Shown piece after piece: positions 1 through 64,000 of a DNA stretch of 64,000 nt; position 1 is the stretch's first letter, and each line of letters starts with the position of its first letter. The translations under genes and the position numbers were made by a program. Origin of the DNA: Verrucomicrobiota bacterium (GTDB lineage Bacteria; Verrucomicrobiota; Verrucomicrobiia; Opitutales; UBA953). The DNA lies in contig JAURFU010000001.1 of NCBI GenBank assembly GCA_030834165.1, positions 62,001 to 126,000 on the forward strand, read 5' to 3'. The notes below the pieces were generated by a model. It ran no database searches. It worked only from the letters and a program-made list of their open reading frames with translations, and was not told the origin of the DNA.

Positions 1-384
1 CCTTCGACGCCTTGCATCTCGCTCCTCTACGGCCTGCAGCAGCGCCTCGTCGAAGTCGAAGCCGAAGGCCTCGAGAACCGCTACGCCCGCCACCTCCGCC
101 TCAATGAACGCATGCGCGCCTGGGGCCTCGCCAAGGGCTTCTCGCTCCTGCCCGACGTCAGGTTCGGCACCCGCGGCCTGAACTGCTTCAAGAACGACCG
201 TAACGCCGACCTCGAGCGCCTGAACAAGACCCTCAAGTCGCGCCACAAGCTCGTCATCGACGGCGGCTATGGCAAACTGAAGGGCAAGACCTTCCGCATC
301 TCGAACATGGGCGACGAGACCGACGCCACGATCACCGCCCTGATCGCCGCCCTGGACGACTCCTTCGCCGAGCAAGGAATGTAA
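1..384 (+). CDS. Class V aminotransferase, C-terminal part (cut by window edge)
   Basis: The reading frame is open from base 1 and ends in TAA at 382-384, giving the last 127 residues. The text resembles the C-terminal small domain of PLP-dependent class V aminotransferases of the alanine-glyoxylate, serine-pyruvate or archaeal-type phosphoserine aminotransferase group. It has an early PSTP segment, an 'LPD' strand, and near the end 'GYGKLKGKTFRI' followed by 'MGD', which in this family closes the active site. The PLP lysine lies upstream, outside the window. The substrate cannot be set from this part. A role in serine or glycine metabolism is family knowledge only. Confidence 0.8.
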   Translation, partial: PSTPCISLLYGLQQRLVEVEAEGLENRYARHLRLNERMRAWGLAKGFSLLPDVRFGTRGLNCFKNDRNADLERLNKTLKSRHKLVIDGGYGKLKGKTFRISNMGDETDATITALIAALDDSFAEQGM

Positions 385-403
385 CCGGTTTGACAAACGG
401 TTA
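382..403. repeat. Short inverted repeat at the aminotransferase stop
   Basis: TAACC and GTTT pair with AAAC and GGTTA around a GAC loop, with one bulged G. The stem starts in the stop codon and ends 12 bases before the topoisomerase start. It has no T tract, so it is not a clear terminator. It also contains TTGACA at 390-395, but no well spaced -10 box follows before the start codon. Confidence 0.4.
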
Positions 404-414
404 TCATCCTACGC

Positions 415-3153
415 ATGCGCAAGAAGTCATCCAAGCCCTCGTCCGAAGCCTCCGCTCCCGCCGGCTCCAAGACCCTCGTCATCGCCGAAAAGCCGTCCGT
501 CGCGGCCGACCTGGCGAAGGTGCTCAAGGTCCCCAAGGCCACCAGCGACTACTTCGAGAACGACCGCTGGGTGATCAGCTCTTCGATCGGCCACGTCGTC
601 CGCCTCAACGACCCGCAGGACCTCGACGAGAAGTTCAAACGATGGACGCTGAAGGACCTGCCGATCCTGCCCGACGACTTCGACGGCTCCGCCCGTCCGG
701 GCATCCTCAAGGTCGTCATCAGCGAACGTAACAACGGCGACCGTTTCAAACTGCTCAAGAAGCTCCTGGCCCGCGAAGACGTCGGCACCGTCGTCAACGC
801 CTGCGACGCGGGCCGCGAAGGCGAGCTGATCTTCCACTACATCTACCAGCTCGCCAAGTGCCGCCTGCCGGTCCGCCGCCTCTGGCTGGCCAGCATGACG
901 AACACGGCCATCGCCGACGCGTTCGAGCACCTGCTCCCGGAGTCGGCCAAGTCCGGCCTCCTCGGCTCCGCCATCTGCCGCTCGCAGGCCGACTGGCTGG
1001 TGGGCATGAACGGCAGCCGTTACGGCACGATCCGCATCGGCGGCGCCAAGCGCGACGTCTTCTCCGTCGGCCGCGTCCAGACCCCGACGCTCATGCTGCT
1101 CGTGAAGCGCGAGTTCGAGATCCGTAATTTCGTCCCGAAGACCTTCTGGAAGATCGAAGGCGACTTCGGCGTCACCCAGGGCGGCTACCGGGGCGCCGCG
1201 CAGGTCCCCGGCGTGACCGACCGCAAGGAAGCCGAACGCTTCTACGACGAAACCCAGGCCCGGCAGGTCGCGGAAGAGACGCTCAAGCTCGGCGTCGGCG
1301 TCGTCTCCGACGAACGCAAGCCGAAGAAGGAAAGCGCCCCGCGCCTCTTCGACCTCACCACCCTCCAGCGCGAAGGCAACCGCCGCTTCGGCTTCTCGGC
1401 CAAGACGACCCTCGGCGTCGCCCAGGCCCTTTACGAGAAGCACAAGGCTCTCACCTATCCGCGTACCGATTCGCAGTATCTCCCCGAGGACTACGTGGCC
1501 AACGCCAAGGCCGCCCTGCAGTCCCTGGAAGGCGCCCACCCCGCCGGCGTCTTCGCCAAGGAAGCCCTCCGTTCCGGCTGGGTCGACTCCGCCGGCCGTC
1601 GTGTCTTCGACAACAAGAAGGTCAGCGACCACTTCGCCATCGTGCCCACCGGCACGATCCCGCACGGACTGACCGACGTAGAACAGAAGGTCTACGACCT
1701 GGTGGTCCGACGCTTCGTCGGCGTGTTCTTCCCGATGGCCGAGTTCGAGGAGACCGTCCGCACCACGACCGTCGGTCCGCATCACTTCCGCACCACGGGC
1801 AAGGTCCTCGTCGTCGCCGGCTGGCGCGCGGTGTGGGGCCAGGAAGCGGAAGCCGAGGAAGACAAGGACAAGGAAGGCTCCGCGAGCCTCCCCGCCCTCG
1901 TGTCCGCCGATGGCTCTCCCGCCCAAGCCAAGGTCCGCGGCGTCGACGTCAAGGAAGACGCCACCAAGCCGCCGGCCCGCTACAACGAAGCCTCGCTCCT
2001 CGGCGCGATGGAAAACGCCGGCAAGCTCGTCGACGACGAGGCCCTCGCCGAAGCGATGAAGGAACGCGGCCTCGGCACGCCGGCCACCCGCGCCGCCACG
2101 ATCGAAGAGCTCCTCGCCAAGACCTACATCGAACGCCAGGGCAAGGAACTCGTGCCGATGGCCAAGGCCTTCCAGTTGCATCAGTTCCTCACCCAGAAGA
2201 GCAAGGGCATGGCCTTCCTCGTCGAGCCGCAGCTGACGGGCGAATGGGAATACAAGCTGAAGCAGATCGAGCATGGCGAACTGACGGCCGAAGCCTTCAT
2301 CCATGAGATCAAGGCCCAGGTCCGTGAGATGCTCGCCGGCGCGACCGACCCCGCCCCTTCCTCCGAACTCAGCCCCAAGGTGCTCTCTCCCACCGATGGT
2401 CAGCCGCTCCTCACCGACGGCGAAAAGTACTTCTCCCAGGACAAGGTAGGCTCCACCGATCGTCCGAAGATGACCATCTACGCGGAGATGAACGGGCACC
2501 GCATCACGCCCGCCGAAGTCGCCGAGCTCATCGAGAAGCGCCGCATCGGCCCCTTCTCCGATTTCCGCTCGATGAAGTCGGGCAAGAACTTCACCGGCTA
2601 CATCGACCTCGTCGACCCCGACACCATCAAGCCGCGCGGCGCCGAGGAGAAGCCTGCCGCCGCGCCCGCCGCCGAGGGCGAGGAAGCCGCGCCGGCCAAA
2701 CCCGCGCGCAAGACCAAGCCCAAGGCCCCGAGCGGCAAGCTCAAAGCCGTCCTCTATTTCCCGCCCCGCGAAGGCGCCGACGGCAACCCCGACGCCTTCG
2801 ACGCCGATTGGCCCGTCCTCGGTCCCTGCCCCGTCAGCGGCCTGCCCGTCCAGCACACCCCGACCGCGGGCTACCGCGTCTGTCCGCAGAAGGCGCTGGA
2901 AGCCGGCGCCAAGAAGACCTTCAGCCTCAACGCCGAGATGCTCAAATGCCCGCTGTCCCCGGACGACGTCCGACTGTTGCTGAACGAAGGCAAGACCGGG
3001 CTGAAGAAGTTCGTCTCCAACCGGACCAAGCGGGCGTTCGAAGCGTTCCTGGTCGCCGACAAGGCGAAGGGCTGGTGGTTCGAATTCCCCCCCCGCAAGC
3101 CGCGCGCGGCCAAGGGCGCCCCTGCCGAGAAGAAGGCCGACGAGCCGTTCTGA
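415..3153 (+). CDS. topB: DNA topoisomerase III-like, type IA
   Basis: This 912-residue type IA topoisomerase relaxes or decatenates DNA through a 5'-phosphotyrosine intermediate. The Toprim domain opens with 'IAEKPSVA' (residues 23-30) and carries the acidic motif DAGREGE at 131-137. The catalytic tyrosine is Y348 in 'TYPRTDSQYLP'. The 'ERGLGTPATRA' segment is typical of the TopB group. E. coli TopB is about 650 residues. The extra C-terminal part here holds repeats of the topoisomerase C-terminal type, a low-complexity A/P/K-rich linker (about 740-776) and a final domain with three CP pairs. The ATG at 415 is the only start before the Toprim motif. The stop forms a TGATCA palindrome with the stop of the convergent gene. 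Confidence 0.93.
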   Translation: MRKKSSKPSSEASAPAGSKTLVIAEKPSVAADLAKVLKVPKATSDYFENDRWVISSSIGHVVRLNDPQDLDEKFKRWTLKDLPILPDDFDGSARPGILKVVISERNNGDRFKLLKKLLAREDVGTVVNACDAGREGELIFHYIYQLAKCRLPVRRLWLASMTNTAIADAFEHLLPESAKSGLLGSAICRSQADWLVGMNGSRYGTIRIGGAKRDVFSVGRVQTPTLMLLVKREFEIRNFVPKTFWKIEGDFGVTQGGYRGAAQVPGVTDRKEAERFYDETQARQVAEETLKLGVGVVSDERKPKKESAPRLFDLTTLQREGNRRFGFSAKTTLGVAQALYEKHKALTYPRTDSQYLPEDYVANAKAALQSLEGAHPAGVFAKEALRSGWVDSAGRRVFDNKKVSDHFAIVPTGTIPHGLTDVEQKVYDLVVRRFVGVFFPMAEFEETVRTTTVGPHHFRTTGKVLVVAGWRAVWGQEAEAEEDKDKEGSASLPALVSADGSPAQAKVRGVDVKEDATKPPARYNEASLLGAMENAGKLVDDEALAEAMKERGLGTPATRAATIEELLAKTYIERQGKELVPMAKAFQLHQFLTQKSKGMAFLVEPQLTGEWEYKLKQIEHGELTAEAFIHEIKAQVREMLAGATDPAPSSELSPKVLSPTDGQPLLTDGEKYFSQDKVGSTDRPKMTIYAEMNGHRITPAEVAELIEKRRIGPFSDFRSMKSGKNFTGYIDLVDPDTIKPRGAEEKPAAAPAAEGEEAAPAKPARKTKPKAPSGKLKAVLYFPPREGADGNPDAFDADWPVLGPCPVSGLPVQHTPTAGYRVCPQKALEAGAKKTFSLNAEMLKCPLSPDDVRLLLNEGKTGLKKFVSNRTKRAFEAFLVADKAKGWWFEFPPRKPRAAKGAPAEKKADEPF

Positions 3154-3924
3154 TCAGCGCTCCCAGTCCTGGCGTGGTATCCTGAGCTCCGGCCGGATGC
3201 GGAGCACCTCTTCCATCACCCGCAGGCGCTGAAGGTCGTCGGGGAAGCCGTCCTCCTTGGGCAGCATCCGCGTCGTCCAATACTGACGGAACCAGCGGTA
3301 GGCCTCCTCGCGCCGGCCGTCCTCCCAGATCGTCTGCGCGCAGATGCGGGCGGCGTACCATGGGGCGTCCGGCGCCTCCGCGGCCTCCCGGTAGTAACGC
3401 GAGGAGAGACCATGGTCCTTCAGCTTGATCTCGGCGAGCTGCGCCGCGCACAGCACGAGCGGCGTGGTGGTCTTGGCGTGCTTGCGACCTTCCTCGAGGA
3501 TTTCGATGCCGCGCCGCGCATAGGATTGGAACAGGCGCTCCTGGGTCTCGGCCGGCACCCGGGCGTAACCGCCCCGCCGGCGGATCTCCCAATGGGCCAG
3601 GTCGAAGCCGACCGCATAGCCGGCGTTCTCCCAGAAATATCGGGAGTGCGGATCCAAGGCGCACGCGGCGCGCATGAGCGCCTCGCAGCCGGCCCGGTCA
3701 CGCCGTTCCCACAGGACATAGCTGCGTATCCAAGTGAGGTCGGCCACGACGGTGCGCAGGCCGCCCAGGATGCCGAGCAGCACGCCCTGCCCCAAGGTAG
3801 GCTCCAGTTCCTTGCGACCGATCTCCGGGATGTGCGGACGGACGCCACGCCAGGCGAATTCCGCCGAAGTCCCGGCGGCGAACAGCGCGAAGACCGCGCA
3901 GAGCCAAGGCGCGAGACGCCGCAT
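3154..3924 (-). CDS. Exported or membrane-anchored TPR-like protein of unknown function
   Basis: A 256-residue protein with a hydrophobic N-terminus (first 20 residues), which could be a signal peptide or membrane anchor. The rest is helical, with aromatic and alanine patterns that resemble degenerate tetratricopeptide repeats, for example 'ALDPHSRYFWENAGY' near residue 90. I do not recognise a named family. Its ATG overlaps the stop of the ABC permease gene by one base (TGATG), so it is the last gene of the unit with the acylphosphatase, ATPase and permease. Translational coupling suggests it works with that ABC exporter, perhaps as a periplasmic partner. That role is inferred from context alone. 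Confidence 0.7.
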   Translation of the reverse strand: MRRLAPWLCAVFALFAAGTSAEFAWRGVRPHIPEIGRKELEPTLGQGVLLGILGGLRTVVADLTWIRSYVLWERRDRAGCEALMRAACALDPHSRYFWENAGYAVGFDLAHWEIRRRGGYARVPAETQERLFQSYARRGIEILEEGRKHAKTTTPLVLCAAQLAEIKLKDHGLSSRYYREAAEAPDAPWYAARICAQTIWEDGRREEAYRWFRQYWTTRMLPKEDGFPDDLQRLRVMEEVLRIRPELRIPRQDWER

Positions 3925-4757
3925 CAGATCTCCCTCCGCCTGAACAGCAACGTCCCGAGGAACACGTAGGCGACCACGTAGGCGACACCGGCGAGGACCA
4001 CGGACAAGACCGCCCCCGCTTCGACGCCCCCTGCGCTGAGGACGAGCGCGTCGCCGATGTTGAACTGCTGGAGATTCGGCAGGAGGCGGCTCGTCAGCCA
4101 GAGGACGGCCTCATAGGCCGGGGACTCGCTGGGCTTGAGCACCGCGTCCTGGGCGATCCACTGGAGCTGTCCGGCCACGACGGCCAAGGCGCCGACGACG
4201 ACCGCGTAGAGGAAGGTCCGGGCCAGGGCCGAGATGGCGAGGACGATCGCGGCGACGACCCCGAGGCGCAGCCACTGCAGGAGCGCGAACTGCGCCAGGC
4301 CGCCCGCGCTGAAGGTGGCCGGCACCTTGCCCGTCTGCTCCGCGAGGAGCATCAGCTCCTGCTCACGGGCCCAGAGGACGAGGCCGAGCAGGCCGGACAG
4401 CACGGCGACGAAGACGCCCAGCACGGCCCAGGCGCCGGCGAACTTGCCGAGCAGGAACTCACCGCGGCCGAGGGGCTTGGCCAGCAAGGTCAGGGCCGTC
4501 TTATTGTCCATCTCGCTGAAGAACAGCTGCGCGGTCATCACCACGGCGAGCACCGAGCCGAAGAGGAACATCCCGCCGAAGCCGAAATCCGCGATGAACT
4601 TCAGCTCGCCATGCCCGAAATCGAGGACCCGGAAGGAGACGGACGAAAGGGCCATCGCCGCGCCGAGCACGAGCAGGAAGGCGAAGAAACGCTGACGGAC
4701 GGCCTCGAGGAAGGTGACCCGGGAAATCCAAGAGATGCGCTGGAGGGAGGCTTGCAT
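3924..4757 (-). CDS. ABC-2 type transporter permease
   Basis: This 277-residue integral membrane protein has about six hydrophobic segments. It starts with a short cytoplasmic helix and has the 'FFSEMDNKTALTLLAKP' loop after the second membrane segment, a pattern common in ABC-2 permeases of the NosY and CcmB-like groups. It lies six bases downstream of the matching ATPase on the same strand and overlaps the TPR-like gene by one base. The pair should form an exporter or membrane-remodelling complex. The substrate is unknown; no NosD, NosZ or Gld neighbours are present to indicate copper insertion or gliding. Confidence 0.85.
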   Translation of the reverse strand: MQASLQRISWISRVTFLEAVRQRFFAFLLVLGAAMALSSVSFRVLDFGHGELKFIADFGFGGMFLFGSVLAVVMTAQLFFSEMDNKTALTLLAKPLGRGEFLLGKFAGAWAVLGVFVAVLSGLLGLVLWAREQELMLLAEQTGKVPATFSAGGLAQFALLQWLRLGVVAAIVLAISALARTFLYAVVVGALAVVAGQLQWIAQDAVLKPSESPAYEAVLWLTSRLLPNLQQFNIGDALVLSAGGVEAGAVLSVVLAGVAYVVAYVFLGTLLFRRREI

Positions 4758-4763
4758 GGCGGT

Positions 4764-5615
4764 TCAGGCGTCGCGGCTGCCGGTGACGAGCTCGCGGAAG
4801 AGATCCTCCAAGGAGCGCCGCGGATGGGTGACGGAGGTGACCTTCGCGCCGTGGGCGGCCAGGGCCGCCTCGGCCGCCTCACGGGCGGCGGGGGTCATCG
4901 CTTCGACGGTGAGCACATGCCGGTCGCGACGGGAAAGCACGTCTTCGACGCGGCCTTCGAGCACGAGCTTTCCTCGGTCCATGATGGCGACGCGGTCGCA
5001 GACTTGTTCGACCTGGCCGAGCAGGTGCGAGCAGAGGACGACCGTCTTCCCCTTCGCCCGCATCGCGTGGATCATGCGCCCGATGGCGGACGCACCGACG
5101 GGATCGACGCCGGCGGTCGGTTCGTCGAGGATGACGAGCTCGGGGTCGTGGACGACGGCCTGGGCGAAGCCGATGCGCTGGAGCATCCCCTTCGAATAGG
5201 TGCCGACCGCCCGGTCGGCCGCCTCCGTCATCGCCGCCAAGGCGAGGGCGTCGTCGACGGCCGCCGCGACGTCGGCGGAGGCCACGCCGCTGAGCCGGGC
5301 GCAGTAACGGACGAGTTCGCGGCCGGTCAGGAACTTATGGAAATAAGGCGCCTCCGGCAGGAACCCGGTGCGGCGCCGCGCTTCCGGCGTGGCCGAAGGA
5401 CAACCGAGGATCGAGACTTCGCCCGCGGTCGCGGAGACGAGCCCGAGGACGATCTTCAGCGTGGTGCTCTTGCCGCAGCCGTTCGGTCCGAGCAATCCGT
5501 AGACCTGACCGCGCGGAATCTCGAGCGAGACGTCGTCGACGGCGCGCAGCTTGAGCCCGCGCAGGCCGACCCGGAAATCCTTCGTCAGATGGCGGACCGA
5601 GATGGCGGAGCTCAT
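4764..5615 (-). CDS. ABC transporter ATP-binding protein
   Basis: A 283-residue ATPase of the ABC-2 exporter type. Walker A is GPNGCGKST at about residues 43-51. The signature is the variant 'YSKGM' in place of LSGGQ, common in the CcmA/NosF-like group. Walker B is 'LVILDEPTAGVD'. A C-terminal extension of about 65 residues follows the nucleotide-binding core. The start overlaps the acylphosphatase stop by four bases (ATGA), and the permease gene follows after six bases, so the genes are read together. Confidence 0.93.
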   Translation of the reverse strand: MSSAISVRHLTKDFRVGLRGLKLRAVDDVSLEIPRGQVYGLLGPNGCGKSTTLKIVLGLVSATAGEVSILGCPSATPEARRRTGFLPEAPYFHKFLTGRELVRYCARLSGVASADVAAAVDDALALAAMTEAADRAVGTYSKGMLQRIGFAQAVVHDPELVILDEPTAGVDPVGASAIGRMIHAMRAKGKTVVLCSHLLGQVEQVCDRVAIMDRGKLVLEGRVEDVLSRRDRHVLTVEAMTPAAREAAEAALAAHGAKVTSVTHPRRSLEDLFRELVTGSRDA

Positions 5616-5893
5616 CGGCGGATGGAGAAATCGTTGCAGGTGCGGAGGCCGGCGAAGGTCTTGATCTCCTCCCCGCGGATATGGCCGTCAAGGGACTTGG
5701 CGATCTGGTCGGTAAACGCCTCCACCTCGGCTTCGGCGCCTTCAGCATGCAGATAGACCCGGCCATCCGCCAGGTTCCGGACATAGCCGGTCACATCATA
5801 ACCTCGTGCCAAGCCAAGGACTTGGGCCCGAAATCCGACCCCTTGGACATGCCCGACATACCAGACATCGCGATGGGAGACATGGGTTGACAT
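5612..5893 (-). CDS. acyP: Acylphosphatase
   Basis: This 93-residue cytosolic enzyme hydrolyses the carboxyl-phosphate bond of acyl phosphates. It carries the family signature 'GHVQGVGFR', whose arginine binds phosphate, and 'GYVRNLADGRV', with the catalytic asparagine. Length is normal for the family. It leads the minus-strand unit with the ABC ATPase, which it overlaps by ATGA, although a functional link is not obvious. It is divergent from tatA with a gap of 58 bases. Confidence 0.95.
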   Translation of the reverse strand: MSTHVSHRDVWYVGHVQGVGFRAQVLGLARGYDVTGYVRNLADGRVYLHAEGAEAEVEAFTDQIAKSLDGHIRGEEIKTFAGLRTCNDFSIRR

Positions 5894-5917
5894 AGCCTTA
5901 ACTTCGGGAAATATTTA
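5887..5917 (+). promoter_or_regulatory. Candidate sigma-70 promoter for tatA
   Basis: TTGACA at 5887-5892 is followed after 19 bases by TATTTA (5912-5917), in an AT-rich patch unusual for this window. The -35 box overlaps the start of the divergent acylphosphatase gene. Spacing is longer than ideal, so the -10 assignment is weak. Confidence 0.3.
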
Positions 5918-5951
5918 ACTCTCCCTTATTCACAGCAACCGCAATCTGAAC

Positions 5952-6248
5952 ATGAACCTCCCCCTCGCCGTATTTGACGGACCCGTTATTTGGGTCGTAC
6001 TTTTCGTCGTCCTCCTTCTGTTCGGAGGCTCCAAACTGCCTGAGCTCGCCCGCGGACTCGGCAAAGCCAAGCGCGAATTCAAGAAGGCCTCCGATGAGGT
6101 TGAAGATGAAGTACGAAACGCCGTCGAAGAAGATGAGCGTCGCAAGTTCCGCCAGAAGCAGATCGAGGAGGAAGAACGCGCCGCGGTCCGCGCCAAGATC
6201 GAAGCCGAGGAACGCGCCAAGCGGGCGCAAGACGGCAGCCAGAACTGA
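5952..6248 (+). CDS. tatA: Twin-arginine translocase subunit TatA/TatE
   Basis: This 98-residue protein has one N-terminal membrane helix (about residues 11-25), the 'LLLFGGSKLPELARGLGKA' hinge and amphipathic helix that define TatA, and a long charged Glu/Lys/Arg-rich tail. TatA forms the pore for export of folded proteins. The FG pair at the hinge is intact. No tatB or tatC is next to it, so the rest of the system must lie elsewhere. A rho-independent terminator follows directly, so it is transcribed alone. There is no visible Shine-Dalgarno sequence upstream. Confidence 0.93.
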   Translation: MNLPLAVFDGPVIWVVLFVVLLLFGGSKLPELARGLGKAKREFKKASDEVEDEVRNAVEEDERRKFRQKQIEEEERAAVRAKIEAEERAKRAQDGSQN

Positions 6249-6256
6249 GAACCGAG

Positions 6257-6278
6257 GGGGCCGCCAAGGCCCCTTTTT
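6257..6278 (+). terminator. Rho-independent terminator after tatA
   Basis: GGGGCC at 6257-6262 pairs with GGCCCC at 6268-6273, with a five-base loop and a TTTTT tract at 6274-6278. It lies eight bases before the riboflavin synthase start, so ribE probably relies on readthrough or a promoter overlapping this region. Confidence 0.8.
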
Positions 6279-6286
6279 ATTGCCAG

Positions 6287-6877
6287 ATGTTCACCGGGCT
6301 CGTCCAAGGCGCCGCCACCGTCGTCTCCCTTACGCCTCGCGAAGCCGACGGCGCGCGCCTCACCCTTTCCCATCCGCTCCTAGCCTCGGCCCGGGCCGGC
6401 GACAGCATCGCGACCAACGGATGCTGCCTTACCGTCGTCGATCCGCGCGAAGAGACGGCCAGCTTCGACCTGCTGGCCGAGACCCTGCGCCTGACGAACC
6501 TCGGCGAACTCGCCGCGGGCAGCATCGCCAACATCGAGCCCAGCCTCCTGCCGACCGACCGCATGGGCGGCCACTTCGTCACCGGCCATGTCGATTGCGT
6601 CGGCACGATCGCCTTCCTCGGACAGGAAGGCGCCGATTGGCGCCTCGACATCGCGGCCCCTGAATCCGTGCTGCGTCACGTGGTCCGCAAAGGCTGCGTG
6701 GCCGTCGACGGCATGTCACTGACCGTCGCCGACCTGATTCCGGGCGGCTTCCGCATCTGGCTCATCCCGCACACCCTGGAAGTCACCAACCTCTCCCGCC
6801 GCAAGACCGGCGACCGCGTGAACCTCGAGTCAGACCTTCTCGCCAAATACGCGGAGAAGCTTCTCGGCAAGGCCTGA
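6287..6877 (+). CDS. ribE: Riboflavin synthase, alpha subunit
   Basis: This 196-residue enzyme dismutates two molecules of 6,7-dimethyl-8-ribityllumazine into riboflavin and a pyrimidinedione. It shows the typical start 'MFTGLVQG' and two tandem lumazine-binding repeats; the second begins near 'GGHFVTGHVD' at about residue 90. Length is normal. No other rib genes are adjacent. Its TGA lies three bases from the stop of the convergent acyltransferase gene. Confidence 0.95.
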   Translation: MFTGLVQGAATVVSLTPREADGARLTLSHPLLASARAGDSIATNGCCLTVVDPREETASFDLLAETLRLTNLGELAAGSIANIEPSLLPTDRMGGHFVTGHVDCVGTIAFLGQEGADWRLDIAAPESVLRHVVRKGCVAVDGMSLTVADLIPGGFRIWLIPHTLEVTNLSRRKTGDRVNLESDLLAKYAEKLLGKA

Positions 6878-6880
6878 GCC

Positions 6881-7555
6881 TCAGACGGCGTCGCCGGAGA
6901 GTTCGCGCAGCCGGGACTGCAGACGCGCGGACACCGACTCGTCGCTTTCGCCTTCCGCGGGCATGGCTTCGCGGACCAGGGTGAGCTCCACGCGCGAGAA
7001 AGGCATCGGGAGGGCGAACCGATCCCAGCTCCCGAGCCGGTAGCAGGAAGCGTATCGGATGCCAAGCAGCAGGAAGGGGCGACGCGTGAGACGCGAGAGC
7101 GAGACCGCCCCCGGCTTGAAGACCAAGGCCGGCCCCTTGGGACCGTCGGGCGTGATGCCCGCATGCAATCCGTCCCGCATGGCCCGGGTGAGCGCGATCA
7201 AGGCCGCGGCGCCGCGGCGATTCGACGATCCACGGACGGCGGTGATACCCATCAGCTTGAAGAAGGCGACCAGCCAGGCGCCGTCCTTGCTGGTGCTGAT
7301 CAAGGCCGACACCTTGCGGCCGAAACACTTCTGGGCGATGAGCGGAGCCAGGAACAGCTTGTCATGCCAGAGCAACAGCACGGAGGGGCCTTCGGAGTCA
7401 TCGTGACGGCCGGCATCGCCCCGCAAACGTAACGTCGCCAGCCACAGCCGCAGGACGAGCGCGAACGGCGCCACCCAGATCCAATGATACCACGGCACCA
7501 CGAACGGGGCGTCAGGGGAATCTGGACGGTTCTCAGGCACGCCCTTCTCTCTCAC
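6881..7555 (-). CDS. DUF374-type lysophospholipid acyltransferase family protein
   Basis: A 224-residue protein with an N-terminal hydrophobic stretch and the DUF374/LPLAT pattern: 'SKDGAWLVAFF', then 'RGSSNRRGA', then 'ITPDGPKGP' followed by 'KPGAVSLS'. Members of this family are thought to acylate lipid A precursors or phospholipids at the inner membrane. The start appears to be GTG at 7553-7555, since no in-frame ATG precedes the conserved part. It lies 23 bases downstream of the NUDIX gene on the same strand and is probably the last gene of the unit from mazG. Confidence 0.82.
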   Translation of the reverse strand: MREKGVPENRPDSPDAPFVVPWYHWIWVAPFALVLRLWLATLRLRGDAGRHDDSEGPSVLLLWHDKLFLAPLIAQKCFGRKVSALISTSKDGAWLVAFFKLMGITAVRGSSNRRGAAALIALTRAMRDGLHAGITPDGPKGPALVFKPGAVSLSRLTRRPFLLLGIRYASCYRLGSWDRFALPMPFSRVELTLVREAMPAEGESDESVSARLQSRLRELSGDAV

Positions 7556-7578
7556 CCCCCGACGGACATTTCAACCCA

Positions 7579-8127
7579 TTACGCCGACAGGCCCAAAGCC
7601 TTACGCACGGCGGCCCGGCGCAGCAGATGACAAAGCGGCGTCGAGAAGGCATCCGGAGCAGCGGCCGCCCAGGCAGCCGTCTCGGCCGGGGAACGCCAAA
7701 GCACCGAATCGACCTCGAACGGAGCGATGGTGACGGCGAAGTCCCCCCGCAGCAGGTAGCTGCGGACGAACTCGTGCCCCAGCTCGGCATGACACGGTGC
7801 GTAATCTATTTCCCTCAGGGCTTCGGCCGGCACCGAGATTCCGAGTTCCTCACGGAGTTCACGGACCGCGGCGGTGAGGTAATCCTCGCCCGAATCAACA
7901 TGACCGGCGCAGGAGGTGCTCAACAGGCCGGGACAGTTGTCCTTGGCATAGGAACGCCGTTGCAGGCAGAGCCGGCCGTCGGAGCGCAGCCAGAAGACAT
8001 GGATCGCGCGGTGCCGGAGGGAGCGGCGGTGGATCTCGCGGCGGAACTCCCGGCCGATGACGCGGTCATGCTCATCGACGATGTCGAAGATCTCATCCGG
8101 AGACTGGCCGACTTCGCGGAGGCTCAT
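7579..8127 (-). CDS. NUDIX hydrolase, YfcD-like
   Basis: From the chosen start the protein has 182 residues. The NUDIX box is complete: 'GHVDSGEDYLTAAVRELREE' followed by LGI. The N-terminal 'FDIVDEHDRVIG' and the 'RAIHVFWL' strand match the YfcD/Idi-like branch. NUDIX enzymes hydrolyse nucleoside diphosphate-linked compounds; the substrate is unknown. I place the start at the ATG at 8125-8127 because it gives an ATGA overlap with the upstream peptidase gene; a longer frame could begin at 8154. The cysteine and active residues of isopentenyl diphosphate isomerase were not clearly seen. Confidence 0.88.
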   Translation of the reverse strand: MSLREVGQSPDEIFDIVDEHDRVIGREFRREIHRRSLRHRAIHVFWLRSDGRLCLQRRSYAKDNCPGLLSTSCAGHVDSGEDYLTAAVRELREELGISVPAEALREIDYAPCHAELGHEFVRSYLLRGDFAVTIAPFEVDSVLWRSPAETAAWAAAAPDAFSTPLCHLLRRAAVRKALGLSA

Positions 8128-8855
8128 CGTCCGAGGTCCATGATGATGTTCCAACGTTTCGTCAGCTCCCGGTCGTGCTTCTTCCAGTCCGGATCCCAGG
8201 CGGCGAGCTGGTTCCAGAAACGCTCCGAATGATCCATGTGCCGGCGATGCGAAAGCTCATGGAGGATGACGTGGTCATGCAACAGGGGCGGCAGCAGGAT
8301 CAGGCGCCAGTTCAACGACAACGTCCCGGCCGTGGAGCAAGACCCCCAGCGGGTGGTCTGATCGCGGACACTGACCTGCTGGACCGTCACGCCGACCTTG
8401 CGGCTCAGGCGGTCGACCGCCAGCGACAAGCCGGTCTCGGCCAACCGTCGGACGACCCGGACGGCGCCGGCCTCCGGGTCGGACTCGGGCATGACGAGGC
8501 GAACTTTGTCCTCGGTCCGGGAAATCTTGATGGAACCGCGGCCCCCCTGCTCCATCTCGATGGCGAGCAGACGGTCATCCAGCGTCACCCAAGGAAACTT
8601 ACGGAGATGAGAGTTCAGCGAAGGCTGGACCGTGCGGGCCTTGGCGAGGACCTTCTCCAGCCAAGGAAGATTGTCGCGCAGGAAGGCCAGCGCCGAGGCA
8701 TGGGTCGCATGCGGCGGATAGGTGAGCACGACCTTCGGGCCGGGCTTCACCGAGAGACGGACGCGCGTGGTGCGCGCGGACACCTTGGGCCAGACCTGCA
8801 CGGCCTTGCCGGCGACATGCACGGTGAGGGGCTGGTCGTCCTGCTCCATGCTCAC
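8124..8855 (-). CDS. YgjP/SprT-like metallopeptidase (DUF45)
   Basis: A 243-residue protein of the YgjP (DUF45) family. The zinc motif HELSH is at residues 199-203, and a third histidine in 'DHSERFW' near 209 completes the site, followed by 'DPDW'. The family is predicted to be cytosolic zinc peptidases; a physiological substrate is not known. The start is GTG at 8853-8855 in a GTGA overlap with mazG; an in-frame ATG follows two codons later. It sits between mazG and the NUDIX gene with overlaps on both sides. Confidence 0.87.
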   Translation of the reverse strand: MSMEQDDQPLTVHVAGKAVQVWPKVSARTTRVRLSVKPGPKVVLTYPPHATHASALAFLRDNLPWLEKVLAKARTVQPSLNSHLRKFPWVTLDDRLLAIEMEQGGRGSIKISRTEDKVRLVMPESDPEAGAVRVVRRLAETGLSLAVDRLSRKVGVTVQQVSVRDQTTRWGSCSTAGTLSLNWRLILLPPLLHDHVILHELSHRRHMDHSERFWNQLAAWDPDWKKHDRELTKRWNIIMDLGR

Positions 8856-9511
8856 GCCTGCGGGGGACGGCGCTCGGCTTCGGCGACGACCTTGGCCGTG
8901 TGGCGTCGCAGGGCCGAATCAGGATCGACGCCCGCGTCACGGCAGGCGGCGACCAGTTCGAAGAGACGGGCGCCGGCCGCTTCCTCGGTGAGCCCTTGGG
9001 ATTGAGCCTCGACGCGGGGTACGTCCACCGCGGGGCCTGCGTCGAGCTGCTTCTTGCGGACCTGCTTCCAGACTTCGCGGGCCGTGAGCAGCGCGTTCAA
9101 CGACGGCGGGAGCTCCTTGAAGACGGACGGCTTGGCGGCGCCCTTCTCCTTGAGCTTGATCTGCTCCCATTGCGTCACGACCGCGTCCGCGGAACCCAGC
9201 TTGGCGCCGTCGCCGAAGACATGCGGGTGGCGGCGCACCATCTTCTCGTTCACTTCGCGGGCGACGTCGTCGAAGGTGAACTTCCCGGCTTCGGCCGCCA
9301 TCTGGGCGTGCATCGCGACATGGAAAAGCAGGTCGCCGAGCTCCTCGCGCAGGTTGGCGACGTCGTCCCGGTCGATGGCCTGGACCAGTTCGGCGACTTC
9401 TTCCACGAGGCAGTCGCAGATGCTGCGATGCGTCTGTTCGCGGTCCCACGGGCAACCATCGGGGGCGCGGAGTCGGGCGGTGGTCGCGAGCAGGAGGTCG
9501 ATGCCGGGCAT
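8852..9511 (-). CDS. mazG: Nucleoside triphosphate pyrophosphohydrolase MazG
   Basis: This 219-residue housekeeping enzyme hydrolyses NTPs, including damaged ones, to NMP and pyrophosphate. It begins with the MazG pattern 'CPWDREQTH' and carries the metal-binding helices 'EEVAELVQA' and 'EELGDLLFHV', plus 'RRHPHVFGD'. E. coli MazG is about 263 residues with two MazG domains. Here the second domain looks shortened. It leads a four-gene minus-strand unit (MazG, peptidase, NUDIX, acyltransferase) and is divergent from trpC across 75 bases. Confidence 0.92.
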   Translation of the reverse strand: MPGIDLLLATTARLRAPDGCPWDREQTHRSICDCLVEEVAELVQAIDRDDVANLREELGDLLFHVAMHAQMAAEAGKFTFDDVAREVNEKMVRRHPHVFGDGAKLGSADAVVTQWEQIKLKEKGAAKPSVFKELPPSLNALLTAREVWKQVRKKQLDAGPAVDVPRVEAQSQGLTEEAAGARLFELVAACRDAGVDPDSALRRHTAKVVAEAERRPPQA

Positions 9512-9586
9512 GACCCGATGCAGAAGGGACGAAGGAAGGGAGTCAAAACGATTGCCAGAAGCCCGGGGAGCGCTTGCTTAAGGCCG

Positions 9587-10378
9587 GTGGACAAACTGAC
9601 CGAAATCATGGACGCCAAGCGTCGGGAAATCGCCCCGTTCGCCCGTCCCGTCACGGACGCCGAACTGGCGGCCTTCGCCGGCCGGCGGACTTCGCCGGGC
9701 TTCCGTCAGTCGCTGAAGGTCCCCGGCCGGCTGACCGTCATCGCCGAAGTCAAGCGCGCCTCCCCGAGCGTCGGCCAGATCCGCGAAGGCGTGGATGCCG
9801 TGACCCAGGCCCGGGCCTACGCCGCGGCCGGCGCCGACTGCCTCTCGGTGCTCACTGAGTCGAAATATTTCAAGGGCGAGCTCCAGGACCTCGTCCGGGT
9901 CGTCCAGGATCAGCCAGGATGGAAATACCCCCTTCCCTGCATCCGCAAGGACTTCATGGTCCACCCTTACCAGGTGCTCGAAGCCGCCCAGGCCGGCGCG
10001 CGCTGCATCCTGATCATCGTGCGCGGATTGGCCGATGATGAGATCCGCCCGATCCACCGCGCGGCCAGGCTCGCCGGACTCGACTCGCTTTTCGAAGTGC
10101 ACGACGAAGCCGAGCTCGAACGCGCGCTGCGCCACGACCCCGACATGGTCGGCGTCAACAACCGCAATCTCTCCACGTTCCAGATCGACCTCTCCTTCGC
10201 GGAACGGGTCATCCCGCACATGCCCCAGTCCGTCCTGAAGGTCGCCGAGAGCGGCATCAAGACCGCCGAAGACGCCGCCCGCATGCGGGCCGCCGGCGCC
10301 GATGCCCTGCTGGTCGGCGAATCGCTGATGCGCGCACCCGATCCAGCCGCGCTGATGAAGGCCTTGCAAACCGCATGA
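9587..10378 (+). CDS. trpC: Indole-3-glycerol phosphate synthase
   Basis: This 263-residue TIM barrel closes the indole ring in tryptophan synthesis. It has 'VIAEVKRASPS' with the catalytic lysine, 'RKDFMVHPYQ', 'VGVNNRNL' and 'AESGIKT', all standard. The open frame runs far upstream, but the conserved start pattern (xDKLxEIxxAKRxEI) fits GTG at 9587; an ATG at 9608 would lose that helix. No other trp genes are nearby. It overlaps rsmA by ATGA, so the two are co-translated. Confidence 0.93.
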   Translation: MDKLTEIMDAKRREIAPFARPVTDAELAAFAGRRTSPGFRQSLKVPGRLTVIAEVKRASPSVGQIREGVDAVTQARAYAAAGADCLSVLTESKYFKGELQDLVRVVQDQPGWKYPLPCIRKDFMVHPYQVLEAAQAGARCILIIVRGLADDEIRPIHRAARLAGLDSLFEVHDEAELERALRHDPDMVGVNNRNLSTFQIDLSFAERVIPHMPQSVLKVAESGIKTAEDAARMRAAGADALLVGESLMRAPDPAALMKALQTA

Positions 10379-11208
10379 ACGACGGCCCCTTGTCGGCGAA
10401 CGAGACCCGGGACCTCCTGGCGCGGCTCTCGCACATGCCCAAGAGGTGGCTCGGGCAGAACTTCCTGATCGACGGGAACATCGTCCGCAAGTCGCTCGAA
10501 CTCGGCGAGTTGAAGCCCGGCGACAAAGTCGTCGAAGTCGGCCCCGGACTGGGCACCCTGACCCGCACCCTGCTCGGCGCCGGGGCGGACCTCTACGCGG
10601 TCGAAGCCGACCGTACGATGCATTTCCACCTGACGGAGTCGTTGCTGCCTCGCTTCCCCCAGACCTTCCATCTCAAGGAAGGCGACGCCGTGGATTTTCC
10701 TCGGGCCGGACTGACCGATGCGACCGACGGATCTTTCAAGGTCATCGCCAACCTGCCCTACGCGATCTCGACGCCTTGGATGGACGCCATCTGCGCCGGC
10801 CCGCATCCCTCGATGATGGTGCTCATGCTCCAGCGTGAAGCCGCGGAGCGCCTCACCGCCGAAGTCGGCACCGGTCATTGGTCGGCCGTCACCGCGCAGG
10901 TCCACCTCGCTTTCGAGAAGGTCAAGGTCCACCCCGTGCCCGCCCAGTCGTTCAACCCGCCGCCGAAGGTCGACTCCTGCCTCCTCGTGCTCCGCCGCCG
11001 CCCCGACGCCCGTCGTCTCACCCCGCGCGCCCGGGAGGTCGCCCGCATGCTCTTCACCCAGCGTCGCAAGCAGGTGGGCTCCGCCGCCAAGAAGCTCTTC
11101 CCTGACGCCCCGGATGTCGCCGCCTGGCTGGCCGACCTCCCTCGTTACGGACTGACCAGCCTCGCCCGGCCGGAAACGATCCCGGCCGAAGCCTGGCTGA
11201 CCCTCTGA
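10375..11208 (+). CDS. rsmA: 16S rRNA (adenine1518/1519-N6)-dimethyltransferase
   Basis: This 277-residue SAM-dependent enzyme dimethylates two adjacent adenosines in the 3' hairpin of 16S rRNA. It shows 'WLGQNFLID', the SAM motif 'EVGPGLGTLT', acidic 'VEADR', and the catalytic NLPY. Length is normal. It overlaps trpC by four bases. The next gene, rimO, starts 44 bases downstream. Confidence 0.95.
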   Translation: MNDGPLSANETRDLLARLSHMPKRWLGQNFLIDGNIVRKSLELGELKPGDKVVEVGPGLGTLTRTLLGAGADLYAVEADRTMHFHLTESLLPRFPQTFHLKEGDAVDFPRAGLTDATDGSFKVIANLPYAISTPWMDAICAGPHPSMMVLMLQREAAERLTAEVGTGHWSAVTAQVHLAFEKVKVHPVPAQSFNPPPKVDSCLLVLRRRPDARRLTPRAREVARMLFTQRRKQVGSAAKKLFPDAPDVAAWLADLPRYGLTSLARPETIPAEAWLTL

Positions 11209-11252
11209 CGCCTGAGGTTGCATTTCCTCGGGTCTACGCTCCTTATCCCGCC

Positions 11253-12632
11253 ATGTCTGTCAAAGTAGGCCTCGTCTCCCTCGGCTGCGCCAAGAACCTG
11301 ATCGATTCCGAGATCATGATCGGGCACCTGGCCAAGGCCGGCATGTCCATGACTCCTGACGCCGCCGAGGCGGACGTCGTCATCGTCAACACCTGCTCCT
11401 TCATCGACGCCTCGAAGCACGAAGCGCTCGAGGCCATCTACGAGATGAGCGACGGCAAGGCCACCGCCCGCAAGAAGGGCCAGAAGCTCATCGTCGCCGG
11501 CTGCATGTCCCAGCGTTACCAGGGCGCGCTTCCCGTCGTCGAAGGCGCCAAGGGCCGCGTCGAGCTCCCGAAGGTCGACGCCTTCATCGGCCTGGACCAA
11601 GTCACGAACATCGTCCCGGTCATCCACAAGGTCATGGGCGGGGAAGCCGGCATGACCGAGTTCCTCGCGAAGACCACGACCTACATCCCGGATTTCGACA
11701 CCCCTCGCTTCCGCCTGACCCCGCGTCACTCCGCGTACATCAAGATCGCCGAAGGCTGCAACCACCCCTGCACCTTCTGCATCATCCCGCGCATCCGCGG
11801 CCGTCACCGCAGCCGTACGGTCGAGTCCGTCGTCAAGGAAGCCCGCCGGCTGGTCGCCGAGGGCGTGAAGGAGATCAACCTCATCTCCCAGGACACGACC
11901 TACTTCGGCATGGACCGCTGGACCGACGCCCGTCCGAACCCGCGCAGCAAGGTCGACTCCTCCAAGGGCGAATCGCTCGCCTCCCTCCTCCGCGCACTCG
12001 ACCAGATCGAGGGGGATTTCTGGATCCGCCTGCTCTACACGCACCCCGCGCACTGGAGCGACGAACTCATCGAGACCATCGGCAGTTCCAAGCACGTCGT
12101 CCGTTACGTCGACATCCCGCTCCAGCACGTGTCCGACAAGATGCTCGGCGCCATGCAGCGCGAGACCGACGGCGCCTACATCCGGGACCTGATCAGGCGC
12201 ATGCGCGCCGGCATCCCGGACCTCGTCATCCGCACGACCTTCATCGTCGGCTTCCCCGGCGAGACCGAAGAGGACTTCACCGAGCTGCTCGCCTTCCTCG
12301 AAGAGACCAAGTTCGACCGCGTCGGCGTGTTCAAGTATTCCAAGGAAGAAGGCACCAAGGGCGCCAGGATGGAGGGCCACCTCTCCGACGAGGTGAAGGC
12401 CGACCGCCACGCCCGCGCCATGCTCCTCCTCCAGCGTCTTTCCAAGCAGCGCGGCGAAGCCTTCGTCGGCCGCAGGCTCCGCGTCCTCGTCGAAAGCCCG
12501 GGCGTCGCCCGCAGCACCGGCGACGCCATGGAGATCGACGGCGTCGTCAAGGTGCCCAAGAAGCTGGCGGTCGGAGAGTTCGCCGAGGTGACCGTGACCG
12601 GCGCCGAGGAATACGACCTGATCGCGAAGTGA
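11253..12632 (+). CDS. rimO: Ribosomal protein S12 methylthiotransferase
   Basis: This 459-residue radical-SAM enzyme adds a methylthio group to an aspartate of ribosomal protein S12. The N-terminal UPF0004 domain supplies three cysteines ('SLGCAKN', 'NTCSF', 'AGCMSQ'). The radical-SAM cluster is C169-x3-C173-x2-C176 in 'CNHPCTFC', and a TRAM-like C-terminus follows. The 'GCAKN' and 'RIRGRHRSR' motifs favour RimO over MiaB. There is no Shine-Dalgarno sequence. Its TGA forms a TGATCA palindrome with the stop of the convergent SNF2 gene. Confidence 0.95.
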   Translation: MSVKVGLVSLGCAKNLIDSEIMIGHLAKAGMSMTPDAAEADVVIVNTCSFIDASKHEALEAIYEMSDGKATARKKGQKLIVAGCMSQRYQGALPVVEGAKGRVELPKVDAFIGLDQVTNIVPVIHKVMGGEAGMTEFLAKTTTYIPDFDTPRFRLTPRHSAYIKIAEGCNHPCTFCIIPRIRGRHRSRTVESVVKEARRLVAEGVKEINLISQDTTYFGMDRWTDARPNPRSKVDSSKGESLASLLRALDQIEGDFWIRLLYTHPAHWSDELIETIGSSKHVVRYVDIPLQHVSDKMLGAMQRETDGAYIRDLIRRMRAGIPDLVIRTTFIVGFPGETEEDFTELLAFLEETKFDRVGVFKYSKEEGTKGARMEGHLSDEVKADRHARAMLLLQRLSKQRGEAFVGRRLRVLVESPGVARSTGDAMEIDGVVKVPKKLAVGEFAEVTVTGAEEYDLIAK

Positions 12633-15152
12633 TCAGCCTTCGGCGTCCCGTTCCGGCGTCACCTCCGCGGAGGCCGCGGCGGCCGGAGAATCGCTGAGCC
12701 GGATGAGCGCGTCGAGCGACGAGAAGTGCCTCGTCCAGTCGGTCATGTCCGGGATGTCGCCGACGACGGTGGAGAAAAGCTCCCGCTTCTCCTGCTTCAG
12801 TTCCTCGATGCGCTCCTCGACGGTGCCGGGGGCGATCATGCGGTAGATGAGGACCGGGTTCTTCTGCCCGATGCGGTGCACGCGATCGACGGCCTGCGCC
12901 TCGACGGCGGGATTCCACCACGGATCCAGCAAGAAGACGTATTCCGCCGTGTTGAGCGTGATGCCCGTGCCGCCGGCCTTGAGCGAGGCCAGGAACAACG
13001 CGGGGCCCTTGGTCTCCTTGAACCTTTCGACGGGCGCCGAACGGTCCTTGGTCTCGCCGGTGAGTTCGAAGATCGGCAAGGAAGGCAGGTCGCGGGCCAG
13101 GGCCGACTTGACGCGCTCGATGAGGGAGACGAACTGCGAGAACACGACGGCCTTGGAGCCGTTGGCCGCGATCTCCGCCAGCTTCGAGACGAGCAAGGTG
13201 ATCTTGCCCGAGTGGGCTGACGGACAGGCGGAGTTCTCGGGCAGCAGGCCCGGATCGCAGCAGACCTGCCGCAGGCGCATGAGCAGCGTGAGCACGGAGG
13301 TCGCGTCCTTCGAGAGCAACGCGGCGAGTTCGCCCGAAAGGCCGCTGCCCTGGGTGAGATGCTGGTAAAGCGAACGTTGTTCGTGCGTGAGCGGGCAAGG
13401 CAGCACGACCTCCATCTTCGGCGGGATGTCGGCGGCGACATGGCGCTTGAGACGGCGGAGGATGAAGGGCGAGACCTGTCGGCGGACCTTGCCGAGCGCG
13501 ACCGAGGCGTCGCGCAGCATCAGGCGTTCGAAGCCGGCGCGCTTGCCCAGCAGACCGGGCATCAGGAAGCGGAAGATCGTCCAAAGGTCCGTCGGGCGGT
13601 TCTCCAGCGGCGTGCCGGTGATCGCGATGCGGTGGTCGGCCTGCAGGGCGACGCACGTCTGCGTGGTCTTCGACTCGGGATTCTTGATGGCCTGGGCTTC
13701 GTCGAGCACCGCGTAGCCGAAGCGCGCCTTCGGGAGGAGGTCGGCATGGCGCCTGAGCTGGGTATAGCTCGAGATCCAAAGGCGGGCGCCGGGGTTCCGG
13801 ACGAAGTCGTCCTCCGCCGTGAGGACCGCGACGCCGGCGCTGAGCTCGGGATGGAACCGCTTGATCTCGCCGAGCCAGACGGGGATGACGCTCGCCGGGC
13901 AGACGATGAGGGAACGCTCGCCGGCGGGACGGGAAGCCAGCAAGGCGAGCACCTGCACCGTCTTGCCCAGGCCCATCTCATCGGCGAGCAGCGGATGGGC
14001 GCCGAGCTCGCAGAGACGCCCGAGCCAGGCGACGCCCTTGGCCTGGTAGGGACGCAGATGCGCCGGCAGGTCGTCCGGCTGCGTGGGCTCGTGGAGCAGC
14101 TTGTCCTTCCAGGCCTTCAGATCGTCGTTGAGTTTGAGGGCGCCGACGGCGGCGTGGTCGAAAAGCGAGAGCAGCAGGTAGCGCGGCACCTCGCCGGCCT
14201 TGGCGCGCCAGTCTTCGGAGAAATCGGCGACGGCGGCGTTGTAGGCGACGACGCCCTTGCCGGGCAGGATGACGGGCCGACCGCCGGCCTTGAGCAGGAG
14301 CTTCTGCTCTTCGGCCAGCAGGCGGTGTCCGCCGGCCTTGAGGCGCCAGTTCAACTTGAAGGACTTCCCGTCGGCGGCCGATTCGGCCTCGGCGTCGACG
14401 GCGACCTGCAGCTGTTCGTTGCGGAAGATGTTGAGCGCGTCCTCGCCGACCAGCTTGAAGCGCTTGCGCCATTCCGCCAGGTCTTCGCGGACGAATCGCT
14501 CGATGCGGCCGATGTTGTCGATCGCCCAGGCGCCGGTGGCCTTGCTGTAGGCGAAGCCCGCCCGGTGGGCGACCGTGTTGAAACGGAACAACGTCTGGCG
14601 CTGTTCGTCGGAAAGCTCGTCGCCCGGGACCGCGCCCGGACCGAAGCAGCTCCAGGCATGCCCGCCGCGGCCGGCCCAGGCGGCGGAGATCCTCAAGCCT
14701 TCGGAGGAAAGCTCGAAGCTCACCTGCAGTTTCAAGGAAGCACGGGCGTTGGCGTCCTTGCGCTCGGGCTCCCTGGGGGCCTCCGGCACGACGGCCATCG
14801 CGGATTCGTCGATCGCCGGCAGTTCGTCGGCGAGCAATTCCTCGACTTCGTAGATCGAGGCCACGGCGAAGGGAGCGCCGTTTTCCTCCTCCGGGAGGGA
14901 GGTCCGCCACTCAAGCTTGCCTTCGGCGATCTCTATCACCGCCCGGACGGCCTGTTCCTCGGTCCGCGTGACCGCCTCGGCGCTCTCGGGCTTGAGTTCG
15001 ATCTGTCGGACCAACCCTTCGGTGTAGAGCCGACGGCCTTCGGCGAGGTCGGAAGCCTTGAAGGCGTCCTCCCAGTCCTCCGGCAGCGACGCAAACCACC
15101 TCTCCAGGGCTTCCGAGGAGTAGGAGCGATTGGCCGGACGCGGGGTGGACAT
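12633..15152 (-). CDS. SNF2-family ATPase (DEAD/DEAH-box helicase-like)
   Basis: An 839-residue protein with an unassigned N-terminal half (about 1-370) and a SNF2/Rad54-type motor in the C-terminal half. Motif I is 'ADEMGLGKT', motif II is DEAQ, motif III 'ITGTPLENRP', motif V 'LKAGGTGITLN' and motif VI 'AVDRVHRIGQ'. Such proteins translocate on double-stranded DNA and remodel protein-DNA complexes. I set the start at the ATG at 15150-15152, which has an upstream GGGA; a longer frame begins at 15200. No methylase, nuclease or defence gene is adjacent, so it looks like a chromosomal bacterial SNF2 rather than a DISARM part. Confidence 0.88.
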   Translation of the reverse strand: MSTPRPANRSYSSEALERWFASLPEDWEDAFKASDLAEGRRLYTEGLVRQIELKPESAEAVTRTEEQAVRAVIEIAEGKLEWRTSLPEEENGAPFAVASIYEVEELLADELPAIDESAMAVVPEAPREPERKDANARASLKLQVSFELSSEGLRISAAWAGRGGHAWSCFGPGAVPGDELSDEQRQTLFRFNTVAHRAGFAYSKATGAWAIDNIGRIERFVREDLAEWRKRFKLVGEDALNIFRNEQLQVAVDAEAESAADGKSFKLNWRLKAGGHRLLAEEQKLLLKAGGRPVILPGKGVVAYNAAVADFSEDWRAKAGEVPRYLLLSLFDHAAVGALKLNDDLKAWKDKLLHEPTQPDDLPAHLRPYQAKGVAWLGRLCELGAHPLLADEMGLGKTVQVLALLASRPAGERSLIVCPASVIPVWLGEIKRFHPELSAGVAVLTAEDDFVRNPGARLWISSYTQLRRHADLLPKARFGYAVLDEAQAIKNPESKTTQTCVALQADHRIAITGTPLENRPTDLWTIFRFLMPGLLGKRAGFERLMLRDASVALGKVRRQVSPFILRRLKRHVAADIPPKMEVVLPCPLTHEQRSLYQHLTQGSGLSGELAALLSKDATSVLTLLMRLRQVCCDPGLLPENSACPSAHSGKITLLVSKLAEIAANGSKAVVFSQFVSLIERVKSALARDLPSLPIFELTGETKDRSAPVERFKETKGPALFLASLKAGGTGITLNTAEYVFLLDPWWNPAVEAQAVDRVHRIGQKNPVLIYRMIAPGTVEERIEELKQEKRELFSTVVGDIPDMTDWTRHFSSLDALIRLSDSPAAAASAEVTPERDAEG

Positions 15153-15279
15153 CGACGGTCCCTGATTAGACCCCGACGGAATAGGTCTTACAACCCCCAA
15201 TAACTGACAATTTGGGCAGGGTCTGGGCTTGTTTATGTCCCGCCATCTGGTTTAGTTTTACTTCCCTTTTACAGCTCAA

Positions 15280-18000
15280 ATGAAACATCTCAGCGTCGGC
15301 AGCCGATGGAACGCAGATCTGATCGCGTCCTATCACGAGCTGTGGTCCAAAGACCCCTCTTCCGTCGACGTGGAATGGCGCGCTTTCTTCGAGGGTTTCG
15401 AACTCGGCCTGAGCCTCCCGCCCAAACCCGGCAAGGGTGCACCGACCGGAACCTCGGTCGACGCGGCCGCCCAGTGGAAGGTTCTCGCCGCCATCCAGGC
15501 TTACCGTGCCCTCGGTCATCTCCAAGCCCGCATCAATCCCCTCGCCGAGCCGTTCCCCCACTTCGAGCTCGCCGACAAAGCCCTCGGCCTCGACGCCCTG
15601 CCCGCCGACCGCCTTTTCCATACCGGCGACTTCCTCGGCGGCCAGATGCTGCCTCTCGGCGAGATCCTCGCCAAGCTGAAGTCCACCTACTGCGGTCCGA
15701 TCGGCGTCGAATTCACCCACATCCAGGACGGCGAACGACGTCGCTGGCTCCAGGAGCGTGTCGAAAGCAGCGGACTTCGTCCGTCTTATGACGCCGCGGC
15801 CCGCCGCCGCTTCCTCCGCTCGATCGTGCAGGCCGAGCAGTTCGAACGCTTCCTTCACAAGACCTTCGTGGGCGCGAAGCGCTTCTCCGTCGAAGGCGGC
15901 GAAGCCATGCTGGCCGTCATGGACCAGATGATCCATCGCGCGCCGTCCGTCGGCGTCGCCGACCTCGTCATCGGCATGGCCCACCGCGGCCGCCTGAACG
16001 TCCTCGTCAACGTCTGCGGCAAGAAACCCGAAGCCCTCTTCGCCGGCTTCTCCGACCAGCACATCCCCGACACCACGCACGGCGACGGCGACGTGAAGTA
16101 TCACCTCGGCTACGCCGGCGCCCGCGTCGTCGACGGCAAGGAGATCGGCGTCACGCTCGCCTTCAACCCCAGCCACCTCGAAGCCGTCAACCCCGTCGTC
16201 CTGGGCCGCGCCCGCGCCCTCGTCGACCTCCAGGGCGGCGCCGACCGCTCCAAGGTCCTGCCCATCCTGCTGCACGGCGACGCCGCTTTCGCCGGCCAAG
16301 GCGTGGTGATGGAGACGCTCAACCTCGCCGGCCTCAAGGGCTACCAGGTGGGCGGCACCCTGCACATCGTCTCGAACAACCAGGTCGGCTTCACCACCGA
16401 TCCGGACGAAGCCCGCACCGGCCGGCATTGCACCGAGATCGCCAAGTTCACCGAATCCCCGATCTTCCACGCCAACGGTGACGATCCCGACGCCGTCGTG
16501 CTCGCCGCGGAGACCGCCCTCGAATACCGCCAGAAGTTCGGCGCCGACGCCGTCGTGGACATCGTGTGCTACCGTCGCTACGGCCACAACGAGACCGACG
16601 AACCGGCGTTCACCCAGCCCCTGCTGTACAAGGAGATCGCCGCCCACCCGAGCGTCGCCGAACTCTACGCCTCCCGCTTGACCGAATCCAAGTCGGCTCC
16701 GGACGGCGAGCTCATCGCCCTGCGCACCGAATTCGACGTGCTCCTCAACGCCGCGCAGGAACGCGCCCAGGCGTCGATCGCGGCCGAAGCCGAAGAGCGC
16801 AAGAACAAGCCCGTCGGCGTCCGCCCTTTCCGCTCGGCCTACGAACACTCCGTCGACACCTCCGTCCCCGGCGAGCTGCTCGACAAGGTCGCGCCGGTGC
16901 TATGGCAGACCCCGCCGGATTTCTCGCCCAACCCTAAGGTCAAGCGGCTCCTGGACGCCAAGTCCCAGGCGTACAAGTCCGGCGCCAACATCGACTGGAG
17001 CCTCGGCGAAGGCCTCGCCTTCGCCTCGCTGCTCGCCGAAGGTTATCCGGTGCGCATCTCCGGCCAGGACTGCGAACGTGGCACGTTCTCCCACCGTCAC
17101 GCCGTGCTGCACGACCCCTCGAACGACGCCGAATACTGCCCGCTCGGCTCGATCGCCGGCGCGGAGATCGAACTCGTCAACTCTTCCCTCTCCGAATACG
17201 CGGTCCTCGGCTTCGACTACGGCTACTCGCTTGAAGCCCCCGATTCGTTGGTCATCTGGGAAGCCCAGTTCGGCGACTTCGCCAACGGAGCGCAGATCAT
17301 GATCGACCAGTTCATCGCTTCCGCCGAGTCGAAGTGGGGACAGACCAGCGGGATCGTCATGCTCCTCCCGCACGGCTACGAGGGTCAGGGGCCGGAACAC
17401 TCCTCCGCCCGCCTCGAACGCTTCCTCCAGCTCTGCGCCGAGAACAATCTTCAAGTCGTCCAGCCTTCCACCCCCGCCCAGCTCTTCCATGCGCTGCGTC
17501 GTCAGGTGAAATCCGACCTCCGCAAGCCGCTGGTCGTCATGACCCCCAAGAGCCTGCTCCGTCACAAGGCCTGTGTCAGCACGGTCGCCGACCTGACCGT
17601 AGGCCGCTTCCACGCCATCCTGCCCGACGCCACCCCGGCCACCAAGACCGAGCGGCTGCTGCTCTGCTCCGGCAAAGTGTTCTACGAACTCGACGCCGAG
17701 CGCGCCGCCCGCAACGACACCGCGACGACCATCGTGCGCGTTGAGCAGCTCTACCCCTTCGACTCCGCCACGCTCGCCAGGCTTCATGCCGACCTCGGAT
17801 CGCCGAAGAAGGTCGTCTGGGTGCAGGACGAGCCCAAGAACATGGGTGGCTGGTCTTTCGTCGCCCCGCTGATCGAAGACACCCTCGGCCTCCGCCCGGC
17901 TTACGCCGGACGTGATGCCGCCGCCTCCCCGGCCGTCGGATTCCTCTCAGTCCATAAGATCGAGCAGGCCGACGTCATCCGACAAGCCTTTGGCGTCTAA
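15280..18000 (+). CDS. sucA: 2-oxoglutarate dehydrogenase E1 component
   Basis: This 906-residue thiamine diphosphate enzyme decarboxylates 2-oxoglutarate in the TCA cycle and passes the succinyl group to SucB. It shows 'EFTHIQDGERR', 'GMAHRGRLNVL' and 'VCYRRYGHNETDEP' (ThDP and Mg binding), and the transketolase-like 'SGQDCERGTFSHRHA' near residue 600. It is slightly shorter than the E. coli enzyme (933). It starts the sucA-sucB-lpdA operon. A pyrimidine-rich stretch rather than a Shine-Dalgarno sequence precedes the ATG. Confidence 0.97.
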   Translation: MKHLSVGSRWNADLIASYHELWSKDPSSVDVEWRAFFEGFELGLSLPPKPGKGAPTGTSVDAAAQWKVLAAIQAYRALGHLQARINPLAEPFPHFELADKALGLDALPADRLFHTGDFLGGQMLPLGEILAKLKSTYCGPIGVEFTHIQDGERRRWLQERVESSGLRPSYDAAARRRFLRSIVQAEQFERFLHKTFVGAKRFSVEGGEAMLAVMDQMIHRAPSVGVADLVIGMAHRGRLNVLVNVCGKKPEALFAGFSDQHIPDTTHGDGDVKYHLGYAGARVVDGKEIGVTLAFNPSHLEAVNPVVLGRARALVDLQGGADRSKVLPILLHGDAAFAGQGVVMETLNLAGLKGYQVGGTLHIVSNNQVGFTTDPDEARTGRHCTEIAKFTESPIFHANGDDPDAVVLAAETALEYRQKFGADAVVDIVCYRRYGHNETDEPAFTQPLLYKEIAAHPSVAELYASRLTESKSAPDGELIALRTEFDVLLNAAQERAQASIAAEAEERKNKPVGVRPFRSAYEHSVDTSVPGELLDKVAPVLWQTPPDFSPNPKVKRLLDAKSQAYKSGANIDWSLGEGLAFASLLAEGYPVRISGQDCERGTFSHRHAVLHDPSNDAEYCPLGSIAGAEIELVNSSLSEYAVLGFDYGYSLEAPDSLVIWEAQFGDFANGAQIMIDQFIASAESKWGQTSGIVMLLPHGYEGQGPEHSSARLERFLQLCAENNLQVVQPSTPAQLFHALRRQVKSDLRKPLVVMTPKSLLRHKACVSTVADLTVGRFHAILPDATPATKTERLLLCSGKVFYELDAERAARNDTATTIVRVEQLYPFDSATLARLHADLGSPKKVVWVQDEPKNMGGWSFVAPLIEDTLGLRPAYAGRDAAASPAVGFLSVHKIEQADVIRQAFGV

Positions 18001-18138
18001 TAAGGGTCAGTAGCCGATTTTACCGGCTTAACTCGCCCGCCTACTACCCCCTGAACGACCCCCTAAGGTCGTTTAAACGGCTATTTCCCCGTTGAAAGGC
18101 CTCGGAATGGGTTCCAATTTGATGACCACCCAACTTTC
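18001..18138 (+). other. sucA-sucB intergenic region with two hairpins
   Basis: This 138-base gap contains two small inverted repeats: AGCCG/CGGCT at 18012-18028 and AACGACC/GGTCGTT at 18054-18073. The second is followed only by TTAAA, not a T run. It could attenuate transcription, act as a processing site, or set stoichiometry between E1 and E2. No protein-coding frame is convincing here. Confidence 0.4.
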
Positions 18139-19407
18139 ATGGCCGTCGAAGTCAAAATCCCTCCCATGGGCGAATCCATCACCGGGGGCCTCCTGGCCGC
18201 CTGGTTGGTCAAGTCCGGTGACGCCGTCCGCAAGGGTCAGCCGCTCTTCTCGTACGAGACCGACAAGGTCACCTCCGAAGGCACCGCCGAAGTCGACGGC
18301 AAGATCACCATCGTCGTGAACGCCGGCACCGACGTCGTCGTCGGTCAGGTCGTCGCGTCGATCGAAGCTGGCGCCGCCGGCAATGTTCCTTCCGCGCCCG
18401 CCGCCCCGGCGCCCGCCGCCAAGGCTGCGCCTGCGCCGGCTGCCGCGCCCGACGCCGCGCCTGCGACCAAGCCTGCGCCGGTCGCCGCCAAGTCCGGCGC
18501 CGCCGCCGAAGTCTCTCCGTCCGTCCGTCGCATCGCCGCCGAGACCGGCCTCGATCCTGCCGGCGTCGAAGGCACCGGCAAGGCCGGCCGCGTCACCAAG
18601 GGCGACATGCTCGCCGCGCTTTCCGGCCAGGCACCGATCCGCGCCACCGCTCCGGCCGCCGCCCCGTCCGCCGCTTCCTCCGCCCCGGTCGTCATCCCTT
18701 CGCGCGACGGCCGTACCTCGCGCAAGCGCATGTCCCCGCTGCGTCGCAAGATCGCCGAGCGCCTCGTGCAGGCGAAGTCCGAGACCGCGATGCTCACGAC
18801 CTTCAACGAGGTCAACATGGCCCCCGTCATGGAGCTGCGCAAACGTCACGGCGAAGAATTCCTCAAGAAATACGGGGTCAAGCTCGGCTTCATGTCCTTC
18901 TTCGTGAAGGCCGCCGTCCAGGCGATGAAGGAAGTGCCGGCGATCAACGCCCAGCTCGACGGCGAGGACATCATCGAGAACCACTTCTTCGACATCGGCG
19001 TGGCCGTCGGCACCGACAAGGGACTCATGGTCCCCGTCGTCCGCGACTGCGACCAGCTCAACTTCGCCGGCATCGAGAAGGCGATCGGCGACTTCGGCAA
19101 GCGCGCCCGCGACGGCAAGATCCAGCTGCCTGAGCTCCAGGGCGGCGTCTTCACCATCTCCAACGGCGGCATCTACGGCTCGATGCTCTCGACGCCGATC
19201 CTCAACCACCCGCAGGCCGCCATCATGGGCCTCCACAACATCGTCGAACGTCCGGTCGCCGAGAACGGCCAGGTCGTGATCCGTCCGATCATGTACCTCG
19301 CCCTCTCGTACGACCACCGCCTCATCGACGGCAAGGAGGCCGTGACGTTCCTCGTCAAGGTGCGCCAATACATCGAAGACCCGCAGCGCCTGCTGTTCGG
19401 CGTCTGA
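18139..19407 (+). CDS. sucB: 2-oxoglutarate dehydrogenase E2 (dihydrolipoyl succinyltransferase)
   Basis: This 422-residue core enzyme moves the succinyl group to CoA. The lipoyl domain (about 1-80) has the modified lysine K43 in 'ETDKVTSE'. An Ala/Pro-rich swinging linker follows, then a peripheral-subunit binding domain ('[15 protein letters not shown]', about 125-160), a second linker, and the catalytic domain with '[12 protein letters not shown]' near the end. One lipoyl domain and this length fit SucB. lpdA begins 23 bases downstream. Confidence 0.96.
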
Positions 19408-19430
19408 ACCTTTCCCTGATTCCTACCGCA

Positions 19431-20831
<1,401 letters not shown>

Positions 20832-20852
20832 GCGAGTCCGGATTATCGAACG

Positions 20853-20883
20853 AAAGGGTGCGAATAGCACCCTTTCTTGTTTT
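20853..20883 (+). terminator. Rho-independent terminator of the suc operon
   Basis: AAAGGGTGC at 20853-20861 pairs with GCACCCTTT at 20867-20875 around a GAATA loop, followed by CTTGTTTT. It lies 21 bases after the lpdA stop and isolates the operon from the SRP RNA and valS. Confidence 0.85.
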
Positions 20884-20940
20884 ACGGCCCAAACAGGACG
20901 CCCTCCCAATTGAAGGGAAGGCGTCGATTGAAAAGCAAGG

Positions 20941-21036
20941 GGCCAGGCTTGCCACGGCACACGGATGGACTGACTGCCGTTGCTTCCTTCCGGACCTGGC
21001 GGGATTCGTCGGCCACCCGTTGCATGGGGCCTGGCT
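20941..21036 (-). ncRNA. ffs: Signal recognition particle RNA, small bacterial (4.5S) type
   Basis: The minus strand reads CAGGTCCGGAAGGAAGCAAC, the almost invariant apical loop region of bacterial SRP RNA that binds Ffh (plus-strand positions 20979-20998). The flanks close a long hairpin: GCCAGGC (21035-21029) pairs with GCCTGGC (20948-20942). The length of about 96-100 bases fits the small Alu-less type. A short CCCCTTGCTTTT tract follows at the 3' end. It lies antisense in the gap between lpdA and valS. Ends are accurate to a few bases only. Confidence 0.92.
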
Positions 21037-21107
21037 TGGCTATCTTGATGCCCGCCTAGTCCGTTCTTTTCAATCCCCAACTTAACCCCTAATCATTCCC
21101 CTTTCCG

Positions 21108-23831
21108 ATGGCCGAAATCCCCAAATCTTATGAGCCGCAAGGCGTCGAACAGCAGTGGTACGACCGCTGGGTCTCGGCGGGCTGCTTCCAAGGCAAGGTC
21201 GACCCCTCCCGCGAGTCCTTCGCGGTGATGATCCCTCCGCCCAACGTCACGGGCGTGCTCCACATGGGTCACCTGCTCAATAACACGCTGCAGGACATCA
21301 TGGTCCGCCGCGCCCGTCAGGAAGGCAAATCGGCCCTCTGGCTCCCCGGCACCGACCACGCCGGCATCGCGACGCAGTCGCGCGTCGAAAAGGAACTCCG
21401 CCAGAAGGAAGGCAAGACGCGCCACGACCTCGGCCGCGAGAAGTTCATCCAAGCCGCCTCCGAATGGCGCGACAAGCACGGCGGCATCATCCTCGGCCAG
21501 CTCCGCAAGCTCGGCGCCTCCTGCGACTGGGACCGCACCGTGCACACGCTCGACGCCGGCTACTCGCAGGCGGTCCTGCAGACTTTCGTCACGCTCTACG
21601 AACGCGGCTACGTCTACCGCGGCAAGCGCATGGTGAACTGGTGCCCGGTCTCACAGACCGGCCTGTCCGACGAAGAGGTGATCATGAAGCCCTCGAAAGG
21701 CTCGCTCTATCGCATGCGCTACGAGGTCGCCGAGATCCCCGGGACCTTCCTCGAGATCTCGACCACGCGCCCCGAGACCATCCCCGGCGACGCCGCCGTG
21801 GCGGTGCATCCCGAAGACGAACGCTACAAGCACCTCATCGGCAAGCATGTCTGGCGCCCCTTCCCTCGCGCGCGGATCCCGGTCGTCGGCGACGCCGCGG
21901 TCGAGAAGGAATTCGGCACGGGCGTCCTCAAGGTCACCCCGGCCCATGACCGCACCGACTTCGACATCGGCAAGCGCCATCAGCTGCCGGTCATCGACGT
22001 GATGAACCCGGACGGCACGATGAACGCCGACGCCGGCCCGCTCGCGGGCATGGAACGCTTCAAGGCCCGCCACGCCGCCGAGAAACTCCTCGAGGAGCTG
22101 GGCGCGCTGGTGAAGACCGAACCCTACGAGAACACGGTCGGCTTCTCCGAACGCGCCGACGTGCCGATCGAACCCCGCCTGAGCGAACAGTGGTTCATCC
22201 GCTATCCGAAGATCGACGAAGCCAAGCGGGCCGTCACCTCGGGCATCATCAAGTTCCACCCGGAACGCTGGACCAAGACCTACCTGCACTGGCTCGAGAA
22301 CATCCAGGACTGGTGCGTCAGCCGCCAGCTCTGGTGGGGCCACCGCATCCCGGTCTGGTATCGCAAGGGCGCCGACCGCAACGATCCGAAGAACCTGCAC
22401 GTCTCCCTCACGGCCCCCGCCGACGCCGCCGACTGGGAGCAGGATCCGGACGTCCTCGACACGTGGGCTTCCTCCTGGCTCTGGTGCCTCGCGACCATCG
22501 GCTGGCGCAAGCCGGGCGAGACGACCGAGGAACTCAAGCACTGGTATCCGACCGGCGCCCTCGCCACGGGCCCCGACATCATCTTCCTCTGGGTGGCCCG
22601 CATGATCATCGCCGGCCTCGAACTCCACGGTCCCGAGAAGAAGACGCTCACCGACGACGAGATCCGCCAGCGCATCCCGTTCAAGCGAGTCTATTTCAAC
22701 GGCATCATCCGCGACAAGCTCGGCCGCAAGATGTCGAAGTCCCTCGGCAATTCGCCCGAGCCGCTCGACCTGATCGCCAAGTTCGGCGCCGACGGCCTGC
22801 GGTTCGGCCTGCTTTCGATCGCGCCCAAGGGCCAGGACATCCTCTTCGATGAGGATCGCGTCGCCCAAGGCCGCAACTTCTGCAACAAGCTCTGGAACGC
22901 CGCCCGCTTCCGTCAGATGTCCGGCCCGATGGCCGACAACGCGACGCTCGCCGCCGTCGTCGGCCGCATCAAGGCCTCCCAGCTCGACGACGATGACTTC
23001 GCGATCCTGCAAGGGCTCGCCGAACTCACCGACGGCACCACCAAGAACCTCGAGGAGCACGAGTTCACGGCCTACGCCCAAGGTCTCTACTCCTTCTTCT
23101 GGGGCGACTTCTGCGACTGGTATGTCGAAGCCTCGAAGGCCCGCCTCAAGGATCCGGCGCTGGTGGGCAACTGCCTCGCGGTCCAGGACCTCGTGCTGCG
23201 TCAGTTCCTCCTGCTCCTCCACCCGGTGGCGCCCTTCATCTCGGAGGAGCTCTGGCACCTCCTGGGTTACGGCGCCGAGCACGATTTCATCCAGAACCAC
23301 CACACCGGCACCGGCGGCGACCTGCTCCGGGTCCTCCGCGAGCACGGCATCAAGCTCAGCGCGGCCAAGGTCGCGGACGTGGCCTTGCTGCGTGAATTCG
23401 TCGCTTCGGTCCGCGCGCTGAAATCCCAGGCCAACCAGGCCACCCGCCGCGACTCGGTGGTCACCGTCGTCGCGAAGGACGCGACGGCCAAGGCCCTCCT
23501 CACCGCCAACCGGGAGAAGCTCAGCAGCCTCGCCGGCCTCGCCGATCTCGGCTTCGCCGACGACGCCGGCGGCCGCACGGGCTCGCTGACCTCCGTCGGG
23601 ACGGTCATGCTCGAACTCTCCGGCGCGGTCGATGTAGCCGCCGAGAAGGTCCGTCTGTCCAAGGAACTCGCGAAACTCGAGCAGGCGGTCGCCGCCGGCG
23701 AAGCGAAGCTCACGAACGAAGCGTTCGTCTCCAAGGCTCCGCCCAAGATCCTCGAAGGGGCCCGCAAGCAGCTCGACGAAGCCAAGGCCAAGCGCGACGA
23801 GATCGCGCGCATGCTCACGACCCTCGGCTAA
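21108..23831 (+). CDS. valS: Valyl-tRNA synthetase
   Basis: This 907-residue class I synthetase charges tRNA-Val. The HIGH-type motif is HMGH at residues 52-55 in 'PPPNVTGVLHMGH', and the KMSKS loop is at 541-545. The editing (CP1) domain holds 'TTRPETIPGD'. The C-terminal coiled coil (about residues 840-907, rich in Lys/Glu/Ala) is typical of ValS and absent from IleRS. There is no Shine-Dalgarno sequence. nagB begins one base after its stop, so valS may be transcribed with the amino-sugar operon. Confidence 0.97.
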   Translation: MAEIPKSYEPQGVEQQWYDRWVSAGCFQGKVDPSRESFAVMIPPPNVTGVLHMGHLLNNTLQDIMVRRARQEGKSALWLPGTDHAGIATQSRVEKELRQKEGKTRHDLGREKFIQAASEWRDKHGGIILGQLRKLGASCDWDRTVHTLDAGYSQAVLQTFVTLYERGYVYRGKRMVNWCPVSQTGLSDEEVIMKPSKGSLYRMRYEVAEIPGTFLEISTTRPETIPGDAAVAVHPEDERYKHLIGKHVWRPFPRARIPVVGDAAVEKEFGTGVLKVTPAHDRTDFDIGKRHQLPVIDVMNPDGTMNADAGPLAGMERFKARHAAEKLLEELGALVKTEPYENTVGFSERADVPIEPRLSEQWFIRYPKIDEAKRAVTSGIIKFHPERWTKTYLHWLENIQDWCVSRQLWWGHRIPVWYRKGADRNDPKNLHVSLTAPADAADWEQDPDVLDTWASSWLWCLATIGWRKPGETTEELKHWYPTGALATGPDIIFLWVARMIIAGLELHGPEKKTLTDDEIRQRIPFKRVYFNGIIRDKLGRKMSKSLGNSPEPLDLIAKFGADGLRFGLLSIAPKGQDILFDEDRVAQGRNFCNKLWNAARFRQMSGPMADNATLAAVVGRIKASQLDDDDFAILQGLAELTDGTTKNLEEHEFTAYAQGLYSFFWGDFCDWYVEASKARLKDPALVGNCLAVQDLVLRQFLLLLHPVAPFISEELWHLLGYGAEHDFIQNHHTGTGGDLLRVLREHGIKLSAAKVADVALLREFVASVRALKSQANQATRRDSVVTVVAKDATAKALLTANREKLSSLAGLADLGFADDAGGRTGSLTSVGTVMLELSGAVDVAAEKVRLSKELAKLEQAVAAGEAKLTNEAFVSKAPPKILEGARKQLDEAKAKRDEIARMLTTLG

Positions 23832-23832
23832 G

Positions 23833-24573
23833 ATGATCAGGACAAGGCTCCACCCCGACAAGCAGTCCGCCGCGCAGGCGATCGCCCGGGAGATAGCCGA
23901 CCTGATCGAGATACGCTCGAAATCGGGCAAGCCGACGGTGCTGGGCCTGGCCACGGGCTCCACGCCCCTGCCCCTCTATGCGGAACTGATCCGCCTCCAC
24001 CGAGAAGAGGGTCTCAGCTTCCGCTCGGTGATCACGTTCAATCTCGATGAATACGAAGGCCTGGGACCGGACCACGCCCAGTCCTACCGCTACTTCATGG
24101 AGGCGAACCTGTTCGGTCATCTCGACATCCCGAAGTCGGCGATCCACATCCCTGACGGGCGCGCCGCCGATCCCGCTGGCGAATGCGCGGCCTACGAAGC
24201 CGCCATCCGCGCGGCCGGAGGCATCGACCTGCAGGTCCTCGGCATCGGCCGGACCGGACACATCGGCTTCAACGAACCGCCCTCGGCCGTCGACAGCCGC
24301 ACCCGCTGGGTCCACCTCGATGAGGTGACCCGTAAGGACAACTCGGTCTTCTTCGGCGACCTCGCCCAAGTCCCCCATGGAGCGCTCACGATGGGCGTGG
24401 CGACCATCCTCGAAGCCCGCCGCGTCGCTTTGCTAGCCTTCGGGGAGACGAAAGCCGACATCGTCGCCCGCGCCGTGAAGGAGACGCCTTCCGCCGGCTG
24501 TCCGGCGACCTGGCTGCAGCGGCATCAGGACTGCACGTTCCACCTCGACGCCGCGGCGGCCAAGCGCCTCTGA
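23833..24573 (+). CDS. nagB: Glucosamine-6-phosphate deaminase
   Basis: This 246-residue enzyme converts glucosamine 6-phosphate to fructose 6-phosphate and ammonia. It has the phosphate loop 'LATGSTPLPLY', the catalytic D72 in 'FNLDEY', and 'GIGRTGHIGFNEP' with the ring-opening histidine H143. It is slightly shorter than E. coli NagB (266) and may lack the allosteric GlcNAc6P site. It opens a tight run of sugar genes, starting one base after valS and eight bases before the ROK-like kinase gene. Confidence 0.93.
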   Translation: MIRTRLHPDKQSAAQAIAREIADLIEIRSKSGKPTVLGLATGSTPLPLYAELIRLHREEGLSFRSVITFNLDEYEGLGPDHAQSYRYFMEANLFGHLDIPKSAIHIPDGRAADPAGECAAYEAAIRAAGGIDLQVLGIGRTGHIGFNEPPSAVDSRTRWVHLDEVTRKDNSVFFGDLAQVPHGALTMGVATILEARRVALLAFGETKADIVARAVKETPSAGCPATWLQRHQDCTFHLDAAAAKRL

Positions 24574-24581
24574 ACCTGACG

Positions 24582-25967
24582 ATGGACGTCGCCCCACGCC
24601 ATCGTTCGTCCATCGACCCGGGACTGGTGCCGGCCGCCCTCTGGACGCGAGCCTATCTCCGTCGCTGCGCCGCGACCGCCGGAGCTTCGGAGCTGACGAT
24701 CGCGCTGCGGCGCACCGACGGCACGGCTTCCCTCTTCCGCACGCAGGTGCTCGCCCTGGGAGCCGACGACGCCGCCACCTACCTTCACGTCGAACGCACG
24801 GTCAAGTTCCTGCTTTGGTCACGCGGTGGTTCGGACGTCCTGCTCAGCGGCCCCCAGGCGGCCACGCTGACCGCTCGACTGAAGGCCGACTACGCCCCCT
24901 CCGGGAAACGAGGCTTCGACGCCGACTTCTTCCGCAAGGTCTTTGAAAAGCCGCTGGGCTTCTCCGTCGTCACCGAGGCCGAACTCCCTGGCGCCTCCGC
25001 TGCCCACCTTCCGCTGGGCAGGAACCTCGACGGCTGCCGCATCGGCTTCGACCTCGGCGGTTCGGACCGCAAATGCGCCGCGGTGATCGACGGCAAGGTC
25101 GTCTTCTCCGAAGAGGTGAAGTGGGATCCCTATTTCCAGTCCGACCCTGCCTACCACCTCGCCGGCATCCGTCACTCCTTGGAACTTGCCGCGCGGCATC
25201 TGCCCCGCGTTGACGCCATCGGAGGCTCCTCCGCCGGCGTCTACGTCAACAACAAGGTCCGCATCGCCTCCCTTTTCCGCGGTGTCCGGGATGAGGCCGT
25301 CTTCGACGCCAAGGTGCGGGACATGTTCGTCGATCTGGCCCGCGAATACGGCGTGCCGTTCGAAGTGCTCAATGACGGCGACGTGACCGCCTTGGCGGCT
25401 TCGATGTCCCTCGGCCGTAACGCCGTATTGGGCGTGGCCATGGGAACGAGCGTGGCCGCCGGCTACGTCGACCAGGCGGGCAATCTGACGAACTGGCTGA
25501 GCGAACTGGCCTTCGTGCCGGTCGACTATCGTCCTGACGGACCCGCCGACGAATGGTCGGGCGACCAAGGTTGCGCCGTGCAATACTTCAGCCAGCAAGG
25601 CGTGGGCCGTCTCCTGCCGCTGGCCGGCATCGCACTGCCGCCCTCCCTGAAACTTCCCGAGCAACTCGAAGAACTCCAGCGCCTGATGCTCCAAGGCGAC
25701 CCTCGCGCGCGCAAGGTCTACGAAGCGATCGGCATCGCGCTGGGCTACTCGATCGCGCATTTCGCCAGCTTCTACGAGATGGGCTGCCTCCTGATCATGG
25801 GCCGGGTGACCTCCGGCCAAGGCGGAAGCGTCATCATCGAACACGCCCAAACGGTCCTCCGCGACGAATTCCCCGAACTTCGCATCGACCTCGTCGTGCC
25901 CTCCGAGAAGGATAAGCGTCACGGCCAGGCCGTCGCCGCCGCCTCCCTCCCTTCCCTTCGCCGATGA
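24582..25967 (+). CDS. ROK-family sugar kinase-like protein with extra N-terminal domain
   Basis: A 461-residue protein. Residues 150-455 look like a ROK kinase: phosphate-1 motif 'GFDLGGSDRKCA' (155-166), sugar-binding 'GGSSAGV', catalytic 'LNDGDVTALA' (N264, D265) and 'GVAMGTSVAAGYV'. The usual zinc motif CxCGxxGCxE is degenerate, 'SGDQGCAVQY' (326-335), keeping only one cysteine. Residues 1-145 form an extra domain I do not recognise. Between nagB and a PIG-L deacetylase, a glucosamine or GlcNAc kinase role is likely, by context. It overlaps the next gene by ATGA. Confidence 0.8.
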   Translation: MDVAPRHRSSIDPGLVPAALWTRAYLRRCAATAGASELTIALRRTDGTASLFRTQVLALGADDAATYLHVERTVKFLLWSRGGSDVLLSGPQAATLTARLKADYAPSGKRGFDADFFRKVFEKPLGFSVVTEAELPGASAAHLPLGRNLDGCRIGFDLGGSDRKCAAVIDGKVVFSEEVKWDPYFQSDPAYHLAGIRHSLELAARHLPRVDAIGGSSAGVYVNNKVRIASLFRGVRDEAVFDAKVRDMFVDLAREYGVPFEVLNDGDVTALAASMSLGRNAVLGVAMGTSVAAGYVDQAGNLTNWLSELAFVPVDYRPDGPADEWSGDQGCAVQYFSQQGVGRLLPLAGIALPPSLKLPEQLEELQRLMLQGDPRARKVYEAIGIALGYSIAHFASFYEMGCLLIMGRVTSGQGGSVIIEHAQTVLRDEFPELRIDLVVPSEKDKRHGQAVAAASLPSLRR

Positions 25968-26812
25968 TCCCGCTCAACCCGCGAGCCAGACTCATGATCC
26001 CGGACGGCATGGCCGCCCCGGAGGCCTTGCGCCGGACCACCCACCTCGGCATCGGCGCCCACCAGGACGACCTGGAGTTCATGGCCTTCCACGGGATCCT
26101 CGCCTGCTACGACCGAGCCGACCGCTGGTTTGGCGGCGTGACCATCACCGACGGACGCGGCAGCTCCCGCGCCGGCAAGTTCAAGGATTGGACCGACGAC
26201 CAGATCGCCGCCGAACGGATCCGCGAGCAGGACGCCGCCGCCGTGATCGGACGATATTCCTTCATGGCCCAGCTGGGCTATCCCAGCGCCTCCGTCCGCG
26301 ACGCCCGCGAGGCGTCCGTGCGCGACGACCTTCTCCGCATCCTGGAAGCCACCCGCCCCGAAGCGGTCTACCTGCACAATCTGGCGGACAAGCATGACAC
26401 CCACGTCGGTTGCGCGCTTCGCTGCATCGAAGCCATCCGTCTCCTGCCCAGCTCCGACCGGCCCAAGAAGGTCTACGGCTGCGAAGTCTGGCGCGACCTC
26501 GATTGGCTCGTCGACGCCGAGAAGACCCCGATGCCGGTCTCGGAACGCCCTGACCTCGCCCGGGCCTTGAACGAAGTCTTCGCCACGCAGATCGCCGGCG
26601 GCAAACGCTACGACCTCGCCGTCATCGGACGTCGGACGGCCAACGCCACCTTCAGCCAGGCGCATTCGACCGACCAGGAGACCGCCATGCAGTGGGCGAT
26701 GGACCTCACCCCGCTGGCGCAGGACGATTCGATCGACCCTCTCGACTATGTGCTCGGCTTCATCGACCGCCTCAAGGCCGACGTGACCGCCCGCATCCGC
26801 AAATCCCTCTGA
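25964..26812 (+). CDS. PIG-L family deacetylase
   Basis: This 282-residue protein has the zinc motif 'GAHQDDLEF' (H33, D35, D36) and a later ligand H147 in 'KHDTHVGC', the LmbE/PIG-L pattern. Family members remove N-acetyl groups from GlcNAc-containing molecules. No signal peptide is present, so it acts in the cytosol. No nagA is seen in this operon, so this enzyme could supply glucosamine or GlcN6P to NagB. That role is inferred. The variant AHQDD differs from the usual AHPDD. Confidence 0.85.
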   Translation: MIPLNPRARLMIPDGMAAPEALRRTTHLGIGAHQDDLEFMAFHGILACYDRADRWFGGVTITDGRGSSRAGKFKDWTDDQIAAERIREQDAAAVIGRYSFMAQLGYPSASVRDAREASVRDDLLRILEATRPEAVYLHNLADKHDTHVGCALRCIEAIRLLPSSDRPKKVYGCEVWRDLDWLVDAEKTPMPVSERPDLARALNEVFATQIAGGKRYDLAVIGRRTANATFSQAHSTDQETAMQWAMDLTPLAQDDSIDPLDYVLGFIDRLKADVTARIRKSL

Positions 26813-26813
26813 C

Positions 26814-27719
26814 ATGAAACCCACCCTTCTCGTCCTCGCCGCCGGCATGGGCAGCCGCTACGGCGGCCTCAAGCAGATCGACCCGATGGGCCCCTCCGGC
26901 GAGACCATCCTCGACTACTCCGTCTTCGACGCCCTGCGCGCCGGCTTCGGCAAGGTCGTCTTCATCATCCGGCCCGATTTCGAGAAGGATTTCCGCGAGC
27001 GCATCGCCGCGAAGTTCGCCGGCCGGATCGAAGTCGGCTTCGCTTTCCAGACCATCGACCAGCTCCCGGCCGGCTTCTCCGTCCCCGCCGGTCGTGAAAA
27101 ACCCTGGGGCACGACGCATGCCATCCTCTGCGCCCGCCAGGCCGTCGACACGCCTTTTGCCGTGATCAACGCCGACGACTTCTACGGCCAGGATTCTTAC
27201 GCCGTGCTGGGGCGTCACCTGCAGGCGCTGGACGTCCGTTCGACGGCCTACTCGATGGTCGGCTTCACGCTCAAACACACGCTTTCGGAGCACGGCACGG
27301 TCGCCCGCGGCGTCTGCCAGACCGACGCCTCCGGCAAGCTCACCGACATCCAGGAACTGACGAAGATCTCCAAGCTCGCCGTCGGCGCCGAACACCGCGG
27401 CGAAGACGGCACGACGGTCAGCCTGTCGGGCGAGGAGCCGGTCTCGATGAACATGTGGGGCTTCACCCCGGCCATCTTCCCGCAGCTCGCCGCCGACTTC
27501 GACGCCTTCCTCCGCGCCAAGGGCTCGGAGATGAAGAGCGAGGCCTACATCCCGATGTCCGTCGGCAACCTGATCCGCTCCGGACAGGCGACCTGCCAGG
27601 TGCTCCGCACGGATTCCGCCTGGTTCGGCGTCACTTACCGCGAAGACAAGCCCGTCGTCCAGGAAAGCATCCTCCGACAGGTGCGGTCCGGCGCGTATCC
27701 GGCGAGCCTCTGGTCCTGA
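26814..27719 (+). CDS. Sugar-phosphate nucleotidyltransferase
   Basis: A 301-residue protein with the GT-A nucleotidyltransferase start 'LVLAAGMGSRYGGLKQIDP' (residues 5-23), a variant of GxGTRxxPxxK, then 'WGTTHAILCAR' and the metal motif 'VINADDFYG'. Such enzymes join a sugar 1-phosphate to UTP or a similar nucleotide. It sits between the PIG-L deacetylase and the NahK-like kinase, one base from the latter. The most likely job is to activate the HexNAc 1-phosphate made by that kinase. Confidence 0.85.
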   Translation: MKPTLLVLAAGMGSRYGGLKQIDPMGPSGETILDYSVFDALRAGFGKVVFIIRPDFEKDFRERIAAKFAGRIEVGFAFQTIDQLPAGFSVPAGREKPWGTTHAILCARQAVDTPFAVINADDFYGQDSYAVLGRHLQALDVRSTAYSMVGFTLKHTLSEHGTVARGVCQTDASGKLTDIQELTKISKLAVGAEHRGEDGTTVSLSGEEPVSMNMWGFTPAIFPQLAADFDAFLRAKGSEMKSEAYIPMSVGNLIRSGQATCQVLRTDSAWFGVTYREDKPVVQESILRQVRSGAYPASLWS

Positions 27720-27720
27720 C

Positions 27721-28827
27721 ATGTCCGCCACCGCCGACGAAGCCCTGGTCGTTGCCGCCGAATTCGCGTTCGGCGGCAAGGTGCTGTCGGCGGCTCCTTA
27801 CGGCAGCGGTCACATCAACGACACTTTCCTCGTCCTGGTCGAAGCCACGCCGAACCCTCGGCGCTTCGTCCTGCAGCGCATCAACCACCACGTCTTCAAG
27901 CAGCCCGACCTGCTGATGGAAAACGTGGAACGCGTCTGCGCCCACGCCCACGCCAGACTCCGCGCCGCAGGCGCGAACGATGCGCATCGTCGGGCGCTTC
28001 GGCTCATCCCCACGCAGAAGGAAAAGTCCTGGCATGTCGACGCCGCCGGGAACCGCTGGCGCTGCTACGACTTCATCGAAGGCGCGACCGGTCACGACGT
28101 CGTGCGTTCCGCCGCCCAAGCCGAGGCCGCCGCCAAGGCCTTCGGAGCCTTCCAAGCCTTGCTCGCCGACCTTCCCGGAGGCCGTCTGCATGAGACCATC
28201 CCCGGCTTCCATCACACCCCCGGCCGCTACGCCCGCTTCCAGGCCGCCCTGGCGGTCGACGCCCATGGACGCGCCGCCATGGCGGTGCCGGAGATCGCCT
28301 TCGCGTTGGCGCGCGCCCATGAGGTCGGCGTGGTCGTCGACGCCCTCCGGGACGGCACCCTGCCGGAACGGGTGACGCATAACGACACCAAGCTGAACAA
28401 CGTCCTCCTCGATGACGTGACCCAGGAAGGCGTCTGCGTCATCGACCTCGATACGGTGATGCCCGGCTCGGCGCTCTACGACTTCGGCGACCTCGTGCGC
28501 ACCTCGACCTCGCCCGCCGCCGAAGACGAGACCGACCTCGCCAAGGTCACGATGCAGCTGCCGATGTTCGAGGCGCTGGTCCGCGGCTACCTGTCCTCCG
28601 CGCGTGGCTTCCTGACGCCCCGCGAGAAGGAGCTCCTGCCCTTCGCCGGCAAGCTCATCACCTTCGAGATCGGCCTGCGGTTCCTGACCGACTGGCTCGA
28701 AGGCGACACCTACTTCAAGATCAAGCGCCCCGCGCACAATCTCGACCGCGCCCGGACTCAGTTCAAACTCGTCGCCTCGATCGAGGAGCAGCTTCCCGCC
28801 ATGCGCGCCATCGTCGAACGCTCATGA
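27721..28827 (+). CDS. NahK-like N-acetylhexosamine 1-kinase (APH-fold phosphotransferase)
   Basis: A 368-residue protein of the aminoglycoside phosphotransferase fold. The N-terminal nucleotide loop 'YGSGHINDTFLV' and 'QRINHHVFKQPDLLM' closely follow the pattern of N-acetylhexosamine 1-kinase (NahK/LnpB) of bifidobacteria. The catalytic segment is 'THNDTKLNN' (H220, D222, N227) and the metal motif is 'DLDTVMPG'. NahK phosphorylates the anomeric OH of GlcNAc or GalNAc. A homologous choice would be another sugar 1-kinase. It overlaps the epimerase gene by ATGA. Confidence 0.82.
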   Translation: MSATADEALVVAAEFAFGGKVLSAAPYGSGHINDTFLVLVEATPNPRRFVLQRINHHVFKQPDLLMENVERVCAHAHARLRAAGANDAHRRALRLIPTQKEKSWHVDAAGNRWRCYDFIEGATGHDVVRSAAQAEAAAKAFGAFQALLADLPGGRLHETIPGFHHTPGRYARFQAALAVDAHGRAAMAVPEIAFALARAHEVGVVVDALRDGTLPERVTHNDTKLNNVLLDDVTQEGVCVIDLDTVMPGSALYDFGDLVRTSTSPAAEDETDLAKVTMQLPMFEALVRGYLSSARGFLTPREKELLPFAGKLITFEIGLRFLTDWLEGDTYFKIKRPAHNLDRARTQFKLVASIEEQLPAMRAIVERS

Positions 28828-29747
28828 GCCGCGTCCTCATCACCGGCGGGGCCGGCTTCATCGGCTCGCACCTTGCGCGGCATTTCGCCTCCTGCGGCGA
28901 AGTGACCGTCCTCGACGACCTCCGCAGCGGTCACGACCGCAACCTCGAAGGAGTGGACTGCCGCTTCATGCGCGGATCGATTCTTGACGAGGCTACCTTG
29001 CGCGAGGCGATCGCCGGCGCCGAGGAGGTCTATCACCTCGCCGCGATGGTTTCGGTGCCGGAATCCGTGGCCAAGCCCGCCGAGTGCGCCGAACTCAACA
29101 CCGAGGGCACCCGCCGCGTCCTCGATGCGGCCATGACCGCCGGCGTCCGCAAGGTCGTGCTCGCCTCGTCCGCCGCCATCTACGGGGACAATCCGACCGT
29201 GCCCAAGCTGGAGACCATGCCTCCCGAGCCGAAGTCGCCCTATGCGGAGACCAAGCTCGCCGGCGAACGTCTGCTGGAAGCCTACCGGCGTTCGCACGGG
29301 CTCGGCACGACGAGCCTGCGCTTCTTCAACGTGTTCGGTCCGCGCCAGGACCCACGCTCGGCTTATGCCGCGGCGGTCCCGATCTTCATCGCCAAAGCCC
29401 TCCGCGGCGAACCGATCGGCATCCATGGCGACGGCGGACAGACCCGGGATTTCATCCACGTCACCGACATCGTCGGCGCGCTCGCTTTCGCCGGCGCTTC
29501 GGCGGAGATGCATGGCACGTACAACGTCGGTTACGGCCGCAGCCAGTCCATCCTTGAGCTGGCCACGGAGATCGTCCGCCTCACGGGTTCGAAATCCCGC
29601 ATCGAGCACCTGCCGACGAGGGCCGGGGACGTGCGCCATTCCCTGGCGTCCAACGAACGCCTCCTCGCCGCCGGCTGGCGGCAGCGTTCCTCCGTCGCCG
29701 CCGGACTGGTCGAGACGATCGACTACTTCCGTCAGCTCAAGGCGTGA
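28824..29747 (+). CDS. NAD-dependent sugar epimerase/dehydratase
   Basis: A 307-residue extended short-chain dehydrogenase. The Rossmann motif is 'GGAGFIGSH' (8-16), with 'LAAMVSVPES' and 'ASSAAIYG'. The active site is S115/S116 with Y140-x3-K144. It resembles UDP-glucose or UDP-GlcNAc 4-epimerases (GalE, WbpP, Gne). As the last gene of the operon, after a nucleotidyltransferase and a NahK-like kinase, it probably interconverts UDP-GlcNAc and UDP-GalNAc. Its end overlaps the convergent gene by 11 bases. Confidence 0.86.
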   Translation: MSRVLITGGAGFIGSHLARHFASCGEVTVLDDLRSGHDRNLEGVDCRFMRGSILDEATLREAIAGAEEVYHLAAMVSVPESVAKPAECAELNTEGTRRVLDAAMTAGVRKVVLASSAAIYGDNPTVPKLETMPPEPKSPYAETKLAGERLLEAYRRSHGLGTTSLRFFNVFGPRQDPRSAYAAAVPIFIAKALRGEPIGIHGDGGQTRDFIHVTDIVGALAFAGASAEMHGTYNVGYGRSQSILELATEIVRLTGSKSRIEHLPTRAGDVRHSLASNERLLAAGWRQRSSVAAGLVETIDYFRQLKA

Positions 29748-30597
29748 CGACCAACGTCGCGCGCAGGAGTTCCTCCTGCCCGTCGTTGAGGTTGAGCCAG
29801 AAATCGTACGTCCCAGGGGCGGGCAGACGCAGCCGGAAAGCGAGCGTCGGATCCTCCGCATACTCGCCGCCCTCGAGGGTCGGATGCATATGGGCGTAGC
29901 CGGCGTCAGGACGGTCGACGGAGAAGACCACCGCATGCCCCAAGGAACCCATGATCGGCTTGAGACGAAGCTTCCTGCCTTCGAGTCCCGACAGGCGAAG
30001 CCGGATCATCGCGGAGGAACCGGTCTGGCTGGTCGACGTGGTGAGTTCCACGATGCGGTTGCGAGGGACCGGGGCGGGCGGCGCTCCGGCCGTGGTGAAA
30101 GCAGGCGCGACCTCCGCCTCGGCCATCATGGTCCGCGAAGTACGCACATCGCTGAAATCGACATAGGCCCGCAAGCCGATGCCGCGCAGGTGGGCCGGCA
30201 CTTCGAAGCGCCAGGACCCGTCGTCGGCCGGCTGAGGGTGAAGGTGCGCATACTGCCGCCCCCCGCCGAGCTGGCGAAGATGCAGGTGCACGCGCTGGGT
30301 ATGGGAGACCGCCACCTCGTGCGCGTAATAAGGGTGACCGTCGTCCTTGAGGAGACGCACCTCGCCCGCTTTGCCTTCCGCATCCAAGACCACCTTCAGC
30401 TCCACGGGGAAGCGCAGGCCTTTCGGGGAATAGAAGTTGGCCTCCTCGTTGAGCCCGCAGAACTCAAGGCCGTCCACCACGACCGGTTCATGATCGGCAT
30501 GCAGGAACGTGCACTGGGTGTCAGGCAGGGAACGCAGGCCGAAGAACCCCAGGACCGCGACGGCCGTGATGATGCCGACTTGGCGGGGGTTCGACAT
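29737..30597 (-). CDS. Membrane-anchored protein with two HxHP motifs, Sco neighbour
   Basis: This 286-residue protein has an N-terminal membrane anchor (about 8-22), then extracytoplasmic beta-rich sequence. Two similar motifs stand out: 'YAHLHPQP' (HLHP at 118-121) and 'YAHMHPTL' (HMHP at 236-239), with nearby 'HTQRVHLHL'. The pattern recalls the YtkA/FixH-like or metal-responsive proteins often found beside copper genes. Its start overlaps the Sco stop by one base. A copper-binding or delivery role is inferred from the motifs and this coupling. No named family was recognised. Confidence 0.65.
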   Translation of the reverse strand: MSNPRQVGIITAVAVLGFFGLRSLPDTQCTFLHADHEPVVVDGLEFCGLNEEANFYSPKGLRFPVELKVVLDAEGKAGEVRLLKDDGHPYYAHEVAVSHTQRVHLHLRQLGGGRQYAHLHPQPADDGSWRFEVPAHLRGIGLRAYVDFSDVRTSRTMMAEAEVAPAFTTAGAPPAPVPRNRIVELTTSTSQTGSSAMIRLRLSGLEGRKLRLKPIMGSLGHAVVFSVDRPDAGYAHMHPTLEGGEYAEDPTLAFRLRLPAPGTYDFWLNLNDGQEELLRATLVVTP

Positions 30598-31436
30598 CAG
30601 CGTCGGGCTCCGGCGCCTCCCTCGAGGGAAAGCAGGCGGCGGGCGATTTCTTCGGCGTCAAAGGACGGCCCTTCGTTGCGGAAGGCGATTCGTCCCTCCG
30701 GGGTGATGACGATGAGCGCGGCGTTGTGCACGATGGTGCCGTCGTCACGCAGGGTCTGGATGCCGTAATGGCGTAGCAGGTCCTTGATCTGGCCGGCGTC
30801 GCCGGTGAGGAAACGATGGCGGGCATGGTCGATGCCATAACCGTCCGCATAAGCGCGGAGCTGGCCGGGGGAATCGGTCTCCGGGTCGAAGGTGATCGTC
30901 ACCAGGCGGATGCCCGCGGCGGCGGGATCTTTGGCGAGACGGTCGCCGAGGGACTTCATGCAGGCGGTCGAAGCCGGACACATGCGGGCGACGCGGCAGC
31001 TGGTGAAGATGAAGTTCAGGGCGATCGCGTGCCCGAGCAGGTCCTTCTTCGTCACCAGCCGACCGTCTTGATCCCAGAGCGCCATGTTTGGCATCAGTTC
31101 ATTCGGCATGCGGGTCACCATGCGTCCTTTGTCGACGGTCTCCCGGCGGAGGACATCGGTGACTTCGGCGACGCGACGGAGTTCCTCCGGGTCGGCGGAA
31201 ACGACGCCGCGGGCGAAGGTCTCGGCTCCTTCGGTGACGGCGTCGTAACGGATCAGGCGGCCGAGCCAGCCGACCTTGCGGTCGCCCTCCGAGAAACGTC
31301 GGAGCAGGACCGCGCCATCCTTGCCGGCCAAGGATATCTTCGCCGACCCGTCAGACCCCACCGAAAGGACCTTGCCCTGCTCGGTGGCGGCGGGAAGGCC
31401 GACGACGGCCAGCAGGAGGAAGAGAAGAGGTCGCAT
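30597..31436 (-). CDS. SCO1/SenC/PrrC family protein
   Basis: A 279-residue exported thioredoxin-fold copper chaperone, which in its family helps build the Cu-A centre of cytochrome c oxidase. A signal peptide (1-17) is followed by a small beta-rich segment (20-75) and the Sco domain. The metal cysteines are C147 and C153 in 'TSCRVARMCP', the CX5CP spacing of one Sco subgroup, and the third ligand is probably H237 in 'IVHNAAL'. It is co-translated with the HxHP protein. No oxidase genes are in the window. Confidence 0.85.
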   Translation of the reverse strand: MRPLLFLLLAVVGLPAATEQGKVLSVGSDGSAKISLAGKDGAVLLRRFSEGDRKVGWLGRLIRYDAVTEGAETFARGVVSADPEELRRVAEVTDVLRRETVDKGRMVTRMPNELMPNMALWDQDGRLVTKKDLLGHAIALNFIFTSCRVARMCPASTACMKSLGDRLAKDPAAAGIRLVTITFDPETDSPGQLRAYADGYGIDHARHRFLTGDAGQIKDLLRHYGIQTLRDDGTIVHNAALIVITPEGRIAFRNEGPSFDAEEIARRLLSLEGGAGARR

Positions 31437-31438
31437 GT

Positions 31439-32362
31439 TCAGAGATGTTCTCCTGAAGGACCAAGGAGCAGCTCCACCATCCCGTGTCGAACGCCGTAGT
31501 TAGAAAGATGGAAAGCCTCCGCGCCCGTGAGGTCGGCCAGCACGCAGAGGGTGATCAGGGCGGCGGGCATGATATCGGCCCTTTCGGGCGGGATACCGGG
31601 GATGGAAAGGCGCCCAGCCAGATCCGCGGCGCACATCCGGTCACGCAGCTCGCGGATACGCAGCATGGGCAGGCGACCACCGACCGGGGCTTCGCCCAAG
31701 GCCTCGAGGTGCAAGGCGACGGCGGCGAAGACGCCCCCGGCTCCGACGATCAGGAACTTGTCCGCCGCGCCAGCCGGGACCACGGTCTGCAGAGAGGCCA
31801 GGAGGTGGGTCCGGATGGAAAGCTGGTCAAGCTCGTCCACCGGCCCCTGTCCGCCGCGCAGGAAACCATGAGTCAGTCGGACCGAACCCAGAGGGAAACT
31901 GCGGGCGTGCACGCAACGCTGACCGCGGAGGACGGAGACCTCGAGGCTGCCGCCGCCGAGATCGAACGACAGGATGTCGGCATAAGCCTGGTAGGCAGGA
32001 TCGGCGCGCACGCCCGCCGCGGCGAGCCTGGCCTCCACCTCGCCGGAGACGATGGTCAGAGGCAGACCGACGGAGGCTTCGACCTCGCGGGCGAAATCCT
32101 GACGGCTGACGGACTCGCGTACGGCGCTCGTGGCGAGCAGGCAGATCCGTGTGGCGCCCAGCGAACGGGCGTAGGCGACCAGGCGGCCGATGGCCGCGAT
32201 GGCTTCAGCCTTGGCTTCGGATGAGAAGGGTTCGGCCGGACCACCCTCCGGCTGAAGACGGACGGCTTCGGACTTGCGCCCGAGCTCGCGGCGATCGGCC
32301 GCACCGATGACCGCGACCTTGATGGAATTGGAGCCTACGTCGACGACGGCGATGACGGACAT
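31439..32362 (-). CDS. Ppx/GppA family phosphatase
   Basis: This 307-residue protein has the ASKHA-type fold of exopolyphosphatases and pppGpp phosphatases. The phosphate-binding start is 'VVDVGSNSIKVAV', the second loop 'DLGGGSLEVSV', with 'ATSAVRES' between. It has only the two core domains; E. coli Ppx has about 200 more residues. It may hydrolyse polyphosphate or pppGpp, which sequence alone cannot tell. It lies two bases downstream of lpxR and two bases upstream of the Sco gene, so all are likely co-transcribed. Confidence 0.9.
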   Translation of the reverse strand: MSVIAVVDVGSNSIKVAVIGAADRRELGRKSEAVRLQPEGGPAEPFSSEAKAEAIAAIGRLVAYARSLGATRICLLATSAVRESVSRQDFAREVEASVGLPLTIVSGEVEARLAAAGVRADPAYQAYADILSFDLGGGSLEVSVLRGQRCVHARSFPLGSVRLTHGFLRGGQGPVDELDQLSIRTHLLASLQTVVPAGAADKFLIVGAGGVFAAVALHLEALGEAPVGGRLPMLRIRELRDRMCAADLAGRLSIPGIPPERADIMPAALITLCVLADLTGAEAFHLSNYGVRHGMVELLLGPSGEHL

Positions 32363-32364
32363 GT

Positions 32365-33315
32365 TCAGAATAGGAATTGGCCCTTCAGTCCGCCGAAAAG
32401 ATGGAAGCCGTCCTGCGTCTCGAAATCCTTGGTACGGGCGGCGCAGAAATAGGTCAGCGAACAGGAGGTGAACTGCAGCGTCGCCCCGAGGGCGGCCTGA
32501 AGGATGATGGGTGAGCGGGTGACGGCGCGCGAGTCGCGGAAGTTGGTGCCGTCGGTGGCGTAGTTGCGCACGATGACCTCGACCTGCGTGTCGGCGAAGC
32601 CCCAGAAGGCGATGCCAGCCTTCTCAGGCCCCCGCAGGTCGGCCGAGGGATCGTAACCGTTGGAGTGACGGATATAACTGTGGCCCCAGGAACGGCCCAG
32701 GTCGGAGCCCCAGCGGAACTGGGCGCCGAAGATCGCTTCGGTCCGGAGGGTGCCGAGCTGCAGGACGGCGCGGGCGATGAGGTCGCGGGTATCGCGGTCA
32801 GGCCCATCGAGGTCGAAGCGATGTCGGAACTCCCCGTCGAGGTTGATGAGCAGCTCATCCGGCAGCTGGGTTCCCCAGCCGACCGCCTGAGGCGTACCGA
32901 TGAGGTCGTGGAACTTATTCTGGACCGTCTCGCCGCCGGCGGAAGGACCGATGACGCCGAGCTTGGCCTCGACGGAAAACAGGCTGTCGCGCTTGCCGCC
33001 GCGCTCAAGCACCCGGCCATAACCCCAGCCGACATAGAGCGCGCCGGAGTAAGGCAGATCGGTGTACGGCGGCGTGACCGACGGAGGATTCGACGTATCG
33101 GACGGCGTGTTGATCTCCTGCGTCAGGGAGAAGAAGGTTTGATCGTCGCAGTTGACCGAGATCTTCAAGCCCTGCGTGTAGTAGCGATCCTTGTTGGTGG
33201 GCGTGAACTTGTCGTTCTCCTCCGTGACGGCGACCACCCAAGGCTTGGCCGCAGGCTCCGCCGCCGACGCGAGAACGGCGAGGCAAAGGAGGGTGAATGG
33301 ACGGGTGACGGACAT
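32365..33315 (-). CDS. lpxR: Lipid A deacylase LpxR family outer-membrane protein (DUF2219)
   Basis: This 316-residue exported protein has a signal peptide of about 18 residues ending near 'ASAAEP', followed by the family opening 'ENDKF' and 'DRYYTQGLKIS'. Alternating beta strands and a C-terminal phenylalanine (ends 'GQFLF') fit an outer-membrane barrel. LpxR enzymes remove the 3'-acyloxyacyl chain from lipid A. I chose the ATG at 33313-33315, since the longer upstream frame has no secretion signal. It is divergent from the Mla operon, separated by 91 bases. Confidence 0.85.
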   Translation of the reverse strand: MSVTRPFTLLCLAVLASAAEPAAKPWVVAVTEENDKFTPTNKDRYYTQGLKISVNCDDQTFFSLTQEINTPSDTSNPPSVTPPYTDLPYSGALYVGWGYGRVLERGGKRDSLFSVEAKLGVIGPSAGGETVQNKFHDLIGTPQAVGWGTQLPDELLINLDGEFRHRFDLDGPDRDTRDLIARAVLQLGTLRTEAIFGAQFRWGSDLGRSWGHSYIRHSNGYDPSADLRGPEKAGIAFWGFADTQVEVIVRNYATDGTNFRDSRAVTRSPIILQAALGATLQFTSCSLTYFCAARTKDFETQDGFHLFGGLKGQFLF

Positions 33316-33406
33316 CGACGAAGGTTCAGCAAAGCGAACGAAGCAGGCAGGGACAATGCCTTTCTGACTTGTGAACGGTTGGGTGTCCAAGTATTTGACC
33401 ATCAGG

Positions 33407-34501
33407 ATGTCCCAACCGCCCTCAGGCTCGCCTTTTGCCCGGACGGAAGTCCGCGCCGACGGCCTCGCCGTGGTGACGGTCGGCGGCAACTGGAACCTGG
33501 ACGACACCCTCCCCTCGGTGGTCATCCGGGGCGACCGCGTGAAGGTCATCGCCGAAGGACTGGGCGACTTCGACTCTTCCCTGCCCGCCTGGCTGCATGC
33601 CCACGGCAAGAACATCCGCGACCTGGACCTGCGCGACCTTCCGGCCCGGCTTCAGTCCTTGGTCCGCATGGCTGAGAAAGCCGCCTTTCAGGACAATGAC
33701 GACGAGAAGCTGGGTTTCTTGGAAGTGTTCGGGACCTGGGGCGTCGAGAGCGGCTCTTCCTGGGCCCGGGCGTTCGAACATATCGGCCACACCGCCCTCG
33801 GCTTCGCGCGCATGCTCGTCGGCCGGGCGAAGGTCAACTGGGCCGACTTCTCCCTTCAGCTGCAGACCGCGGGCGTCGACGCCTTGCCGATCGTGGCGCT
33901 GCTCGGCTTCCTGACCGGACTCATCATGGCCTACGTCGGTCTCATCCAGCTCCGCCAGGTCGGCGCCACCGTCTACGTCGCCAACCTCGTCTCGCTCGCC
34001 ATGACCCGCGAGATGGGCGCGCTCATGACCGGCGTCATCGCGTGCGGACGCACCTCGACCGCCTTCGCCTCGCAGCTCGGCAGCATGAACGTCAGCCAGG
34101 AGACCGACGCCCTCCGCGCCCTCGGCATCCAGCCCGTCGAATACCTGGCCCTGCCGCGCATCCTCGCGGTCACGCTGATGGTCCCGCTGCTCGCCGTATT
34201 CGCCACCTTCGTCGGCGTGTTCGGAGGGATGGTGGTCGCCTGCGCCGGCGACCTGAGCGTGGAGCAATACCTCACGCAGGCGATCCGCGCCATCGCCTTC
34301 AAGAGCTTCCTGGTGGGCTTCCTCAAGTCCATCGCCTTCGGCTTCATCGCCGCCTGGGCCGGCTGCTATCGCGGCGCCGTCGCCAAGCGCTCGGCCCTCG
34401 GGGTCGGCGAGGCCGCGACCTCGGCCGCGGTGCTGGGCATCACGCTGATCGTCGTCTCCGACGCGCTGTTCGCCGTCATCTTCAACCTCTTCAACCTGTG
34501 A
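33407..34501 (+). CDS. mlaE: MlaE-type lipid ABC transporter permease with N-terminal STAS domain
   Basis: A 364-residue protein. Residues 1-105 resemble an MlaB-like STAS domain ('LAVVTVGGNWNLDDT'). The rest is an MlaE permease with about five membrane segments, including 'LPIVALLGFLTGLIMAYVG' and 'ALMTGVIACGRTSTAFASQLG'. MlaE moves phospholipid between inner and outer membrane with MlaF and MlaD. The start is placed at the ATG at 33407; a GTG at 33371 is in frame but adds unconserved text. Its stop overlaps the mlaF start by GTGA. Confidence 0.9.
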   Translation: MSQPPSGSPFARTEVRADGLAVVTVGGNWNLDDTLPSVVIRGDRVKVIAEGLGDFDSSLPAWLHAHGKNIRDLDLRDLPARLQSLVRMAEKAAFQDNDDEKLGFLEVFGTWGVESGSSWARAFEHIGHTALGFARMLVGRAKVNWADFSLQLQTAGVDALPIVALLGFLTGLIMAYVGLIQLRQVGATVYVANLVSLAMTREMGALMTGVIACGRTSTAFASQLGSMNVSQETDALRALGIQPVEYLALPRILAVTLMVPLLAVFATFVGVFGGMVVACAGDLSVEQYLTQAIRAIAFKSFLVGFLKSIAFGFIAAWAGCYRGAVAKRSALGVGEAATSAAVLGITLIVVSDALFAVIFNLFNL

Positions 34502-35256
34502 GCACGACCGGCGACATCGTCAGCTGCGCCGACCTCGCCATCGGCCATGGCCGCAAGGTCATCATGGACCGGCTCAGCTTCGACCTGCCCGCGGGCAAGA
34601 TCCTCGCCATCGTCGGACCGAGCGGCTGCGGCAAGAGCACGCTCATGCGCGCCCTCGGCGGGCTGGACGCGCCGCTCGGCGGCACCGCCCGCCTGATGGG
34701 GGTGGATCTCGCCGCCGCCGATGAAGCCGAACGCCAATTAATCCTCCGCCGCAGCGGCTTCCTCTTCCAAGGCGCCGCCCTCTTCTCGTCGCTGACGCTG
34801 CGTGAGAACATCGAGATGCCGATGCGGGAGTTCCTGCGCTGCCCGCGCAAGGAGATGCGCCAGCTCGCGGAATACAAGCTCGCCTTGGTCGGCCTCGCCG
34901 ACGCGATGGACAAGCTTCCTTCCGAGATCAGCGGCGGCATGGCCAAGCGCGCCGGCATCGCCCGTGCCATGGCGCTGGACCCCGACGTCATCTTCCTCGA
35001 CGAACCCAGCGCCGGCCTGGATCCGATGAGTTCCGGCCGCCTCGACGAGCTCATCCTCCGCCTCCGCGAGGCCTTCGGCACCACCGTGGTGCTGGTCAGC
35101 CACGAGATCCCGAGCATCCTGCGCACCGCGGACTTCTGCATTTACCTCGACCCTGAGACGGGCACCATGGGCGCGTACGGTCCGCCGAAAAGCTTCCTTC
35201 AGGCTGGCCAACCCGCGAAGGTGCACGCCTTCTTCTCCCAAGCCCGCCTCGACTGA
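34498..35256 (+). CDS. mlaF: MlaF-type ABC transporter ATPase
   Basis: This 252-residue ATPase powers the Mla lipid transporter. Walker A is GPSGCGKST (40-48), the signature is 'SGGMAKRAGIARAM', and Walker B is 'VIFLDEPSAGLDP'. The SGGMAKR variant is typical of MlaF/Mkl proteins. The start is GTG at 34498-34500 with a GTGA overlap with mlaE, because no ATG precedes the first conserved strand. mlaD follows after two bases. Confidence 0.94.
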   Translation: MSTTGDIVSCADLAIGHGRKVIMDRLSFDLPAGKILAIVGPSGCGKSTLMRALGGLDAPLGGTARLMGVDLAAADEAERQLILRRSGFLFQGAALFSSLTLRENIEMPMREFLRCPRKEMRQLAEYKLALVGLADAMDKLPSEISGGMAKRAGIARAMALDPDVIFLDEPSAGLDPMSSGRLDELILRLREAFGTTVVLVSHEIPSILRTADFCIYLDPETGTMGAYGPPKSFLQAGQPAKVHAFFSQARLD

Positions 35257-35258
35257 CC

Positions 35259-36293
35259 ATGCGCCGTTCCGCCAACATGACACTGATCGGGGCCTTCGTG
35301 GCCGGCGGGATCCTGCTCATCATCGCCGCCGTCATCCTCCTCGGCGCCGGCTCCTTCACGGGCGCCAAGCCGGAGGCCATCGCCTACTTCGAAGATTCCG
35401 TCAGCGGTCTCGACATCGGCGCTCCGGTCAAGTTCCGCGGGGTCACGATCGGCAAGGTCAGCCAGGTGCTGCTGCACACCTCCGGCCAGTCGGCCGCCGA
35501 CTACTCCGTCCCGGTGGTCATGGAATTCTCGCCCGACCTCCTGACCCGCCGCGGCCTGGATCAAGCCCTGCTCCAGAAGGAAGGGCTCGGCGTCTCCATC
35601 AGCAAAGGCCTCCGCGCCAAGCTCCAGCAGCAATCGGTCGTGACCGGCGTGCTCTACGTCGAACTAGACTACTTCCCCGACACGACGTTCAAGCTGCACG
35701 CCAAGGACGGACCGTTGCCGGAGATCCCGACCCAGCCCTCCAACCTCGGCGCGCTCACCAAGGCCATCTCGCAGACGCTCGACCAGCTGAGCCGCATCGA
35801 CTTCGTGAACATCACGAAGAAGGTGGACTCCATCCTCGGGCGCATCGACCAAGGCGCCGCGCAGATCGAATTCGAGAAGATCAACGGCAACCTGGTGGCC
35901 GCTTCGGCCAACATCGCGAAGATCACGGGAGACCCGACCATCCCCCGCGCCGTCGCCGACTTCTCCGCCGCGATGCAGGGCGTAGACGCCTTGGTGAAAC
36001 GTCTTTCGAGCAAGGTCGATCCGGTCACCGCCGACATCCAAGGCATGGCCGCCGCCGGCCGCAAGGCCCTCGAACGCCTCAATGAGACCTCCGAGCACCT
36101 GCGCACGCTGACCAAGCCCGGCTCACCCGCCCGCCGCGACCTGGACCAAGCGCTGGCCGACGTCTCGGAGGCGGCCCAGGCGATCCGCTCCCTGGCCGAC
36201 TTCCTCGAACGCAACCCCGAGACGATCATCCAGGGCCGCAGCAAGGCTCCCGCGAAGACGGCCGCCCCTCAGGAGGATCCGCCCGCCAAATGA
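35259..36293 (+). CDS. mlaD: MlaD-type MCE domain lipid-transport protein
   Basis: This 344-residue protein has one N-terminal membrane helix (about 8-30) and a single MCE domain ('AYFEDSVSGLDIGAPVKFRG', about 44-63, through residue 125). A long helical periplasmic part follows. MCE proteins form hexameric rings that bind lipid in the periplasm. The helical tail suggests a tunnel-like form such as LetB or Mce rather than the short E. coli MlaD (183 residues). It is fourth from the outer-membrane lpxR gene and overlaps the lipoprotein gene by ATGA. Confidence 0.92.
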   Translation: MRRSANMTLIGAFVAGGILLIIAAVILLGAGSFTGAKPEAIAYFEDSVSGLDIGAPVKFRGVTIGKVSQVLLHTSGQSAADYSVPVVMEFSPDLLTRRGLDQALLQKEGLGVSISKGLRAKLQQQSVVTGVLYVELDYFPDTTFKLHAKDGPLPEIPTQPSNLGALTKAISQTLDQLSRIDFVNITKKVDSILGRIDQGAAQIEFEKINGNLVAASANIAKITGDPTIPRAVADFSAAMQGVDALVKRLSSKVDPVTADIQGMAAAGRKALERLNETSEHLRTLTKPGSPARRDLDQALADVSEAAQAIRSLADFLERNPETIIQGRSKAPAKTAAPQEDPPAK

Positions 36294-36916
36294 ACATCCG
36301 AGCCCTGCTCCTCAGCCTATCCGCGCTTCTGAGCGGTTGCATCATCTTCGACAAGAAGAGCGAGGCCGTCGTCTTCCATCAGTTCGCCGCGCCGTCCGCC
36401 GTGCCGACGACGGCCGGGATGCCGCTCTTCATCCCGCGCGCCATCATCCCTTCGGCGCTCCGCCGCCCCAACGTCGTCCTCATCGACAACCACGGATGGG
36501 TCCACGTCGAAGACGCACATCGCTGGATCGCCCCGCTCGACCGCGCCCTCCCTGAAACCATGGGACGACATCTTAACGCCCTCGGCGGAGCGCGAACCAC
36601 CAACCAGACGCCCCCCGAAGACCACCTCGTGCTGCTCCTGACCATGGACAAGATGGAGATCGTGGCTCCGGATGAGCCCGAACCTTCGATCTTCTCGCTG
36701 CCGGGTTCCTCCGTGAAAGCAGGCTCCGCCTCGTTCCAGATCACCTGCCGGCTCGAGAAATCCGACGGCACCCTGGTCGGCGTCAGGACCCTCTCCGCCT
36801 CCCGTCCGCTCAAGGATCGCACGCCCGCCTCGTTCGTCCAAGCCCAGTCGGCCAACGTGGCCGCCGCCTCGGCCGAGCTCGCGAAATGGCTGCCGCTCGC
36901 CTCTTCTTCGAAATGA
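36290..36916 (+). CDS. Lipoprotein, likely ABC-type transport auxiliary (PqiC/LetC-like position)
   Basis: This 208-residue protein has a lipoprotein signal peptide with lipobox LLSGC (C17). The body is mixed alpha/beta with no named motif. It overlaps mlaD by ATGA and the DUF5069 gene by ATGA. PqiC-like outer-membrane lipoproteins often follow MCE genes and receive the lipid path, so this is a reasonable guess. Family membership could not be shown by eye. Confidence 0.72.
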   Translation: MNIRALLLSLSALLSGCIIFDKKSEAVVFHQFAAPSAVPTTAGMPLFIPRAIIPSALRRPNVVLIDNHGWVHVEDAHRWIAPLDRALPETMGRHLNALGGARTTNQTPPEDHLVLLLTMDKMEIVAPDEPEPSIFSLPGSSVKAGSASFQITCRLEKSDGTLVGVRTLSASRPLKDRTPASFVQAQSANVAAASAELAKWLPLASSSK

Positions 36917-37386
36917 CCACGCCTTCCTCCCCTCGCCCCAACGGCTTCTCGGAAGCCACCGGCGAGATCTGCTACGACCTGCCGTCGTCCTACATCCCGC
37001 ACCCGGGCACGGGCCTGCTCCACCTTCCGCGCTTCCTGGCCAAGATCCGGAAGCACCTGAAAGGCGAGCTCCCCAAGTCCTATCAACGCAACTTCTGCAA
37101 AGGCTTCGACCGCTTCCTCTGCCTCCACCTCGGCGTCGACCCCGAGCAGGTCATCGCCGGCGTCCGGGAAGCCCGTGACGAGGCCGACCTCGACGCCCGC
37201 CTCAAGACCCTTTTCCCCGCCGACCTCCGCGTCCACGTCTGGAACCGCGAACTGGTCCAGAAAGGCATGAGCGAGATGGGCCGGGAAGCCCTCAACGACG
37301 CCAAACGAAAGATGAACGCCGAGCACCGCACGGACGTCATCTCGTTCGCCGACATGATCGACTTCGACGAGGGGCGCATCCTGTGA
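36913..37386 (+). CDS. DUF5069 domain protein
   Basis: This 157-residue cytosolic protein has 'GTGLLHLPRFLAKIRKHLKG' (residues 30-49) and 'FCKGFDRFLCLHLGVD', the pattern I associate with DUF5069, a family of unknown function. The chosen ATG at 36913 overlaps the lipoprotein stop (ATGA); a frame from 36886 would overlap it by 31 bases. The next gene overlaps by GTGA. It is read with the Mla operon, but a role in lipid transport is not shown. Confidence 0.7.
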   Translation: MTTPSSPRPNGFSEATGEICYDLPSSYIPHPGTGLLHLPRFLAKIRKHLKGELPKSYQRNFCKGFDRFLCLHLGVDPEQVIAGVREARDEADLDARLKTLFPADLRVHVWNRELVQKGMSEMGREALNDAKRKMNAEHRTDVISFADMIDFDEGRIL

Positions 37387-38210
37387 ACACCCAAGACCCC
37401 CACCCTCACCGCCTGATCCTCCGAGGCCTGGCCCCGCTGCTCGCCTGCCTCAAGCATCACCCGAAGGCGCTGCGGGAGGTCGTCGCGACGGCCGCCTTCG
37501 CGCCGATGCTCGCCGAACACGACGCGACCTTCGCCGAACTCGGCGTGAAGACCCGCGTCGTCGGCCCGATGGAGCTGGCCCAGACCGCCGAAGGCCCCTG
37601 CGGCGAAGTCTGCGCCCTCACCATGCGTCCGGAGCCCGGCCTAGCCCGCATCTCCGACTTCGCCGAGTGGCGTGAGTCCAAGGAAAGCATCGTCATCGCC
37701 GACGGCGTGACCGACCCGGCCGACCTCGCCGCCATCGCCCGCGGCATGGCCGCCTTCGGCCTCAAGCGTCTCCTGCTTTCCGGAGGCTCCGAGAAACTGG
37801 CCTACGACCCCGAAGCCTGGCACCTCTCCCGCGGCGCCATGGAACAGCTGCGCCTGATGCGCGCCGCCGCCCTCGGGGGCCTGCTCAAGCTCGTCGAGGA
37901 CAAATGCTGCGTGGTGGCCCTCTCGCCCGACATGGGCCGCAAGATCGACCTCGCCGTGCCCGTCCGCGTCCCGGCCCGTCACCTCGCCCTGCTCATCCCC
38001 GGCGGCCGACTCGACCCCGACATCCAACCACGCGTCGAGCATTGCTACCGATTCCCCGGGCTCGTCGGCCAGCCGCCGCTGAGCCTCGCGGAGATCGCCC
38101 CTTTGGCGCTCGCCTGGTTCGCCTCCACCCCCCAGCCCCGCGCGGATGGCTTCCTGTCCCGTAAAAGGGCTCGCCACGCCAAGGACAAGGGTTCCAATCC
38201 CGCTAACTGA
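37383..38210 (+). CDS. Degenerate SpoU/TrmH-like (SPOUT) protein
   Basis: This 275-residue protein has the SpoU opening 'IVIADGVTDPADLAAIARGM' near residues 102-121 and 'WHLSRGAMEQL', which parallels 'SaGale' in RNA 2'-O-methyltransferases. The later SAM-knot motifs are poor: no GxEGxG is visible, and 'PPLSLAEIAPLALAWFA' stands where SLNVSVAxAI is expected. It may have lost methylation activity or bind RNA or another ligand. The start is GTG in a GTGA overlap with the DUF5069 gene. Confidence 0.65.
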   Translation: MNTQDPHPHRLILRGLAPLLACLKHHPKALREVVATAAFAPMLAEHDATFAELGVKTRVVGPMELAQTAEGPCGEVCALTMRPEPGLARISDFAEWRESKESIVIADGVTDPADLAAIARGMAAFGLKRLLLSGGSEKLAYDPEAWHLSRGAMEQLRLMRAAALGGLLKLVEDKCCVVALSPDMGRKIDLAVPVRVPARHLALLIPGGRLDPDIQPRVEHCYRFPGLVGQPPLSLAEIAPLALAWFASTPQPRADGFLSRKRARHAKDKGSNPAN

Positions 38211-38213
38211 CCC

Positions 38214-39050
38214 ATGTCCCAACCCACGCCCGGCAAAGGCGAGAACGTCCTCTCGCTCCAGAACATCAGCCGTACCTTCTTCACGGCCCTCCAGCGCCAG
38301 CACGACATGCTCGCGTTCAACATCGCCGGCCTGCACACGGCCGACCCCAAGGCCTACGAACACTTCTCGACGGTCTCCCGCGTGATGCCGGTCCCGCAGG
38401 CCCACCTGCCGGCGGAACAGATGCTTGCCTACGCCCGCGGCCTGATGCTCCGGACGACCATCAACGACCTCCTCACGCTCTCCTCGGAGTGCATGTCGCA
38501 GTGCTTCCTGCTCTGCCTCTTCATCCGCGAGCAAGGCAAGAACCCGCGCCGCGACCCGCTGACCGAGAAGATCATCAGCGAGAAGCACCAGTCCTTCCTG
38601 AAGATGAACCTCCAGTCGCGCTTCACGGCGCTCGAGGAGGAGTTCGGCATCGTCTGCGAACTCGAAGACGGCATCTTCAGCCTGGCCGCCGCCTTGCGCG
38701 TGCTCGCCCGCGGCGGCCTGGTGACCAACGACGACATCACGCCCGACGGCGCCCTCACCCTCGAATTCAAGGCGATGAAGGACGTCGAGGTGCCGGCCGA
38801 ACCCGCCGACGGAGACGCGCAGTCCCCGGCCCCGCCGCCCGGCGTGACGGTCCATGGCGCCGGCGAACTGGCCAAGCCGAAGACCGTCGCCCGCCTCAGC
38901 GACACGGCGCGCACCTTCAAGCCGGGCGAGATGCTCGACCTGACCGACACCGAACTCCTCGGACTCAACATCACCGTCACGAAGTTCGTCGACGGCCTGC
39001 TGCGCTCCGTCGACCACTTCGGCCGCGCCCAGCTCGGCGAAGGCGCCTAA
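38214..39050 (+). CDS. Conserved-looking protein of unknown function
   Basis: A 278-residue, probably cytosolic protein. The N-terminal 165 residues are helical with several cysteines ('SECMSQCFLLC' near residue 97). A Pro/Asp-rich linker (about 195-220) leads to a short C-terminal helical segment. No signal peptide or membrane segment was found, and I recognise no family. It lies three bases after the SPOUT-like gene and three bases before the transporter gene, and shares the codon use of its neighbours. Confidence 0.6.
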   Translation: MSQPTPGKGENVLSLQNISRTFFTALQRQHDMLAFNIAGLHTADPKAYEHFSTVSRVMPVPQAHLPAEQMLAYARGLMLRTTINDLLTLSSECMSQCFLLCLFIREQGKNPRRDPLTEKIISEKHQSFLKMNLQSRFTALEEEFGIVCELEDGIFSLAAALRVLARGGLVTNDDITPDGALTLEFKAMKDVEVPAEPADGDAQSPAPPPGVTVHGAGELAKPKTVARLSDTARTFKPGEMLDLTDTELLGLNITVTKFVDGLLRSVDHFGRAQLGEGA

Positions 39051-39053
39051 GCC

Positions 39054-40319
39054 ATGCAGGAGCTCGCGAAGATCCCCCGGCGCGCGTGGCTCTGGGTCTT
39101 CGCGGCCTACGTCTTCCAAGCGATCCCCGCGGCCGTCCGTGACGAGGCCCTGCCCGTCGCGCTCAAGGACCTCGGCTACCCCGACGCCCGGAACACCCAG
39201 GCCGTCGCCGTGTTCGGGGTGATCGTGGGATTCAAGATCCTGCTGTCCCCGCTGGTCGGCGGCTTCAATCCGCGTCGCTTCATCCTGGTGTCGGAACTCG
39301 GCATCGCCGCCGTCCTCGGCCTGCTCGCCTCCTTCCTCGGCGGCGATCCGGGCGCGACGACGGCCATCATCGGCTGCCTCATCCTGCTCTCGCTCCTCGC
39401 CGCCGTCCACGACTTCGCCCTCGACGGTTATTACGTCGCCTCCCTCGACGACCGGACGCGCGCCACGCACGCCGGCATCCTCAACGTCGCCACCAAGGTC
39501 GGCGCGGTGCTCGCCGGGCCCGGCCTGATCTGGGTCGTCGGACGCATCATGGCCCATGGTCCCCAGACCGCCGACGCCTGGTCTTGGGCGATGGTCGCCG
39601 CCGCTACGCTCGCCCTGATCACCCTCGGCGCGAACGCCTGGGGCCTCGCGGCCGAACCGGCCGCGGACGCCGAACGACGCTCCGTCAAGGAACGCTTCCG
39701 GGAGATGCTCGACGGCCTGCGTTCGCTGTCCGGCGACCCCCGCCTGCTCGCCGTCCTCGGGCTGATCCTGTTCTATCGCGCCAGCGAGGTCCACATGGCG
39801 CGCATCATCCCGCTCTTCTCGAAGTCCGCCACCCAAGGCGGCCTCGGTCTCGACAACGAGACCTACGCCTTCCTCCGCATGCTGTCCGCCGTCGGCGGCC
39901 TGGCCCTCGGCGGGGTCATCGGCTCGCTCGTGGTCGCACGGAAGGGACTCGGCCGCTCGCTGCTCCCGCTGGGCGTGATCATGCACCTGCCGCTGGCCGC
40001 CTTCGCCTGGCTCGCCTACGACGGCTCGCATGACCTGCGGGTCATCGGCGGCGTCTTCATCATCGAATACGTGGCCTACGGCGCCGGCCTCTGCGCGCTG
40101 ATCCTCGCGATGATGAAACTGGCCGCCGGCCCCGGCGCCGCGGTCCGCTACGCCGCTCTTTCGACCTTCGCGCTGCTGGCCAACTACCTGCCCGGCTTCT
40201 GGGCGGGCGCGCTGGCCGAGCGGCTCGGCTACGCCCATTACTTCCTCTTCGCGCTGAGCCTCGCCATCCCGGGCGTCCTTTCAGCCTGGTGGGCGAAGCG
40301 GCACTTCGAGGAAACCTGA
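39054..40319 (+). CDS. AmpG-like major facilitator transporter
   Basis: This 421-residue membrane protein has about 12 hydrophobic segments. The opening 'PRRAWLWVFAAYVFQAIP', 'VHDFALDGYYV' (compare the AmpG 'QDIALDAY' motif) and the central loop with 'RSVKERFREML' fit the AmpG/PucC-like part of the MFS. AmpG imports anhydromuropeptides for cell wall recycling. The sequence does not settle the substrate. The TGA forms a TGATCA palindrome with the convergent M16 stop. Confidence 0.75.
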   Translation: MQELAKIPRRAWLWVFAAYVFQAIPAAVRDEALPVALKDLGYPDARNTQAVAVFGVIVGFKILLSPLVGGFNPRRFILVSELGIAAVLGLLASFLGGDPGATTAIIGCLILLSLLAAVHDFALDGYYVASLDDRTRATHAGILNVATKVGAVLAGPGLIWVVGRIMAHGPQTADAWSWAMVAAATLALITLGANAWGLAAEPAADAERRSVKERFREMLDGLRSLSGDPRLLAVLGLILFYRASEVHMARIIPLFSKSATQGGLGLDNETYAFLRMLSAVGGLALGGVIGSLVVARKGLGRSLLPLGVIMHLPLAAFAWLAYDGSHDLRVIGGVFIIEYVAYGAGLCALILAMMKLAAGPGAAVRYAALSTFALLANYLPGFWAGALAERLGYAHYFLFALSLAIPGVLSAWWAKRHFEET

Positions 40320-42872
40320 TCAGGCCTTCGGCAGGACGACCAGTTCCTGCTCGAACTTCGGGTCGAGGAAACGTCGGGCGAAGGCCTGGACGGAGGCTTC
40401 GTCGGTCAGCGCCATGCGGCGTTCCCACTCGGCGTCGAAATTGGCCCCGAGGCCGGCGACCTCGCGGACGAGCGCGCCCTGCATGCGGGCGCCGGCGGAT
40501 TGGCGGCCTTGACGGCGCGAGACGCGCATGCGGCGCTTGGCGTCCGCGATCTCCTCCTTGCCGAACTTACCCGCCCGGAGACGATCCAGTTCGAGACGCA
40601 TCTCCTTCACGACGTCCTGGGCGGAAGCGGGCGCAGTGCCGGCATAGAGGTAGAACATGCCCTGATCGACGACCTCGACGCGGGTGGCGCCGACGAAATA
40701 GGCCATGCCCTTCTCCTCGCGCACCCGGCGGAACAGGCCGCTGGCCATGCCGCTCAGGAGCTCCTCGGTGACGTTCGCCGCGACGACCTCGTCGGGCGCG
40801 AAACCGCAGTGCGGGAAAGCCAGGGCGACGACGGCCTGCTCGCCGGTGGCGTGCTCCTGTAGGCGGGCGGCCGGCGAAGGCTGGTGCAATGGCAGTACCT
40901 TGCGGGCGAAAGGCGCTTTCGGCAGGGAACCGAAACGTCGCGCGATGAATTCCATGACCGCGGCGCGATCGAAGGCTCCGCTGACGCCGACGACGACGTT
41001 ATCCGCCACGACCAACGAACGGTGCAAGGCGGACAGGTCTTCGGGCGCGATGCGGGCCAAGGTCTCGGGCGTGCCGCAGGCGTCGATGGCCAGGGGATGG
41101 GCCCCGAAATACTGACGCTGCAGGCGTAGGCGCGCCTTCTCGACGATGTCGTCCTCGGCTTCGCGGCAGGCGCTGATCAGCGCGGCGCGCTCGGTCTCGA
41201 AAGTCTCAGGCAGGAGCCTGGGCATCAGGACGCCGTCCGCCACCAATTCGGCGAGCGGGCCGAAGTCGGAACTCAACGCTTCCCCCCAGAGGCCGCACGA
41301 GACCTGCGAACCATGGTCCGCGAAGGTCGCGCCGAGCCCGTCGACGAGCTGGGCGACCTCTTCCTTGCTGCGAACGGCGGTGTCGCGGGCGAAAAGCGTG
41401 CCGAGCAGTCCGGTGGTACCGCGCTTGGCTTCCTCTTCGTAGGCGACGCCGGCGGCGAGAAACACCCCCAGGCCGGCCTTGGGAATCGTCTCGTCGTGCT
41501 GTAGGACCACGCGGACGCCATTGTCCAACGTAAGGGTCTCGAAACGGTCAGGCGTGGCCACGGCGGCGGGGCCGTCGGCGGCGGCGGGGACCTTGGCGGA
41601 ACGCATCGTTCCGAAGGTGACGTTGTCCGGCCGGAGCCATTTACGGGCTTCGCGGGTCAGGTCTTCGGCGGTGAGGCGGGCCAGGTGCTCGACCCCTCGC
41701 TGGGGCCAGGCGATATCGTATCCGATCGTCGCCGCATGGGCGACGCGGCTGGTCAGGCCATGGATATTCTTCTGGCCGTTGACCATCCCCACCACGGACT
41801 GGCGGCGCACCTTCGCGAACTCATCGGCGGTGACGCCGCGTTGGAGAAGTCCGTCCATGACTTCAGCGATGGCACGCTCCACGACGGAAGCATCCGACCC
41901 GGCCTCGCCGCTCCAACTGCACCAGGCCAGACCGAGGTCGCGGATGCCGAAGCCAGAGGCATCAATGGCGTGCACGAGCTTACGCTTTTCGCGGAGTTCG
42001 CTCCACAGCAAGGAGCTGTTACCGGCGCCGAGCACGCCGAGGAAGAGGTCCGTCGCAAGACGGCCTTCGTCGAAATATCCCGGGATCCGCCAGCTGGAGA
42101 CGCCCTTCACGGTGCTGACTTCGCGCACGAGATCGGCGCGGCGGACCCCGCCCTGCGGCGGTTCGAACTGGTCCGGGGCCTCCGCGATCGGCCGGCGGGC
42201 GAAACGTCCGAACCAGCGCTCGGCGGAGGCGAAGGCCTCCTCCGGAGGCATGCCGCCGCCGAGGGCGAGGACGACGTTCGCAGGCGCGTAACGGCCCGCA
42301 TGATAGGCACGGAGGTCGTCGGGCGTGATACGGATGAAGAGATCACGGTGGCCGATGACGGGCTGGCGGAACGCGTGCGAACGTACGGCCTCCTCGAGGA
42401 CCGACTTCGCGAGCACCTGGTCATGCTCGTCGTCGCACATGGCGATCTCGCGCAGGATGACTTCCCGCTCCATCTTGGCGTCGGCGTCCGTGATCAGCGG
42501 ATCGAAGACCATGTCGGCGATGGCTTCCATCGCGGTCTCGAAACCTTCCTGCGGCGCGTCGACGTAGTAGACCGTCCGGTCGAAGGTCGTGTAGGCGTTC
42601 GAGGAACCGCCGCTGCGATGGATGGCCTCGGTCAGTTCGCGGTTCGTGAAACGTCCGGTCCCCTTGAACACCATGTGCTCGAGATAATGCGAGATACCGG
42701 AGCCTTCCCAGCGGCCTTCATGGATGCTGCCCGTGCGCACCCAGGCCTGGACGGTGCAGAGACCGATGCCCGGGCGGTGCGAATAGATCACCTCGAGACC
42801 GTTGGCGAGGACCCGGCGTTCGGGCACGGGGCCGGCGATCTGGGCGAAAGTCAGGCCTTCGAGGGTGGGCAT
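40320..42872 (-). CDS. M16 family metallopeptidase (two-domain, pitrilysin type)
   Basis: An 850-residue protein built from two M16 units. The N-terminal half has the inverted zinc motif HYLEH (H62, E65, H66) and a downstream glutamate in '[11 protein letters not shown]'. The C-terminal half (from about residue 430) lacks the motif and is the inactive partner, as in processing peptidase and PqqF types. There is no clear signal peptide, so it may be cytosolic. The ATG at 42872 was chosen over 42944 because the family starts near 'VLANGLEVI'. Confidence 0.92.
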
Positions 42873-42943
42873 GGGGTGGATGTATGCCCTTCCCCCGACG
42901 GGGCGCAAGTGCGACCCTGACCTGGCGCCGGAGCACTCTGACA

Positions 42944-42972
42944 TTGAAAACGCCGACCGGCCTCCGTATCAC
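42944..42972 (+). promoter_or_regulatory. Candidate promoter for prfB
   Basis: TTGAAA at 42944-42949, a 17-base gap, then TATCAC at 42967-42972. It lies in the 154-base region between the divergent M16 and prfB genes and would give a leader of roughly 50 bases. Confidence 0.4.
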
Positions 42973-43026
42973 CGACCTTCATTCGTCGCGCTCCGCGGCC
43001 CGCCCTCCCTCTCCCCTGTCCTTTCG

Positions 43027-44172
43027 ATGTATATTCCGCCAGAAATCCGAGCCAATCTCGACGAAATCGAACGCCGTGCCGGCTACCTCTGGAAGTTCCT
43101 CGACGTCCCCGGCAAGCAGGCCGCGATCGCCAAGCTCGAAGAGCAGATGGGAGCCCAGAACTTCTGGGACAGCCAGAAGGCCGCCCAGAAGGTCATCTCG
43201 GAGTGCAACGGCTACAAGAACATCGTCGCCCCGCAGATCGCGTTTCGTCGCCAGATCGAAGACGCCAAGACCCTCGCCGAACTGATCACCGAGTCCCCGG
43301 ACGGCACCGCCGACGCCGAAGTCGAGGAACTCCGCAAACTCGCCACCGACCTGCTCGCCGCCGTCTCCGACCTGGAGATCGCCTCGTTCCTTTCCGGCCT
43401 GCACGATCGCTCGAACGCCATCGTCACCGTCAAGGCCGGCGCCGGCGGCACGGAGTCCAACGACTGGGCCGACCTCCTCTACCGCATGTACACCCGCTGG
43501 GCCGAACGCCGAGGCTTCAAGGTCGAGGTCGAAGACATCGCCGAAGGCGAAGGCGCCGGCATCAGCCAGGCCACCTTCCGCCTCGAAGGCCCCAACGCCT
43601 ACGGCTACGTCAAGGCCGAGCGCGGCGTCCATCGCCTCGTCCGCATCTCGCCCTTCGACGCGAACGCCCGCCGCCATACCTCCTTCGCCTCGGTCGACGT
43701 CGTCGCCGAGATCGACGATGACATCGACGTCGAGGTGAACGAAGCGGACCTGCGCGTCGACGTCTACCGTTCCAGCGGCAAGGGCGGCCAGCACGTCAAT
43801 AAGACCGAATCCGCGGTGCGGCTCACGCACATCCCTACGGGTATCGTGGTGGCCTGCCAACGCGAACGCTCCCAGGTCAAGAACCGTGCCCTGGCGATGA
43901 AGATCCTCCGCGCCCGCATCTACGAGAAGACCATCGACGACAAGCGCGCCGAGATGGAGAAATATTACGGCGAGAAGGGCGACATCGGCTGGGGCAACCA
44001 GATCCGCTCGTACGTCTTCCAGCCTTACCAGATGGTCAAGGACCTCCGCACCGGGGTCGAGACGGGCAACATCCAGGCGGTCATGGACGGCGACATCGAC
44101 GCCTTCATCAACGGCTGGCTCCGCGCCGGCGGCCCGCGCACGCGCAATAAGGACATCAAGATCGAGGACTAA
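43027..44172 (+). CDS. prfB: Peptide chain release factor 2
   Basis: This 381-residue factor reads UGA and UAA stops and releases the peptide from the ribosome. The tripeptide SPF is at 208-210 in 'RISPFDA' and the GGQ motif at 253-255. The start ATG at 43027 gives '[14 protein letters not shown]', like other RF2s. The usual in-frame TGA with CTTTGA near codon 26, which makes autoregulatory +1 frameshifting in many bacteria, is absent. The frame is continuous. There is no Shine-Dalgarno sequence. Confidence 0.96.
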
Positions 44173-44184
44173 GTCCTCCGCGTC

Positions 44185-45573
44185 ATGCCCACCCGGGAAA
44201 TCCTCCGTCAGAAGCTCCTCGATACCCCGCTGTTCGCGGAGAAGATCTGGAAGCTTTCGCCGGAGCCGTGGGCCCTGACCGAAGCCCAACTACGTGACCT
44301 GAAGCGTATCGGCGCGGCGTGCCTGAGCTACCACCGAGCGCTCGAACGCCTTTACGTCCGTTCCTTCTCCGGAAAGAAGATCCTCCGTAACCGCGAGGTC
44401 TACGCCCCTTGGGTCGCCGAATACCTCGACCGCTATAAGCCCGCCGGCCTCGTGGCCCATGGCCGCCATCGCGCCGTCAAGCACCAGTGCCCCGTCGTCC
44501 TCCGGCCGGACCTCCTCATCACGGAGCAGGGTTTCACGATGACGGAGCTGGACAGCGTCCCCGGCGGCGTCGGCCTCACGGCCTACCTCAATGAGGTGTA
44601 CGCCGAGGATTACCCAGGCGTCATCGGCCGCACCAGCATGCCTGACCGCTTCATGTCCGCGCTGGGCCGACTGACCCCGAAGGAGAAATTCCCGTTGGTC
44701 GCCATCGTCGTCAGCGAAGAAGGCGCGACCTACCGTCCGGAATTCGAGTGGCTCGGCGAGAAACTGCGCACGCTCGGCCACGATGTGCACGTCGTCGAAC
44801 CCTCCCAGGTCATGCAGATGGGTGACGGCTCCTACGTTCCCGTCGATGGCGCGCCGCGACGCGTCGACATCCTCTACCGCTTCTTCGAGCTCTTCGACCT
44901 CGCCAACGTCAAGGGCGCCGACGGGATCTTCAACGCGGTCGAAGCCGGCACGCTGACGCTGACGCCGCCGATGAAGGCCTTCCAGGAGGAGAAGCTCGGC
45001 TTGGCCCTGCTCCACCATCCGCAGCTCGCCGAATTCTGGAAGGAGAACCTGCCGGAAGACCACCACGAGGCCTTGTTCCGCATCGTGCCGCAGACCTGGA
45101 TCATGGAGAAGACCGAGCTGCCGCCGACCGCCGTGCTCCACGCCCCGGGCGTCAACGGCCGCCCGATCCGCGAATGGGCCGAGCTCGCCGAGGCCTCCCA
45201 GCGCGAGCGCAACCTGATCATCAAGGCCAGCGGCTTCCACGAGACCGCCTGGGGCGCCCGGAGCGTGACCCTCGGCAGCGACGTCTCCCGCGACGAATGG
45301 CTCGAGGCCATCGAGGAGGCCCTGAGCCCGGACAACGAGACCTTCCACGTCATGCAGGCCTACCACAAGCCCTCGCGACTGACCCATCCGGTCTACGCCG
45401 ACGACGGCGCGGTCGTGCCGGCCGAAGGCCGCGTCCGCCTCTGCCCCTACTTCTTCGTGGACGGGGATACGACCGAGCTTTCCGGCATCCTCGCGACCTT
45501 CTGCCCCGCGGATAAGAAGATCATCCACGGGATGAGCGACGCGGCCCTGCTGCCCTGCCGCGTCGTCGGCTGA
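44185..45573 (+). CDS. Protein of unknown function, possibly ATP-grasp related
   Basis: A 462-residue cytosolic protein, 12 bases downstream of prfB. 'RPDLLITEQGFTMTELDSVPGG' lies around residues 110-131 (two short segments, 'ITEQGF' and 'ELDSVPGG', are the clearest), followed by a middle domain and a C-terminal region with 'IIKASGFHETAWGARSV'. The pattern of acidic strands and a lysine followed by Gly-rich text recalls ATP-grasp enzymes such as the circularly permuted type, but no motif is decisive. I treat the function as unknown. Confidence 0.6.
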   Translation: MPTREILRQKLLDTPLFAEKIWKLSPEPWALTEAQLRDLKRIGAACLSYHRALERLYVRSFSGKKILRNREVYAPWVAEYLDRYKPAGLVAHGRHRAVKHQCPVVLRPDLLITEQGFTMTELDSVPGGVGLTAYLNEVYAEDYPGVIGRTSMPDRFMSALGRLTPKEKFPLVAIVVSEEGATYRPEFEWLGEKLRTLGHDVHVVEPSQVMQMGDGSYVPVDGAPRRVDILYRFFELFDLANVKGADGIFNAVEAGTLTLTPPMKAFQEEKLGLALLHHPQLAEFWKENLPEDHHEALFRIVPQTWIMEKTELPPTAVLHAPGVNGRPIREWAELAEASQRERNLIIKASGFHETAWGARSVTLGSDVSRDEWLEAIEEALSPDNETFHVMQAYHKPSRLTHPVYADDGAVVPAEGRVRLCPYFFVDGDTTELSGILATFCPADKKIIHGMSDAALLPCRVVG

Positions 45574-45623
45574 GCCCCCTGCCTCGCCTTGCTTCCGACC
45601 GGCTTTGCGGCCAAGGTAGGCCC

Positions 45624-47654
45624 ATGAGACTCCTCGCCCTCGGCCTGCTCTCTCTTCTTGGCCTCTTCGACGACCTTGCGGCCGCCGTGCGCACCAAGGT
45701 CGACCTGGTCAACCTGACGCCCGACGTCCGGCCGGGAGAGAAGGCACTCATCGCGATGCGCTTCCGCTGCGACCCGCACTTCCACATCTACTGGAAGAAC
45801 CCCGGCGACGCGGGTCAGTCGCCCACCGTCGAATGGCAGGAGAAGTCCGGGGCGACGATCGGCGACTTCGTCTGGCCCGGCCCGAAGATGCTCGACCAAT
45901 CCGGCGTGTACAACTTCGTCTACGAAGACGAGACCCTGCTGCTGATGGAAGTGTCCGTCCCGGCCGGCGCGAAAGGCAACCTGACCTTCAAGGGCAAGGC
46001 CGAGTGGCTCGAGTGCGATGACACCGGCTGCTGGCCGCATGACAAGCAGGTCGAGCTGACGGTGAAGGTCGGCCCGGGCAACACGGCTTATGAATACGAC
46101 AGCAAGCTCTACCCCGCCCTCCGCGCCCGCCTGACGACCACGGCTTCCACCGACGGCAAGTCGCTCACGGTCGTCGTCCCCGCCGGCGAGAAGCTCGCGC
46201 AGATCTGGTTCCCCGAACGCAACTTCATCGCCCCGACGGCGACGGCCAAGCAGAAGCAAGCCGACGGCAAGGTGACCTTCGACCTCGCCGACGCCACCGA
46301 GAAGCTCGACTCGGGCGAGCTCGTCTTCACGACCCGCGCGGCCGACGGCGGCTTCGTCGACATCAAGGCGGTGCTGGGTTCCGCGCCTTCCAAGGCCGCG
46401 CCTGGGCCGGCCGCCACGCCGACGAAGACGACCGGCGAATGGCTGCCCTGGTCTCCGGAAGCGCAGGCCAAGGCCCTCGCCGAAGGCAAGACGGTCTACG
46501 TGGACTTCACCGCGCGCTGGTGCGCGACCTGCCAGATCAACAAACGGGTCTACACCCAGGGCGACGTCTCCAAGGCCCTCGCCACCGCCGGCGTGGTGAT
46601 GCTCAGGGCCGATTGGACGAAGAAAGACGAGGTCATCGCGCAGGAGCTCGGCAAATACGGCCGCACCGGCATCCCGCTCAACGTCTTCCTCAAGACCGGC
46701 CAGCCTCCCGCGATCCTCTCCGAGGCGCTCACCGGCACCGAAGTGCTGGCCGCCCTGAAGTCGGTCAGCGAGGGCAAACCCTACCAGGCCGAGACGACCA
46801 CGCACCCGTTCTTCATCTGGATGCTGCTGGCGTTCGGCGGCGGTTTCCTGCTCAACCTGATGCCCTGCGTCTTCCCGATGATCGGCCTCAAGGTCCTCGG
46901 CTTCGCCAAGGAAGCCGGCGCCTCGCGCCGCACCGTGGTCCTCAACGGCCTCCTCTATTCCGCCGGCGTGATCGTGAGCTTCCTCGCGCTCGCGCTTCTC
47001 ATCATCGGCCTCAAGTCCGGCGGCTCCTCCGTCGGCTGGGGCTTCCAGATGCAGTCACCCGGCTTCGTGCTGGGTACGTGCGTGCTGATGATCGTCCTCG
47101 GACTCAGCCTGGCCGGCGTGTTCGAAATCGGCACCGGACTTGGCGGCGTTTCCGCCGGCGACGGCGAAGGTCGCACCAAGACCTTCCTGTCCGGCGTGCT
47201 GGCGACGGTCGTCGCGACGCCGTGCACCGCGCCCGGACTCGGAGCCGCCCTGGGTTTCGCCTTGGACAAGGAACGCACGACCTCGGAGACTTTGCTCTTC
47301 TTCGTCGTGATCGGCCTGGGCATGGCCCTCCCCTATTTGCTGCTCTCGATCTTCCCTCGCCTTGCGTCGATGCTGCCTCGCCCCGGCGAATGGATGGAAT
47401 CACTGAAGCAGGGCATGTCCTTCCCGCTCTTCGGCTACGCGCTGTATCTCCTCTGGGTGCTCAACGCCCTCGTCGAAGACGCCGCCTGGGTGCGCGACGC
47501 CTCCCTCGGCCTCGCCGTGATCGCCACGGCCTGCTGGGTGCTCGGACGCTGGGGCGCCTTACATCGCGCCGACCGCGAACGCCTCACGGCCAAGCTGTCC
47601 TCGGGCGCGCTGTTCATCGGCACGCTCGCCTACCTCTACGCCACGTTACCCTGA
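45624..47654 (+). CDS. dsbD: DsbD-family thiol:disulfide interchange protein with shuffled domain order
   Basis: A 676-residue protein that should carry electrons from cytosolic thioredoxin across the inner membrane. After a signal peptide, an N-terminal DsbD-alpha-like domain has C131-x4-C136. A thioredoxin-like domain with CATC (C300, C303) comes next, then a CcdA-like membrane domain (about 395-676, eight or so helices) with C415 in 'LMPCVFP' and C534 in 'ATPCTAPG'. All six expected cysteines are present, but the thioredoxin (gamma) domain precedes the membrane domain; in E. coli it follows. A perfect 19-bp inverted repeat lies after the stop. Confidence 0.9.
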   Translation: MRLLALGLLSLLGLFDDLAAAVRTKVDLVNLTPDVRPGEKALIAMRFRCDPHFHIYWKNPGDAGQSPTVEWQEKSGATIGDFVWPGPKMLDQSGVYNFVYEDETLLLMEVSVPAGAKGNLTFKGKAEWLECDDTGCWPHDKQVELTVKVGPGNTAYEYDSKLYPALRARLTTTASTDGKSLTVVVPAGEKLAQIWFPERNFIAPTATAKQKQADGKVTFDLADATEKLDSGELVFTTRAADGGFVDIKAVLGSAPSKAAPGPAATPTKTTGEWLPWSPEAQAKALAEGKTVYVDFTARWCATCQINKRVYTQGDVSKALATAGVVMLRADWTKKDEVIAQELGKYGRTGIPLNVFLKTGQPPAILSEALTGTEVLAALKSVSEGKPYQAETTTHPFFIWMLLAFGGGFLLNLMPCVFPMIGLKVLGFAKEAGASRRTVVLNGLLYSAGVIVSFLALALLIIGLKSGGSSVGWGFQMQSPGFVLGTCVLMIVLGLSLAGVFEIGTGLGGVSAGDGEGRTKTFLSGVLATVVATPCTAPGLGAALGFALDKERTTSETLLFFVVIGLGMALPYLLLSIFPRLASMLPRPGEWMESLKQGMSFPLFGYALYLLWVLNALVEDAAWVRDASLGLAVIATACWVLGRWGALHRADRERLTAKLSSGALFIGTLAYLYATLP

Positions 47655-47670
47655 GCGTCCGCCGACCCCG

Positions 47671-47712
47671 ACCAACAAGCAGGCCCGCCGGATGGCGGGC
47701 CTGCTTGTTGGT
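47671..47712. terminator. Perfect 19-bp hairpin between convergent dsbD and pal
   Basis: ACCAACAAGCAGGCCCGCC (47671-47689) pairs with its exact complement at 47694-47712 around a GGAT loop. It sits 16 bases after the dsbD stop and 13 bases beyond the pal stop, so it can act for both strands. No T tract follows, which is unusual for an intrinsic terminator. Confidence 0.75.
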
Positions 47713-47725
47713 CGTCAGGTCAGGC

Positions 47726-48346
47726 TCAGAGAGAACCCAGATCGTTGACGGGGGCGGGGGCGGAACCGCCGGCGGCCGGAGCCGGAGCCGGAGCGGCGAC
47801 GGGACGGTTGGCGGATGGGGCGCCGCGATAGTTCACGTCGACGACGAGGGCCTTGCGGTCCTTCGCGCCGGACTGGCGACCGGCGGCGGACTTGTCGGCG
47901 TGCTGGGAACCCAGGGCCATGATCTCGCTGTCGGCCGAGTTGGCGCCGAGACCGGCGAGATAATCGCGGACGGCCTGGGCGCGACGGTCCGAGAGACCGA
48001 GGTTGTATTCTTCGGTGCCGAAATGGTCGGTGTAACCCGCGATGATGACCTTGGTGCCCTTGACGCGACCGGCGATGGCGTCCAGCTTGCCGCGCTCGGA
48101 GGCCGAGACGTTGTAGCGATCGAACTCGAAATACACGGTGGCGAGGATGGCCTCGGGCGGGATGTTGTTGTTGCGGATGGCGTCGGCCATCACGTCGTAG
48201 CCGGTCGGACGGAAATCCAAGCCGGTACCGCCGCCGTTGGCGTTGCCGCCCTGACCGTTCGACAGAGGCTGGAAACCGGCAGGGATACGGGAGGTGCAAC
48301 CCACGACGAGGGCGGAAAGGGCCAGAAGGAAGGTGAGACGCTTCAT
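47726..48346 (-). CDS. OmpA/Pal-type peptidoglycan-associated lipoprotein
   Basis: This 206-residue lipoprotein has lipobox VVGC (C17), a Gly/Asn-rich spacer, and an OmpA-like domain with 'VYFEFDRYNV' and 'GYTDHFGTEEYNLGLSDRRA', which binds diaminopimelate in peptidoglycan. A Pro/Ala-rich tail of about 40 residues follows. It anchors the outer membrane to the wall. No tolA or tolB gene is adjacent, so the name pal is likely but not certain. It ends near a shared convergent hairpin. Confidence 0.88.
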   Translation of the reverse strand: MKRLTFLLALSALVVGCTSRIPAGFQPLSNGQGGNANGGGTGLDFRPTGYDVMADAIRNNNIPPEAILATVYFEFDRYNVSASERGKLDAIAGRVKGTKVIIAGYTDHFGTEEYNLGLSDRRAQAVRDYLAGLGANSADSEIMALGSQHADKSAAGRQSGAKDRKALVVDVNYRGAPSANRPVAAPAPAPAAGGSAPAPVNDLGSL

Positions 48347-48398
48347 GATGTGGCGTGAATAAAAGAACAGCAGGCGGGGCTGGGCAAGCCTTGTCTCC

Positions 48399-49550
48399 TC
48401 AGTAGCGAGGCACCTTGGGGTCGACCTTCAGGGACCAGGCGTCGATGCCTCCCTGCAGGTTGGAGACGCGAGCGTAGCCCTTGGACCGGAGGAACTGGGT
48501 CACCTTCATGCTCCGGCCTCCGTGATGGCACTGCACCAGCACCCAGACGTCCGTCGGGACCTCGGCCAGGCGGGACGGGACGGCGTTCATCGGGATCAGG
48601 CGGGACCCGTCGATGCGGCAGACGGCATATTCGTCAGGTTCGCGCACGTCCAGCAGGACGGGCGGGTTGGGGCCGGAAAGAAGGCGACTGGCTTCTTCGA
48701 CGGTGATTTCGAGCGGGGTTTCGGACATGGTGGGAGAGGTGGGAGCGGCGCAGACGACGGGGGCATAGGCGCCCTTTTCAAGGCCAAGGATGGTGGCGGC
48801 TGGGCCGCAACTCGGGCAGGCAGGATCGGGCGCCAAGGCGAGCCGGCGAGAACTGCCGGCTTCGACATCGACCACGAATAGCTGGGATTGGTTCCGTCGT
48901 CCGAGCAGGATCGAGATGCCCTCGGAGGCCATCCATGAGCCGATGACGCCGCAGGTCGCGCCGAAGACGCCTGCATCCGCGCACGTAGGCACCGAGGCGG
49001 CGTCGGGGATCACGGGATAAAGGCAGCGGTAACAGCCGGCCCCGGGCAGGAAGACGCCGACCTGACCGGTCGAACGGAGGACGCTGCCATGGACCAAAGG
49101 ACGTCGGCCGAGCACGCAAGCGTCGGCGGCGAGGAAGCGGGTCGCGAAATTATCGGTCCCGTCGATGACCAGGTCGTGACGCGCGACGAGGTCGGCGGCG
49201 TTCTCGACGGTGAAGCCCTCCGGATGCAAGGCGACCTTGAGGCCGGGATTGATTTCGCCGAGGGCTTCGGCCGCCGAAACGGTCTTCGGCAGGCCCAAGG
49301 TGTCGAACCCATGGACGACCTGGCGGTGCAGGTTGGAGATTTCGACCTTATCGGGGTCGGCGATGCCGATGTGGCCGACGCCGGCCGCGGCCAGATACAG
49401 ACCGACCGGTGACCCAAGGCCGCCGGCGCCCAGGATCAGCACCTTGGCCTCGCGCAGGCGAAGCTGACCCGACTCCCCTACCCCGGGCAGACGAATCTGC
49501 CGTGAGTACAAGGCCCTCTCGTGGTCGCTGAGGCGCTGGTCCGCGGACAT
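48399..49550 (-). CDS. MoeB/ThiF adenylyltransferase fused to a rhodanese domain
   Basis: This 383-residue protein adenylates and sulfurates the C-terminus of a small sulfur carrier (MoaD or ThiS type). The E1-like domain has 'GAGGLGSP' (41-48), 'DGTDNFATR', zinc pairs CYRC and CPSC, and 'TCADAGVFG' with the catalytic cysteine near residue 187. A C-terminal rhodanese domain has C341 in 'CHHGGRS'. The layout matches MoeZ/MOCS3-type enzymes. I use the ATG at 49550; a longer frame begins at 49649. Confidence 0.9.
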   Translation of the reverse strand: MSADQRLSDHERALYSRQIRLPGVGESGQLRLREAKVLILGAGGLGSPVGLYLAAAGVGHIGIADPDKVEISNLHRQVVHGFDTLGLPKTVSAAEALGEINPGLKVALHPEGFTVENAADLVARHDLVIDGTDNFATRFLAADACVLGRRPLVHGSVLRSTGQVGVFLPGAGCYRCLYPVIPDAASVPTCADAGVFGATCGVIGSWMASEGISILLGRRNQSQLFVVDVEAGSSRRLALAPDPACPSCGPAATILGLEKGAYAPVVCAAPTSPTMSETPLEITVEEASRLLSGPNPPVLLDVREPDEYAVCRIDGSRLIPMNAVPSRLAEVPTDVWVLVQCHHGGRSMKVTQFLRSKGYARVSNLQGGIDAWSLKVDPKVPRY

Positions 49551-49642
49551 GCGGACAGTCGAACCCCCGCGGCGAGCGGTGTCAAACCGCCCCTTCCACG
49601 TGTCGGATTGAATATTCGTCCAAGGTAGCCCAACTTGAGCCC

Positions 49643-50080
49643 GTGGCACAGGTCTTCCTCGGCATCGATTACGGCTCCCGACGGGTCGGGCTCAGCCATG
49701 CCGACGAGCTGGGCTTCGCCTTCCCCCTGGCCGCGGCGGTCGCCGAGAGCGCCGAGGAACGCTTCGCCCAGATCGGCAAGGAGATCGCCCGCCTCAAGGT
49801 GACCCTCCTCGTGCTGGGCTACCCTCTTTCGGTCGAAGGCGAACGGACGAAGCGCTGCGACGAAGTCGATGCGTTCGCCGCCGAACTGACCCGTCGTTTC
49901 GGCCTTCCCGTCGAGAAAGTCGACGAAGCCCTGACCAGCCAGGCGGCCGACGAGCTGGGCGGACGCAAGGCCCGCTCGGCCCATGAGCGCAAGCAGCAGG
50001 CCAGGACCGGCGAACGCGATTCCCGCGCCGCCGCCGTGCTGCTCCAGGACTTCCTCAACAGCCGAGGCATCGGCGCCTGA
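49643..50080 (+). CDS. ruvX: Putative pre-16S rRNA nuclease / Holliday junction resolvase RuvX (YqgF)
   Basis: A 145-residue RNase H-fold nuclease of the YqgF family with 'FLGIDYGSRRVG' and the acidic residues of 'DEALTSQAA'. In E. coli it matures the 5' end of 16S rRNA. The start appears to be GTG at 49643, since no ATG lies before the D9 motif. It is divergent from the MoeB-like gene and lies one base before truA, so the two form an RNA-maturation pair. Confidence 0.9.
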   Translation: MAQVFLGIDYGSRRVGLSHADELGFAFPLAAAVAESAEERFAQIGKEIARLKVTLLVLGYPLSVEGERTKRCDEVDAFAAELTRRFGLPVEKVDEALTSQAADELGGRKARSAHERKQQARTGERDSRAAAVLLQDFLNSRGIGA

Positions 50081-50081
50081 C

Positions 50082-50930
50082 ATGCCTCCTGCGAAGCCCA
50101 AGAAGCCTTTCACGCCGAAGCTCGAACGCTTCCTCGCGACCGTGGCTTACGACGGCACCGACCACATCGGCTGGCAGGTGCAGAACGGCCGTCTTTCGAT
50201 CGAAGGCGAGCTCGAGGAACGCCTCTCGCGCATCCTCAAGACGCCCATCGACATCCATGGCAGCGGGCGCACCGACTCCGGCGTCCACAGCGTCGGGCAG
50301 CGCTTCCACTTCGACGCCTTCTGGCCGCACCCGTGCAGCTACCTCGTGCACGCCATCAACTCCTGCGAGCAGAACGGCATCCTCGTGACGCACCTGCAGC
50401 GGGTCGCGCCCGGCTTCCACTGCCGGTGGCACGCCAACGGCAAGCGCTACCGTTACGAGATCTGCGACGGCTATCCGCCGCCCTGGGAGGCGCGCTACTG
50501 CCTCGGGCTGGGCAGCAAGACCGTCGACGTGAGGCTCATGCGGCAGGCCGCCAAGCTGCTGCTCGGCAAGCATGACTTCTACGCCTTCGGCGCGAACCAC
50601 GGCCAAGGCATGGAGAAGGAGAATCCGGTCAAGGAGCTGCGCCGGCTCGACGTCCGTCGCCGCGGCAAGCGGATCACCGTCATCGCCGAAGGCAGCGGCT
50701 TCCTCTACAAGATGGTCCGACGCCTCGTCGGTGGTCTCCTGCGCGTAGGCGAAGGCAAGATGCCGCCCGGACGCCTCGTGGAATACCGCAAGGAGCGCGT
50801 GATCACCTCCGAGGTCCCGACGGCGCCCGCCCGCGGACTCTTCATGGAGAAGGTGTATTTCGAGCCTGATTCATTCCGCCATCCGCGCCCGTTGCGCAGC
50901 CGCAACGCTACCGATCTCAGCGCCGAGTGA
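50082..50930 (+). CDS. truA: tRNA pseudouridine synthase A
   Basis: This 282-residue enzyme makes pseudouridine at positions 38-40 in tRNA anticodon stems. The catalytic aspartate is D65 in 'GSGRTDSGVHS', with 'YDGTDHIGWQ' before and 'GSGFLYKMVRRLVG' after. The ATG at 50082, one base after the ruvX stop, was chosen over the longer frame from 49983, which overlaps ruvX. Length is normal. Confidence 0.94.
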   Translation: MPPAKPKKPFTPKLERFLATVAYDGTDHIGWQVQNGRLSIEGELEERLSRILKTPIDIHGSGRTDSGVHSVGQRFHFDAFWPHPCSYLVHAINSCEQNGILVTHLQRVAPGFHCRWHANGKRYRYEICDGYPPPWEARYCLGLGSKTVDVRLMRQAAKLLLGKHDFYAFGANHGQGMEKENPVKELRRLDVRRRGKRITVIAEGSGFLYKMVRRLVGGLLRVGEGKMPPGRLVEYRKERVITSEVPTAPARGLFMEKVYFEPDSFRHPRPLRSRNATDLSAE

Positions 50931-50971
50931 AGGCCTTAATCTCCGGTTAAGCCGTCGGGAGTTATGATGGG

Positions 50972-51646
50972 ATGATGTCCTCCTTGCTTTCACGCCTCGG
51001 CGCCTCGCTCCTCCTGGCCTGCCTCGCGACCACGCTGGCCGCGGCGCCTGACGCACCGCGCAAAGGCGGCAAAGGCAAAGGCGGCCAAGGCCCGCCCGCC
51101 GGCTCCGTCGACCTCGTCGACGCCGCGAAGCCCGCCGCCAAGGATCCCAACTTCCGGCTGACCAGCCCCGCCGTGAAGGACGGCGAAAAGCTCCCGGTGG
51201 AGTTCACGGGAGACGGCGCGAGCGCCAGCCCTCCGCTGAACTGGAGCGGCATACCGCGCGGCACGCAGAGCCTCGTGCTGATCATGCACCACCTCGACCC
51301 CGGGGGTAAGACCAAGGTCTATTGGCTCATGCATGACATCGACCCCAAGACCTCGGGCGCGGCGAAGAACGCGGCCGACTTCGGCCAGATGGGCGTGAGC
51401 ACGGTCCACGACCGGGTGGAATACGCGCCGCCCCACTCCCAAGGACCCGGCGAGAAACGTTACGTGCTCACCCTCTTCGCCCTATCGGCGAAGCCGGATC
51501 TCACCAAGGCCGAACAGCCGCTGAACTTCGAACCCTTGCTGGCGGCGATGAAGGGCAAGGTCCTGGCCGCGACGGACCTCACGGTGCTATACGTCAGGCC
51601 CGCGGGCTCAGGCGCCGCAGAGCCGGGACGTCCGCCCCGCAAGTGA
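50972..51646 (+). CDS. Exported PEBP/YbhB family protein
   Basis: This 224-residue protein has a signal peptide (first 25 residues) and a Lys/Gly-rich linker, then a phosphatidylethanolamine-binding-like domain: 'FTGDGASASPPLNWSGIPRG' and 'HHLDPGGKTKVYWLMHDI', matching the YbhB/Raf-kinase-inhibitor-like pattern. The cellular role of these proteins in bacteria is poorly known. Starting codon could be 50972 or 50975 (two adjacent ATGs). Confidence 0.87.
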   Translation: MMSSLLSRLGASLLLACLATTLAAAPDAPRKGGKGKGGQGPPAGSVDLVDAAKPAAKDPNFRLTSPAVKDGEKLPVEFTGDGASASPPLNWSGIPRGTQSLVLIMHHLDPGGKTKVYWLMHDIDPKTSGAAKNAADFGQMGVSTVHDRVEYAPPHSQGPGEKRYVLTLFALSAKPDLTKAEQPLNFEPLLAAMKGKVLAATDLTVLYVRPAGSGAAEPGRPPRK

Positions 51647-51689
51647 CGTTTGGGATGGAAGCCCCATCGGTCCCCGCGTAGGCATAGGC

Positions 51690-52817
51690 ATGCGGCGTCT
51701 CGCCCTTCTCTGCCTCGCGCTGGTCGTTCCCGGCCTGCTTTCCGCCCATCCGGAATGGAAGGAAGCCAACTGCCTGGGCGTGGTGGACGAGTCAGGCAAG
51801 CTCACCCTGACCATCAAGTTCGACGTGCCGTCTTTCCTCGTCGGACAGACCTCCAAGGACGCGCCAATCAAGGCGCTCGATGAGCTCATGCTCACGCCGG
51901 GCAGGCTGGCGGATTCGATCGACCCGGGCCGCAGCCGCCTTCGCGAAGGCATGCGCCTTGAAGTGGACGGCCGCGCGGTGCCGATCGACCTCGAGGCCTT
52001 CCCTACCGCGGAGGCCATCGCGACGACTTCCGCCAAACAAGGCGAAGCCGACCGCTACCCGGTGATGCTCAACGCGCGGCTTTCCGCCCGGCTGCCGGCC
52101 AAGGCCGCCCGGCTCCGGCTGAGTTTCCCGCCGACGCTCGGGACGGTCTTCGTGAACCTGCGCAAGGGCATGGAATACCAGGTGGTCATGGCCGCCACCG
52201 CCGCGTTTCCGGCCGAATTATCATTAGGCGAAGCCGCCGAGGTCGCTCCGTCGGACACCATCCGGACCCTTTTCCTGGACGGCTTCGACCATGTCCTGCC
52301 GGATGGATGGGATCACTGCCTGTTCATGCTCGCGATGTTCCTCGGCGCCGCGAGCCTCGGCCAGGCCCTGCGCCGCTCGCTCGTCTTCACGCTCGGCCAC
52401 AGCATCACCCTGACGGCCGTGGCGATGGGCTGGCTGGGACGACCCGGGCCTTGGATCGAGCCTTTGATCGCGCTTACCATCGGCGTCAGCGCCTGGCTGG
52501 CCTTCCGCGGAAAGCTGCAGGAACGCTCCGCGTTGACCTTGCCGGCGATCTTCGGCCTCGTGCACGGCCTCGGCTTCGCCGCGGCCGTCTCCGACAATCT
52601 CGCGGACTGGTCCGCCGGCGACATCGTCCTGATCCTCATCGGCTTCAACCTCGGGGTCGAAACCGCCCAAGCCCTCGTCATCGGCGTCGCCGCGACGACG
52701 TCATGGGCGCTGCAGAAGGCCCGCCTGCCCGACGCCAAGCTACGCCAGGCCCTGAGCCTGGCGGTCGCGCTCATCGGCTTCGGTGTGTTCGTGTCGCGTC
52801 TGCTCGGGCTGGGCTGA
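51690..52817 (+). CDS. HupE/UreJ-like membrane protein
   Basis: A 375-residue protein with a signal peptide, an extracytoplasmic N-terminal domain (about 20-190) and six or so C-terminal membrane helices. The 'DGFDHVLPDGWDHCLFM' and 'FGLVHGLGFAA' segments with conserved histidines match HupE/UreJ-2 proteins, linked in some bacteria to nickel or other metal uptake. No hydrogenase or urease gene is in the window. It ends in a TGATCA junction with the sulfatase gene. Confidence 0.82.
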   Translation: MRRLALLCLALVVPGLLSAHPEWKEANCLGVVDESGKLTLTIKFDVPSFLVGQTSKDAPIKALDELMLTPGRLADSIDPGRSRLREGMRLEVDGRAVPIDLEAFPTAEAIATTSAKQGEADRYPVMLNARLSARLPAKAARLRLSFPPTLGTVFVNLRKGMEYQVVMAATAAFPAELSLGEAAEVAPSDTIRTLFLDGFDHVLPDGWDHCLFMLAMFLGAASLGQALRRSLVFTLGHSITLTAVAMGWLGRPGPWIEPLIALTIGVSAWLAFRGKLQERSALTLPAIFGLVHGLGFAAAVSDNLADWSAGDIVLILIGFNLGVETAQALVIGVAATTSWALQKARLPDAKLRQALSLAVALIGFGVFVSRLLGLG

Positions 52818-54209
52818 TCAGAGACGGCCGACGGGGCGCTTGCCGGCGTCCAGACGCTTCCGCTCGCTTTCGGCGAAAGCCTGCATCTCCTTGACCACTT
52901 CCGGCTGGGCGGCCGCCAGATCCTCCTTTTCGCCGGGATCTTTCTCGAGGTCGTAGAGCGCAAAGCCGATCTGACGCTGGTGCGTCTTGGCCGGATAGCC
53001 ATCCAGCTCGGCCGGGATCATGTCGACGTAACTGCGATAAGCATGCGGAAGGTGGAGCTTCCACTTGCCCTTGCGGACGGCCTCGAGTCGGTCGCCGTAA
53101 TAATAGGCGAAGGAATCGCGGGTCGTCGGCTTCTCGGACTTGAGCACCGGCATGAACGAGACACCATCGATTTCGTTCTTCGGCGCCGGCGCCTCGGCGG
53201 CCGCGAGAATGGTCGGAACGACGTCGATGTTGGCGGCCAACGCGTCGGTGACGGTGCCGGGCTTCACGACGCCGGGCCACCTCACGATGAAAGGAACGCG
53301 GACCCCGCCCTCGAAGGTCGTACCCTTGCCCTCGCGGAAGGGGCCGGCCGAACCGGCATGCCGGCCGAAGTTCAGCCAAGGACCGTTGTCGCTGGTGAAG
53401 ATCACCAAAGTGTTGTGGGCGACGTTCTTGGCGCGCAGGGCGCCCATGACGGCGCCGACCGCGCGATCGAGGTCGGCCAAGGTGTCGGCATAAGGGGTGG
53501 CATGCTTGCCCTTGAAATCGACCGAAGCGCCCAGAGGGACGTGCGGCATGGAGGTCGCCAGATAGAGGAAGAAGGGTTTGGCCTTGCCGGCGTTGTCCCG
53601 GATGAAACGGACCGAGCGAAGCCCCTGCGAAGAGGTCATCGCATCCATATCGGACCAGTCGCGGGTGTGCCCCATCAGGACCCCGTTCACGTAACGGGGG
53701 AGCTCCGGATACATCTTGCGCCGGCTTTCATCCGCCATGCCGTAGCCGCGGGGCCACATGTCGTTGGAATAAGGCGTGATCATGGACTCATTGAAACCAT
53801 GGGCAGGAGGCAGGAACTTAGGCGCGTCTCCCAAATGCCACTTGCCGATGACGCCGGTACGATAGCCCGCCTTCTGCAGCAAAGTCCCCAAAGTCTCCTC
53901 GTCGTTACTGAGGCCGATCTTCGCGTTCGGACCCAAAGCGACGCCGCCGAGGCCCAGACGATTGGGGTAGCAGCCGGTCATCAGGGCCACCCGCGAGGAG
54001 GTGCAGACCGCCTGGGTGGCGAGGAAGTTGGTGAAGCGCAGGCCGTCCTTGCTCAGTTGGTCGATGTTCGGCGTGGGGTTCTGCTTGGAGCCATAACAGC
54101 CAGGATCAGCCCAACCCATGTCATCGCACATGATCAGGACGATGTTCGGGCGGGACGCGAACAGGGATGCCCCTAATAGGAGCATAAGGAGTGCCGGGGT
54201 AAGCCTCAT
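52818..54209 (-). CDS. Exported type I sulfatase (arylsulfatase family)
   Basis: This 463-residue protein has a signal peptide (1-19) and the alkaline-phosphatase-fold sulfatase start 'RPNIVLIMCDDMGW'. The C69-T-S-S-R motif in 'VCTSSRVALMTG' is the site where formylglycine-generating enzyme makes the catalytic residue, followed by 'GKWHLGD'. It releases sulfate from an extracellular or periplasmic substrate, probably a polysaccharide. The start at 54207-54209 has a nearby AGGA. A hairpin lies just upstream. No FGE gene is in the window. Confidence 0.92.
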   Translation of the reverse strand: MRLTPALLMLLLGASLFASRPNIVLIMCDDMGWADPGCYGSKQNPTPNIDQLSKDGLRFTNFLATQAVCTSSRVALMTGCYPNRLGLGGVALGPNAKIGLSNDEETLGTLLQKAGYRTGVIGKWHLGDAPKFLPPAHGFNESMITPYSNDMWPRGYGMADESRRKMYPELPRYVNGVLMGHTRDWSDMDAMTSSQGLRSVRFIRDNAGKAKPFFLYLATSMPHVPLGASVDFKGKHATPYADTLADLDRAVGAVMGALRAKNVAHNTLVIFTSDNGPWLNFGRHAGSAGPFREGKGTTFEGGVRVPFIVRWPGVVKPGTVTDALAANIDVVPTILAAAEAPAPKNEIDGVSFMPVLKSEKPTTRDSFAYYYGDRLEAVRKGKWKLHLPHAYRSYVDMIPAELDGYPAKTHQRQIGFALYDLEKDPGEKEDLAAAQPEVVKEMQAFAESERKRLDAGKRPVGRL

Positions 54210-54220
54210 GCTTCCTATGA

Positions 54221-54238
54221 CTAGGGTGAAAACCCTAG
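54221..54238. promoter_or_regulatory. CTAGGGT hairpin upstream of the sulfatase start
   Basis: CTAGGGT (54221-54227) and ACCCTAG (54232-54238) form a perfect 7-bp repeat around a 4-base loop. It ends 11 bases before the sulfatase start codon, right upstream of the AGGA that may serve as ribosome site. It could be an operator or an RNA hairpin that controls translation. It lacks a T tract. Confidence 0.5.
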
Positions 54239-54268
54239 TTTCCAAGAATTAAAAACGGTAAATTTCCG

Positions 54269-54547
54269 TCAGGGCAGACGCAGCCCGAGCTCGGCGCAGA
54301 CCGCCGGATGCTTGCGAGCCTTGTTGATGAATTCATCGACCCCGAAATCAGCGACGATGAAGTCGCCGTAACGGAACGACGGACACTTTGACTGTCCGGT
54401 CAGCGAGACCAGCTGACGCATCTGATGCATGTCGGCGGTGACGTCGCGGACGTCGAGCTTCACGCCTTGGGCTTCGAAATAAGCCAGGGCTTCGACGCAC
54501 CAAGGACAGCTGGGTTTGACGTAAAGGATCGGGAGCGGCTGAGGCAT
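54269..54547 (-). CDS. Glutaredoxin-like protein
   Basis: This 92-residue thioredoxin-fold protein has the start 'ILYVKPSCPWCVEALAYF' with the CPWC redox motif and a 'KCPSFRYGDFIV' segment carrying the cis-proline (P). This matches small glutaredoxins with NrdH/GrxC traits. It likely reduces disulfides in the cytosol. The ATG at 54545-54547 fits the short family. A frame open to 54751 adds Gly/Arg-rich text with no homology. The sulfatase is 59 bases downstream on the same strand. Confidence 0.88.
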   Translation of the reverse strand: MPQPLPILYVKPSCPWCVEALAYFEAQGVKLDVRDVTADMHQMRQLVSLTGQSKCPSFRYGDFIVADFGVDEFINKARKHPAVCAELGLRLP

Positions 54548-54649
54548 GACGAAAAACAAGCGAGCCCACGGAGGTTTAGCAAGCGGAGAGCCCGACCCCA
54601 CCCGAGACATTGACACCCGCCGCTCGCCTGCTGGAAATGAGGCAACCCC

Positions 54650-55753
54650 ATGGAAACCATACACGGAGCTCCCAGCCACACCCTGCGCACCGCCGAAGTC
54701 GAACTGGCCGTCACGCAGACCGCGGGCCACCTCGCCCCGGTGACGTTCCATCTGCCCGGCATCAAAGCCAGCCCTTACTCCCTTTCACCCTGGACGCCGA
54801 CGCAGATCGACCAGTCCCTGCCCAATCTCCTGACCTATCTTCGCGGCGACTTCCTGTGCCTGCCCTTCGGCGGCCAGCAGAAAGGCCCGCCCCACGGCGA
54901 CACCGCCAACGCGGCCTGGCAACTCGTCTCCGCCGACGCCACCTCGCTCAAGCTCACGCAGACCGGCGCCGACACCGGCGCGACCGTCGCGAAAAACTTC
55001 ACGCTCATCCCGGGGCAGCATGCGATCTACGCCGAGCATGTCATCACGAACCTCGAAGGCCGCTGGAACTACGGCAACCATCCCGTGCTCGACCTCTCGC
55101 AAGTACCCGCCGGCGGGGCGCGCATCGCCACGAGCCCCTTCCGCTTCGGCTCGGTCTACGCCGGCGAGTTCTCGAATCCTGCGGCCGGCGAGACCGGCCT
55201 GCTCAAGCCTTCCGGTGAATTCACCTCGCTCAAGTCCGTCCCGATGAAGGATGGGTCGCTGACCGACCTCACGCGCTACCCCGCTCGCGCCGGCAGCGAC
55301 GACCTCATCATGCTGGTCAATGCGCCGGCGACCGAAGCCCAGCCCTTCGCCTGGACCGCCGTGACCTTCCCGGGCTTCGTCTGGTTCTCCCTGAAGAACG
55401 TGGCGGACTTCCCCTCCACCCTCTTCTGGCTGTCCAACGGCGGCCGTCCCGGCCACCCCTGGGAGAAGCGCCATCTGGGCCGCCTCGGCTTGGAAGAGGT
55501 CTGCTCCCACTTCTGCGACGGCGTCGATATCGCCCGCGAAGACCGCCTTGCCGCGAAGGGCATCCCGACCAGCCGACTGTTCCGCAAGGACGAGCACGTC
55601 CGGCTGCCCCTGATCCAGGCCGCCGCCGCGGTCCCCGCCGATTTCGGACAGGTCCAGGGCATCGTCCCGGCCGGACCGGAAGCCGTCCGGATCACGGGCG
55701 AAAACGGCCAGGCCGTCACCTGCCCGATTAATTGGCAGTTTTTGAAGTCCTAA
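54650..55753 (+). CDS. Galactose-mutarotase-like fold protein, function unknown
   Basis: A 367-residue cytosolic protein of all-beta character, with several His and Asp positions ('HGDTANAAW', 'EHVITN', 'FWLSNGG') that recall aldose 1-epimerase-like proteins. The usual mutarotase catalytic pair is not obvious. It precedes the sugar cluster, which begins 76 bases after it, so a sugar-processing role is likely but unproven. The ATG at 54650 leaves a 102-base gap to the divergent glutaredoxin gene. Confidence 0.65.
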   Translation: METIHGAPSHTLRTAEVELAVTQTAGHLAPVTFHLPGIKASPYSLSPWTPTQIDQSLPNLLTYLRGDFLCLPFGGQQKGPPHGDTANAAWQLVSADATSLKLTQTGADTGATVAKNFTLIPGQHAIYAEHVITNLEGRWNYGNHPVLDLSQVPAGGARIATSPFRFGSVYAGEFSNPAAGETGLLKPSGEFTSLKSVPMKDGSLTDLTRYPARAGSDDLIMLVNAPATEAQPFAWTAVTFPGFVWFSLKNVADFPSTLFWLSNGGRPGHPWEKRHLGRLGLEEVCSHFCDGVDIAREDRLAAKGIPTSRLFRKDEHVRLPLIQAAAAVPADFGQVQGIVPAGPEAVRITGENGQAVTCPINWQFLKS

Positions 55754-55829
55754 GTCGGCTTACTCAATTCTTGTCCCTGTCCGTGGAGTCGCCTAAATCC
55801 GACCTCCCCGACCCTCCTTTCCCCCCAAC

Positions 55830-57101
55830 ATGTCCTCCCCTAAGATTGTCCAAGATCTCTCCACCAAGAAGAGCGGCGTCGCCTCTCTCGTGGAGAAGGA
55901 ACTCGCCAAGACCGGCGGCCTGCTGCGTCTCGCCCCGTGCTGGGTGCCGCGCTCCTTCCTCCAGCCCGGCAAGCGCCTCAAGCTCCACCCGGATGACCTT
56001 TACGCCTTCGGCCTGAGCCGCGGCGGCATCGACGAACGCTGGTTCGCTTCCACCACCGAGGCCGCCAACGACAACCGCACCCCCGACGAAGGCCTGTCCT
56101 ACGTCGTCATCGGCCAGACCCGGTTCACGCTGAAGCAGGCCGTCAAGGAATGCGGCGCCGCGCTCATCGGCTCGAAGATCTGGAACAAGTACAAGAAGTG
56201 GCCGGTGTACTCCAAGTTCTTCGACAACATGGGTCCGATCCCGCACCACATGCACCAGAACGCCAAGCAGGCCAAGCTGCTCGGCCTCGAAGGCAAGCCG
56301 GAGTCCTACTACTTCCCGCCCCAGCACAACAACGTCGGCAACAACTTCCCCTACACGTTCATGGGCTTCGAGCCCGGCACGACCAAGGCGCAGGTCCGCG
56401 AGTGCATCGCCAACTGGCACAAGGGCGACAACAAGATCCTCGCCCTCTCCAAGGCCTACAAGCTCGAGCCCGGCACCGGCTGGCTCATCGACCCTTGCAT
56501 CCTCCACGCCCCGGGCTCGCTCTGCACCTATGAGCCGCAGTGGGGTTCCGACGTGTTCGGCATGTACCAGAACCTCGTCGAAGGCCGCGAAGTACCGTGG
56601 GCCCTCCTCGTCAAGGACATGCCGAAGTCGAAGCACAAGGACGTCGACTTCATCGTGGACCAGCTCGACTGGGACAAGAACGTCGACCCGAACTTCAAGG
56701 ACAACCACTACCTCGAGCCGGTCGTCTCCGTCCAGGGCAAGGGCTACGTGGACAAGTGGATCGTCTACGGCAAGGTCGACAAGTTCCAGTACTTCACCGC
56801 GAAGGAGCTGACCGTCGAGCCGGGCGCCGAGTGCACCATCACCGACAAGGGCGCCTACGGCCTCATCTGCGTCCAGGGCTCCGGCACGATCAACGGCCAG
56901 GTCCTCAACAGCCCGAAGCTCATCCGCTTCAACGAGCTGACCGAAGACGAATACTTCTGCACCGAAGCCGGCGCCAAGAAAGGCGTGACCTTCCGCAACA
57001 CCTCCACCACCGAACCGCTGGTCTGCCTGCGCTACTTCGGACCGGAAGTGAACCCGGACGCCCCCGCCATGGGCGCCTACAAGAAGGCCAAGAAGAAGTA
57101 A
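55830..57101 (+). CDS. Phosphomannose-isomerase-like cupin protein
   Basis: This 423-residue protein has the metal-binding segment 'GPIPHHMHQ' near residue 137 and, 20 residues on, 'PESYYF', like the type I phosphomannose isomerase zinc site, and a later cupin-like stretch ('TVEPGAECTITDKGAYG'). It probably isomerises a sugar or sugar acid; true ManA function is not certain. Lysine codons are nearly all AAG and the codon use looks adapted for high expression, as in the next two genes. No Shine-Dalgarno sequence is visible. It is 12-36 bases upstream of the TIM-barrel gene. Confidence 0.72.
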   Translation: MSSPKIVQDLSTKKSGVASLVEKELAKTGGLLRLAPCWVPRSFLQPGKRLKLHPDDLYAFGLSRGGIDERWFASTTEAANDNRTPDEGLSYVVIGQTRFTLKQAVKECGAALIGSKIWNKYKKWPVYSKFFDNMGPIPHHMHQNAKQAKLLGLEGKPESYYFPPQHNNVGNNFPYTFMGFEPGTTKAQVRECIANWHKGDNKILALSKAYKLEPGTGWLIDPCILHAPGSLCTYEPQWGSDVFGMYQNLVEGREVPWALLVKDMPKSKHKDVDFIVDQLDWDKNVDPNFKDNHYLEPVVSVQGKGYVDKWIVYGKVDKFQYFTAKELTVEPGAECTITDKGAYGLICVQGSGTINGQVLNSPKLIRFNELTEDEYFCTEAGAKKGVTFRNTSTTEPLVCLRYFGPEVNPDAPAMGAYKKAKKK

Positions 57102-57137
57102 GCCCTCCACCTTATGCACGAACCCCACCCCACGACC

Positions 57138-58142
57138 ATGAAACTGCACAACGCAATGTGGCCCGGCCTCGTCGGCAAGGAGCCTGACACCGACCACCCG
57201 CCGATCTCGCTCGAGCACATGCTCGACATGACCGTCGCCGCCGACGTCGACGGCCACAAGTTCGACGGCGTCGACCTGTTCCTGTTCCACCCGCACACCG
57301 ACCCCGACATCTCCGAGGACAACCTCAAGAAGATGGCGGACCTCATCGCCGCCAAGGGCCTGAAGGTCGGCTCGCTCGTGGCCCCCGTCTGGGGCGGCAC
57401 GGTGGGTGACTCCGCGATGGGCACCGACGAGCAGCAGCAGAAGTTCCTCCTCGCCATCGAGAAGGCCTGCCGCATCGCCAAGCTCCTCAACCAGCACGGC
57501 GTCCGCCAGTACGGCGTCATCCGCGTGGACTCCGCCGAGTTCGGCGTGCAGAAGTGGCGCGAGAACCCGAAGGCCAACACGGCCCGCATCGTCGACACGT
57601 TCAAGAAGGCCGCGAAGATCGCCGAAGGCCATGGCGAGCGCATCGCCGCCGAAGGCGAGATCTGCTGGGCCGGCATGCACTCCTGGAAGGCGATGCTCGA
57701 CACCCTCGAAGGCGTCGGCATGCCGAAGACCTTCGGCTTCCAGGCCGACCTCGCCCACACCTACCTCTACCTGATGGGCTACAACGAGCCCGAAGCCGCC
57801 CTCCTCAAGGAAGGCTACACTTCGGAACAGTTCTGGCCCGCCTACCGCGAGATGGTCGGCAAGCTCCGCCCCTGGACCTTCGACTTCCACGTCGCCCAGA
57901 ACGACGGCACCGTGCACGGCACCGGCTCCCACGAGAAGACCGGCCGCCACTGCCAGGCCGACGACGCCAACGGCAAGCTCGACATCACGGCCTGCTCCAA
58001 GGTCTGGCTCGAAGGCGCCGCCGATCGCGGCATGAAGCACATCTGCTGGGATGGCTGCATGTTCCCGAACGCCACGCTCGAGAACCCGAAGACCTGGAAC
58101 ACGATCCTGGCCGCGATGGTCAAGGTGAAGCAGGCCCTCTGA
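57138..58142 (+). CDS. TIM-barrel sugar isomerase/epimerase
   Basis: A 334-residue (from this start) xylose-isomerase-like TIM barrel: '[12 protein letters not shown]', '[10 protein letters not shown]', '[13 protein letters not shown]' and 'DFHVAQNDG' carry the acidic and histidine metal ligands. Such enzymes isomerise, epimerise or dehydrate sugars and inositols. The start at 57138 gives '[10 protein letters not shown]', but an ATG at 57114 is also possible. It lies between the cupin gene and the Gfo/Idh gene, suggesting one pathway. Confidence 0.78.
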
Positions 58143-58194
58143 GCACCTGACCTCCCTCCATACTCGATACTGAAAACCCTCATCCCCTCGAATC

Positions 58195-59358
58195 ATGTCT
58201 AAAGCCATTCGCATCGGTCTCATCGGTTACGGCTTCATGGGCCGTACCCACTCCAACGCCTACTCCCAGGTCGGTCACTTCTTCCCGAAGGACAAGCTGA
58301 CCACGGGCCACCACATCGTCCGCCAGGCCGTCTGCGGCCGCGACGAAGCCAAGGTCAAGGACTTCGCCGAGAAGTGGGGCTACGCCTCCTACGAGACCGA
58401 CTGGCGCAAGCTGGTCGCCCGCGCCGACATCGACGCCGTCGACATCTGCACCCCGAACGACTCGCACGCCGAGATCGCCCTCGAGTGCATCAAGCACGGC
58501 AAGATGATCCTCTGCGAAAAGCCCCTCGCCCTCAACGGCGCCCAGGGCGAGCAGATGGTCGCCGCCGTCGAGAAGTCCGGCCTGCCGAACCTCGTCTGGT
58601 ACAACTACCGCTTCCTCCCCGCCGTGACGCTCGCGAAGAACATCGTGGCCGCCGGCGAGCTGGGCCGCGTGTTCCACTACCGCGCCAACTTCCTCCAGGA
58701 TTGGACGATCTCCACCGAGCTGCCTCAGGGCGGCGCGGGTCTCTGGCGCCTCGACGCCGCCGCCGCCGGTTCCGGCGTGACGGGCGACCTGCTCGCACAC
58801 TGCATCGACACCGCCCGCTGGATCAACGGTGACATCACCGAGGTCTCCGCGATCACCGAGACGTTCATCAAGGAGCGCGTCCACACCGCCACGGGCAAGA
58901 AGCAGGCCGTCACCATCGATGACGCCGCGATCTTCCTCTGCCGCTTCGAGAACGGCTCGATCGCGCAATTCGAATCCACCCGCTACGCCCGCGGCCACAA
59001 GGCGCTCTACACGTTCGAGATCAACGGCGAGAAGAAGTCCCTCCAGTGGGACCTCCACGACCTCAACCGCCTCAACTACTTCGATCACGCCGTCCCGGGC
59101 GATCGTCGCGGTTGGGCCAGCATCCACACGTCCGACGGCGACCATCCGTACGCCGGCAACTGGTGGGTCCCGGGTCTCTGCCTCGGTTACGAGCACTCCT
59201 TCACCCACGCCCTCGCCGAGTTCCTCAAGAGCCTCGACGACCCGAAGGCACCCAAGGCTTATCCGGACTTCCGTCATGCGCTGGGCACCCAGTACGTCTG
59301 CGACGCCGTCCTGGAGTCTGCCAAGACGAAGCAGTGGGTTAAGGTGAAGAAGGCCTAA
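58195..59358 (+). CDS. Gfo/Idh/MocA family oxidoreductase
   Basis: This 387-residue NAD(P)-dependent enzyme has the Rossmann start '[17 protein letters not shown]' and the catalytic 'CEKPLAL' near residue 107, with 'HCIDTARW' carrying the usual His. Members oxidise or reduce sugars and inositols at a ring carbon, often as 3-dehydrogenases. With the upstream TIM-barrel and cupin genes it should form a sugar-conversion route. The spacing to the TIM gene is 52 bases. A strong terminator follows. Confidence 0.93.
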
Positions 59359-59382
59359 ACCGCCCTCCAGCCGCCTTCCAGA

Positions 59383-59410
59383 GGCCCCGGATCACCCGAT
59401 CCGGGGCTTC
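59383..59410 (+). terminator. Rho-independent terminator of the sugar cluster
   Basis: GCCCCGGATC (59383-59392) pairs with GATCCGGGGC (59397-59406) around an ACCC loop, followed by TTCTTTAT. It lies 24 bases after the Gfo/Idh stop. Confidence 0.85.
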
Positions 59411-59436
59411 TTTATGCCCAGACAGATGCAAGGGCT

Positions 59437-59507
59437 CAAAGGGAGACCGGAAACCGGATTGAATGCTTGGGTTATCAATCCCCAGCCAATCATCCGGTTT
59501 CCCCTTT
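59437..59507. repeat. Long imperfect inverted repeat
   Basis: AAAGGG, then GGAAACCGGATTG at 59448-59460, face CAATC (59487-59491), CCGGTTTCC (59494-59502) and CCCTTT in the right arm, with a two-base AT insertion. A smaller TGGG...CCCC stem lies inside. This gives a highly structured stretch of about 71 bases between the terminator and the promoter of the aspartyl protease-like gene. It encodes no protein. Confidence 0.7.
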
Positions 59508-59522
59508 CGGGCAGTCCGTGGC

Positions 59523-59550
59523 TTGACACCAGACTGTTAGCATCTATAAC
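59523..59550 (+). promoter_or_regulatory. Consensus sigma-70 promoter
   Basis: TTGACA (59523-59528), a 16-base gap, and TATAAC (59545-59550) make the best promoter in the window. Transcription would start near 59557, only about 12 bases before the ATG at 59569, so the message has almost no leader. Confidence 0.75.
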
Positions 59551-59568
59551 TGTCAGCAATCCACCCCT

Positions 59569-60312
59569 ATGCCGCGCAAAACTCCCACTTCCCACATGGT
59601 CTGTACCTACAAGCTGTATCTCCTTAACCGTCACCTGTTCATCGACCTTCCGGAGGGCCGGACCCTGATCGACACGGGCGCCCCCTTCAGTTCTTCGACC
59701 ACCGGCCGCCTGTCCTGGCAGAACCAGAACCATGGCGTGAACAAGGGCGGCTACATGGGCTTCACCTTCGACAAGCTGTCCGCCGCGATCGGCGTCCAGG
59801 TCGACGCCCTGCTGGGCATGGACCTGCTCGCCCAGACCACCCTGCTCTTCGACGTGGCCAACCGCACGCTGACGGCCGGTGACGAGATGCCGGTCGGCTT
59901 CAAAGCGCAGGCCTATGAGCTGGCGCCGATGTCCGACATCCCCCTCTTCCACGTGACGCTCAACAGCCAACCGGCCCGCGTGCTCTGGGACACCGGCGCG
60001 CAGTTCGGTTACGTGACCGACCGCAAGTTCGTCGCTGGTGCCGAACCGCAGGCCGGCTTCAAGGACTTCAGTCCGATGTTCGGCGACATGGACATCCCGC
60101 AGTCCTACGTGCTGCCCTTCACGCTTGCAGGCCACGGTCTGCTCGAACAGTTCGGCGAAGCCCCTTCCGCCCTCGGCGGCGGCGTCTCGCCGGTGCCGAT
60201 GAGCCCGTTCCTCCGCGCCCTCGACATCGACGCGATCGTCGGCCCGTCCTGGATGCCGCGCGTGAAGGTCTGGCTTAATCCGCTGGACCAGACGTTCGCC
60301 ATCGCGGTCTGA
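59569..60312 (+). CDS. Double-DTGA aspartyl protease-like protein
   Basis: A 247-residue protein with two retropepsin-like motifs: 'LIDTGAPF' (D35-T-G-A) and 'LWDTGAQFG' (D141-T-G-A), about 106 residues apart, plus 'LLGMDLL' after the first. This looks like two fused half-sites in one chain, as in pepsin-type or bacterial retropepsin-like proteins. There is no signal peptide, so it is probably cytosolic. Activity is not certain. It is transcribed alone from a consensus promoter and ends in a bidirectional terminator. Confidence 0.75.
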   Translation: MPRKTPTSHMVCTYKLYLLNRHLFIDLPEGRTLIDTGAPFSSSTTGRLSWQNQNHGVNKGGYMGFTFDKLSAAIGVQVDALLGMDLLAQTTLLFDVANRTLTAGDEMPVGFKAQAYELAPMSDIPLFHVTLNSQPARVLWDTGAQFGYVTDRKFVAGAEPQAGFKDFSPMFGDMDIPQSYVLPFTLAGHGLLEQFGEAPSALGGGVSPVPMSPFLRALDIDAIVGPSWMPRVKVWLNPLDQTFAIAV

Positions 60313-60331
60313 GCCTTAGATCACGGCCAAC

Positions 60332-60372
60332 AAAAAGCCCCGGTCCGCATCGCTGCGGCCGGGGCTTTCTTT
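60332..60372. terminator. Bidirectional terminator
   Basis: AAAGCCCCGG (60334-60343) and CCGCA (60345-60349) pair with TGCGG (60354-60358) and CCGGGGCTTT (60359-60368), with one bulged T and a TCGC loop. An A run on the left and a T-rich run on the right allow use on both strands. It separates the aspartyl protease-like gene from the convergent thioredoxin gene. Confidence 0.88.
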
Positions 60373-60385
60373 TACGGAAGACGGA

Positions 60386-61603
60386 TTACTTCTTCGCCGC
60401 GGCCTTCATGGCAGGAGGCGAGTAGAAGCGGTTCATCTTGTCGAGGATGGCGTTCTCGGCCGCGGCGCGGTCGATGATGCCGGTGTGGCGATAGACGATT
60501 TCGCCGCCCGGAGCCACGACGATGGTGTGCGGGATGGGGCCGGGCATCTCCTTGTCGAGCGCGGCCGCCAGGTCGTCGGCGCTGCCGGCGAAGAGGTAGC
60601 TGTTCGTGGTACGGCCTTCCTTCTTGAGGCTGTTCTCGACCTTCTTGCTGAGGCCGGCGGCCTGCTTGAAAAGGAAAGCCTCGGCCTTGGCCTTGTCCTT
60701 CGGGTCATCCATGGAGATGGTGACGAGCTCGAAGTCGCGCATGTCGAACTTGCGGGAGATCTCGACGAGGTCGGGGAACTCCTTCACGCAGGGGGCGCAC
60801 CAGGTGGCCCAGACGTTGATCATGCGGTACTTGTTGGAGGGGTTGGCGCGCAGCTTGGCGATGCCTTCCTTGTCGATGGGCTCGACGGTGACCGGGGTCT
60901 TGGCCCAGGCCTCGTGCTTGGCGTCGTGCAGGGCCTTCTTCTCGCGCCACTTGGTGGAGCAACCCATGGGCTTGGTCAGCTCGAGGGCGACGGGCTTGCC
61001 GGCGAGGATCGCGTCCACGGCGTTCTGGCAGTCCTTGGACTTGACGGTGCTGTCGTCGTAGAAGCGGGAGTCGTCGAATCGGCCCTGGTAGCGGAGCTTC
61101 AGGTTCTTATCGAAGACGAAGACGTGCGGGGTCGCGAGGCAGCCATAGGCGCGGGCCACGGTCTGCGTGTCGCCGTCGTAGAGGTAGTCGAAGGTCCACT
61201 TGTTCTTCTCGGCGTAGGGCTTCATCTCCTCGTAGGAATCGCCGAACTCGCCGTACCCGAGCTCGTCCTTGCTGAGGCCGTCCGGGTGGTTGGGGTTGAT
61301 CGCGACGAGCTTCACGCCCTTGCCCTTGTATTCTTCGTAGAACTTCTGGAGGCGGCGCTCGATGCTGTGCGAGGTCGGGCAGTGGTTGGAGGTGAAGAGG
61401 ACGACGAGCGCTTCGCCGCCGGTGTACTCGGCGAGCTTATGCTTCTTGCCGTCGGTGCCGAGCAGCTCGAAGTCCGGGGCGGCGTCGCCGCTCTTGAGCG
61501 TGCGCATGTCGGGCGGGTTGCCGTTGACGAGGCCGGGGGCGTCGGCGGCGCGGACGCCGACGACGGCGGCCAGGACGGCGAGGAGGGACAGAAGTCGCTT
61601 CAT
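60386..61603 (-). CDS. Exported two-domain thioredoxin-fold protein
   Basis: This 405-residue protein has a signal peptide (1-20). The first domain is a redoxin type with C75 in 'NHCPTS' (a CxxS site), the cis-proline in 'ATPHVFVFD' and a later 'GCSTKW'. The second, from about 240, is a TlpA-like thioredoxin with C269-A-P-C272 in 'WATWCAPC'. Two redox domains in one chain may act in series in the periplasm. The partner is unknown. I chose the ATG at 61601-61603 because it starts the signal peptide. Confidence 0.9.
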   Translation of the reverse strand: MKRLLSLLAVLAAVVGVRAADAPGLVNGNPPDMRTLKSGDAAPDFELLGTDGKKHKLAEYTGGEALVVLFTSNHCPTSHSIERRLQKFYEEYKGKGVKLVAINPNHPDGLSKDELGYGEFGDSYEEMKPYAEKNKWTFDYLYDGDTQTVARAYGCLATPHVFVFDKNLKLRYQGRFDDSRFYDDSTVKSKDCQNAVDAILAGKPVALELTKPMGCSTKWREKKALHDAKHEAWAKTPVTVEPIDKEGIAKLRANPSNKYRMINVWATWCAPCVKEFPDLVEISRKFDMRDFELVTISMDDPKDKAKAEAFLFKQAAGLSKKVENSLKKEGRTTNSYLFAGSADDLAAALDKEMPGPIPHTIVVAPGGEIVYRHTGIIDRAAAENAILDKMNRFYSPPAMKAAAKK

Positions 61604-61664
61604 AGGGTGGGTGGGGTTGAGCATTAGAGTCCCCAAATCCCCCGGTGTTCCAATCCGAAAATGG

Positions 61665-62081
61665 TCAGACGGCCCGGAACGACCGCCCGAGGTCCTCGGC
61701 CGACCCGTCGGCGCAGTCCACCAACGACAGTACCCCGCCCTGTATGTAAAATACGGCCAGCTGACGGTACCGGCGTCCGAATTCGACCGCCCCGGGTAGC
61801 CCGATCGGCACGCCCCAGCCCGGCTCGAGGTGAACGCCATCCGTCGACCCCCCGGTAATGCGATGCAGACGATGCCCGGCGGCGCGCAGTTCCGCCTCCA
61901 AGGCTTCGTCGGCGGCACGGTCAAGCTCCGCGGACGTCGGTAATCCATCCGGATCGTAAGCCGTGATGATCGCGAAATCCGCCGGCCAGTCCGCCGGCAA
62001 GGGCGCGCAGCGAAAGACGGCCTGCTTGAAACGCGCTCGCTGCTCAGGTGTCATCAAAATGGGCTTTGCCTCTGCTTCCAT
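61665..62081 (-). CDS. DUF3293 domain protein
   Basis: A 138-residue cytosolic protein with the DUF3293 pattern: '[11 protein letters not shown]' near residue 38, a helical middle, '[10 protein letters not shown]' and '[11 protein letters not shown]' near the end. The family has no known function. The ATG at 62081 leaves 20 bases to the divergent sulfatase start. An ATG at 62054 ('MTPEQ') leaves more room for a promoter and may be the true start. Confidence 0.72.
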
Positions 62082-62101
62082 TTGGATGTGTATTCATCGT
62101 C

Positions 62102-63496
62102 ATGCAACCCCTGCTGCTGGCCCTTATCACGGCTCTTTCCCTCGGTGCTTACGCCGCGCCCCGCCCCAACATCGTGATCATCCTGGCCGACGACCTCGGC
62201 TACGGCGACCTCGGCTGCTACGGCCACCCGACGATCAAGACCCCGCACCTTGATCGGATGGCGGCCGAGGGCCTCCGCTTCACCCAGTTCTACTCCGCCG
62301 CCGAAGTCTGTACGCCCAGCCGAGCCGCCCTGCTGACCGGACGCTACCCCGTCCGTTCAGGGATGGCGCACAACCAGTTCCGTGTGCTTCGCGCGGTTTC
62401 CACGGGCGGACTCCCGGCCTCGGAAGTGACCCTGGCCGAATCGTTGAGAGCCGCCGGCTACGCGACCGGCCTGATCGGCAAGTGGCACCTCGGCGTCTGG
62501 GCCAACCAGCAGCCGCAGCACCACCCGCTCGCCCACGGCTTCGATTTCCACTTCGGCCTGATGCACTCGAATGACATGAACCCTTCGGACAAGCCCAAGC
62601 CGAAGAAGCCGAACTCGCTCGTCGACCAAGACCCCGAATGGTGGAACGCGGCCCTCTACCGCGGCCGCGAACTCCTCGAGCCCCGTACCGACCAGACCCA
62701 GCTGACGAAACGTTACGCCGAGGAAGCCGTGAAGTTCATCGGCGCGAACAAGGACAAGCCTTTCTTCCTCTACATGCCGCACACTTTCCCCCACACGCCC
62801 CTCTTCGCGTCGGAGCGCTTCAAGGGCAAGAGCTCGCGCGGCATCTATGGCGACGTGCTCGCCGAACTCGACTGGAGCGTCGGCGAGGTCCTCAAGGCGC
62901 TCAAGGTCAACGGCGTGGCGGACAACACCCTCGTCTTCTTCACCAGCGACAACGGCCCGTGGACGTTCATGGGCACCGAGACGGGCGGCAGCGCCGGCCT
63001 GCTCAAGGACGGCAAGGGCAGCACCTGGGAGGGCGGCATGCGCGTCCCCGGCATCGCCTGGTGGCCCGGCAAGATCAAGCCGGGCGTGACCGACAACGTC
63101 GGCACGATGCTCGACCTCTATCCGACCGTCGCGAAGCTGACCGGCGCGAAGGCTCCGTCGGACCGCCCGATGGACGGCACCGACCTGACCCCTCTCCTGC
63201 TCGAGGAACGCGCCGTCGATCGTGGGCTCTTCTGCTACTACCGCGGCGAAAAGCTCTACGCCGCCCGCCTGGGCGACTGGAAGATCCACTTCATCACCCA
63301 AGGTTCGTACGGCGACCCCAAGCCGGTCGAACACGCCAAACCCCTGCTCTTCAACCTGGCCGTCGACCCCTCCGAAGCCCACGAGATCTCGGCCGAGCAT
63401 CCGGACGTCGTCGCCCGCCTTGCCGCCGCCGTCGAACAGCACCGCACCACCGTCACCCCGGTCCGCAGCCAGCTGATCGACGTCGTCGCCAAGTAA
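62102..63496 (+). CDS. Exported type I sulfatase
   Basis: This 464-residue enzyme has a signal peptide (1-19) and the same fold as the first sulfatase: '[21 protein letters not shown]', the formylglycine motif C70-T-P-S-R in '[12 protein letters not shown]', and 'GKWHLG'. Its C-T-P-S-R signature is the standard one, against C-T-S-S-R in the other copy. It removes sulfate from an extracytoplasmic substrate. It starts after a longer hydrophobic frame from 62048, which I rejected because the signal peptide begins at this ATG. No FGE gene is present. Confidence 0.93.
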
Positions 63497-63543
63497 GCGT
63501 TCGTCCTTCCCTCAGGGACGATTTCGCCCTATCTCTGTCGCAC

Positions 63544-63616
63544 GGGCCTATAGCTCAACGGTTAGAGCACGGAACTCATAATTCCTTGGTTCTGGGTTCA
63601 AATCCCGGTGGGCCCA
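63544..63616 (+). tRNA. tRNA with CAU anticodon, probably tRNA-Ile2 (lysidine type)
   Basis: A complete cloverleaf: acceptor stem GGGCCTA/TGGGCCC, D arm GCTC/GAGC, anticodon loop CTCATAA with CAT at the anticodon, and T arm CTGGG-TTCAAAT-CCCGG. The variable stretch CCTTGGTT after the anticodon stem resembles E. coli tRNA-Ile2, in which C34 is turned to lysidine by TilS, rather than elongator Met. A-73 is followed by CCCA, so the 3' CCA is probably not encoded. Confidence 0.9.
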
Positions 63617-63692
63617 CCCATTTGCAGTTCACCTGATTGGCACGTCAAAGGTGTGATCATCGCTCGGCAGAGAGTTCCCAACGCCAAGCACC

Positions 63693-64000
63693 CTACTTAA
63701 CGTCAGGAATCTCACTAAGGGGAACCAGAACTTCTTGGCTCTTCTCGCCTGCCATAGGCCGAGGCGGAGGCATCCCGTTGCCGCACCTGAAGACCATGCT
63801 GGGTTTGTCCGCACGCATACGAAACCATTTGGCGGCTTCGACGAAATCTTCGGGCATGCCGCGTCCATGAAAACACATCACCGCAAGGTTAAACTGGGAC
63901 CTGGCATGTCCTTGCTCCGCGGCCTTACGCCACCACCTGACTGCTTCCGTCATGTCACGAGGCACGCCCTCGCCATAGTAGCAACATCTGCCCATTACGT
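63693..64000 (-). CDS. Sel1-repeat (TPR-like) protein, N-terminus cut by window edge
   Basis: The minus-strand frame is open to the window end and stops with TAG at 63693-63695, giving about 100 residues. 'YYGEGVPRDMTEAVRWWRKA' and 'EQGHARSQFNLAVMCFHGRG' are Sel1-like repeats of about 36 residues. Sel1 proteins are alpha-helical scaffolds. The codon use and base content are visibly less GC-rich than the rest of the window. It follows a tRNA gene. Confidence 0.75.
   Translation of the reverse strand, partial: VMGRCCYYGEGVPRDMTEAVRWWRKAAEQGHARSQFNLAVMCFHGRGMPEDFVEAAKWFRMRADKPSMVFRCGNGMPPPRPMAGEKSQEVLVPLSEIPDVK

Follow-up and report, generated by a model that had tools for sequence, protein, structure and literature searches.

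What would a bacterium do with a glucosamine-6-phosphate deaminase, two sugar kinases, a deacetylase, a nucleotidyltransferase and an epimerase encoded head to tail? This question is raised by positions 23833-29747 of a stretch of 64,000 nucleotides from a freshwater-type bacterium of the Verrucomicrobiota; the whole stretch analysed is called the window here. The first-pass annotation, made from the sequence of the window, described six tightly packed amino-sugar genes. All six ORFs were confirmed on the + strand, with intergenic gaps of +8, -4, +1, +1 and -4 bases in gene order (range -4 to +8). The valS gene ends at position 23831, 1 bp before the start of nagB, and the unit was therefore counted as seven genes:

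21108..23831, + strand: valS, valyl-tRNA synthetase (Pfam tRNA-synt_1, 402 bits)
23833..24573, + strand: nagB, glucosamine-6-phosphate deaminase (PF01182, 85.3 bits; TIGR00502, 254 bits)
24582..25967, + strand: ROK-fold sugar kinase, proposed GlcNAc 6-kinase (PF00480, 29.9 bits)
25964..26812, + strand: PIG-L/LmbE-fold zinc deacetylase, proposed GlcNAc-6-P deacetylase (PF02585, 50.7 bits)
26814..27719, + strand: nucleotidyltransferase (NTP), proposed HexNAc-1-P uridylyltransferase (PF00483, 22.4 bits)
27721..28827, + strand: NahK-type N-acetylhexosamine 1-kinase (PF01636, 66.4 bits; matches to solved NahK)
28824..29747, + strand: NAD-dependent epimerase, proposed UDP-GlcNAc/UDP-GalNAc 4-epimerase (PF01370, 209.4 bits)

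The Pfam families of the six proteins all scored over their cut-offs. A search for the same neighbourhood in other genomes, which the annotation had proposed, recovered all seven genes, valS included, in the same order in 15 of 16 stretches from the same genus; the sixteenth (L045) is cut short by the end of its contig. Where it was measurable, in 49 of the 51 loci with both genes, the valS-nagB gap ranged from -1 to 11 bp; several genomes enter this count twice, as their own stretch and as a named contig. The operon arrangement is not due to chance, and in the window's lineage valS probably heads the transcription unit. A scan for sigma-70-like promoters between positions 18000 and 31000 was uninformative (none found vs 0.9 expected), and co-transcription is therefore proposed from gene spacing.

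Across the phylum, 197 of 288 genomes carry the ROK gene. The 221 ROK loci were reduced to 142 by dropping fragments shorter than 400 residues and relatives more than 90% identical, and then to 121 representatives by requiring 2.5 kb on both sides; 23 of these 121 come from the lineage of the window itself. The 100 stretches from the phylum were hand-picked among the matches listed, passing over most of genus g44 (Akkermansia) and taking two stretches each from G129 and G235. Gene calls were made by tblastn where G+C-rich DNA gave wrong-strand ORFs. The 90% clustering of L146, L155, L175 and L190 used wrong-strand translations, while their neighbour labels were unaffected; the tree and the residue counts for the ROK protein use correct translations of these four.

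We see an even chance that the last six genes of the unit form one pathway of N-acetylhexosamine utilisation and salvage with two entrances. In the first branch, the ROK-like kinase would phosphorylate GlcNAc at O6, the PIG-L protein would strip the acetate from GlcNAc-6-P in the role of NagA, and NagB would convert the resulting GlcN-6-P to fructose-6-P and ammonia. In the second branch, NahK would phosphorylate GalNAc or GlcNAc at O1, NTP would make the UDP-HexNAc, and the epimerase would interconvert UDP-GalNAc and UDP-GlcNAc. The UDP-HexNAc may then enter cell-wall synthesis or, alternatively, may pass through a reversed pyrophosphorylase and GlmM to GlcNAc-6-P and so into the first branch. 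GlcNAc and GalNAc would thereby probably be taken in both for nutrition and as precursors of the cell wall. Directly observed are the families, the catalytic residues, the conserved linkage and the exchange of deacetylases, while the substrates throughout, kinase action before deacetylation, the connection of the two branches and co-transcription are inferred. The window's own genome encodes GlmM (557 bits) and GlmS (765 bits). Since both are present, amino-sugar auxotrophy, as reported for Akkermansia, was rejected for this organism. Overall, the earlier interpretation is partly supported. Its union of amino-sugar breakdown and UDP-HexNAc salvage in one operon is supported, and its remark that the gene set matches no described pathway agrees with our literature search, thin on subscription titles, which found no paper with this set.

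The last enzyme of the first branch, NagB, reaches 254 bits against the equivalog TIGR00502 (cut-off 236.9), and its nearest solved sequence is 2bkv (E = 5.2e-56). Its top family score (310.9 bits) came from PRK02122, a family of NagB::PIG-L fusions of which it matches the N-terminal half, and lies below the cut-off set for that family at whole length (384).

The kinase consists of a 150-residue N-terminal extension and a ROK fold (AF2 pLDDT 92.5), and its ROK domain passes the Pfam cut-off (29.9 vs 22.9 bits). A search of PDB sequences with the single protein gave no match at E 0.1. The model matched the GlcNAc kinase 7p9l with Z 25.4 (283 residues, rmsd 2.8) and the glucokinase 2qm1 with Z 26.3, which we count as a tie. 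N264-D265, D157, G159 and E308, including the metal-binding Asp of the DxGG motif (D157) and the catalytic Asp (D265), are identical in all 121 representatives. The ROK zinc site, whose ligands we take to be one His and three Cys, is largely lost, with F311, E324 and S326 at the His, Cys and Cys positions as placed by weak profile alignments (2qm1, E = 7.5e-5; GNE kinase, E = 0.013); the last Cys, C331, survives in 101 representatives out of 121. In PsNagK, GlcNAc is contacted by S78, N104, D105, E154, H157 and D187, and zinc is present, H157 taking part in its binding (PMC10031466, text available in part). By motif, N264, D265 and E308 correspond to three of these contacts and the His becomes Phe311, while S78 and D187 have no placement. 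Because most zinc ligands and the sugar-site His are gone, specificity for GlcNAc is unreadable from sequence.

A role of the ROK protein as a transcriptional repressor was rejected, although ROK repressors occur among its fold matches, because the kinase residues are kept and the 50 fold matches listed show no DNA-binding head over residues 1-150. The fold search was run on the whole protein, N-terminal domain included; these 50 matches span approximately residues 150-461, except for two hexokinase matches among them that begin at residue 9. The kinase role need not belong to the pathway, since 41 of the 121 ROK loci have no deacetylase nearby and the ROK gene of Akkermansia muciniphila (L139) has none of the 19 query genes near it.

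The PIG-L protein passes its Pfam cut-off (50.7 vs 28.2 bits) and carries the zinc motif AHxDD...HxxH, of which H33, D35, D36, H144 and H147 are invariant in 19 of 19 sequences. A GGKRYDL...GRR stretch at residues 212-224 is invariant too and was modelled mostly with pLDDT below 50. The NagA family (TIGR00221) was not among its family matches, and we propose it as an analogue, not a homologue, of NagA. Its fold matches were BshB, diacetylchitobiose deacetylases and MshB, and also the hydratase GalB; the fold searches of the ROK and PIG-L models do not discriminate among candidate substrates.

The first-pass annotation suggested a possible route in which free GlcNAc is deacetylated before phosphorylation, so that PIG-L would make GlcN, the ROK protein would be a GlcN 6-kinase and NagB would follow. 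A precedent exists in the archaeal chitin pathway, with its Dac, GlcN kinase and GlcN-6-P deaminase; diacetylchitobiose deacetylases act on unphosphorylated sugar, and the ROK sugar site is unlike that of GlcNAc kinases. The neighbours of the ROK gene, however, argue against this order. A deacetylase is found near 80 of the 121 loci, namely PIG-L of the window's type (type 1) in 42, a second type, also found fused to NagB, in 13, both types in 11 and NagA in 14, a count without the divergent type of NagA seen in the window's genome; this omission affects one locus (L114). The slot after the ROK gene holds PIG-L type 1 in 45 loci, NagA in 14 and PIG-L type 2 in 12. Within 5.5 kb on one strand, non-divergent NagA and PIG-L occur together in none of the 121 loci; counting the divergent type, they do so in one, L114, where a nagA of this type lies upstream on the same strand, together with nagB2, and both PIG-L types are also present. 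Four loci (L154, L168, L212 and L222) keep the other five genes with NagA instead of PIG-L, their nagB-epimerase-NahK-NTP block lying divergent from ROK-NagA, and L163 keeps the other five with PIG-L type 2. The two NagA proteins tested, from L098 and L105, scored 285.9 and 282.7 bits against a cut-off of 225.65. On the tree, the switches between NagA and PIG-L number at fewest two, one of them forced by strong branches.

NagA requires GlcNAc-6-P, and the ROK kinase-site residues checked are alike in NagA-linked and PIG-L-linked loci. Moreover, a NagB::PIG-L fusion was found beside the ROK gene, and such a fusion joins consecutive steps only if PIG-L makes GlcN-6-P. For these three reasons we favour phosphorylation before deacetylation. 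Deacetylation first would also leave the GalNAc branch with no connection to NagB, and we consider it unlikely, even though the 11 loci with both PIG-L types, many of which pair a NagB::PIG-L fusion with an unfused PIG-L, would fit two substrates. These loci suggest that the two types are not simply redundant and that the window's type may have another substrate. The statement that NagA is missing was correct for the operon and the window but not for the genome, which carries a NagA-like gene elsewhere, on a different contig and beside a NagB paralogue; PIG-L is therefore not required merely through want of NagA.

In the second branch, NahK resembles the solved N-acetylhexosamine 1-kinases 4wh1, 4ocj and 4ocu, three distinct sequences, the best match having E = 1.6e-93 over residues 9-365, in keeping with its first identification, and from this likeness we propose it as an O1 kinase for GlcNAc or GalNAc. 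NTP passes the NTP_transferase cut-off narrowly (22.4 vs 21.2 bits), and its solved relative is 3pnn (E = 9.7e-103), listed only as 'conserved domain protein'. The epimerase adjoins NahK in 37 of 37 ROK loci holding it. Its nearest solved sequence is 6wjb (E = 1.4e-66), which we take to be PelX. Ser273 of its DVRHS motif, presumably the equivalent of GalE residue 299, lines up with a Ser in both 6wjb and 6dnt, and Ser stands there in 31 of 37 sequences, some of them mis-translated. In GalE-type UDP-HexNAc 4-epimerases of groups 2/3, the residue in the C5 pocket is small, a Cys or a Ser (PMC6668579, text available in part).

The same genes could be read as a Leloir-type galactose route, with NTP as GalY, a GalT replacement, and the epimerase as GalE. 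The likeness of the epimerase to 6wjb, the presumed PelX, does not suit this reading, nor does the partner kinase of NTP, which adjoins it and is NahK-type in 43 of 43 ROK loci holding NTP (G229, where NTP lies apart from NahK-epimerase, counts instead against the favoured pathway). A galK match was found in six of 15 genus genomes at least 90% complete, but galK exceeded the cut-off in only seven of 41 genus genomes, was without match in the window's own genome (81% complete), and was likewise unmatched in three genomes (G004, G011 and G033, 94-96% complete) with the whole operon. In favour of galactose, Ravcheev and Thiele in 2017 named the NTP_transferase gene Amuc_0031 galY, a predicted GalT replacement, noting clusters of its orthologues with galE in 15 genomes and galMP in two (PMC5583593, text available in part). 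A 54% relative of the window's NTP lies beside NahK and epimerase genes in A. muciniphila, and this gene is probably the predicted GalY. On balance, a galactose role seems quite improbable.

What the favoured pathway is for is a separate matter. In the window's lineage the operon is attached to valS and contains neither a regulator nor a transporter nor a glycosidase, which may point to housekeeping recycling of the cell's own peptidoglycan amino sugars, not the use of outside glycans. This concerns purpose and is compatible with the chemistry of the favoured pathway. The valS linkage is conserved, GlmS and GlmM mean that the operon is no auxotroph's lifeline, and the sole GH20-family match in the window's own genome is weak (36 bits). 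In other lineages, however, the same genes lie with GH20, GH89 and SSS, MFS or ABC sugar transporters, as L117, L118 and L099 illustrate for GH20, GH89 and sugar transporters, which also speaks for the favoured pathway, and 38 of 41 genus genomes have GH20-family matches over the cut-off, with strong ones (>300 bits) in 10 of them. We hold recycling to be doubtful, though a serious contender.

A broader reading, to which we give somewhat less than an even chance, is that across Verrucomicrobiota and relatives this PIG-L is an unrecognised GlcNAc-6-phosphate deacetylase working with a zinc-less ROK GlcNAc kinase, and that NTP ('GalY') is a HexNAc-1-P uridylyltransferase. NahK and the epimerase would complete a GalNAc-to-GlcNAc route, which would also fill the enzyme gaps in the GlcNAc/GalNAc shortcut of Akkermansia. 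If true, across a large set of bacteria from the environment and the gut the step usually assigned to NagA would have an alternative, unrelated enzyme; GalY, predicted to act on galactose, would receive a new assignment; and there would be three candidate genes for growth of A. muciniphila on GalNAc and for wall building without GlmS.

Among known systems, the canonical NagK-NagA-NagB route likewise has a ROK-fold kinase, a deacetylase and a true NagB, and a NagA-type deacetylase adjoins this very ROK gene in the 14 loci above, the two tested passing the cut-off. However, the window's deacetylase is a PIG-L zinc-hydrolase whereas canonical NagA is an amidohydrolase, and most of the ROK zinc site is missing from the window's kinase, which also has the N-terminal extension. 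PRK02122 / NF002557 (NCBI 'glucosamine-6-phosphate deaminase-like protein') has the same two domains fused; in the window they are separate proteins, and its PIG-L type differs from the fused one. The archaeal chitin pathway shares a PIG-L-fold deacetylase, a kinase and a GlcN-6-P deaminase, but neither its exo-glucosaminidase nor its ADP-dependent kinase was found among the seven genes by Pfam, and the swap evidence favours a phosphorylated substrate in the window operon. The resemblance to the bifidobacterial lacto-N-biose pathway (lnpABCD) noted at first holds for NahK, which is near solved NahK enzymes, and for the epimerase step, but fails for the phosphorylase and GalT, both absent from the seven genes by Pfam, with an NTP_transferase in the place of GalT.

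In Bacteroides thetaiotaomicron, the NahK homologue BT4240 is a GalNAc 1-kinase required for growth on GalNAc, which it prefers over GlcNAc approximately 275-fold (PMC11992087, text available in part). The requirement for growth counts in favour of our preferred explanation and the 275-fold preference against it. BT4240 resembles the window's NahK as a homologue with O1 phosphorylation and as a GalNAc entry point, but sits in a mucin PUL, and the main text of that paper, as available, makes no mention of a nucleotidyltransferase, uridylyltransferase or epimerase. The available text on the Akkermansia GlcNAc shortcut (PMC5902328) does not mention kinase, pyrophosphorylase, uridylyltransferase or nucleotidyl, and thus names no enzyme for the shortcut steps. 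A. muciniphila has both the NTP-NahK-epimerase trio and the ROK gene, and whereas its GalY was predicted to act on galactose (PMC5583593, in the text available), we propose HexNAc-1-P as the substrate here.

The six genes of the first-pass annotation are real open reading frames on one strand, separated by +8, -4, +1, +1 and -4 bases, and their names are backed by Pfam and NCBIfam. A seventh gene, valS, was absent from that annotation:
20938-21036, minus strand, bacterial small SRP RNA (Rfam RF00169, 73.9 bits), just upstream of valS
21108-23831, plus strand, valS, ending 1 bp upstream of the nagB start at 23833
23833-29747, plus strand, nagB, ROK-like kinase, PIG-L deacetylase (25964-26812), nucleotidyltransferase (NTP), NahK-like 1-kinase and epimerase
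29737-30597, minus strand, ORF sharing 11 bases with the end of the epimerase gene
The valS-nagB link is lineage-wide, and would place the amino-sugar genes under a housekeeping promoter. Of 51 loci with both genes, 49 allowed the gap to be measured, and it ranged from -1 to 11 bp. The pieces belong to known families and form a real, conserved and well-packed operon. No description of this gene combination was found in the literature looked at.

The ROK-like kinase is present in 33 of 37 genomes of the genus, including the window's own (2.25 Mb, 81.1% complete, with the window on a 167-kb contig), and in 4 of 20 genomes of the same order. The seven genes from valS to the epimerase occur in the same order in 15 of 16 same-genus stretches, the sixteenth (L045) stopping within NahK at a contig end. 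By kinase gene, the named relatives are Opitutales/Opitutae MAGs, several titled with lake names, and from these names we infer the Opitutales placement and the label "freshwater". Two public MAG contigs titled Polynucleobacter meluiroseus (L054) and Akkermansia muciniphila (L071) hold this Opitutales operon (kinase identity 87% and 76%, respectively); these records are probably mislabelled or mis-binned.

Across the phylum, the ROK gene was found in 197 of the 288 genomes sampled. One hundred stretches around it were fetched together with the loci of named kinase relatives and earlier ones, all were searched with 19 query proteins, and the resulting 221 ROK loci were reduced to 121 representatives. 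The same-strand deacetylase within 5.5 kb was the window-type PIG-L in 42 representatives, a second PIG-L type in 13, both types in 11 and NagA in 14, with none in 41. The gene directly after ROK was most often the window-type PIG-L (45), followed by NagA (14), the second PIG-L type (12) and NTP (9). None of the 121 loci combined NagA with PIG-L in this same-strand 5.5-kb range; the window's genome has a divergent NagA type, and L114 is the one exception if that type is included. Among the 98 representatives outside the window's lineage, none has the exact set with the window-type PIG-L within 5.5 kb, while four have the set with NagA replacing PIG-L and one has it with the other PIG-L type. 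Mapped onto the kinase tree (121 sequences), the NagA/PIG-L label requires a minimum of two changes, one of them forced by well-supported branches. The swap is therefore real, but few events lie behind it. In two loci of Verrucomicrobia subdivision 3 (L117:4711-14951 and L118), GH89, GH20, ROK, PIG-L, NagB, NahK and epimerase genes form a single run, with a 229-residue protein without a Pfam match between ROK and PIG-L.

It is known that NagA deacetylates GlcNAc-6-P (PMC6016474). Therefore, a kinase beside NagA is expected to produce GlcNAc-6-P. Of 29 kinase residues checked, mostly near the catalytic and sugar site (including D157, N264, D265, E308, F311, D323-S326 and D328), 26 were identical in all 14 NagA-linked, 66 PIG-L-linked and 41 other proteins; the variation at C331, V333 and S337 did not follow deacetylase class. 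The simplest reading would be one kinase with one substrate and a deacetylase in unrelated forms. It is the second PIG-L type that is found fused behind NagB, for example in Cerasicoccus (L104; 841 bits to PRK02122, both Pfam domains). Fused proteins usually catalyse consecutive steps, and this fusion thus points to the kinase acting first and the deacetylase second. The first-pass annotation had PIG-L deacetylate free GlcNAc before phosphorylation, an order disfavoured by the shared kinase-site residues and by the fusion; the evidence favours the reverse, kinase then deacetylase. That order has two weak points among the 121 loci: both PIG-L types occur in 11 of them, and 41 lack a nearby deacetylase. 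This chemistry is modest in scope and testable. In the PIG-L protein, an invariant GGKRYDL...GRR stretch (residues 212-224) coincides for the most part with low-confidence positions of the model (pLDDT under 50 at 211-215 and 218-236), and may be a lid that becomes ordered on contact with substrate or within an oligomer.

NagA had been reported as missing, which holds for the operon but not for the genome. A NagB paralogue directly followed by a NagA-like amidohydrolase lies on another contig, C57 (L135:8956-10853), and the same pair occurs in L136 and L137. Both genes score below the equivalog cut-offs (202 bits against 225.65 for the NagA-like protein, 128.5 against 236.9 for the NagB paralogue) and may therefore serve another amino sugar, possibly as a second route (GalN-6-P?). 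NagA-like matches (E 0.001) were found in 22 of the 37 genus genomes, the window's own included (that in G031 very weak), none of them over the cut-off.

The ROK-like kinase is an unusual protein. Its AlphaFold model is confident (pLDDT 92.5), and residues 150-461 fit the ROK fold (Z 25.4, rmsd 2.8 over 283 residues against GlcNAc kinase; Z 26.3 against glucokinase). The protein keeps its catalytic base and its metal Asp. In profile alignments with glucokinase and human ManNAc kinase, the ROK zinc positions hold Phe, Glu and Ser, and the fourth is Cys in 101 of 121 kinases. The substrate is not readable from sequence or fold. ROK matches in genus g71 (G076, G085, G088, G112, G121, G127, G148, G151 and G198) each contain one TAA, which may be an alignment overrunning the stop codon or a genuine early stop.

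In the UDP-sugar half, the 1-kinase is clearly NahK by its match to solved sequences, and the only strong solved relative of NTP is 3pnn, of unnamed function. NahK was present in 50 of the 121 ROK loci. NTP adjoined NahK in 43 of the 43 loci that have NTP, and the epimerase did so in 37 of the 37 that have an epimerase. Outside ROK loci the pair can separate: NTP lay beside NahK in four of five genomes examined from Akkermansia's family, and in genome G229 NTP and NahK-epimerase are on separate contigs. G229, like L114, is a single exception. The closest solved relatives of the epimerase are 6wjb and 6wj9, which we take to be PelX. PelX is described as a UDP-GlcNAc C4-epimerase (PMC9135694).

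A published Amuc_1822 primer matched one of 12 Akkermansia genomes exactly (G167), which was therefore taken as A. muciniphila; ten had one or two mismatches and G283 had no match. In G167, NTP, NahK and epimerase genes are consecutive (L246:5310-8278; 54, 57 and 55% identity to the window's), and the ROK gene, 54% identical, lies at a separate place. Ravcheev and Thiele predicted the NTP_transferase gene Amuc_0031 as GalY, a GalT replacement (PMC5583593). By its position, the L246 NTP is probably this gene; the adjoining ORF appears secreted, as judged by eye, and Amuc_0032 is listed as an outer membrane protein (PMC12810044). The steady partnership with NahK argues for a HexNAc substrate, by which GalY would be reassigned to HexNAc-1-P. 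A weaker argument in the same direction comes from galK, which 7 of the 41 genomes in the window's genus have above the cut-off, although 6 of the 15 most complete do show a match. What makes the operon interesting is the deacetylase swap, together with these candidate genes for Akkermansia. BT4240, a B. theta NahK homologue, phosphorylates GalNAc at O1, prefers it over GlcNAc about 275-fold and is needed for growth on GalNAc (PMC11992087). On the published account, growth of A. muciniphila on GalNAc needs a step such as the one proposed here for NTP, and of these enzymes only the epimerase is named (PMC5902328).
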